Made by a program: the position numbers and the translations under genes
Source: Onchidella celtica
Taxonomy: Eukaryota > Mollusca > Gastropoda > Systellommatophora > Onchidiidae
Length of the DNA stretch: 64,000 nucleotides
Assembly: GCA_963931925.1 (NCBI GenBank)
Contig: OZ007567.1
Coordinates: 81,725,186 to 81,789,185 of the forward strand
Direction: 5' to 3'
In this document: positions 1 to 64,000 of the stretch, piece after piece
How the letters are laid out: every line of letters starts with the position of its first letter
Numbering within the stretch: position 1 is the stretch's first letter
The notes under the pieces: generated by a model
Seen by the model: only the letters and a program-made list of their open reading frames with translations
The model's database searches: none
What the model was told of the DNA's origin: nothing

Positions 1-88
1 ACATGCACGACTTTCTCACTTGTCTCCGTGCGTTAATTTTACTCTCCTCTCCCCCCGTAATTATTAACTATCGCTCACTCCACTCGTG

Positions 89-1941
89 ACAGGGTCGTTA
101 GAGTAATTTCTGCAGTTTACTGGGATACCTAATTGACTTTTGTGTGCACCCTTTTAACCGTACTGTAAATTCGATTGTGTTAGGACCCTAACCGGTTATG
201 TTGTCGGGCTGGACTCCATGTCCGAGCCTTTCACTTGTGCAACACGGGCTACGTAATAGCTCTCTCGGACGTCCGCGCGGGCTCATAAATAAGATGCGGT
301 TCGAGTGGTCAACACACTCCATCATAGACGCAGGAGACAAGAGCCGACAGCACAGTGAACCCAGCCCAGCAACCCGGGCCCGTAGCAGCTCAGAGGCTTG
401 CCGACGCTTGCCATCGCCACCCCGCCCCATAAGGCATGTAGCGGTAGCACAGGACCCGGAGAAACTTTGGGTAAGTTGGAGACTATTATATTAGAAGTGA
501 CTTTAATTTGCGCACCCCCCCCCCCCTTTTCGGGGATGCCACGTAGAGAATGCTGATCTACAGAGACCATTATGAGTCCGGCTCAACGGTAATTGCCATT
601 GTCATTAGACGTGTAGGATGCGCTTTGCAGTACAGTGTCTTGATATTGTGACTTTATTGTCAAAGTTAACGTTTGCGGTGCTAGATGATAATGATGGCTC
701 GCTAACCAAGCTATCACAATTTGCTTGTGTGCATATATATAGTGTATGTGTAGCATTGCCTTGTTGTGGTAGGCAGTGAGGATTTCCTGACATGTTAATG
801 TGGATGACTTATGTTATAGCGAGCGGCACTAAATTTGTGTACCTTGCCAGTACCACTATGCTATAGAGAGCAGTGTGATTGTGTGCTTAATGTTTAAGAT
901 GTGTAATTAATTACATGTATTGGAGATGTATAATATTAGTTGGGCCTCACATGGGTGAGCCCCAGGATTGTTCTATGTGCGGCGGTGGATGAACAATGTT
1001 TCAGTGAGTCTACACATGTTGCAATGAGTCTCGCCGACATATATATATATATATCATGTGCATGTATTATGGTTATCCAGATGTATTATGCTTCTATGAG
1101 TTTCGTAAGTGTGTGAAGGACAGTTTCATTTTAAGGAATGTACACATTACTTTATGTATCTAGTGGTGTGTCACACACATGTTAGCCTGGCGGCATAGCT
1201 CCGCGGCTAAGGTCGAAGGGCATGACCCTTGAGTATCGATTGGGAAGGGAAGTAACCAATACAATAGCCCTGGGGCGGGTTAGTACTAATAATGGGAGTG
1301 GGCCTATGAGGATGGCCTGCATTGGGATGCAGCGTCTGTGTTATGGACGGTCAGTGGGCCATGTTGGCCACTGCGTTATTATTTTATGGAATGGCCACTC
1401 TGGATGTGTTGTACACCGGCTCAGTGGAGCGAAACTATTGTGTTCTTGCCCCTTCATTTATGTCCTTCATACTTTGATTAGTACATTAATTAGTTTATGT
1501 TGCCAGTGTACTAGGAAACTCCTTGTGTATATGATATAGCCACTTGTAGTTGTTATTCATTAACCTTAGCGCTATTTTATTCCATGCATACATATCCAGT
1601 TGGTTATTGCTTAAATTCTATATTATGTTGTTGTTGTTTGATTTAATACTTAATCCTATTACTATGTATGTCCACCATTGATTGCCTGATTAATGTTGTC
1701 ATTATATCCTAATCATATTTTTGTCATTTTTTCTCTTGTTCCAGCTTACGGCTGGTTGGGCTTCTTTTTCTGGGTTTCTTTTTTTGGGCTTTTTTTTGTT
1801 TGGTAGTGATACCGTTGTTAGGCTTTTTGAATAAATAAGATTGCCAGCAGAACCCTGTGTTTGTTAATCCTGTGTATCCTTAAGGGAGTTACTATTGAAC
1901 CCACGCAGTAACCACATTAGCCACTCGTAGTTCATCCAACA
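89..1941 (+). mobile_element. LTR (solo or 3' LTR) with an intron-like insert
   Basis: Positions 89-355 match the promoter-proximal part of the three LTRs at 28-34 kb, and 1745-1941 match their 3' part, ending in the same terminal bases (TCCAACA). A TATA-like CATAAATA lies at about 284 and an AATAAA signal at about 1830, so the span between them is the transcribed R region. Bases 356-458 differ from the other copies and 471-1744 are absent from them. The first 88 bases of the window do not match the other LTRs, so this copy has a different or truncated U3. No primer-binding site follows the 3' end, which suits a solo or 3' LTR. Orientation is inferred from the TATA and polyadenylation signals. 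Confidence 0.8.
471..1744 (+). other. Spliceosomal-type intron inside the LTR
   Basis: The segment begins GTAAGT after ACTTTGG and ends TTGTTCCAG before CTTACGG. Upstream of the 3' end are a pyrimidine-rich stretch (about 1721-1742) and TCCTAATC (about 1707-1714), which fits a branch point about 33 bases from the AG. Joining the flanks reproduces the sequence of the other LTRs across the junction (29291-29310). The 1274 bases hold no coding region that I trust: the 105-codon ORF at 1222-1539 resembles nothing known to me. No target-site duplication is visible at its edges. Confidence 0.75.
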
Positions 1942-2142
1942 GGAAGATCTAACTTAAGAGTATAATTTCCAATTTACAGTTCTCTGGTACATCTAAAAAT
2001 TGTGAAATATACCCAAGACACAGGAATTCGACTAAGACAAATCCTGAATTTTTTGTATTCTGTGAATTCCAGATTTTAAGGCTGTTATCCTCTTGTTGAA
2101 ATAAACCTTTGAAGTGCAAAGTACATGCGTCAGTGACCGATA

Positions 2143-2247
2143 TTACTCTTTTGATCTCCTGGCTCGGATGACAAGGGCGATGAGTGCCAAAATACGCAGA
2201 CCCACTTGAAGAGCCACTAATAGTCCAATGTCTAGAGCCAAGTTATC
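2143..2247 (-). CDS. Gene A exon 21, last transmembrane helix and stop
   Basis: This encodes the C-terminal 34 residues: a hydrophobic helix followed by the basic tail RARRSKE and TAA. The acceptor is CTTTTGCAG. The gene B counterpart has the same length (105 nt) and ends RARRSRE, so the short basic cytosolic tail is conserved between the paralogues. Confidence 0.9.
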   Translation of the reverse strand, partial: DNLALDIGLLVALQVGLRILALIALVIRARRSKE

Positions 2248-5200
2248 CTGCAAAAGTTCCAAAGCATGTGAATATATGATTTCTTCATCTGCCACATAAA
2301 AGCAAACAAACAAAAAAAAAAAGATCAGCTAACAGTTTTATCTCATCTTTGTTAACCTTGAGTTGATGAAAAATAGAGAGGACTATTCGAAGATTGGATA
2401 AGCAAACACATAACTGAGGAGCGTTTATGATCACAGATATATCTCATGGAACTAGAGTCTGTAGGTAACAAAAATATGAAATCCTCTTCAAGCCAAGGTT
2501 TTTGTTTCTTTGTGCTGCCTATATACTATACAAACCACAGAAAAACTGTGGGGTCGCAGCAGGGCTATAAACGTGCTTTGGTGCTGCTAACGAAGCAAGA
2601 ACTCGCAGCTAAGTAAACTGTTTCACTTCATTCCTGTTGAAGTCTTTTATTTTTCGTTTTTTTTTTTTTGACTTGAAAAAAGCGAAAGCCGACAATTTTG
2701 TGTATTTTCTGTCTTCTCTTTAGTTTGCTTTGTATTGTTTGGGTTTTATTTCTCACGCGGGGTTTTGCAACATACAACCTTTTCTTTTTGCCCAATTTTG
2801 TCTATGTACTATAGCCTTGAGCTGGTGATTAGTTTTCTGAAAAAATGTAAGACTATGTTTATGGAATGAAGAATTCAGCAAATTTAACAGCTCAGTGTGC
2901 CATTAAGGTAATTTTCATTCGAACACTTACAATGAAGCAAAAGTTCGGACAGCAATGAAGTTCGTTAAATGGCAGCATGACAGGAATGAAATTTGTATGA
3001 GTCACAGAATATTTGTCCTCGAAGAGTTTCAAGTGACATATTTAATGTCATATATATGTGAATTAATACAGCTCTTGCCAAGCCATTCACAGCAAATGAG
3101 ACCCGGACTGCCACAAATCAGATGTCCTTTAACAAATCACCAGGCGTGGATTCAATTCCTGCTGAGGTGTATGCCTTCGGTGGAGAAAAGCTTATTGAAA
3201 GGCTGACCGAGTTGTTCAATCATATGTTGAAAGCAGGGAAGCTGCCACAGGACTTCAAAGATGCTTCAATCATCCATCTGTACAAAAACAAAGGGGACAG
3301 CCAAGTCTGTGACAACCATCGGGGAATCTCTCTACTTCCAATTGCTGGCAAAATATTGGCAAGAATGCTTCTGAATCGCCTTCTTGATCACCTCTCGTCA
3401 AATGACTTGCTTCCCGAGAGCCAATGTGGCTTTCGTAAAGAGAGGGGAACGGCGGATATGATCTTTGCTGCCAGACAGATTCAGGAAAAATGCATGGAAC
3501 AAAATAATGCGCTGTACATCACATTTGTTGACCTCACAAAAGCATTTGATACAGTGTGTCGTGAAGGCCTCTGGAAAATCTTGGCGAAGTTTGGGTGTCC
3601 ACCCGAATTCATCACAATAGTGCGCCAGTTTAATGATTGCATGCAAGCTGCAGTCAAAAGTAACGGCAGTGTTTCAGAGCCCTTTGCTGTCACAAATGGG
3701 ATAAAACAGGGTTGTGTCTTAGCCCCAACTCTGTTCAGCATCATGTTCTCTGCAATGCTACAAGAAGCCTTTAGCTCTCCTCCTCAAGGGGTAAGCATCA
3801 AGTACCGAACTGATGGCAGTCTATTCAACCTCAGGAGACTTCAGGCAAAAACCAAAACCAAAAGTACTCAAGTCTGTGACCTACTATTTGCTGATGATTG
3901 TGCACTTCTGGCACACGATGAGGATAGCATGCAAAACTGTGTTGATAAGTTCTCTAGTGCCTGTGACAACTTTGGCCTCACAATAAGCACAAAGAAGACG
4001 GAAGTGCTCCATCAGCCTACTCCAGACGACAAGTATCCTGTGACCCCAAATATCAAAGTCCATGACAGTCTTCTGAAGGTGTCGGAGAACTTCACCTATC
4101 TTGGCAGTACACTGTCTTCCACGGCTCGTGTTGATACTGAAATTCCCTCAAGAATCAGCAAAGCCAGCTCTGCATTTGGCAGGCTTCGAAAGAGAGTGTG
4201 GGATGTTGCCGGCATTCGCACAGACACTAAGCTGAAAGTGTACAATGCTGTGGTCCTTCCCACCCTACTCTATGGGGCTGAAACCTGGACAGTGTACCAA
4301 TCGCATGCCAGAAAGCTAAATCACTTTCATCTGGCCTGCCTTAGAAAGATCCTAAGGATCAAATGGCAGGATAAAATTCCAGACACTGAGGTCCTCAATC
4401 GTGCCAAGGAATTGAGCATCTTCTGCCACCTGAAAAAAATTCAGCTACGTTGGGCAGGACATGTTGTCAGAATGCCCGACTCCAGACTCCCTAAGCAAAT
4501 CTTCTTCTCTGAGCTCTCCAATGGAACGAGGAATGTTGGGGCCCCAAAGAGACGTTACAAAGACACTCTCAAGCAATCACTGAAGGCCTTTGCCATTGAT
4601 GTGAGTGAGTGGGAAAAGCTCTCGCTTGATCGAGCAAATTGGAGGGCGGCCCTTACCAGAGGCAGCAAAGCATGGGAAGCTGACAGAGTCCAGCAGGCTA
4701 TTAAAAAAAGAGAACGGCGCAAGAAAAGGCCCAGTGGTACTGAACCAACGGAGCACTCTTGTCACTTATGCGGAAGGGTCTTCAGGGCAAAAATAGGACT
4801 TATCAGTCACATGAGAAGCCATAAGTCATGAAAGAACAGTCTTTCCATTCTGTCCTCTGTGTCCTTTACTTCTCTTTATTGTCCATGTGTTGAAATTCTC
4901 AACAATTTCTGTTCTTTATTCCTCTGGTGTTGTTAAGGTCATCATCATACCTGATGGACGAACTATTATTATTATATGTGAATATATGTACTTTCTGACA
5001 CCTGAGAGGATTTTTTGAATGAACGAGGGCAAAGTTGAATTAGTGATACAGGACATCAACAAATGGATAGATCTGATGTTATCTGACTGGTAAATTGTCC
5101 ATGGGTATATCAGTGAGTGGATGAAAAAATGAAGGAATAAAGGTATAAGCCTTAGTCTGAAAGAGTGAGTGTAAACAATTATTAGGGAGGGTGTATGAAG

Positions 5201-8200
5201 TGTAAGTGACTGAGTAGGATTAAGATTGTATAAGTGAACAAGTGATGAAGTGAATAAGTAAGCAGCCAGGCAGTAACCCTACAGAGATTTGACACGGAGG
5301 ATTGACGACAAGATTGCACATAGGAAGGACATCATTCACTATGCAGATGTGCTGGTTAAGACATTGTGCTGACATTGGTTTGACGGGGAATCTGCCCCAA
5401 CGGTAAATCTACCAATCCAAAGGAAATCCAATACGAATCTATATCCGTAAGGATGTAGGCAGAGTTAGTGTTACAGAGTGAAAGAAAGAATAACGAAATT
5501 GAGTGATGGTGTGATAAAATTAGTAAAGGCTGATGAATAGAAGAATAATAATTAACTGTAACATTCACAATGGATAAGATGAATGATTGCCTTGATAATA
5601 ATCAATGAAGAGTTGCTTGAATGTATGTAACAGAAACATCAAGATCTGAATGACAAGAAAACTAACCTCATCAAAGCTAGTATATCTTAACACATCATCC
5701 CCAGTCCGGTAGCGACATGCACCAGTTGGGGAGATTGCAGTTGCCGAACTCTCACTGTCTTCACATGCTGGTAAATAGATTAAAATTAGTTTAGTCATTA
5801 TTACATTTAAGCAATGTAATAAACAGCAATAAACATGTGTCACATCCTCTGTGAGAAAGAGGAACTGTTATGTAACAAACATTCCTCATTGAGCATGGCA
5901 GTTCATTACATCATGTCAAGTTAATTGGCCTAATGTCTACCACCTGTTGCAAAATGTATGAATGGACTCTGGAAGTTTTTTCTCCTCCTCCTTCCTTTCT
6001 ATCTTTCTCAGCGTTAATTCATCCATCTGTCTTTCCATTCATAAAATGTTTTACTACTTTTTTTGCCATCCTTTTTGCCGCTGCCATTTTTTGGTTTCAG
6101 GTCTTCATATTAGGAGGTTCGCTGCTCTTGGCATTAACACTTCACTTTTCTTGTTTTTATTTTTCTTGTTTATATTTAAGTGTGTTTAATGGAAAGATTG
6201 TTCTTTTTAATTTTGCCCGGGCAGCAGCATTGTTAAGCCTTCTCTTTTCAATTTCCAGCTGCCAAGGTATTTTTAATGTGTGCAATGTGCATAAGGGCCC
6301 TCTGTGTTTTTTGTCTTCATCCGAGAAGACTAGGTGCTTGATCCCACCTACCATAGGATCAGGGACAGAAATTTTCCCCAAAATTCCAACATGCCTGCAC
6401 CGACCTCGAAGCAACCCTTTAACTTCGACATGAGAGGCGAGCACCTTGCCTCTAGACCAATGTGTCCCACATAGGGCCACTTTTTCAAACCTATATCCTA
6501 TTTTAACCCTGTGGGTCTGTCTCACCCAGAGCACCTTGGTTTTTTTTCCATAACTGTGCACAAAACTGCATTTTTCCCCACTGAAATTTGGACCTCTCCC
6601 CTAAAATGTTGTGATGTAATTATTGGTAGTACCATTTCTTCACAAATGTCAGCGAGTGAATGACTGCTGACCAACATTTTGATTTAGTCCTATAATGCAC
6701 TCATTGGGCCAGTCAGACACGGACTCTGATTATAGCATTTTATTGTTAAGACTGGGACTGGCAGGCCTCATGAGGTATCAATCACTAAGTTTTTTTTTCT
6801 TCTGACTCAACCTGAGGTCTAGGCACAAATTGGAATATGAACTATGGTGATTAAAATACGGTAATAGACTGTTTTAGTTGTGTGATGAAATCAGTGCATC
6901 CTTTTATTTAATTGTAAGACCTTAAATTAGTGTATAAAATTAAGTCTATACTCACTAATATTGTGAACATTCCGCCATTGATTTATCATGAGTATTTCAT
7001 TGGCATACTTAAACCAGGAGAGGTATTTCAGCCAAACAAAGTACACTGGAATGTTCCTGAAATGAACGGATGCAACACATGACAATATCACAATCAAATT
7101 ATAATACAAGTAAAGAGTTCAGCAAATGCAACAGTTCATTATGCAAGCTTTCAAATAATTTTCATGAAAACAGGATGAAGAAAAAAAAGTTCTGAACACT
7201 AGCCATGAACTAAGTACATGTAATCTGGTATTTCTAGTCATATATTTATTGTATACAAAACATGGTAAAGGACTGAACTTTGTGGACAAATACACTTTAA
7301 ATACATGAAAATGAATGCAAAAAAACCCAACATGATGACCAATCAAAACAATCAAAAGGAGATGGGGTGAAGGTGGGGGGTGAGTAAATGGAAACTGAAA
7401 TGACAAAGATGAAGCAGTGAAGTCAAGTCTGATACATTAGAAAGAACACAACCAAAACACCTTAATAATAACAATAATAATAATAATAATGACACACAGC
7501 ATTTATATAGCACTTCATCTCTTTACTCAAAGCACTTTACAATATTTACATCATATAATCACACTCACAATACACAGGCATACCCTGGAAAGAACAAAAA
7601 ATGGACATTCAGTGTGTGAAGAGACGACTTTTCAGCTAATATTAGATGACAAAACAATTTACCAACCATCAAGTGCAATGTGACTATTGGCATATTGCTT
7701 ATAACGAAATTCATATAAACTGTTACAGTAATATTTAGTGTTCACAGTTCTGTACATTTATAATATGTGCAATTCAACTGTAGTTGATACTGTATAAATC
7801 ACTCACCCATTGTTGACGAAAAGGCCACCAAAAATCATAAATGGAATAAGCAAAGGTGAAGTTATGGACAAGGCAATAGTCACTGAACTAGTCAATGTTG
7901 AAACTAAATACCCTGAAGATAAGAAGATAATATTATATCTTGTTAGATTAAATATCATGTGTTGCAATCATACATCATTTGTCAACGATTATCGACTGTT
8001 TTGAAATGTGGATAAAGTTTTAAATTTGATTTATTTAGGTCATGCAAAATAATTAACCTTTTCTTGATGGACATTTGCACACTGAATCGGAGAAATTGAC
8101 GAAATGTTATTAAAAAACACAGAAAAACTGTAGGGTCGCAGCAGGGCTATAAGCAGTCCTGTTGAAATCTTTTATTGTTCGATTGTTTTCTCTGTTTCAT

Positions 8201-11200
8201 TTTTATTCCTTGATAAAGGCGAAAGCCGAAAATTTGAGCATTTTCTATCTTCTCTTTAGTTTGCTTTGTATCGTTTGAGTTTTATTTCTCATGCAAGGTT
8301 TCGCTACATACTGTAACATATGTCAAACTGGCAACCTACACGTTTGGCACCTGATGCCAGAGAGACCTGGCAATGCACCAACGAACTTTGTATCGGACTT
8401 CCGGCCACCCCCTCAGGCTAGCAACAAGATTTCCTTGCCTACTTTTATGATCTAGATCTATGAACATCATCTACAATCTATAAGGTTAGTATACACGATA
8501 TAACTAGTCTTTTACATGGTGTCAGTACTCACAACCTAGCCCATATTTGATCAAGATACAACCCACCAGAACCCAGGTCTAGTAAAATCCAAACATGCAT
8601 TCCAACAACCCGTTTGAGCACCCATCCATCGATTGGGGAGCCCCTGATCTTTACAAAGAATTCACACGATTCAAAGATCACGTAGGATTCGTGTTCAGTG
8701 GACCCTTATCGGATTTGACTCCTAAACGACAGGCAGGTTGGTTGGGGACTTGGATTGGCTCTCAAGGTCGGAAAATCTATCGCACACTCCAATGGGAGGA
8801 TGGGGACAAAGATGACCCAGACAAAGTTCTAAGCAAGTTCGCGGAGTACGTCAGGCCCAGGAAGAACAAAAGGATTGCCAGGCACAATCTCAAACAGCGG
8901 CGCCAAACACAGACAGAGTCCTTCGACAAATTCCTCACGGAGCTAAGACTGATCATCATGGATTGCGATTACTCAGAACCTGATGACATACTGATCGACT
9001 GTATCATTGATGGAGTCTATGACCGAAAGGTACAAGAACGGCTGCTGGATAGGGGTGAGGCCCTAACACTGCACAAAGCTATTGAAATCTGTGAACAATT
9101 CGAAACGTCGAAGAAACAAGTTCAAATCGTACGCGGTCAGGAGGAGGACCCTTCGGTCACTGAAATACATGAGATGAAACAGAAACCCTCAACAAACTCC
9201 AGAAAAGCCACGCAATTGAACTGCTACCGCTGTGGAGGAGACAACCAGCACCCTAAAACAAGAGGGAATGTCCTGCGCAAGGCACATCCTGCTCATTGTG
9301 TAAAAAGCCAAATCACTGGGCCAAGGTCTGCCGTTCACAAAAGAAGATTCACAGCATCACACCTAGTGAACAGGACTCAGAAGAAGTCATGGCCATCTAT
9401 TCCTATGCCACAGTTGACAACCGACATACAAAAGACAAATGGACCCAGGGGCTGTTAGCATCAGGAACACCCATGTCTTTCAAAATCGACACGGAGCAAA
9501 GTGTAACACTATTACGGTGGCCGACTACCAAGCCATTTCAGATCAATGTCCCATTCGACATTCATCAAAAATCCTTCGGACCTACTCAAACCACCACATT
9601 CACCCAGTGGGTGCAGTGGACATTGAATTAGCACACAAAGCCACAACTGTGACTGAGGAATTTCAAGTTGTTAACCTGAAACAAGAAAATGTGATTTCCG
9701 GCAGAGTTGCTGAAACACTCGGTCTCCTCACTCGCATGTCATCACTCTCTGACTCCAACAGGCTTCAACAGGAGTTTCCAGATGTTACAGAGGCTACTGG
9801 GATCCTCCCTGGAACGTATTCAATCAAACTGAAGGATGGGGCAGTAGGAGTCGTTCATCCACCCAGGCGGCAACCTGCTGCATTAAAACAGAAAATCATT
9901 GACAAACTAAATGAGATGGTATCAAATGGTCACATGGCCAAGGTGGAGGAACCAACTGAATGGGTGAACAGCATGATGGTGGCTGTCAAAAATGACAAAA
10001 TCAGGATCTGCCTTGACCCCAAAGATTTGAACAAGGCCATTAAAAGGGAACACTACCCTATGAGGACCATAGAGGAGGTTGTACAAGAAATTCCAGGCTG
10101 TAAACTATTCTCTACACTCGATGCAAAGAGCGGATTCCTTCAGATAAAACTCGATGAAGCGTCATCCCTCCTTACGACATTCAACACGCCAGTGGGGCGC
10201 TACAGATGGCTGAGGTTGCCATTTGGAATCTGTTGCGCACCAGAGGTCTTCCAAAGAATCATGGACAATATGCTGGAAGGCATCAGTGGAGCCTATGCTG
10301 TCATTGATGACATTCTCATTGCAGCCAGGACACTTGAAGAACATGACAGGATTCTACGTCAAGTCATGGAGAGGGCATCCAGCTATAATCTGAAGCTCAA
10401 CTTTGAAAAGACAAGCCTCAGGCAAACACAAGTCTCTTATGTTGGACATGTACTTACAGAACATGGACTGAAACCAGACCCGGCCAAGGTACAAGCAGTC
10501 CTCGACATGCAGAAGCCTTCAAGCAAAGATGATGTACGCCGTTTCTTGGGGTTCATCACATACCTAGGGAAATTCTTGCCTCACCTCAGCGAGGAATCTC
10601 TTCCCTTACGTGAGGTTCTCAGGGCTGATGTGGATTTTGTTTGGGACTCGAACCAGGATGCTGCATTCACTCGCCTAAAACTCTTATGTACCCAATGCCC
10701 AGTTCTCAAATACTTTGACACGTCAGTACCTGTGGAAATCCAGTGTGATGCTTCAAGCAAGGGTCTTGGTGCTGTCCTGTTGCAGGAAGGACATCCCATA
10801 GCGTACGCCTCCAGAGCCCTGACAGACGCTGAAACAAGGTACGCACAGATCGAAAAAGAAATGCTCTCTATAGTCTTCGCTTGCAAGAAATTCCACTGCT
10901 TCATATTTGGTAAGGAAACCACAGTCTACAATGATCACAAGCCACTTGAGATGATCTTCAAAAAAACCACTGATCACTGCCCCAATGAGACTGCAGAGGA
11001 TGCTGCTTTCTCTTCAATGGTACGATCTGAAAATGTGTTACAGAAAGGGTGCAGATATGCAGCTGGCAGACACCCTTTCACGTGCCTACATCTCAGACAA
11101 AACCACAGAGCTTGGACCTATTGAAACCGACATCAAGCTTGTGATCTCTATCACAGATGAAAAGTACAGTGAGTTACAAGCAGCATCGGACGATGAACTA

Positions 11201-14200
11201 GCTCATCTGAGAGAAATCATCTTGCGAGGGTGGCCCGATCAGAAATCAGAGGTTCCACAAGGCCTCCGTCCATATTGGGACTCAAGGGCGGAACTCTCAG
11301 TGTCGGACGGGATTGTAGTGAAAGGCACCAGACTGGTCATTCCACCAAGCATGAGACAGCACATGTTGTGCCTAATCCATAGATCTCATCTAGGGATCAC
11401 AAAATGCAAGCAAAGGGCGAGAGAAGTAATGTACTGGCCCAGCATGAATGCCGATATCGAGGAGACAGTCAAGAACTGCTCAAACTGTGCAGATGTCCAG
11501 AGGCAACAGATGAAAGAACCGTTGAAACCGTCACCGCTTCCTGCCTTTCCTTTCCAAAGAGTATCCACAGATATATTTGAATTCCAAGGCTCCAACTACC
11601 TAATCATGGTTGACTCATACTCAAGATTCATACTGACAGACAGACTAAAAAACCTGCAGAGTGCCACTGTGATCAATGCAATGCGCCAGGTCTTTTGTGT
11701 ACATGGAATCCCTGAGATTCTGACCAGTGACTGTGGTAGACAATATACCTCTCGGGAATTCCAGGACTTCTGCTCTAGCTGGAGCATCCAACATGTCACA
11801 AGTTCGCCACACTATCAACAGGCCAACGGTCTAGCAGAGAGAGCTGTACAGACGGTCAAAAGACTATGGAAAAAGGGCGCTGATCAGCATCTACCCCTAC
11901 TGGATTACAACAGCACACCTATGGAAGGCTACAATGCATCCCCTGCACAACTGCTCATGGGCCGCCGGCTAAGGAATAATCTCCCTATACCACAAGCACA
12001 CCTTAAACCTCAATCTGTAGACGCCAGCCATGTTGCCAAAAGCTTTCTAAAGCAAAAAGCCACTCAGGCTTATCACCATGACAAAGTTGCTACCAAACCC
12101 CTGCAACCATTGAAGCCAGACCAAGAAGTACGTGTAGCGCCACTCCCTGGGCAAAGAAATTGGTTTCCTGCAGTAGTCAGCTACCAACATAACCACCCAA
12201 GATCTTACATCGTGGACACAGGCAAGACAAAGTACCGACGCAATAGACGACATATAAGACCACCTTCAAACAAAGCCAATGATCCGCTCAGAAGTAGAAC
12301 AGTAGAACTAGAAGAACTTCCTGAAGCAATACAGGAACGGCTACCAGAGTCGCAGCAACCCGAGTCGCCAGCGAAGGAACAGGACCATCCTGGTACTAGA
12401 AACCTTTCCTCAACAGATCCACCAGTGAGACAGTCAAACTATACCACCCGTTCGGGACGTACAGTACGCCTCCCCGAACGGCTGGATCTGTAACCTATCT
12501 ACTATGAAACGAGTGTGTGGCAAGGCACAGCTACATACTGATCGTCAAGAATGTCAAGTGTATATATGTTAGTGTTGTGTTTTTCTGGCCCATGTTTTTG
12601 ACTTCACATGTTGTGTATATTGATTGAATACTAAAATGGAATTGGAAAAGGGGAGATGTAACATATGTCAAACTGGCAACCTACACGTTTGGCACCTGAT
12701 GCCAGAGAGACCTGGCAATGCACCAACGAACTTTGTATCGGACTTCCGGCCACCCCCTCAGGCTAGCAACAAGATTTCCCTGCCTACTTTTATGATCTAG
12801 ATCTATGAACATCATCTACAATCTATAAGGTTAGTATACACGATATAACTAGTCTTTTACAATACAACTTTTTCTTTTTGCCCGATTTTAACTTTGAATT
12901 GGAGAAAACATACTTAACAAACATAAGAAATTTTATTTTGAGATGTTCATTTTGCTGTGTTACCGTATAGCTGTCTTCCTTCCAATTTTTTTACTACAGC
13001 AACTTGGACAAAAAGAATTCGCACACTCCACTCTTTTTCGTTTCAGAGATGTTTTCATATGCTGTAAACAGCTTGATCATTTTTTTTTTGGCACTGTAAA
13101 GTTCAGTAGATAAGCTTCATCTGCTAGGGATACGCTATCAAAAATCTTGACCAAAGAAAAATTAGGGTAATGGCTTCAAAGCCTTCTCAAGAAAACAAAT
13201 TTAATTCTGAATTTATGTCTGCCTTCATTAACACAGGAAAGTTATATTTATATACAGGGCCGGATTTAGATAAAAGAGAGGCCCTAAGCTAGTCTAGCTG
13301 TGAGGCCCCTCCCAACACCCTACCTTCACGCCTAGAGGAAGATGGAGGTGTTCTAAATAATTTGAGTAACGCCAATGTTAGGTGAAGATAAGTGTTGAAA
13401 CTTCCGGACTTCACAATTCCTTCTTGAAAGGACATAAGATAGGAAAATTACAAATGAGTTATTAGTGAATAGACTACAATGCATTGTTACATCATAATGT
13501 AAGAAAAGGCAATGCGAAACACAAACTATTACGCAGAATGGCCTGAGACAGCAAGCCCCCCCCCCCCCTCCCCTCCCCTAGATATTGAGGCCCTAGGATT
13601 CAGCCTACTTAGCCTAAAGGTAAATCCGGCGCTGTTTATATACTGTCAAAATTACATCATGACTTCCATAATTCTATAACTTCAAATAATTATGCTTACT
13701 GACCTAAGGAAATGGCCACATTAGCCGTTAGGAGCAGAATTCCGACAAAAATGAGGTATGCATCCCATGATTCATAGAGACCTGAGGACAGAAAAACATG
13801 ACTCTTTAACTGGTATTGTTTTGTGACAATGAATGTGATCCCAGTTTTGACAGCGGTTTCACTGGACTGTTGGATGGTAATGTCTAGATGTTGATATTCT
13901 AACGTAACAGCACTAAATAAATGGTATACAAAATAGAAGTAATTCATATTTTTGTGCACATAAGGTTCAATTTACCATGTAGTCCAATAATGTAACATTT
14001 AGAATTGGGTCTTCGCAGATTTTCTCTTGTAAAATGCAGTTGGGAATGACTGCCAGATTCACAGAACGTAATAAAAGAAACAACTTTTACTGAGATTAAC
14101 TGCAGGTAGAGATACCTGTGCACATAAGAAAAGACCTATTCTCAAGTGATATCTGTGTATGCGAGAAAAGACCAAGCCAAGTCTCAAGAGATATCTGTGC

Positions 14201-17200
14201 ATGCGAGAAAAGACCAAGTCTCAAGAACCATGCATCAAACATAGAGTACATGTACCTATATAAAGTGCCATTACTTGACAGTGGTAGATGAAAGAAAATG
14301 GGAGTGTGAAGTCTTTATTGATGGCAATGCATGTTGCCATCCTGCTCTTTTTTAATTCTTTCATTAGTCAGTACAAATTAGATGAATGTTTCAATGAAAA
14401 TAATTTTTCATCAAATATTATAACTTATCCCATCCTAACTCGGTTTTCACAAATTTTACAGAAGCAAAAAAAATGAATAACTTTCTTAATCAGACTTAAA
14501 AGCTGCAATATTAACGTCATTTAGCCCTTAGTTTTCAGAACTTAAGTCCCAACTTACACCATAACTTGCAGATTTTCAAGGACTACAAGTATATTATGAA
14601 ATATCTCAGTTTTTGAAACTATGCAGTCCTCAGTTTACAATTGTGAAAACATGATTGAGAAAGATAAAAATCAATAAATTTCCTGAATTTACTCACCAAT
14701 CATCCAGTATGTAACCGTAGAGAAAATGACAGAGATTGCAACAAAGAGTGGGATCTGTAAAGATGAAAAGATATCTTTCTTGAATTTGATAGTTTCATGA
14801 TACTTAAATAGCCCCAAAAAATTTCAGTGGAACAGGACTTATCTACAACAGTAATACATCTGGAACATTCAGTTGTAAGTTCAATTCACTGTTTACATTC
14901 CACTTCCACGATTCTCATTCAGTCTATATTTCTTTCATCACACTGGTTCATATCTATATCCATCCAAACAGTGATGTCTTTGTTCTAACAAAAATGTGAA
15001 ATATTATTGTTTTTATTTCATCTCTTCTATAATTTGAATTTACATCATCAACTGCTATTTCAATCACATGTACTTACCTCTGCTATTGTTTTAGCAAAAT
15101 AATATGTGTCTGATCTATACAAGCCTGTCCCATACTCCCTCATGAACACAGCAATCTCTAGTGGAAATGACTGAAATTGTATGAAAGTAAATTAGCTGCA
15201 TATACAGTGTATTAGGTGAAGCCTATCTATCAGTAACATTATCTCCCACTAATATAGCATTGTTTCTTGGGAATGGTAGGTTACAGTTGATTAGCTACTT
15301 CATTATAATTGCTGATACCACACATTTTATATATATCTATGGTTTGTTCCATGCTTTTTGATGTAAAGATGAAAGCTTTACAAAAGATATTTCATATATG
15401 CCACACAGCATATGAATGATAATGTTTGTTGTTGTTCTTGTATCCTGCATGGAAAAAAAATATTTGAACAGAATAACGTAAAATGATTGGAATGACAAAG
15501 ATTATTATATAGAGTCTTTCATTTATATACGCAGTAAAGATATTGTTATCATTTGTTTCAGTACTTTATTAAAATAAAATAACCATTCTCAACCCCAAGT
15601 TTGAGAAACTGTAATGAGTTAAGTGGCAGAAGCCATATTTCTGGGGACTGTCTATTGTAAGGGTTACTTACATTGAGGACAGCAAAGATATTGGAAAAAG
15701 AGGTGTTGACGATGAGGAGAAATATAGCACCATTGATGTCCATAACCCCTTTTTGGTCAACAGTTAGTTGCAGGTACACCAAACCCAACACCACGCCAAG
15801 CACCTGAAATATTGTGTAATGTATTTTTTTTTTTTTTTTAGGTCTTTATTTTAGGAGGTTCGCTGCCCTTGGCATTTACACCTCACTTTACTTGTTTTAT
15901 TATTTCTTGTTCTGGTGTAATGTATTGTGAACTGTAGCATATTGAATAATCTAGCCCCCGTCTTCAATAAATCAAGAGAAATAGTAAAGACTGAAAAACA
16001 TAACTCTGGAATAATAGCATATTATATATTTTTTTTGGAGCTGTACTAGAAAAAGTTGGAGTCCTAAAAATACAGAAACAGAACAAATGCAGAACATACA
16101 GAAATTCACTGAGTTGCAAAATGCATTGGAATTATTAACCTCGTCACTTCCACTTCCCCATAATTATCAGGGGAAAAAAACTGTATATCACGCCTGGTAC
16201 CAAGTATTCATCAATGTGTTGTTCATCTACTATCATTAAATTTCACATGGAAACTATGTACAAATAACTTTCTTCTGTTGTTATTGGTTGTAATAATTGC
16301 CATCTTCTTACAGGAGCCAAAAAAACATGGCCTTTTTCAAAGGCCTGAAGATTCTCCCTGCTGTGGATATCTAGTGTACAACTTGGCCCAGAAAGTGTAA
16401 ATTGATGAAGCCTCTTGTGAAATGTAAAAGATGGCCGAAAAGCTCAGTGATACTCACAAATGTTTGCATGATGCGAACTCTGAACAAAATGACATCACGG
16501 AATGTGTTGATCCAATTTCTCCAGAACAGATAACGGAACTGTGTCATCCAAGGAGCTTCATACCTTACATAAACAAAATCAATTGATTTCATATCAATCA
16601 TGGAACAATTCTCAGTGTACATTATAAGATAAGCACTGAACTTTCTTGAAAATTTCTTTCCAATGCCTAATGCAATTAGTCTTATATGTTATGCTCTTTA
16701 TGGCTCTAAATGTTTTACTACACGTGAACCTATATCTAGAGAGAACGTGATCTTCTTGCATCTCATGGATAACAAAAACTGTCAAAATGGACATAACATA
16801 AGATCACAACCTTTGCTCAAAACTTTTATTATGGAAAAGGATGTTGCACATTTTCAAATGATGCACAGAAGAAATAATATGTTTACCACTTACCTAGATT
16901 CACTGGCCATGACTTCGTCAAACTGAAACACACACACACAAAAAAAAAACCCAACTCAAATCAGTTCAGTATGAAATTAAATTTCAAAATGGTCCTGTGA
17001 CTAACTCATAATGCAACAATTTGATACTCTTGGTCACAAAATGCCTTACCCGGTACTCCAAAATTTTGCAGCTTTGGTGTTTATAGTGTAAGCTGAAGAG
17101 GATTGACTTTACATTATATGTAAAAATATCCTACCACAGAACAAAACAGAAATACTAAAAATACATCAACTGAGATCAAGCCACCTGTCTAAGTTTGATC

Positions 17201-20200
17201 TTTCTGCATTCAATCAGTTTATTTTTTCCTTCTGATCAGTTGACCTATTTAGACTTTGGCAGTTTTTCCGAAGACCATCAACTTACCAAGGCATCATTTT
17301 TGTCTACTCGTGCTTTCTCCACCAGTTTATCTGTTGTTTCTTGCATTTCTGCCCTCTCTGGGCTGTCTGAAAACTGGTCACATACTGCCTGTTAGGTCAG
17401 AACCAGATAAACAAGACTAATCCAGTGGCGAATGACAAATCAACAATATAAAGACCAATACATTCATGGCTGGTCCATAGTCCTTAACATCAGCATATGT
17501 AATTTTATGTTAGCCAGGACTGCAGGAAAGATCGTGACAATAATAAACATGCAGTCGTAAATCAAGTAGTTTAGTAAAGCACTAAAACTAATCCCATCTT
17601 CATACGTGCTGTTCTTTGTCATGATGATCTGAGTTAAAGCCGGGAGGTCCTGAAACGTTCAGTGCGAACTAAAAGTCCTGGTTAAGTTGGGACAGTGGTC
17701 TGGAGAATAAGTAATGAACCCTGAAATTTCTAACCTGAACATTGGAGGCTATAGCTACGAAAATTAGCATGGACATTAAAAAAATTCAAATGTCTTGCCC
17801 CGTAACTTCAAATCCAATGTGTATGTTTAGTCACAGGAACGGAAACTGCTATTTTAATATTCAAAACGGAAAATAAATTCTCCATCACAATATGTGCCAG
17901 AAAAAGAATATTGCAGTGTTATATTGAACCAATTTTATTGTCTGCCTGTGAAACCTGGACGCTAAATACAGAAACAGTTAGAAAACTTGAAGCAACAGAA
18001 ATGTGGTTTCTGAGAAGAATGCTCAGAATTCCATGGCCTCTAGGAAGACAAATGAAGAAGTGTTGAGACAAGCAGAGGAAAAGAAGACATTCCTAAACAA
18101 GATCAGAAAAAGACAGGGAACATTCTTTGGACATGTAATGAGAAGACGAGGACTGGAACATTTGGTAACAACAGGGAAATTCAATGGAAGAAGAAGCCGG
18201 GGATGACAAACGCATAAAGATGCAGGACGGCCTAAGGGCCTGGCTGGGAATGCACACCACCAACGACGTCATCAGGGCTACGGAAAATCGCAAGAGATGG
18301 AGGGTCATGATCGCCAACACCTGCCGGCAGGGCACTTAATGATGATAATAGAAGATTTATTTGTACTGCTCACATGTAGGCGAGTTCGACATTCTTCCTC
18401 CTTGCCTGGAATGATTGCCAATGTGAGGATAAAGTGATCTGCTGGATTATAATTCCTTGGGCACGAATATTGCATTCTGGAAGATAGAAGTGATAATTCC
18501 ATGAAACATTTTATGAGGATACAGGTGATCAGTTTTAGAATACCAGGCCTATATAAACACTCATTTTGTGATGCTTTACAGATGTCACTGTGTTTCATCT
18601 TAGTGTGGTGCAGTCTTTTTCAGATCATAATTATTGTAAAGAGTTTATTATTATGTGAGTCAATTCCAAAGAAATATGTCTAATAGTATCTGCAAAGGAA
18701 ACTAGATTCATACTATTTAAAGAACTTCAAAGACAAAGCCCATTGTGGTGAGCTAAATCTAGTATATTAGTGGATGGGTATGGCAGTCTATAATATCTTA
18801 CGTGCCAGTTTTTGTATTATGACTTCTCCTTCACTATACAAAAGAAATTACTCATGAAAATTCACGTTATAATAAAATAAATTGTAGGTTTGGTAGCAGC
18901 ATGTTACCTTTCAAAGAATTCCAAAGCACCTGTTGGTGTTCCCATGAAAGCTGTTCTTCCCTCAGCCAACAGCAGAATCCTGTCCATGTCACATGTAAAG
19001 AAAACATTTTCATTTCTTCTTCACACAAAAAAGATGATTCATCTGACCATAAACATTATGAGATCTTGAAGAGGTCACATATTATACTGCCAGTGACACT
19101 GAAATTATTGTGTGTACTGCTGGGGCAATGTTATAATGCAAACTGAACAAAATAAAAACCTTAAAGTAATAAGTAATTACACAGGTTTCACTACATTAAA
19201 AATTTTGAGAATTTTGGCTGCAAACATGACACTAAAATATTCACCTTTGAAATAATATAGTAATTTGTCACATGCAATAGAACGCATTGTTAGGGAATGA
19301 GAATTAGCCATATTTTCCACAGAACTTACTGATTAAACATTGAAAACAGCTCTGAGGATGGCTGGTGAATTGTGCACAATATCACTCTGCCCCTGGATGC
19401 CATTTTCTGGAAAACATACAGATCAAAGCTGGAATGTTTTTCTTTGTCAACACGTCAGCAAAGGGTCAGGTTTTGAAACTGCATCAACTATACAACTGGC
19501 AAACACTCAGTTAAAACACTAGTCTTTCATACTTCTCAAAACAATATTTTACAAAGACCTCTTTTTAATAAAAGGTGTAACACAAGTCTAATTACAGTAA
19601 GATGGCATTATGGAAGGAAAGAGTCAAAACACAAAAGGCTGAATCTGACATACAGTTGACACAAATTCCCTGCATCTCTTTGAGAATGTTTTACCAGGAC
19701 TTTTCCAGAGCCAAAATGTTAAATTCCAGGTCCACTAAAATGAAAGACAATGGATAATTTTTTTCTCTCACTTTTTTTTTGGTGTGTTTTTTAAACCCTG
19801 GAAGAATTCCAGAAATCATCCACTACTTCCTTATTTTTAAATTTGAGGGCTTTTCCAGGAACTCCTGGAATTTCAGAGCTGTGCATGAATTCTGCTTATT
19901 TTTCAATCAAAATGTTAAATACAAATTTCCATTTGCACAAAGTTGAATCTTTTTGGAATGATGGTATGCTATAATACAAGACCTACTTGTAACGTGTGAA
20001 CAATGCTCTGTGCCATAAAAGTGTCCAGACCAGAGGTAGGCTCATCACAAAAGAAGATTGGTGGATTGGTAAGTGCCTCAGATGCAAAAGACAAGCGTTT
20101 CCTCTCACCTCCTGAGATACCCTTCTGGCCACCTCCACTGTTACCAATTCTTGTGTTGGCACATGCGGACAAGCCCATCTGATCATATATATGTGATCTA

Positions 20201-23200
20201 GTTAGCCAAATTCATTTATCATCATTTCATGCAATCTTATGATTATTAATAAAACCAATAAAATTTTTTTTTTAATGTCTCAAAATACAGCAATGTGAGA
20301 CCCTAATATGACAGGTAATGACAAAATCAGCTTAATGTTTGGTTTTGGGCAAAAATACAGAAGTGACAAAATTCTCATCATCATACAGCAAAAATCATAT
20401 CTAATGATTTACTTCAGGTTTCTCAAAAACAAAAACAAAAACCAAAAAAAAAAATAAATGTTATCACATGTGTTGATGGGTCTATATTTCAAACTAAACA
20501 CTTTTATTTACACTGTGTTTCCATAATACAGATGAACTATTATGAGGAATCTGGATGTACCTCTGTTATCACTTCCTCGACTCTTGCAAGTCGTGCTTTT
20601 TTCTGTAGCCGTTTGTCCATTCTAAGTAAAGCCTGAAATGAATGAATAATGAATGGTTGAATGAATGAATCGATCAATCAAATGGATGAATGAATGAATG
20701 AATGAATGAATGAAGACAATCAATCAATCAACCAATAACTCAATCAATCAATCAGTCAGTCAGTCCAAGCAAGCAAGTATGCAATCAACCAGTCAGTCCA
20801 AGCAAGCAAGCGAGCAAGCACGCAGTCATTCAGCCAGTAAGCCGGACGGCCAACCTCTTAATCATTTGGTCAGGCCAGCTTATATATCAATGAACGGGTT
20901 TGAGCCCTGATCAATCAGTCAAACACACCCTTCTCCTTACCACAAAATCCATCTGTTCATCCATCCATCACCCAGCTACCCATTCATCCATCCATTCATC
21001 TACCTCCTCCACCCACCCATCAATCCACCCATCCACCCACATAATGGATTAATTATCAACATGGGTGAACTGAGCACACAATTAAAAAAACAACAGCCTG
21101 AACACAAGACGTTGTCAGTAATTCAAGGCCTTAGCAAATCAATTAGATTCAATTTCGTACTTGTGTACTCTAGTTTCATTTTAACAAATGGACTAATTCA
21201 GTCAAAGCCTGCCATCTTACCCTGAACTGCAATTGCTCCCTTACAGTCAAGGTACTGATAAACAAGTCATCTTGTTGAACATAGGCTGATACATGCTTGA
21301 TCCCACTGCCAATCTGAAAGGCATTTTCACTTTGTAAATGCTGGCATTAGCATTGATCTCAAAGACAAAGCTGCCGATGTTGATGATTATATTTTATCAG
21401 TATGATATATATGTCACGCATAATGTGTACAGTTGCCTAATGTGTACATTAGGCAGGCCAAGTTGCCTAATGTGTACATTAGGCACGTCCTCTGCCTATT
21501 GTTTAACTTAGGCAGAGGACGTGCTTTCATAACTGTGCACATTAGGCAAGGTTTTCAGATTAGGCAAGGGCATTTTGCCTAATGTGAACAGAGTTATGAA
21601 AGTATCAACTCACTTGAGTGAAACTATAAACAACAAGCTTAACCACACAACAATGTGCCTTAGTCAGTGTGTTGCCAGTGAGTGAAGTGAATTCAGACCT
21701 TGGATCACACAACACTATGCGTTAATCAGTGTGTTTCCAGACATGACTTGAAATTCAAGAGGTCTGCAGACGTGTGCACACTGTCTTTTTTTTTTTATTC
21801 CATTTCAATTTTGGTTTGGATTTGATTCTGCAATCTACCACAGAACGTGATTTGATCGAAGGTAAATATTACTTATGTGATGTATCTCTCTGTTGTTTCT
21901 GTCTGCTATTTTATTGCTGTTGTTGTTGTCGTAATTGTTGTTATTGAACACACGAGACGTCACTGTGAATTCAAAACAAGCCGTGGTGATAATCTAAAGA
22001 CTTAAGGTAACTAGGCCTACATTATTGTTGTTGTTGTTTTTTTTTTTTTTTTTGTTCCCGCTGTAGCTATGTTTTTTTCCTTTCTATTTTTTGTTTCTTC
22101 AGCAACATCAAATGGACCGAACTGCCTTCGAGACTAAGCTGAGGGAAACTCTGGAGGGCAAGGCTTCCAATGTTGTTCTGCAATCTACCACAGAGCGTGA
22201 TCAAGTCATCGAAGAGTTACTCAGAATCAATTCTGTGGGTGCAAAGACAACTTCTGATTTCAACTGTAAAAGAAGGTTTGAAATTTTACGTGTCGGCAAT
22301 GCGGACAGACGGACAGACTCATTCGCCGAAGGAAAGAGCCAGACGCTGTTAATTTTAAGTTTGTTGCTTCCCTTGAAGAAGTCTTTGACATTGTCAAAGT
22401 TGCTCACGAGACTATTGGACATAGGGGTGGTAAGAAAACAATTGCAGAAGTGAAAAAAAAGTATTGTAACATCACCCAAGAAGCATATTATCTGTATATA
22501 TCGTTTTGTGAACACTGCCATCAAAAGAAGGCAAGAAAGTTGCCAAAAGGTCTGGTAGTTAAACCCGTGCGCAGTCATCACATTTTTTCCAGGTGTCAAA
22601 TTGATCTCATAAATTTTCAAACTTTGCCTGACGGTGATTTCAAATATATCATGACTTATGTGAACCATTTCAGCAAATTTTGCATATTGCGTCCACTTGC
22701 GTCAAAAAGAGCAGAGGAGGTGGCAGCCAATCTTCTTGATATATTTCTGACATTCGGGGCACCTGCCATTTTGCAATCAGACAACGGGCGAGAATTTGTA
22801 AATGCCGTTATTGCGGAGCTGTCAACCCTCTGGCCAGAAATGAAATTGGTGACTGGGCGCCCACGGCATCCCCAGAGCCAAGGTGCGGTTGAGCGCCTGA
22901 ATGGAGTTATTCAGGATAAACTAGTGATTTGGATGAGAGAAAACAATAGTAAAAAATGGTCAGTGGGTCTCAAATTTGTGCAATGGCAAATAAACATTAG
23001 CCAACACGAAACTACCGGCTTTAGTCCATTTAAAATTACGTTTGGCAACGATCCGCAAGTTGGACTGGGGTCGTCTCTCCTGCCAGGTGAAGCTTTGCGT
23101 GAAATATCGACCGAAGAAGATATTGGGGCATTTTTATAAACCAGAGGGGGAGATGTAAGAGAGACAGAGGAAGATGACGACACAGAAACAGCAGCAATGG

Positions 23201-26200
23201 GAGAGATAATGACAGAAACAGAAGCAGACACCGAGATGGTTGCTGTGACTGAAGATGCAGTGAGAGTGGAAGAAGCAGATACGATGACTAGTGACAGAAA
23301 GTGACGCAGACACAGATGTATTGGCACACGAAGACGTAGAGATGGCAGAGGAAGATGACGACACAGAAACAGCAGCAATGGGAGAGATAATGACAGAAAC
23401 AGAAGCAGTCACCGAGATGGTTGCTGTGACTGAAGAGGTGGCATCACCCACAGAGGACAATAAAGTGGAAGATGATGAAGCCACTACAATGGCAGGAACA
23501 TCAACATCAGCGGCAGTGGGAGCATCAGACATAGACTATTTCCGGCAAATAAGAAACATCGCCAATGCAGGGCAATCGAAGGCAGCAGACAGAATGGCAC
23601 GTCGCGGGAAACAACTGTTTAGGCCATTACTTGTTGGACAATGTGCAACGCTTCGAGTTCCCGACATGGATCGAGGCCCAGCAGATCCAAAAAATATTCT
23701 GGTGGTCGTCATCAAAGAACAGGATGGTCTGTACACAGTTGGTTGCCGCGAGGGAATACTGCATTCCAAATTTACATCAGCTGATCTGGATCGTCGCGTA
23801 TAGACCACGCTTTAATGACAGTCAATGATGTTCCTGAGGTTTATTTATCATTGAGATCAGCAACAGCAAAGGCAACTGGTGGTCAAGGCTTTCAGAAATG
23901 CCAATGCAAAACAGACTCGTTGCCATCCCGGCAGAGCATGCAAAAACGTCTGAAAACTATGTATTATTATGTATTATAAGTGCATTAAATTATGTGATTT
24001 TGTCCCTTTGCATATTGGACATTTGATGCTTTATAATTGTTTCCCAATATTTTTAATAAATGTTCTTCTTTTCAAATTGTTCAATATGTCTCAAAGCTAT
24101 TGTAAACATTGTAAATGTTATGTGTTGTATCCTATTCTAAAAAGTGAGCGTGACATATAAATTTATTTACCAACTGTACACATTAGGCAATGTTATTCAC
24201 TTTCTGTTCACATTGGGCAAAATGTGCCTGCATAATGTGAACATTAGGCAAACCATTTTGCCCAATGTACACATTGGGCAAATTGATGCCTAATGTACAC
24301 ATTAGGCAATTGTACACATTATGCGTGACATATATATATATAAATCTTGAGTAACAACAGCTTGACAATCCTACCTTTTCCAACATTGATGACGTTGCAA
24401 TAGTGGAAACATTCAATGACAAGATCCATAAGACTTCCATGAAAAGCAAAAGCCAACCTTTTCAACTTTCAGTGAATTTAAATGTATTTGTACCTCCAAT
24501 AAAGAGATTTTCATATCCTAATACTCAAAAACATATTAGAATCCGTCTATTTGTAAATTGAAATTTGGACTGAAACTGTGGGATTTTCTGATTTTACCAT
24601 TTCCAGATCCTGGTGGCCGATAAGCATACAGCAGGTAAGAAGTATTATGCTAAAAGATCCTTTCTGATAATGGCCATTCTAATGTCATGTTATGATCCAA
24701 AGACATGTGTACGTTATAAAAACAGAAGCTACATATATAAATAATTATAACGAAGCTTAATATGACAATAGATAGCATTAAATTTACAATCTTGTTCAAA
24801 CCATTATGAATGCTTACATGCCATCCATTTACGCGAATGTCTCCTGTGGTTACGTAGCTCTTGATATTTCTACATGTGAGAACATTGAGAAGTGTAGATT
24901 TGCCAGCTCCACTATGGAAGAGTATGTCAAAACAGTTGAAATTTGCTAACATTGCCCACTTTCAAATGTCTCAGTTACTTGTTGTTCAGCATTTGTACTA
25001 ATTAACTCAGCACATTAAATATAAATTTATTAGATTATGATAATAATGGTATTTGCTTGCAGAGTCATAGCGTGCTGTTTCTAATACTTCACTGATGTCA
25101 CAAGCTCCCATCTATTCACAGAGATCTGTTTTCTATGACATTAAAACTTCATGACAGATACTGAGTCATTCACAATGCTGACTGTCACAAACAGCCACAA
25201 GTGAAAGTCTGACCATTGTAATTCCACGTAGTTTACACATTTGATAAAAGACAAAAACAAAAACAAGAACAGCAACAAAACAAACACCAAAAATGAATAA
25301 TACATTTATATGGTACCCAGTTACATAATTATGGGATCTCAAGGCATTTCACTTTTTAAAAAAAAATTTCACATAAACCACAAATATATTTTAAAAATTA
25401 ATAACAACCACAATTTTTGTGCAACCATTATCATCAATAAAATCTAAGAGTCTTTCAGAGTAAACTGGTAAATCTTGAGATTTTTCTTAAACTAAATGAT
25501 TTACGTGTCTCACACAAATGGAGATACAGGGGCAAAAAGTTTACTGGTGTTTGATAAGTGAAAGATTTTTGTTCAAATGATTTATTATGGTAGACCTTTG
25601 GAATTTCAGAAATTTGTTGAAGAAAATCTTAATGCAGTAAACTAAAAATCAAGCTTTATAAAGTCTACACAGATCAGATTAATAATTTCAACACTATTCT
25701 TTGCGACAGTCATACAGATATACCAAATCCATGTGCCGGATACCATATCATTTAGCATGTTTTGGTTTTTCATATTTTTTTTTCATACGTTTTGTATTTG
25801 ATCAAATATTTCACTGCAGGCCTGCCAAAGTTTTTCAATAATAAACAGCTGTCGTCTGGATTGAAAAGAGAATAATGGAATTAAAAGCTAGTACCTGGCA
25901 CCCAAGATGGCCAACAAAGTTCCTGGCTGTACAATACCACTGGCTGAAATATAACCAATGCAGATTCATTAAAGCAATTATGCTCAGTATTTATAAAGCA
26001 ACATTCTATATGCCAATATCTATGCATCGTTTCTTATCCTGTCCATCTTTCCGTTAACTCATCTAAGCCCTCCTCACCTCCCTCCAAAAAAAAAAAAAAC
26101 CAAACAAACCCACTGACCTTTCCATTCATTTCCACCCACAAGGGCATGTCTAGGGAAAATAAAGCCTACGGCAACCACTGAAATTGCACCCCCTTTAAAC

Positions 26201-29200
26201 ATCTGACACCGATATGATAAAGAGATTTCACCACAGCATCAGCTCAAAAATACAGTCAAAACTTGTTAATCTTTTTAACAAATTACAACATTGAGTGAAA
26301 ATTATACATGCACCTTTTTATATCATTTAATTCTGATAAAATTATTTTTTCACCAGCTAAACACAAAATGCTCAGTATCCGCCCCCCCCCCCACCCCTGC
26401 CCCTACATATGATGCCCAAGGCACGTGCCATCCCTGCAATACCTTAGATACCAGTTGGCCACTGTCCGTCCATCCCAATATTCATGATTCACGTATCATT
26501 CACATTCACATATTCATGGCGTTATTCCTCCATCCACAAATCCATCAGTCTGAGTGAGAATATTCTTACCCTCTAGCCATCCCCTTCTCTGTCTGTCCAC
26601 AAACCCATATATTTTATTATGATACATCCAGCCGCTAAGGTTCACAACAAAATGGCAGCAGAATGTAGCATAGGGTAAAAAGTTTATGACAAGGGCAGGC
26701 AACCTACGGCCGCTGCCAGATCCTGTCCAGTAAGGGATTTTGACAAGCCGGCTAGCAAATAATACTACACTCATCATGTGTCTTTCCAACACATTCAAAA
26801 TATGCCTAAATTCAAATAAATTTCCACTTAACAAAATTCTTTGATTACTAATTGGCATTCTCGGTTAAGCACAAAATAATATTCTAGCATGTGTTATTCT
26901 TCAATTTGAGGTAAAATAGAGCTAGATGTATTTAAATGGATAATTCCCATGTTTAAAGTTTTTAAAAAAAAATCCCTCTCATAATAAAAGTGATAAACTA
27001 CAGCCTTGCTTCAGAACTCATGCGCACCATAACACTACGCACCAAACTGAACGCTTGATGCGGTTACTCTTTATGACATGCACGTACTATATTATATTAC
27101 GAAACAAACATGCAAATATACAGATGTTACATAGCAATAAACATTGTTATTTTTAAAAAATACATGCTTGAAGTAAACAACTTTTAATTATAGCCATCAT
27201 CTTCCTTATCTCAATTGCCACCTTCCTGCCAAATTTAAGGCCTGAAGAGTGTATAGTTTGGTCAGTTAGTCATGCCAAAGGCATTTATGTTTCACACCGT
27301 CCATTCAGTAAAACACAATCTGGCCCGCATAGACAGAAAAGTTGCCGATGCCTGATTTAAGGAAACTCATCTGACTTACCATCCTTCAAAATCTGCTTCT
27401 CTGATGGCAATACAGTTTCCCCACGACCGCAACATCCTTTGCTTTTACCTGGCACCCGTACAAACACACTGAGCCCCTGCCAGCTCAGAGAGATTGGGTG
27501 AACTCTGTCAGTGTTGAAGCGCCTTGATGTTGTTGTTTCTATCTGAAGGATTATTTTTAAGCGACAATAGATCTATAACTGTTTGGTGTTTCAAATTTAC
27601 AGTCTAGCGCGAAACTTTAGATTTAGGCTTCATGTCCCTAGGCAACTCTAATCATAGAATGGGCCTAGCAGCTATATAATGGATTATTTGGGGCAAGGAG
27701 GGGTGGGGGTGGGGGCGGGAGTGTGGGGGGGGGGAAGAGAGGTGGGAAAAGAGGGGAGGGGGAGAAGTTCCATATGAGTTACACAACTTTCGCCTCGCAC
27801 CTATTTCATGTTCTGTGTGTTAATTGCCGAGCTCCACATTTACTATGAACACATCCACCTAAAGGACTAACTTTTCAAGAGGGCACTGCTCCCCTTAGAC
27901 CCACCAATACACGGACGCTCCTAAAGTCGCGCCCTTGCAATATTATCCCTATTGTGTAACTCAAATAGAACTCCTCCCTGGAGAAAAACGAGGGAACCAG
28001 GTTTATATCGAGCATCGCCAGGTATCTCTGCTAGTGAAAGGCAAACATTTCATAGTAAAAAAAATAATTTAAAAAAAAAAAAAAAAAAGGTGACACGTTT
28101 CCCTATGACTTACTGTGTAAGTAGTTTTAATACAATTAACATTTTCGGGATTTAAAAAAAAGAGAGAAGGGAGAGCCCATCGAGTCTGCAGATTAATCTA
28201 CCTGTGCTTCATGACATGCTTTTGGCATGTATCACATGAAACAAGAATCGTACCGATATCAGCCGTCTTTATTCCCATCTGTGAGAGGATGAACGATTTT
28301 CTATTTTTAATATGTGCTTTCATGGTAACTCTGGTGCGTGAGTGAGGGACGGCCACTCATAGTAGTTTATGGGCACTTGGCCGAGTACCATTAATTGGAT
28401 TATTTCCCTTGTAATACTAGCGCGGGACCCGTTATTCACATCACGGTGAAAAGCGCGCATTTTGATTGGTCAGTTGGAAATGTACCGGGCTTCCAACTCT
28501 TATATCATGGCTTTGAGTTTCTTACAACTCGCTCACTCGTTGTTATCCACCGACAGAAAGACGGGAACCCGAATTCATTTTTGAGAGTAGACAATACCCT
28601 ATCGGTACAAAATAGGTACTCATGATAACGTTTGTTATCAATGGAGATACGTCGTATTAATGGACGAAAGTATCCCGCACAAAATTGTCGAATGTTGTTA
28701 GTCCTGACACTTTGAAAATTTATATTAAAACTATTACCGGGTTTCTGGTATAAGTAGTCAGTTAGAATTGTAGCAGCAAGTTTCTACTTTATAATGGTAC
28801 TAATTTCGTTGTGCTTTGATGCACAGGTCCTATTGAAATAATTAATAAGAGGGTCTCGGATTTAAAGCAAACTATGAGTTAGACGCATGTTATCCCCGAT
28901 AAATCCAACCTGGGTCAAATTTATTCAATTATTGCTGGAGGGGTCGTTAGAGTAATTTCTGCAGTTTACTGGGATACCTAATTGACTTTTGTGTGCACCC
29001 CTTTAACCGTACTGTAAATTCGATTGTGTTAGGACCCTAACCGGTTATGTTGTCGGGCTGGACTCCATGTCCGAGCCTTTCACTTGTGCAACACGGGCTA
29101 CGTAATAGCTCTCCCGGACGTCCGCGCGGGCTCATAAATAAGATGCGAGTTCGCGTGGTCAACACACTCCATGATACTCCATCAAAGACGCAGAGACAAG

Positions 29201-32200
29201 AGCCGACAGCACAGTGAACCTAGGCCGGCGGCGGCCTGCCGTGGCGCTCCTCGCTCAAAACATGGCCTAGTCCAGTTGCGCCAGTAGCAGAGAAACTTTG
29301 GCTTATGGCTGGTTGGGCTTCTTTTTTTTGGGCTTCTTCTTTTCTGGGTTTCTTTTCTTTTTTTGGGCTTCTTCTTTTTCTGGGCTTCATTTTCCTTTTT
29401 TTGTTTGGTAGTGATACCTTTGTTAGGCTTTTTGAATAAATAAGATTGCCAGCAGAACCCTGTGTTTGTTAATCCTGTGTATCCTTAAGGGAGTTACTAT
29501 TGAACCCACGCAGTAACCACATTAGCCACTCGTAGTTCAATCCAACATTTTCTGGTGTCAAGAAGTGGGATACACAGAAGGGTTAGTTTGTAGTGTAGAA
29601 AACCCAGCCATGGAAATTTTTAGTTTGAGGCCCAGCCAGCCAGCCAACCCCTGCCCCACCCCATAGGAACCATGGAGCCACGAAGACCAACGCCCTCCAA
29701 CGTCAACTCAAGATTCAGGACCTGTATCCCAGTCCTATGTACATCACCCATCCCACTGCAGTCAACAGGGACCCGTTGCGGGTATTTCATCCCGCAATCT
29801 ACACGTATCCGCAACATCCGTCCCCACAGCCTGCGTCGACCAGTGTCTGGTACTCCCAGCCCACCGCCCTTGCCAGCCACCTGCAGCCCAACCAGACTTT
29901 CAAACATGGGTTGAGAACTTTACAGCCCCTACCTCCTGTGCGACGGTCCAGCCGCCCACACAGACAACCCCAGAGATTGGACCTCTGACTCTTATTAGTG
30001 ATTGACATTAGACATTGACGGTGAGTGCAGAAAGAGCAGGGGAGCGCACCCATCAAGACCCCCCGAGTTTCCATCAGGCCAGATGATAGACCACCGAATT
30101 CAAGTGAGCTCGCCTCAAGATTTTAAGTTAGAGAGTATGCCCATGTTGGCTTTCTCCACAGCTTAGTTACAATTACTTTTAATGCCTATGTTGACCTTGC
30201 CTTTTTCATTGCACTAGTGCCCTTATAGCATATTGTCTTTTTTTGTACTGTTCGATCCTACGTTAACCCTGATAGTGGTCTGGGACCACCGTTGCAGGTC
30301 TGGGACCTGTTGTTTTGTCCATATGATGTAACTTACTACAGCCAGAGCTGAGACTGTTGTGTACATCTTCAGGATGCCAGTAGTAACTTAGCCGGTTCAC
30401 GCCACCTGTTAGTAGTTATAAAGAGGATGGACCATTGTTGTACTTCGGTTCACTGGGTGTAATTTGCAATTGTTCTACTCTAAGTGATGGTATCATAGCC
30501 CCTTAGAGTTTGATTGTACCTTCAGTGGTCTTTTGTAAACCTTTGAATTGATGTATGTGTCACGTAAGGGACTACGTGACTTAGCAGGGGAGAATGTGAG
30601 AGGATGAACGATTTTCTATTTTTAATATGTGCTTTCATGGTAACTCTGGTGCGTGAGTGGGGGACGGCCACTCATAGTAGTTTATGGGCACTTGGCCGAG
30701 TACCATTAATTGGATTATTTCCCTTGTAATACTAGCGCGGGACCCGTTATTCACATCACGGTGAAAAGCGCGCATTTTGATTGGTCAGTTGGAAATGTAC
30801 CGGGCTTCCAACTCTTATATCATGGCTTTGAGTTTCTTACAACTCGCTCACTCGTTGTTATCCACCGACAGAAAGACGGGAACCCGAATTCATTTTTGAG
30901 AGTAGACAATACCCTATCGGTACAAAATAGGTACTCATGATAACGTTTGTTATCAATGGAGATACGTCGTATTAATGGACGAAAGTATCCCGCACAAAAT
31001 TGTCGAATGTTGTTAGTCCTGACACTTTGAAAATTTATATTAAAACTATTACCGGGTTTCTGGTATAAGTAGTCAGTTAGAATTGTAGCAGCAAGTTTCT
31101 ACTTTATAATGGTACTAATTTCGTTGTGCTTTGATGCACAGGTCCTATTGAAATAATTAATAAGAGGGTCTCGGATTTAAAGCAAACTATGAGTTAGACG
31201 CATGTTATCCCCGATAAATCCAACCTGGGTCAAATTTATTCAATTATTGCTGGAGGGGTCGTTAGAGTAATTTCTGCAGTTTACTGGGATACCTAATTGA
31301 CTTTTGTGTGCACCCCTTTAACCGTACTGTAAATTCGATTGTGTTAGGACCCTAACCGGTTATGTTGTCGGGCTGGACTCCATGTCCGAGCCTTTCACTT
31401 GTGCAACACGGGCTACGTAATAGCTCTCCCGGACGTCCGCGCGGGCTCATAAATAAGATGCGAGTTCGCGTGGTCAACACACTCCATGATACTCCATCAA
31501 AGACGCAGAGACAAGAGCCGACAGCACAGTGAACCTAGGCCGGCGGCGGCCTGCCGTGGCGCTCCTCGCTCAAAACATGGCCTAGTCCAGTTGCGCCAGT
31601 AGCAGAGAAACTTTGGCTTATGGCTGGTTGGGCTTCTTTTTTTTGGGCTTCTTCTTTTCTGGGTTTCTTTTCTTTTTTTGGGCTTCTTCTTTTTCTGGGC
31701 TTCATTTTCCTTTTTTTGTTTGGTAGTGATACCTTTGTTAGGCTTTTTGAATAAATAAGATTGCCAGCAGAACCCTGTGTTTGTTAATCCTGTGTATCCT
31801 TAAGGGAGTTACTATTGAACCCACGCAGTAACCACATTAGCCACTCGTAGTTCAATCCAACATTTTCTGGTGTCAAGAAGTGGGATACACAGAAGGGTTA
31901 GTTTGTAGTGTAGAAAACCCAGCCATGGAAATTTTTAGTTTGAGGCCCAGCCAGCCAGCCAACCCCTGCCCCACCCCATAGGAACCATGGAGCCACGAAG
32001 ACCAACGCCCTCCAACGTCAACTCAAGATTCAGGACCTGTATCCCAGTCCTATGTACATCACCCATCCCACTGCAGTCAACAGGGACCCGTTGCGGGTAT
32101 TTCATCCCGCAATCTACACGTATCCGCAACATCCGTCCCCACAGCCTGCGTCGACCAGTGTCTGGTACTCCCAGCCCACCGCCCTTGCCAGCCACCTGCA

Positions 32201-34426
32201 GCCCAACCAGACTTTCAAACATGGGTTGAGAACTTTACAGCCCCTACCTCCTGTGCGACGGTCCAGCCGCCCACACAGACAACCCCAGAGATTGGACCTC
32301 TGACTCTTATTAGTGATTGACATTAGACATTGACGGTGAGTGCAGAAAGAGCAGGGGAGCGCACCCATCAAGACCCCCCGAGTTTCCATCAGGCCAGATG
32401 ATAGACCACCGAATTCAAGTGAGCTCGCCTCAAGATTTTAAGTTAGAGAGTATGCCCATGTTGGCTTTCTCCACAGCTTAGTTACAATTACTTTTAATGC
32501 CTATGTTGACCTTGCCTTTTTCATTGCACTAGTGCCCTTATAGCATATTGTCTTTTTTTGTACTGTTCGATCCTACGTTAACCCTGATAGTGGTCTGGGA
32601 CCACCGTTGCAGGTCTGGGACCTGTTGTTTTGTCCATATGATGTAACTTACTACAGCCAGAGCTGAGACTGTTGTGTACATCTTCAGGATGCCAGTAGTA
32701 ACTTAGCCGGTTCACGCCACCTGTTAGTAGTTATAAAGAGGATGGACCATTGTTGTACTTCGGTTCACTGGGTGTAATTTGCAATTGTTCTACTCTAAGT
32801 GATGGTATCATAGCCCCTTAGAGTTTGATTGTACCTTCAGTGGTCTTTTGTAAACCTTTGAATTGATGTATGTGTCACGTAAGGGACTACGTGACTTAGC
32901 AGGGGAGAATGTGAGAGGATGAACGATTTTCTATTTTTAATATGTGCTTTCATGGTAACTCTGGTGCGTGAGTGGGGGACGGCCACTCATAGTAGTTTAT
33001 GGGCACTTGGCCGAGTACCATTAATTGGATTATTTCCCTTGTAATACTAGCGCGGGACCCGTTATTCACATCACGGTGAAAAGCGCGCATTTTGATTGGT
33101 CAGTTGGAAATGTACCGGGCTTCCAACTCTTATATCATGGCTTTGAGTTTCTTACAACTCGCTCACTCGTTGTTATCCACCGACAGAAAGACGGGAACCC
33201 GAATTCATTTTTGAGAGTAGACAATACCCTATCGGTACAAAATAGGTACTCATGATAACGTTTGTTATCAATGGAGATACGTCGTATTAATGGACGAAAG
33301 TATCCCGCACAAAATTGTCGAATGTTGTTAGTCCTGACACTTTGAAAATTTATATTAAAACTATTACCGGGTTTCTGGTATAAGTAGTCAGTTAGAATTG
33401 TAGCAGCAAGTTTCTACTTTATAATGGTACTAATTTCGTTGTGCTTTGATGCACAGGTCCTATTGAAATAATTAATAAGAGGGTCTCGGATTTAAAGCAA
33501 ACTATGAGTTAGACGCATGTTATCCCCGATAAATCCAACCTGGGTCAAATTTATTCAATTATTGCTGGAGGGGTCGTTAGAGTAATTTCTGCAGTTTACT
33601 GGGATACCTAATTGACTTTTGTGTGCACCCCTTTAACCGTACTGTAAATTCGATTGTGTTAGGACCCTAACCGGTTATGTTGTCGGGCTGGACTCCATGT
33701 CCGAGCCTTTCACTTGTGCAACACGGGCTACGTAATAGCTCTCCCGGACGTCCGCGCGGGCTCATAAATAAGATGCGAGTTCGCGTGGTCAACACACTCC
33801 ATGATACTCCATCAAAGACGCAGAGACAAGAGCCGACAGCACAGTGAACCTAGGCCGGCGGCGGCCTGCCGTGGCGCTCCTCGCTCAAAACATGGCCTAG
33901 TCCAGTTGCGCCAGTAGCAGAGAAACTTTGGCTTATGGCTGGTTGGGCTTCTTTTTTTTGGGCTTCTTCTTTTCTGGGTTTCTTTTCTTTTTTTGGGCTT
34001 CTTCTTTTTCTGGGCTTCATTTTCCTTTTTTTGTTTGGTAGTGATACCTTTGTTAGGCTTTTTGAATAAATAAGATTGCCAGCAGAACCCTGTGTTTGTT
34101 AATCCTGTGTATCCTTAAGGGAGTTACTATTGAACCCACGCAGTAACCACATTAGCCACTCGTAGTTCATCCAACACATCATTTAGCTGTTTTAATTTAT
34201 TCCTTCCAAGATGACCCGGCAAATGAAGCTCTTCATCATACTATTTATTAAAAACCATTGACATTCGTGAACGGAAGACAGCGCCTGGCAAACTCACCTG
34301 GTTGCGAATTGTTCCATTCTGACTTATCACTCCTTTGATATCATTGACAGCGTAGCTGACTTGTCTTTCAACATATGATCTACTAGAGGAGTCAAATAGA
34401 AGCGCTCTCTCGCCGTTATCTGCCAT
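2143..34426 (-). CDS. ABCG half-transporter, White-like (gene A), 21 exons
   Basis: Exons from 5' to 3': 34298-34426, 27380-27542, 25895-25943, 24818-24911, 21221-21313, 20561-20632, 19987-20178, 19330-19406, 18908-18979, 18374-18476, 17287-17388, 16894-16922, 16458-16563, 15672-15803, 15078-15170, 14697-14754, 13704-13781, 7807-7912, 6956-7056, 5667-5767, 2143-2247. All junctions are GT-AG and in frame; the sum is 2055 nt, 684 residues. Order is N-terminal ATP-binding domain then membrane domain, the reverse order typical of ABCG. Walker A is 112-120 (K118), the Q-loop is at Q158, the signature ISGGERKR is 221-228, Walker B CDE ends at E246, and the H-loop is H278. The YNPADH motif after the ATP-binding domain and the [13 protein letters not shown] segment near the C-terminus are typical of White-group ABCG proteins, which move pigment precursors and related small molecules in insects. 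The substrate here is unknown. Exon 1 and the ATG are the least certain part. Confidence 0.93.
2534..2800 (+). repeat. Interspersed repeat, complete copy
   Basis: The sequence from CAGAAAAACTGTGGGGTCGC to CTTTTTGCCCAATTTT recurs at 8115-8311 and resumes at 12862 after the Gypsy insertion. It contains GCGAAAGCCGA and a T-rich 3' part. It has no coding capacity and probably is a short non-autonomous element of unknown class. It lies in intron 20 of gene A. Confidence 0.6.
3060..4975 (+). mobile_element. 5'-truncated non-LTR retrotransposon (LINE)
   Basis: Reading frame similarity begins at about 3060, inside the region just before the reverse transcriptase domain, so the endonuclease and 5' end are missing. 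One long ORF runs to 4831. The 3' non-coding tail ends in ATT repeats near 4975. It sits in intron 20 of gene A, antisense to the gene. I do not assign a clade. Confidence 0.85.
3122..4831 (+). CDS. LINE reverse transcriptase with C-terminal C2H2 zinc finger, 5'-truncated
   Basis: The open part covers 569 codons. Reverse transcriptase motifs run in order: [12 protein letters not shown] at the start, [10 protein letters not shown] (motif A aspartate), [10 protein letters not shown], and FADD (catalytic motif C). The thumb-like stretch LYGAETW and the [12 protein letters not shown] segment are typical of the C-terminal region of many animal LINEs. The last 25 residues form a zinc finger of the pattern C-x2-C-x12-H-x3-H. 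The frame is open without breaks, so the insertion is fairly recent, but the element cannot be autonomous without its endonuclease. The ATG at 3122 is only the first in the surviving part: the frame continues upstream to about 3060. Confidence 0.85.
   Translation: MSFNKSPGVDSIPAEVYAFGGEKLIERLTELFNHMLKAGKLPQDFKDASIIHLYKNKGDSQVCDNHRGISLLPIAGKILARMLLNRLLDHLSSNDLLPESQCGFRKERGTADMIFAARQIQEKCMEQNNALYITFVDLTKAFDTVCREGLWKILAKFGCPPEFITIVRQFNDCMQAAVKSNGSVSEPFAVTNGIKQGCVLAPTLFSIMFSAMLQEAFSSPPQGVSIKYRTDGSLFNLRRLQAKTKTKSTQVCDLLFADDCALLAHDEDSMQNCVDKFSSACDNFGLTISTKKTEVLHQPTPDDKYPVTPNIKVHDSLLKVSENFTYLGSTLSSTARVDTEIPSRISKASSAFGRLRKRVWDVAGIRTDTKLKVYNAVVLPTLLYGAETWTVYQSHARKLNHFHLACLRKILRIKWQDKIPDTEVLNRAKELSIFCHLKKIQLRWAGHVVRMPDSRLPKQIFFSELSNGTRNVGAPKRRYKDTLKQSLKAFAIDVSEWEKLSLDRANWRAALTRGSKAWEADRVQQAIKKRERRKKRPSGTEPTEHSCHLCGRVFRAKIGLISHMRSHKS
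4976..5666. other. Intron 20 remainder of gene A, nothing recognised
   Basis: AT-rich sequence between the LINE tail and exon 20. I see no ORF, RNA gene or repeat boundary that I can support. Confidence 0.5.
6060..6475 (-). mobile_element. tRNA-derived SINE, diverged copy
   Basis: It matches the element at 40000-40460 over the block containing CCGAGAAGACTAGG and GGATCAGGGACA, and ends (5' on the minus strand) in GAGAGGCGAGCACC and CTCTAGACCA, which is the tRNA-like head with an A-box. The 3' portion (about 6100-6175) recurs at 15828-15905. It lies in intron 19 of gene A in the same orientation as the gene. Confidence 0.65.
8115..8311 (+). repeat. Interspersed repeat, second copy, split by the Gypsy element
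   Basis: It matches 2534-2800 with an internal deletion. The match stops at 8311 and resumes at 12862 (CAACTTTTTCTTTTTGCCC), so the LTR retrotransposon at 8312-12861 was inserted into it. This makes the pre-insertion site reconstructable from the copy at 2.5 kb. Confidence 0.75.
8312..8516 (+). repeat. 5' LTR of the Gypsy element
   Basis: 205 bp beginning TGTAACATATG and ending CTTTTACA. It is identical to 12657-12861 except one position. Confidence 0.95.
8595..9458 (+). pseudogene. Gypsy gag with damaged zinc knuckle
   Basis: The N-terminal 200 residues have the charged helical character of Gypsy gag proteins. The zinc-knuckle region starts with CYRCGG at about 9221 and then becomes irregular. 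The expected second knuckle (PNHWAKVC) is in a different frame, opened at 9296, so a frame change falls at about 9250-9295. Residues after that point in this frame are out-of-frame read-through. The ATG at 8595 is 78 bases after the 5' LTR. Confidence 0.8.
9296..9631 (+). pseudogene. Gypsy gag-pol junction and protease fragment
   Basis: This frame carries PNHWAKVC (second zinc knuckle) and a protease-like segment, [14 protein letters not shown], in which the usual aspartic protease triad D-T-G appears as D-T-E. The frame ends at 9631 and the reverse transcriptase continues in another frame from about 9590. The substitution and the frame change both suggest an inactive protease. Confidence 0.65.
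9439..11124 (+). pseudogene. Gypsy reverse transcriptase and RNase H
   Basis: Reliable homology runs from about 9590 to 10960. The reverse transcriptase has [10 protein letters not shown], the catalytic VIDD at about residue 285, and LRLPFG. RNase H begins at [12 protein letters not shown] run of seven A at about 10960 changes the frame right after the RNase H active-site region, and the continuation is in the frame opened at 10985. The last 45 codons here are therefore out of frame. Confidence 0.85.
10985..12493 (+). pseudogene. Gypsy integrase
   Basis: 502 codons. It has an H-H-C-C zinc-binding region (HLGITKCK through NCSNCAD), a DDE core with D in VSTDIFEF, D in TSDCGRQY and E in GLAERAVQ, then a C-terminal segment resembling the GPY/F module (NWFPAVV). 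It ends in a basic tail with [11 protein letters not shown]. The integrase itself is open and complete; only the upstream frame changes separate it from the rest of pol. Confidence 0.85.
12657..12861 (+). repeat. 3' LTR of the Gypsy element
   Basis: 205 bp, preceded by the polypurine tract and followed by the ATAC duplication. Confidence 0.95.
13255..13634. mobile_element. hAT-type MITE, non-autonomous
   Basis: It begins CAGGGCCGGATTTA and ends TAAATCCGGCGCTG, an imperfect terminal inverted repeat. It is flanked by the perfect 8-bp duplication TTTATATA (13247-13254 and 13635-13642), the length expected for hAT insertions. The 380-bp interior has no ORF. It lies about 70 bases downstream of the exon 17 donor of gene A. 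Confidence 0.85.
14105..14230. repeat. Short tandem repeat of about 45 bp, three imperfect units
   Basis: Units contain GATATCTGTG, GAGAAAAGACC and TCTCAAG. Units two and three are nearly identical; the first is diverged. It lies in intron 16 of gene A. Confidence 0.6.
15828..15905 (-). mobile_element. SINE 3' fragment
   Basis: It matches 6100-6175 (AGGAGGTTCGCTG, CTTGGCATT), preceded by a run of T at 15823-15839 which would be the poly(A) end on the minus strand. The fragment lies about 25 bases upstream of exon 14 of gene A. Confidence 0.5.
17890..18350 (+). mobile_element. LINE 3'-end fragment
   Basis: Broken frames give the typical end of an animal LINE ORF2: [22 protein letters not shown], then [16 protein letters not shown] and GRRSRG, and finally [10 protein letters not shown]. 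It ends in a TGATGATAATA tail at about 18350, only 24 bases from the splice donor of gene A exon 10. Confidence 0.75.
19987..20178 (-). CDS. Gene A exon 7, ABC signature and Walker B
   Basis: 64 codons in phase 0 carrying ISGGERKR (signature), IFFCDE (Walker B with catalytic glutamate) and TSGLD (D-loop). It is the largest exon and the strongest single piece of family evidence. Acceptor TATGATCAG, donor GTAGGT. Confidence 0.95.
20641..21040. repeat. Degenerate tetranucleotide low-complexity block
   Basis: GAATGAAT repeats turn into AATCAATC, CAAGCAAG and then CATCCACC-type repeats. It lies between exons 6 and 5 of gene A. Confidence 0.8.
21412..21600. repeat. 5' terminal and subterminal inverted repeats of the Ginger-like element
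   Basis: It holds two near-perfect palindromes (arms TGCCTAATGT and ACATTAGGCA around GT), further half-sites in both orientations, and a 16-bp perfect hairpin (21483-21498 with 21509-21524, loop 10). Matching half-sites recur at 24174-24320. The repeated ATTAGGCA unit is a likely transposase-binding site. Confidence 0.8.
22112..23803 (+). pseudogene. Ginger-like transposase (DDE integrase fold), frameshifted
   Basis: The N-terminal part is open from 22112 (MDRTAFETK). At 22302-22317 the 8-mer CGGACAGA is directly duplicated and the homologous frame changes. The integrase part is then open to 23139: zinc-binding H-H-C-C ([13 protein letters not shown]), then D in CQIDLI, D in LQSDNGREF and E in QGAVERLN. 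The next part is a diverged acidic linker with a duplicated block (23165-23254 and 23346-23435, offset 181, which shifts the frame), and the C-terminal domain is open at 23291-23803 ([22 protein letters not shown]). The arrangement resembles the integrase-derived cellular proteins KRBA2 and SCAND3. An upstream intron with acceptor TTTCTTCAG at 22102 is possible. Three breaks suggest it is inactive. Confidence 0.75.
24174..24330. repeat. 3' terminal and subterminal inverted repeats of the Ginger-like element
   Basis: It contains several copies of ACACATTAGGCA and its complement, some as the variant ACATTGGGCA, and ends ATTATGCGTGACA. Confidence 0.8.
24818..24911 (-). CDS. Gene A exon 4, Walker A
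   Basis: It completes the P-loop split by intron 3: exon 3 ends in LGA plus AG, and this exon supplies T and GAGKST. The split position is identical in gene B (exons at 60149-60197 and 59009-59102, also 49 and 94 nt). Confidence 0.93.
25944..27379. other. Intron 2 of gene A, no recognised element
   Basis: AT-rich with a C-run near 26383-26395. I see no supported gene or mobile-element end here. Confidence 0.5.
28280..29547 (+). repeat. LTR 1 of the array
   Basis: It begins TGTGAGAGGATGAACG and ends TCAATCCAACA. A TATA-like CATAAATA is at about 29132 and AATAAA at about 29431. At 29301/29302 it lacks the insert present in the LTR at 471-1744. Confidence 0.9.
29548..30594 (+). mobile_element. 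Internal region 1, non-autonomous Gypsy derivative
   Basis: It starts with TTTTC followed by TGGTGTCAAGAAGTGGG, a primer-binding-like site, and ends with the purine tract GCAGGGGAGAA before LTR 2. An open frame to the stop at about 29988 is rich in proline and glutamine and ends [17 protein letters not shown]. That resembles the C-terminal tail of the Gypsy integrase at 12 kb ([11 protein letters not shown]), so this is probably a deletion derivative keeping only the two ends of a Gypsy coding region. The product, if made, is unknown. Confidence 0.7.
30595..31862 (+). repeat. LTR 2 of the array
   Basis: 1268 bp, shared as the 3' LTR of unit 1 and the 5' LTR of unit 2. It starts TGTGAGAGG right after the purine tract. 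Confidence 0.9.
31863..32909 (+). mobile_element. Internal region 2, copy of internal region 1
   Basis: 1047 bp, apparently identical to 29548-30594, including the primer-binding-like site, the short open frame and the purine tract. Confidence 0.9.
32910..34176 (+). repeat. LTR 3 of the array
   Basis: 1267 bp, one A shorter near the 3' end (TTCATCCAACA), a form it shares with the LTR at 89-1941. It ends 121 bases from exon 1 of gene A. Confidence 0.9.
34298..34426 (-). CDS. Gene A exon 1, start codon
   Basis: 43 codons from ATG to CAG with a strong donor GTGAGT. The product is hydrophilic and cytosolic ([10 protein letters not shown]...). I chose it because the frame and phase 0 donor fit exon 2 and because it matches the position of exon 1 in gene B, but N-terminal sequence is not conserved between the paralogues. 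Confidence 0.75.
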
Positions 34427-34756
34427 GTCTGCGTCACTTCATCCACACTTTTATTGACAGAAGAAAGAAGGAACCAGTCATGAAGATTCTGAAGAAGTCT
34501 GAGCCTTGCACGATATTTGTTTCAGAATAGATCATGTTGGATAACGATTTAACTCATTCCCTGCATTAATTCAACACTATCCACTTTGAAATTTAGACGT
34601 AGTTCAACGATGTTTTTTCTTTCTCTCAGTATTAACACAAGACAAAATACGTTAGACATTAAAGTAAAGGAAAATCAATGAACCATCATGGGATTCAGTA
34701 TTTCGTGAAGCTGGCTTTGATATTAGTATTAGTGCTGGAAAGTCGGTGTTTACTCG

Positions 34757-34812
34757 AGCCGAATATTCGGCTTTCCGTAAAGAAGCGAACTCCGCGAGCC
34801 GAATATTCGGCT
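34757..34812. promoter_or_regulatory. Two copies of a 16-bp perfect palindrome upstream of gene A
   Basis: AGCCGAATATTCGGCT occurs at 34757-34772 and 34797-34812, exactly 40 bases apart, with matching flanks (CG before, T and CCG after). They lie 330-385 bases upstream of the gene A start codon. They could be a dimeric factor binding site; this is inference from symmetry and position. Confidence 0.45.
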
Positions 34813-35932
34813 TACCGCAGCGAATGAATTAAGTTTATCTAAGACTTCAATGTCATTTTGGCGCTATGTTTCATTGTCCTTCTCCGTACTGGTGTATGAA
34901 TAATTTTCTCATTTCACAAGAAAGCATTTCAACGTTATGGCCACTTTTGTTATTCTTGAATGTGGCCAAAACGCGTTTCTGCCTATAGCTTCAAAACTGT
35001 TAAAGATATCGACACGCCACTTTGTGAGAACATCGATCTCATCACCAACTATGATTTATATATAGGGTAATCACAGCCAAAAAAACGCCCAGGAAATCGA
35101 TACGCCAATACATAAGATGAAGAATTCAACAGACAACAAGTATTTTCGTGTTATTTGATTGCAAGGCTGTGCAAGCGTATTTCGTTCCTTTTGGTCACAC
35201 TTCGACTTAGTATCCAAGCCCTACTGCTTCGCAATTTCTCATTGTTTAATTTGCACTAGAAACATAACATACCAAGGAGTACACCAGAGTGGCAGTACTG
35301 CAGCAGAATTAACAGCTCCCTGGTTTTTCAACAGTTTAAGCCTACTGGCTCCAGCATAAAAAAAAAATAAACGTGATAAATCACAGTGCTGACGTACTAA
35401 GCACAAACAACTCACACGTAAGGCATGTAGTGGCACCTGCAATGATGCGGTGCAACTGGCTGTACTGTCTGACATTTCTGTAAAACACGCTTATGCGGTT
35501 GAATTAAGGAACCCTTTGCTGACACTATGTGCTAAGGTCTAGGAATCAGAAATTAAATACATGTACGTTCAGTGTGCTGTCATGCTGCACTGTACAAAAC
35601 AGTTGAATTGATGAGAATTCTCTTTCTCTGTGTCGACTCGAGGATTCCTTTCGTTCTGTGGCGATAAATTAATCTTTCCCGGGACGCAGTCAAACTAACT
35701 TGCTGAGCCCTAGTTTCGGGTCCCGTCAACACATTTGTTACTTCAATATTCACTGTTATGAAAGAAAATGTGTACATATATTTATGCTGATCAAGCCATG
35801 GAAAAGACAGACAATACTTTGTCGAAGTCGGTCGATCGAATGATATCAGTACTGATTAGCGTGAGTACATAACATTATGTCTTAATTTATCGACCGCCAC
35901 TATAAGTGACAAATTTAGCTTGTTTATAGGTA

Positions 35933-36262
<330 letters not shown>

Positions 36263-36768
36263 CATGTAATATATATACCGTGAAGATGATAATATCGTAC
36301 CTTTACAATCTGGCGTGAAATTTACTACGTTACCTTCCCCGGGAAAGGACTAGATCTATTTATTTATTAATTATATGCAACAGCTTTGGTGTATCGCCAA
36401 AAGGATTCGTCGAAAAAGAATAATAAAGGCCACATCGATCCTGTTAGCTGATGTAACATTGAAAACTTAAGTATTTGCCATTACTTTGGACTAATATCGA
36501 TATTTTCATATCTTAGCAACTTTCATACACTGATCCTGACTCAAAGCACAATTTGAAACCACAGTGAAAACTACATTTCACGGTTTCTGCACTGAAATTG
36601 TGTGATGGCTATAGGCCTATGTAGTCCTTGCTATATATATATATATCACAGAATAGAGATACTACTAGAATCGACACAAGACGTCATCAATTTTGACTAC
36701 CATGCGCCACATTGGATGAGATCGATTGTTCGTAACTAGGCAGGCGCGCAACGATGTTTAATGTAACA

Positions 36769-36955
36769 CCAGAGAGTATGTATTAGAGAGAGATCTCACT
36801 TCCGCCAAATCGCGAAAAAGAGACCGACTTCACCAAAGACAGTGTACATATCTGTTTACTGTGGTTTGTTCATATCTTTGGATTGATTGAAACTGTTTAG
36901 AGCCATTTGTAAGCTCTTGCTCCCCATGGAAATGTACGAACGGGTATTGTTTACC
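36769..36955. mobile_element. MITE fragment, relative of 53184-53517
   Basis: It starts CAGAGAGTATGTATTAGAGA and matches the other copy through GATCTCACTTCCGCC, CTTCACCAAAGA and GTTTACTGTGGTTTGTTCAT. The right third with the second inverted repeat is missing. Confidence 0.6.
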
Positions 36956-37583
36956 TCCGATCAAGTTAAGTGAAGTTGCATTTGATCCATAATAGCGGTG
37001 CACATTACTTCCTGTAGTCAAGAAAAGTGGGCATCTTTTGCTTCCGGTAGTTCCCTATCCTGTGATATAATTATGGACCTACATCACTCGAATGAGAACA
37101 TCAACAAAACAGCACGTCAGAGCCAAATCGAGCAGCCCAGTCTACAAGTTTGCTGCAATGTGTGTACCTTACCTTAAAACGCCCCTGTCTACAGGCTTGC
37201 TACAACGAAGAGCGTCCTTGTTGAGAATGATTTGTGAATACACAATAATGTACACGACTGTGACTTACGTCTCCTTAGATAGGAGTTCATTTATGGCTCA
37301 ATTTTTGTAATCATTTGCCTTCCCATTCTTACAGTTTCCGCCCCTTATATCAATGATTATAAAATTTCAGTGATGAATAGGGTCACGCATGATGGAGGTC
37401 AAAGCAATCACTATTCACCAACTATATAATCCACGTACATTCTATACCATTTTGTTATGGCTTTTGAACCCACGAAGGTGCCCATGAAGAACTCGGCTTT
37501 GATTGGCATGTCATCAGGTGTGATCGAAACCTGGACAGATAACATCTGATTCAAATTTGAACCCAGAAGTTCTTTTTATAGGA

Positions 37584-37690
<107 letters not shown>

Positions 37691-39512
37691 CACTAAAACC
37701 TTAAACTCAAAGAGGCGTTTAAGTTTGAGTTTGGGTTTAAGAGCATGTCGGCACGATAACGGCCAGACTGCGCCTTCCACGTTTTTCCGTTATCTCGCTT
37801 TGGGCAAGTTGTCAGCCCTCAGATGCTCAGAAGTAAGATCAGATAAAAGTGAAGTTAAAAATCTAACGGGAGAAAGGCCTGGACTGTGAAGTATGTCTGA
37901 GCGAACCCTCTTCTCTTTAGACTGACAAGCCTAATATTGTGATAACTGAAACTCACTGTTCAAAATCACTCTGAAATAGTTCATGAGATGAAACAAAGAC
38001 TCACGGCAAGGTGGAAGGTAAACAGTCCGCACGGGTATATTGGTAAAGTGGAGAATTTTTAGTGACAGACTCTTGAAAACTAGAGGCCAATGCTCTGGCC
38101 TTAGTGGGTGACCTAGTTCAGACTGACCCTAGTGAAGTCGGGTACATTTTGTAGGGGTTGAGGATGGGGTTGGCGAAAATGAAGCCAATTATGTGCTCAG
38201 GCGGGTGTTAACAGACTTTCTCGGCGTGATGTGGTAGCTACTGAATTACCATACCATGGTTAATAATACATAACTATTATCAAAAATTAACGAATTAGTA
38301 CTAAGGGCAACAAAATATGAACACTGATTTAATGCAGTGGTTTTTTGCTGTTTCCCCCCTGCCAAATGGGCCAAGTTTTTTTTTTTTTTTTTTAAATTTC
38401 AAAACTGGTGCAGGTGCCACTGACCATACTTTAAACTGTTTCTCAAAGCTTTTTCTTTGCTTTCCTCTGTCCATTTTAATAAAGTGCTGTGATGGCAAGA
38501 TTCATTCCGCATGTCAACCTAAGCGTAAACATTGTTAAATAATTATAATAGCCTACTCGTACAGTACATTGTTGTCACAAGTAATTGGGTCCAACATTAA
38601 CATTTTAATATGTTCAACTGAATTGGGATTCTATAAATAATTTTCCCAAAAATCAACTAATAAAAATCAATATACATGTGTCTTAGAATCAGAAAATCAT
38701 AAAACAGGGCACATCCCTGACCCACTGTCAACAATTTTGGACTTTCACTTTGAGATTGCACTAAATCAGCGCAGTGTGCAAACAAGAACTTCACCCATGT
38801 GTATTTTGGGCCAGCAAAGCACCTTAGACAGGCGCCTATTTGTTTGTTACCCGTTTGACATTCGACAAACATAGCGGCACCGATTTTTTTTTTCGGGGTC
38901 GGGGGTGGGGGGGGGGGTAACTAAATTTGCCATAGCTTGACCGAACGGCACGGATCATCAGATAGGGTTTACCTAGTTATAGCTTAAATTGTTAATGAAA
39001 GTATGACACGAGATTCTGTGTGTGTGTGTTGAGAAATTATCTTTGCCATTTGAAATAATCCAGTTGAAGTGTTCACAAAGAGTTTAATAATTTACTATGA
39101 CTGCGTTATCTGAAATTACAGTTTTTGGCCCCTTATGATCTTGTACCTAGCCCTACCATCCACGTGTAGGATCCACATTATCTGATCAAATATCTTAACA
39201 TTTTGTTACAGAAAATGCCCAGTGATTAAAACAATAATTTGGCCTATGCGGAACATAACCTACTTGAAAGAATGAAAGCAAGCATGTCGAACAATTCTAT
39301 TTCAACAATAGGGAGAGTGTTTTAAACTGAGCGAAGTGTAGTGTCGGTTGTACTTGAAAATTCTAGGCCTCCACAAAGACTAACTTAAAATAAAATTAAC
39401 TCACAGATTGCCTCAGACCACACACTTCCTATTTTACTATTTTCTCATTTATTGATATTTGTACGAATCGTACAGCATGGTGTTATGTCACCTCAGTGAC
39501 ATTAGTTGTAGG

Positions 39513-39710
39513 ACTAGTAGAAGTGGTAATAGTAATAGCAGTAGTAGTAGTAGTGGTGGTGGTGGTGGTGGTGGTAGTAGTAGCAGTGCGAGTAATAACA
39601 GTAGTGGTAGTAGTAGTTTCTGGTAGCAGTGCTGATAGTAATAGTAGTAGTAGCCGTCATCGTCATAGTAGTAGTAGTAGCAGCAGCAGTAGTGGTAGTT
39701 GTAATTGTTG
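39513..39710. repeat. GTA/GTG trinucleotide-rich block
   Basis: Degenerate AGTAGTAGTGGTGGTGG-type sequence of about 200 bp. Confidence 0.85.
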
Positions 39711-39999
39711 TTATTGTTGATGCCGTGTGTGAAACGTTTTTAAAAAGTAATTAGGCCCATGGATGCGACAGATTACGCAAGTTATGACAGTAGCACTGAT
39801 AATTACTACAGGGAAAACCAAGACTTGGAAGAGCGACATGAAGAGACACAAGAATGCAAAAATGTTGGACGAAGAGTAACAGCGATGAAGGTGAAGAGAA
39901 AAGGAATAAAGAGGAAACGAAAAAGAAAAAAAAAAAAAGATGAAAACACAACAGAATTGTAAATCTTGACAACGAGGACGATGAAATTTAAATGTATTT

Positions 40000-40460
40000 G
40001 TATTTGTATAACTCTTTAATCCCGTTTGGGAAATTTGCCTTTCTGCCATTGCAGTCCAGTTACATCTGGAGTAGGCACGTCGTCGCCACAGTGCAGCGCC
40101 GGTCGGCAGTTTTTTGTTTTTTTGTTTTTGGGTAAGAGGGAGAGATGAGGGAGGGAGGCGGCGGGAATGGTAGGGATGAATTTTATCTAATTTTGCCCGG
40201 GCAGCGGCCTGTTCGGCCTGCTCTTTACGATTTCCAACTGCCAAGGTATCTTTAACGTCCGCAACGTGCACCTGGGCCCTCCGAATTTTTTCGTCCTTAT
40301 CCGAGAAGACTAGGTACTCGATCCCACCCCCTAATAGGATCAGGGACACGAAAATATGAGAAAAATCTCAAACTTCCAACATGTCTGCGCCGGCCGGATT
40401 TTGAACCCGGGACCCTTGGCATGAGAGGCGAGCACCCTGTCTCTAGACCACTTTGTCCCC
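40000..40460 (-). mobile_element. tRNA-derived SINE
   Basis: On the minus strand the head (about 40460 to 40385) reads GTGGTCTAGAGACAGG, an A-box-like start, and GGGTTCAAAATCC, a B-box, so it derives from a tRNA. The body contains CCGAGAAGACTAGG and GGATCAGGGACA in plus orientation, shared with 6060-6475. It is not a functional tRNA: no acceptor stem pairing is evident and the body continues for 400 bases. Confidence 0.75.
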
Positions 40461-42925
40461 TGTATGTAATGATTAGCTCGTATAGCACTCAAATTCACGA
40501 AAAATGACGTGCTCTAATGCGTTGAACTAAAATTAGGAAAGGGATAGTTTACACAGGATCAGTTCATCATGCTCCCACTCATACGCATAATACTAGGAAT
40601 TACTCTACTCGACGCTTCAAACCTCTGAGACCAAAAGGGGCATCATGCAGTTTCAAAGGAGACAATCCAAAACAATTCAGTTTTGAGTCTATGTTCGAAT
40701 GTGGTGATGTTCTCACTTTTCCTAGTGTTTGTTCCACAATTTAGGCCCACCAATACAAAAAACCTTTTCTCTGAAAGGTCATCTATGTGTGAGCGACTCA
40801 AGAAGTTTGGCTTCCACTGATCTTAAAAGTGTGTGATGGCGCATGGATGGTGACAAAGAATGACAGTAGAAATAACATGTAAATATACGTAATTTAAGAC
40901 AGTGCAGGTTGTTGGTTTTTTTTTAACATTTTTTATTATTTTGAAGTGGATTAAATTATAAGATTGATCTAAGTGGCTCGTTGGCTAATAGTACTATAAT
41001 TTAAGATTGTATAATGACATCATAATTATTATTATCTTACTGTAACAAAACGATCGCAGTACAAGTTCGGATACAGGCTAATGTTAACCCTAGCCCTGCG
41101 CGAGGCCACCATGGAAGCCTAGCGCCCCCAAACCGGGAAGCACGCGGAGCCACGTTATTGCTCCTCACACTGCAACCCTCTTCCTGCGCGAGGCCACTTT
41201 TGTGGCATGGCAACTCCAGGTCTTCTGTTTCTTTACTTGGTTTCTCCCACTGATCGTTTTCTTACGCCCATTCCGGTTGTTCATTTTATTTATCCTGTCA
41301 CCCCTACTACACCTAACAATGGTAACGTCCAATGAAATGTGATAACCATTCGTCATACTCATGTAATTGTTCGGGCAGATCAGAACTTTGAACTGAGGAA
41401 AATCAAAAGGAAACGTTCGACTTTAATGCCAATTGTTCTATGCATAATAATTAATGCTGCACAAGGGTATCTCTTGGAAGCTTTGTCATCCGGGAAACCT
41501 GGGAGAAAATGACTGTCTTTGTTGTTGGTTGGTTTTCTTATTTGAATTGGTAATTAGAGAGATATTCTGTTAATTTTACGTTGAGGTACATGTATGTACT
41601 GGAGCTGGAAATCAAATCTCCTGCCAAAGTCAGTGAGAAGGTTGTACTAAGAAAATAAAAATAATGGAGGTTGAGCTTTAAAACAGTGGAGGCGGGAGAA
41701 AGGAATGTTATGACACAAACCATCCAGTTAGATACAAGTCAAGCACCTGGCTTAACAAATGATTTATCCACCTATTCTATTTTGCCTAACTTAGGGACAA
41801 GAAAGGGCAGACCTCTTGGGAAAAAAGTTTTTAAAAGGCATGTAAATGTAGAACATTCTTTATTATGAGCCTTCTATTTAACAATAAAACTGAATACATC
41901 TCATCACAAGTACTTTATCCAAATATTATAGGGGTCACTCACGATTTATCCAGATTATTTTTGTTATAGTGTACTAAAGTGAACACCATGCACATGTTCA
42001 AAATGACCCGATTAACCTGACCGCTGAGGTTGACGGCAACGCGGGCGAACGCCTGGCTAGCCACCGGCTATCCACATAGCTGGTCGTTACGTGGACGAGT
42101 TCACGCAGTGTGGGACGAGGGTTAAGAAACGAGTTCTGCAGCAAGATTATGATCAGCACCATTCCTCACTATGCCATTTTCGATAAATTGGTGGCAGAAT
42201 GAGGGATTATATAACAACATTGATATATGGCAATTTGGAAATTCCTGATTATACTACACCAACTTTTCCTTTTTATTTACATGAAAAACAAACAACGAAC
42301 ATTTTATAAGTTTCGTTTCAGTTAATAAGATTTAATTAAAATGTAAAAAGGTCACCGTGCGTATTTCTTGTTTCCTTTCTTTTAAATTGCACTAACTGAG
42401 TCAGACAGGTTTCCATCTCGACTCTTTGCAGGTGTCCATATAAAGTACAAAGATCCTATAGCTTGCCCTCTACGTCAGTTTAATAAAGCTTTGTTTACCA
42501 TTCAGAATTCCTTGAAACGGCGGGGTTAATATATTTGTGTTTGTCCTTTAGCATTACTTGCGTAAATGTAGAATACATGACTTGTTAAACTTTAATACAT
42601 TACAAACTTGTACCAGTGTTTTGCGATTCTTGTGTCACCCTGAAACGAATCCGTTTCAGTAGTAAGAAAAAGTTAGAAAAAAAAATATATAACCAAAACA
42701 GGTAAATAACAAACATAAAATACGCATGGCTCATACAAAATTACCAATTCATCTCTAAAAATCAGTACTTTCAACACAGGTGGTGAGAAAGGTATACATT
42801 TTCCGTCTCACTCACTTTTCGCAGTTAAAAACATATCATATCTTGTTATCTCCTGCCTAATGCATTGTTGGAATGTACCACTTGCATTTTCATAGAACTA
42901 GAAGTGCTGAGAGAGGACAGGACAG

Positions 42926-42929
42926 GAGC

Positions 42930-42961
<32 letters not shown>

Positions 42962-43028
42962 GGAGAGAGAGAGAGAGAAGGAGAGAGTGAGTGAGAGAAA
43001 GAGGAAGAGCCTGAGAGAGAGAGAAAGA

Positions 43029-43065
<37 letters not shown>

Positions 43066-43066
43066 G
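42926..43066. repeat. GA-rich array 1
   Basis: Interrupted GA repeats about 400 bases from the end of gene B. Confidence 0.9.
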
Positions 43067-43151
43067 CCAGCCACACAGCTGAAAATAGGTAGCACTAAAC
43101 AGCTGTGTTAATTATTAACAATTTATTTATTATTTATTAACACATACACAT

Positions 43152-43154
<3 letters not shown>

Positions 43155-43217
<63 letters not shown>

Positions 43218-43265
43218 GGACAGACAGAGAGAAAGAGAGAGAGAGAGACACAGAGAAAGAGATGG

Positions 43266-43326
<61 letters not shown>
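43155..43326. repeat. GA-rich array 2
   Basis: GA repeats with GGGACAGACAG and GGATTG interruptions, 140 bases downstream of the gene B stop codon. Confidence 0.9.
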
Positions 43327-43329
<3 letters not shown>

Positions 43330-43466
43330 AATCATGTAACTCTAAACGGCTATGCTATTAAATTTATCACTTCTCATTCATGCTCCTACTACATGGGTAG
43401 GCCTATAACCTTTGCACAACAGCCTAAACTGAACATGTAATAAATTCCAGATGGAAGACACGATTC

Positions 43467-62098
<18,632 letters not shown>

Positions 62099-62559
62099 AG
62101 TCTTAAATTCTGAAACAATCCGATATATTAAAACATATTGAAGTACGTGGGAGTAACTAGCTTATTCTCTAATGTGAATTAAGTACGCCTTTCCTGTTGA
62201 GCAATGTTTTTCCTTATCTGAATTCTGAATTTCAAAATTAAAAAAAATAGTCGTGTGATATTTAAGTCTACCATCATTTAATAATGTATACTGCGTTATT
62301 TGGGTTTAACAACGGCATATCTTCTCATAGTTGTGTCCATCACATTATCTGTGTGGCATGTCATATAAATCCTAATTTAAGCTGAGGAGGCATTTAGACT
62401 GTTGTATGGACATAGTCAACCCAGAAACTTGGGTATGACTTGGGCAGGGACCTGGATTTGAAATCACCGACAAAATCGAGCTTTTGAAAAAGGAAGTGTA
62501 TATCCGTACAACATGTTTTCCAAAAGCGCGACTGGTGAAGGTTTGCTGAAATAAAACTT

Positions 62560-64000
62560 GGCACCGGTGTAGCAGGCCAGATTATACCCCCACCAGACTA
62601 TACCCGGGGTTAAACTAGGCCAGTTTATACCCCGGATATACTTTGGGCTAGGCCAGACTGTACACCCCCCCCCTCCCATGCAGTCCAGATTATACCCCCT
62701 ACTTTAAAAAAAAAAAAACAAGTCAAGACCACAGTTTAATTCAACTTAAGTTTAAATTGTTCATCATCACTGTCATCAGATATCATATTGAAGCATACAT
62801 TCTTGGGTCCTGTAAATTATGGTACTTTAAGAGGAAATAAACATGCACTAAAAAGCATTGATATACAAAAGGATTGAAAATCCATTCAAACTGATATGAT
62901 TAGACTTTAACACTAATTTTACTTGTGTCCGTTGATATTATTATTGTTTTTTGGGTTGTTGTTTTTTTTAATAATTAGCTGTCCATGAGTTAAACATGTA
63001 TTGTATTTTTTTGTCTCGCACCACTGACATACAGTTAGTGGCAAGGTATGAAATATTATAAGACTCATAAATGTAAAGTTTTCTGAATTTTATTTTAATT
63101 TTTGAAAATCAGAAATTTGCTTGATGTGTCAGAACAATTAGATCTACATACAGAGTTACAATGATGCAGAGAGAAAAGGCCGGGAAAGAACACACGGAGA
63201 AAAACAACAACAACAAAATTTTAATAACCCAGCTGACAGATGGTGCAATTCCATCATCCAGCAGACATTAAATACTTCACACAAAATAAACACATACTAA
63301 CATTTTTTCACATGATGCTTAACCTGTCCAGATCCACTTGAAACGTTACAGAATGCTAAGCAGTACTATACAATAACAATAAGAAAACCAAATCATCTTA
63401 TTTACTCTTGAAAATATAGAGAATATAATCAATATCAGAATCATCATCATAATCATCATCTTGGAATAACATAAAGATAAGAGGGAATATAAAAATGACC
63501 TACACATCATTCTAGAATCTATAAGCATCAATGTGTGTGTAACAAATATATGTAAAAGATGGGTTAAATCTTTTCAACTATTCAAGTAGAACTGGACAAA
63601 AAGCTTTAGTAAAGTAGCTTTTGATAGTCGTGTAAACTGAGAGATTAAATCCACTGAGACAACAGTGCATTGTAAAAATAATTACAGTATGTTACGGCAA
63701 AAATTCGACGGATCATGTTGCGTTAACATTTCTTGTTAGTAAATTTTTTGATAGCTTATTTGTAGAAAGGTACACATTTCATGCAGCTCATGGTTTAAGG
63801 CACTGGATTAGTTTGCATGGCATTTGAAGGATTGCAATTATGTGTTATGGTGAATAAAGGCATGTCACTTGCGGGTGAAATAAAATTTAAAAAACTTAAT
63901 GTTGTATCCTTGAATATTTTGCCTGAATATGGGAGTATAATCTGGACTGGTGGAATATAGTTTGGCCTAGCCCAAAGTATACCTTGCGTATAAACTGGCC
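62560..64000. mobile_element. Inverted-repeat DNA element, cut by the window end
   Basis: The block 62618-62706 (GGCCAGTTTATAC, ACTTTGGGCTAGGCC, CAGTCCAGATTATAC) recurs inverted at 63924-64000. The outer part of the left arm, with further GGCCAGATTATACCCC-type units from about 62575, has no partner inside the window, so the right end lies beyond 64000. The interior (62710-63920) is AT-rich without an ORF, so it is non-autonomous. Confidence 0.65.

Follow-up and report, generated by a model that had tools for sequence, protein, structure and literature searches.

The window and the element that holds the segment

The window analysed here is a stretch of 64,000 nucleotides from Onchidella celtica, and its features are collected in Table 1. 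Positions 471-1744 form a 1274-bp GT-AG segment within the 3' LTR of a non-autonomous Ty3-type LTR element. The original prediction had placed the start of this LTR at position 89; window 1-91 belongs instead to another, nested LTR-like element, which starts TGTCAC, ends GTGACA, has the target-site duplication (TSD) GGGTC and is known from its two ends only. The 3' LTR begins at approximately G000:C1:81716801, 8.5 kb upstream of window base 92, mainly because of a 7.8-kb nested insertion. The 5' LTR of the same element starts at G000:C1:81713226 (TSD GGAA). Judged by the TATA-like site and the AATAAA signal, segment 471-1744 is predicted to lie in R.

Table 1. Features of the host LTR and of the intron-minus array (window coordinates)
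Feature	Position	Strand	Basis or remark
End of nested LTR-like element (GTGACA, TSD GGGTC), inserted in 3' LTR U3	1..91	.	sequence
Rest of intron-plus 3' LTR (late U3, R, U5)	92..1941	+	homology to array LTRs and 5' LTR L002
TATA-like CATAAATAAG; putative R start ~30 bp downstream	284..293	+	sequence, inferred
Exon 1 variable part, type I, ending GAGAAACTTTGG	371..470	+	sequence comparison
Intron	471..1744	+	1274 bp, GT-AG
5' splice site GTAAGT	471..476	+	sequence, kept in copies
Branch-like CTAAT, A at 1712	1709..1713	+	sequence, kept in copies
Pyrimidine tract and acceptor CCAG	1717..1744	+	sequence, kept in copies
Exon 2 of R, pyrimidine-rich modules	1745..1850	+	3' end inferred
AATAAA poly(A) signal	1830..1835	+	sequence
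GGAA TSD, matching 5' end at G000:C1:81713226	1942..1945	+	sequence
CATC TSD, left	28276..28279	+	sequence
Intron-minus LTR 1, exact junction 29301/29302	28280..29547	+	sequence
Internal region 1; PBS-like site at 29553, PPT AGGGGAGAA at end	29548..30594	+	sequence
119-aa frame, C-terminal motifs common with autonomous pol by eye	29629..29988	+	no Pfam match
Intron-minus LTR 2, junction 31616/31617	30595..31862	+	sequence
Internal region 2	31863..32909	+	sequence
Intron-minus LTR 3, junction 33931/33932	32910..34176	+	sequence
CATC TSD, right	34177..34180	+	sequence

Three LTRs of 1267-1268 bp in an array at 28-34 kb lack the segment. As the original prediction stated, each reads ACTTTGG directly into CTTATGG, exactly at the junction listed in Table 1. 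The window LTR has ACTTTGG at 464-470, GTAAGT from 471 onward and TTCCAG at 1739-1744, and its exon 2 begins CTTACGG at 1745, one base off the array's CTTATGG; placement of the junction is ambiguous by a single G. Window and array LTRs are identical at 12/12 bases before the junction and at 20/21 after it, and the U3 and U5 blocks farther out are 93-99% identical. The exon stretch at about 371-458 differs in kind between the window copy and the array because exon 1 exists in two types in this family, each of which is found with and without the intron. Exon 2 (window 1745-1800 and its relatives) is a hypervariable run of GGGCTTCTTTT-type modules between conserved ends.

Chains of the form LTR-internal-LTR-internal-LTR, built of near-identical units, occur in both states (window 28280-34176, L019/L020, C1:60873671-60880949). 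Elsewhere, the window contains a separate Ty3-type element with 100% identical 205-bp terminal repeats (8312-12861), a long frame (3062-4831) that contains reverse transcriptase and ends in a weak C2H2-finger match, and a 52-bp minisatellite of 20 copies with 97% matches (49665-50699). Scans of the window with Rfam (gathering thresholds) and for tRNAs gave no matches.

Splice signals of the segment

The 1274-base extent of the segment, GTAAGT to TTCCAG, is exact in the window letters, and both the branch-like TCCTAATC and the pyrimidine tract are present as the original prediction described them, with the branch-like A at 1712 lying 32 nt upstream of the intron end. The segment thus has the GT-AG ends and the donor, branch and pyrimidine consensus of a U2-type intron. 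When both window strands were scored with generic splice-site weights, which are not trained on O. celtica, a donor of equal score occurred at 34 of 127,983 positions and an acceptor of equal score at 13 of 127,959. The joint chance of such a donor and acceptor for one indel is about 5e-8, both registers allowed. GTAAGT, CTAAY and CCAG are kept in 27/27 distinct introns (from 34) of 1271-1284 bp, the donor and acceptor not being independent here, as the introns were located by them. By eye, the segment ends carry no TSD or terminal inverted repeat. In view of the genomic copies described below, segment 471-1744 very probably splices.

Structure and class of the family

The LTRs measure 2.47-2.60 kb with the intron and 1.2-1.3 kb without it, and the internal region is about 1.05 kb in most fetched copies. 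TG...CA LTRs, TSDs, a PPT and near-identical LTR pairs identify the family as LTR retrotransposons. A PBS-like motif, TGGTGTCA(A)GAAGTGGGA, lies 5 nt past the LTR and is a putative tRNA primer-binding site. The internal frame of the window array has no Pfam match. An autonomous intron-minus relative (L059/L060; junctions at C2:16145749 and 16152506) encodes gag with a CCHC knuckle, protease, RT, RNase H and integrase, the order of Ty3/Gypsy elements, as read from pieces scanned separately. A pair of intron-plus LTRs 7975 bp apart (C1:68810657 and 68818632) belongs to an element whose pol is 99.3% identical over 1001 bp to that of the autonomous C2:16145749 intron-minus element, indicating that autonomous elements occur in both states. 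The Ty3-type family with the LTR intron is one that includes autonomous and short non-autonomous members. The latter resemble TRIMs in their short internal region without pol (about 1.05 kb, no Pfam match), but not in their LTRs, which at the lengths given above exceed the hundreds of bp of TRIM LTRs. Exact searches returned no match to the LTR tail pattern in a viral contig collection and none to the U3 pattern in a genome contig collection.

A few copies have unusual arrangements. In reverse-complemented L023 (1399-1743) and L024 (6400-6744), an LTR end and intron tail are inverted past the internal region, forming an aberrant element. One solo LTR, itself without most of its late U3, exon 1 and intron, has a solo intron-plus LTR (L027:2126-5662, TSD TATG) lying in its pyrimidine-rich exon 2. 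Six matches to the acceptor pattern, spaced 16.5-17.7 kb apart, lie in G000:C1:4051322-4137578 and suggest tandem segmental duplication.

Genome-wide counts of the two states

We searched the genome (1.14 Gb, 43 contigs) for exact matches, a count that misses diverged copies. Scoring the LTR copies for presence or absence of the segment, as had been proposed, showed both states: exact exon-donor junctions were found in 1398 LTRs and exact spliced junctions in 797 (402 with GAAACTTTGG and 395 with GAGACTTTGG). The same donor and spliced-junction patterns, reversed as a control, had 0 matches genome-wide. The count of exact acceptor matches, 1554, is unequal to the donor count of 1398. For exon type II, 842 exact exon ends led into the donor in 472 cases, into exon 2 in 335 and into other sequence in 35; by subtraction only (797 minus 335), about 462 spliced copies are of exon type I. 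The original prediction named ragged boundaries among the findings that would contradict it; the boundaries were not ragged.

Of the 35 other ends, four were read: an intron-plus copy with GTGAGT, an intron-minus copy that carries a point change, and two copies where GGTTYTCC directly continues exon 1. L021 and other unspliced copies have TTGATAG (TTTCTTGATAG) immediately before GGTTYTCC, which is thus preceded by AG, so that the two joins fit use of a second acceptor. Genome-wide, 16 places are consistent with exon 1 being joined after this second AG of exon 2, and two of them were read; the joins come in several sequence versions and include three pairs spaced 2.2-2.4 kb. A join one G shorter was found 0 times genome-wide (its reversed control pattern matched once). 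In the DNA copies, then, 16 second-AG places stand against 0 off-by-one joins, as expected of an alternative splice site, which suggests that the second AG is occasionally used as an acceptor. The second-AG joins speak for more than one exact event.

State of the LTRs at integration

Insertions of both states have TSDs of their own. By eye, the 4-bp TSDs match in 11/11 intron-plus insertions with both ends at hand, a count that leaves aside those on C4 (L015), C9 (L019/L020) and C6:31.3 Mb (L022), where one end was recognised. Among intron-minus insertions, they match in 7/7 LTR-pair elements and 9/10 solo LTRs, the remaining solo LTR lacking a matching TSD. Assembly artefact was dropped as an explanation, given the many loci with their own TSDs.

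The two LTRs of an element also agree in state. On C1 to 84.9 Mb, 161 sites yielded 49 same-strand neighbours less than 12 kb apart, namely 30 plus-plus, 15 minus-minus and 4 mixed. All 38 neighbours at element spacing had the same state (24 plus, of which 22 at 3.5-3.7 kb and two at about 8.0 kb; 14 minus, at 2.2-2.4 kb), and 0 of the 4 mixed neighbours in this stretch had such a spacing. If LTRs changed independently after integration, concordance in 38/38 would have a chance of about 3e-11, a rough figure as some pairs lie in one chain. LTR pairs differ by only 0-6 substitutions in eight plus pairs (compared over about 2.5 kb) and five minus pairs (about 1.25 kb), the comparison leaving out 3/8 minus pairs and L022, where an LTR end was not recognised; both states have thus moved recently. 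Taken together, the TSDs, the near-identical LTR pairs and the uniform state at element spacing indicate that the state was set at the RNA or cDNA stage.

Phylogeny of the LTRs and internal regions

Repeated switches of state appear on the LTR tree. For the LTR portion that precedes the junction, we built a tree from 45 distinct LTRs (20 plus, 25 minus) out of 61 rows; LTRs lacking the start motif, or whose upstream part fell outside 850-1250 bp, had been set aside beforehand. This tree has 9 state changes. The data reject a topology in which all minus LTRs form one clade, both for the 45 LTRs (p-AU 4.6e-11) and for the 34 of type I (p-AU 0.005). The type I tree needs 8 changes, three of them forced by well-supported branches; the internal-region tree needs 5, of which three are likewise forced. 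The latter has 23 distinct rows, from which 4/34 of unassigned state were excluded; L008 and L051 each account for two of these rows through overlapping readings. These change counts carry no direction (gain versus loss), and the number of independent losses is uncertain because recombination of co-packaged RNAs can disturb trees of LTR parts. Such recombination could account for part of the state switching. Close plus and minus sisters matched on both sides of the junction were not found among 22 plus and 24 minus LTRs, a search that left out copies without a recognised LTR end or acceptor.

Origin of the two states

We consider it very likely that 471-1744 is a working spliceosomal intron in the R region of the LTR, and that spliced and unspliced RNAs of this family have both been retrotransposed. 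The original prediction had offered loss of a natural intron via retrotransposed spliced RNA as the first of its two alternatives, and the counts, the exact boundaries, the second acceptor, the interspersion of the states and their uniformity within elements all support it. The other, intron gain, would make the main history one intron-creating insertion into an intron-less LTR, with the states then shuffled by template switching; the segment would still splice, and few minus copies would come from splicing. The polarity is unreadable from directionless change counts, both exon-1 types have both states, as recombination would also yield, and the sample holds no close plus/minus sisters matched on both sides, all of which this history accommodates. 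The second-AG joins, however, would require exact splicing-like events of their own, the segment ends show by eye neither TSD nor terminal inverted repeat, and the state is widely interspersed on the LTR tree, so that we regard gain as improbable. A single, ancient intron-creating insertion may nevertheless be how the segment first arose.

Minus copies might alternatively have arisen by DNA deletion after integration, through microhomology repair or slippage. One G is common to both segment ends, and exon 2 is slippage-prone, so the second-AG joins alone could arise in this way. Deletion is nevertheless very hard to reconcile with 797 exact junctions, with 38 concordant against 0 mixed neighbours at element spacing, with minus copies that have their own TSDs, and with zero off-by-one joins at the second AG; we think it highly improbable. 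Finally, the high copy number might bring to mind a mobile, introner-like intron inserting at many sites. The hallmark of introners is the same intron at many unrelated sites, with a TSD near the splice sites. The proposed search for copies at unrelated sites, which would have favoured a mobile intron, instead put 1252/1290 exact intron heads directly behind the LTR exon end, at one LTR site, and 40 scored matches of 1769 candidates were all full length, those fetched lying in LTRs. We give this explanation almost no credence.

Loss of the intron through retrotransposed spliced RNA could proceed as follows. Transcription would start past the TATA-like site in the 5' LTR, placing the intron in the 5' untranslated leader. 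Splicing would spare gag-pol, the PBS and the PPT, and the spliced RNA would therefore still be a complete genome. Some genomic RNAs would stay unspliced through packaging and reverse transcription and so yield intron-plus elements; others would be spliced first, giving elements exactly without the intron in both LTRs, and the second AG in exon 2 may occasionally be chosen as the acceptor. In minus-strand transfer, both new R copies derive from the 5' R of the packaged RNA, which would explain why the intron is missing from both LTRs. If splicing instead ran from the donor of the 5' LTR to the acceptor of the 3' LTR, as the original prediction proposed, the RNA would be without a PBS and would be expected to leave nothing recognisable in the genome. 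With 1398 versus 797 exact matches, intron-plus is the commoner state, and it has itself been retrotransposed with the intron in both LTRs; its majority suggests that unspliced RNA was often the template.

An R intron should vanish from both LTRs in one round from spliced RNA, and the approximately 1,400 exact survivors need explaining. One speculative answer, which we think rather unlikely, is that the intron serves as a sorting tag: spliced RNA would be exported and translated and unspliced RNA favoured for packaging, the intron being kept since only the plus form makes both pools, with minus copies as by-products that lack the switch and are still mobile. If each integrated copy records the splicing of its RNA, the genome amounts to a natural, large-scale artificial-intron assay. 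It would offer a way to ask (i) how often packaged RNA escaped splicing and whether unspliced RNA is preferred for packaging, and (ii) how an LTR element handles a strong splice donor located ahead of its poly(A) signal.

Comparison with known systems

In the Ty1 his3AI assay, whether the DNA copy has or lacks an intron shows if the RNA was spliced before being reverse transcribed; that intron is engineered, whereas the one in this family is natural and lies in the LTR. To our knowledge, foamy virus acceptors lie outside the LTR and no foamy virus intron lies wholly within R, nor do we know of a published LTR-internal intron with hundreds of natural plus and minus copies. Literature searches, with subscription journals mostly outside their coverage, listed no paper on an intron that lies entirely within an LTR or its R region. 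One match to the phrase 'intron in the LTR' refers to a vector named LTR1.20 (PMC5542766).

Penelope-like elements are also retroelements able to disperse intron-containing sequences, but they are not LTR retrotransposons; antisense templates are discussed for them, with unspliced sense RNA still allowed by the authors (PMC3846280). The Ta-TRIMs of Echinococcus are likewise short non-autonomous LTR elements with cis-spliced transcripts, yet the sections available describe no intron internal to an LTR that some genomic copies have and others lack (PMC4558846). It is thus already known that LTR elements can have introns, that LTRs can hold splice donors and that Penelope-like elements can retain introns. 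An intron that sits wholly within the LTR and has natural plus and minus copies by the hundred did not turn up in these searches.

Two systems bear on how such an intron might be used. BARE1 of barley is, like the present family, an LTR retrotransposon with an optional intron, and it has separate RNA pools for translation and packaging, the packaged pool being unspliced (PMC3735527). Its intron differs in being 104 nt long, near the gag end and outside the LTR, and in altering the protein; amplification of its genomic DNA yielded no spliced-size product (PMC3735527). Foamy viruses, like the window LTR, have their major splice donor within the LTR and ahead of the poly(A) signal, and there U1 binding suppresses polyadenylation in the viral 5' LTR (PMC3694450). 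Separate pools as in BARE1, or use of the donor as in foamy viruses, may apply to the window family.
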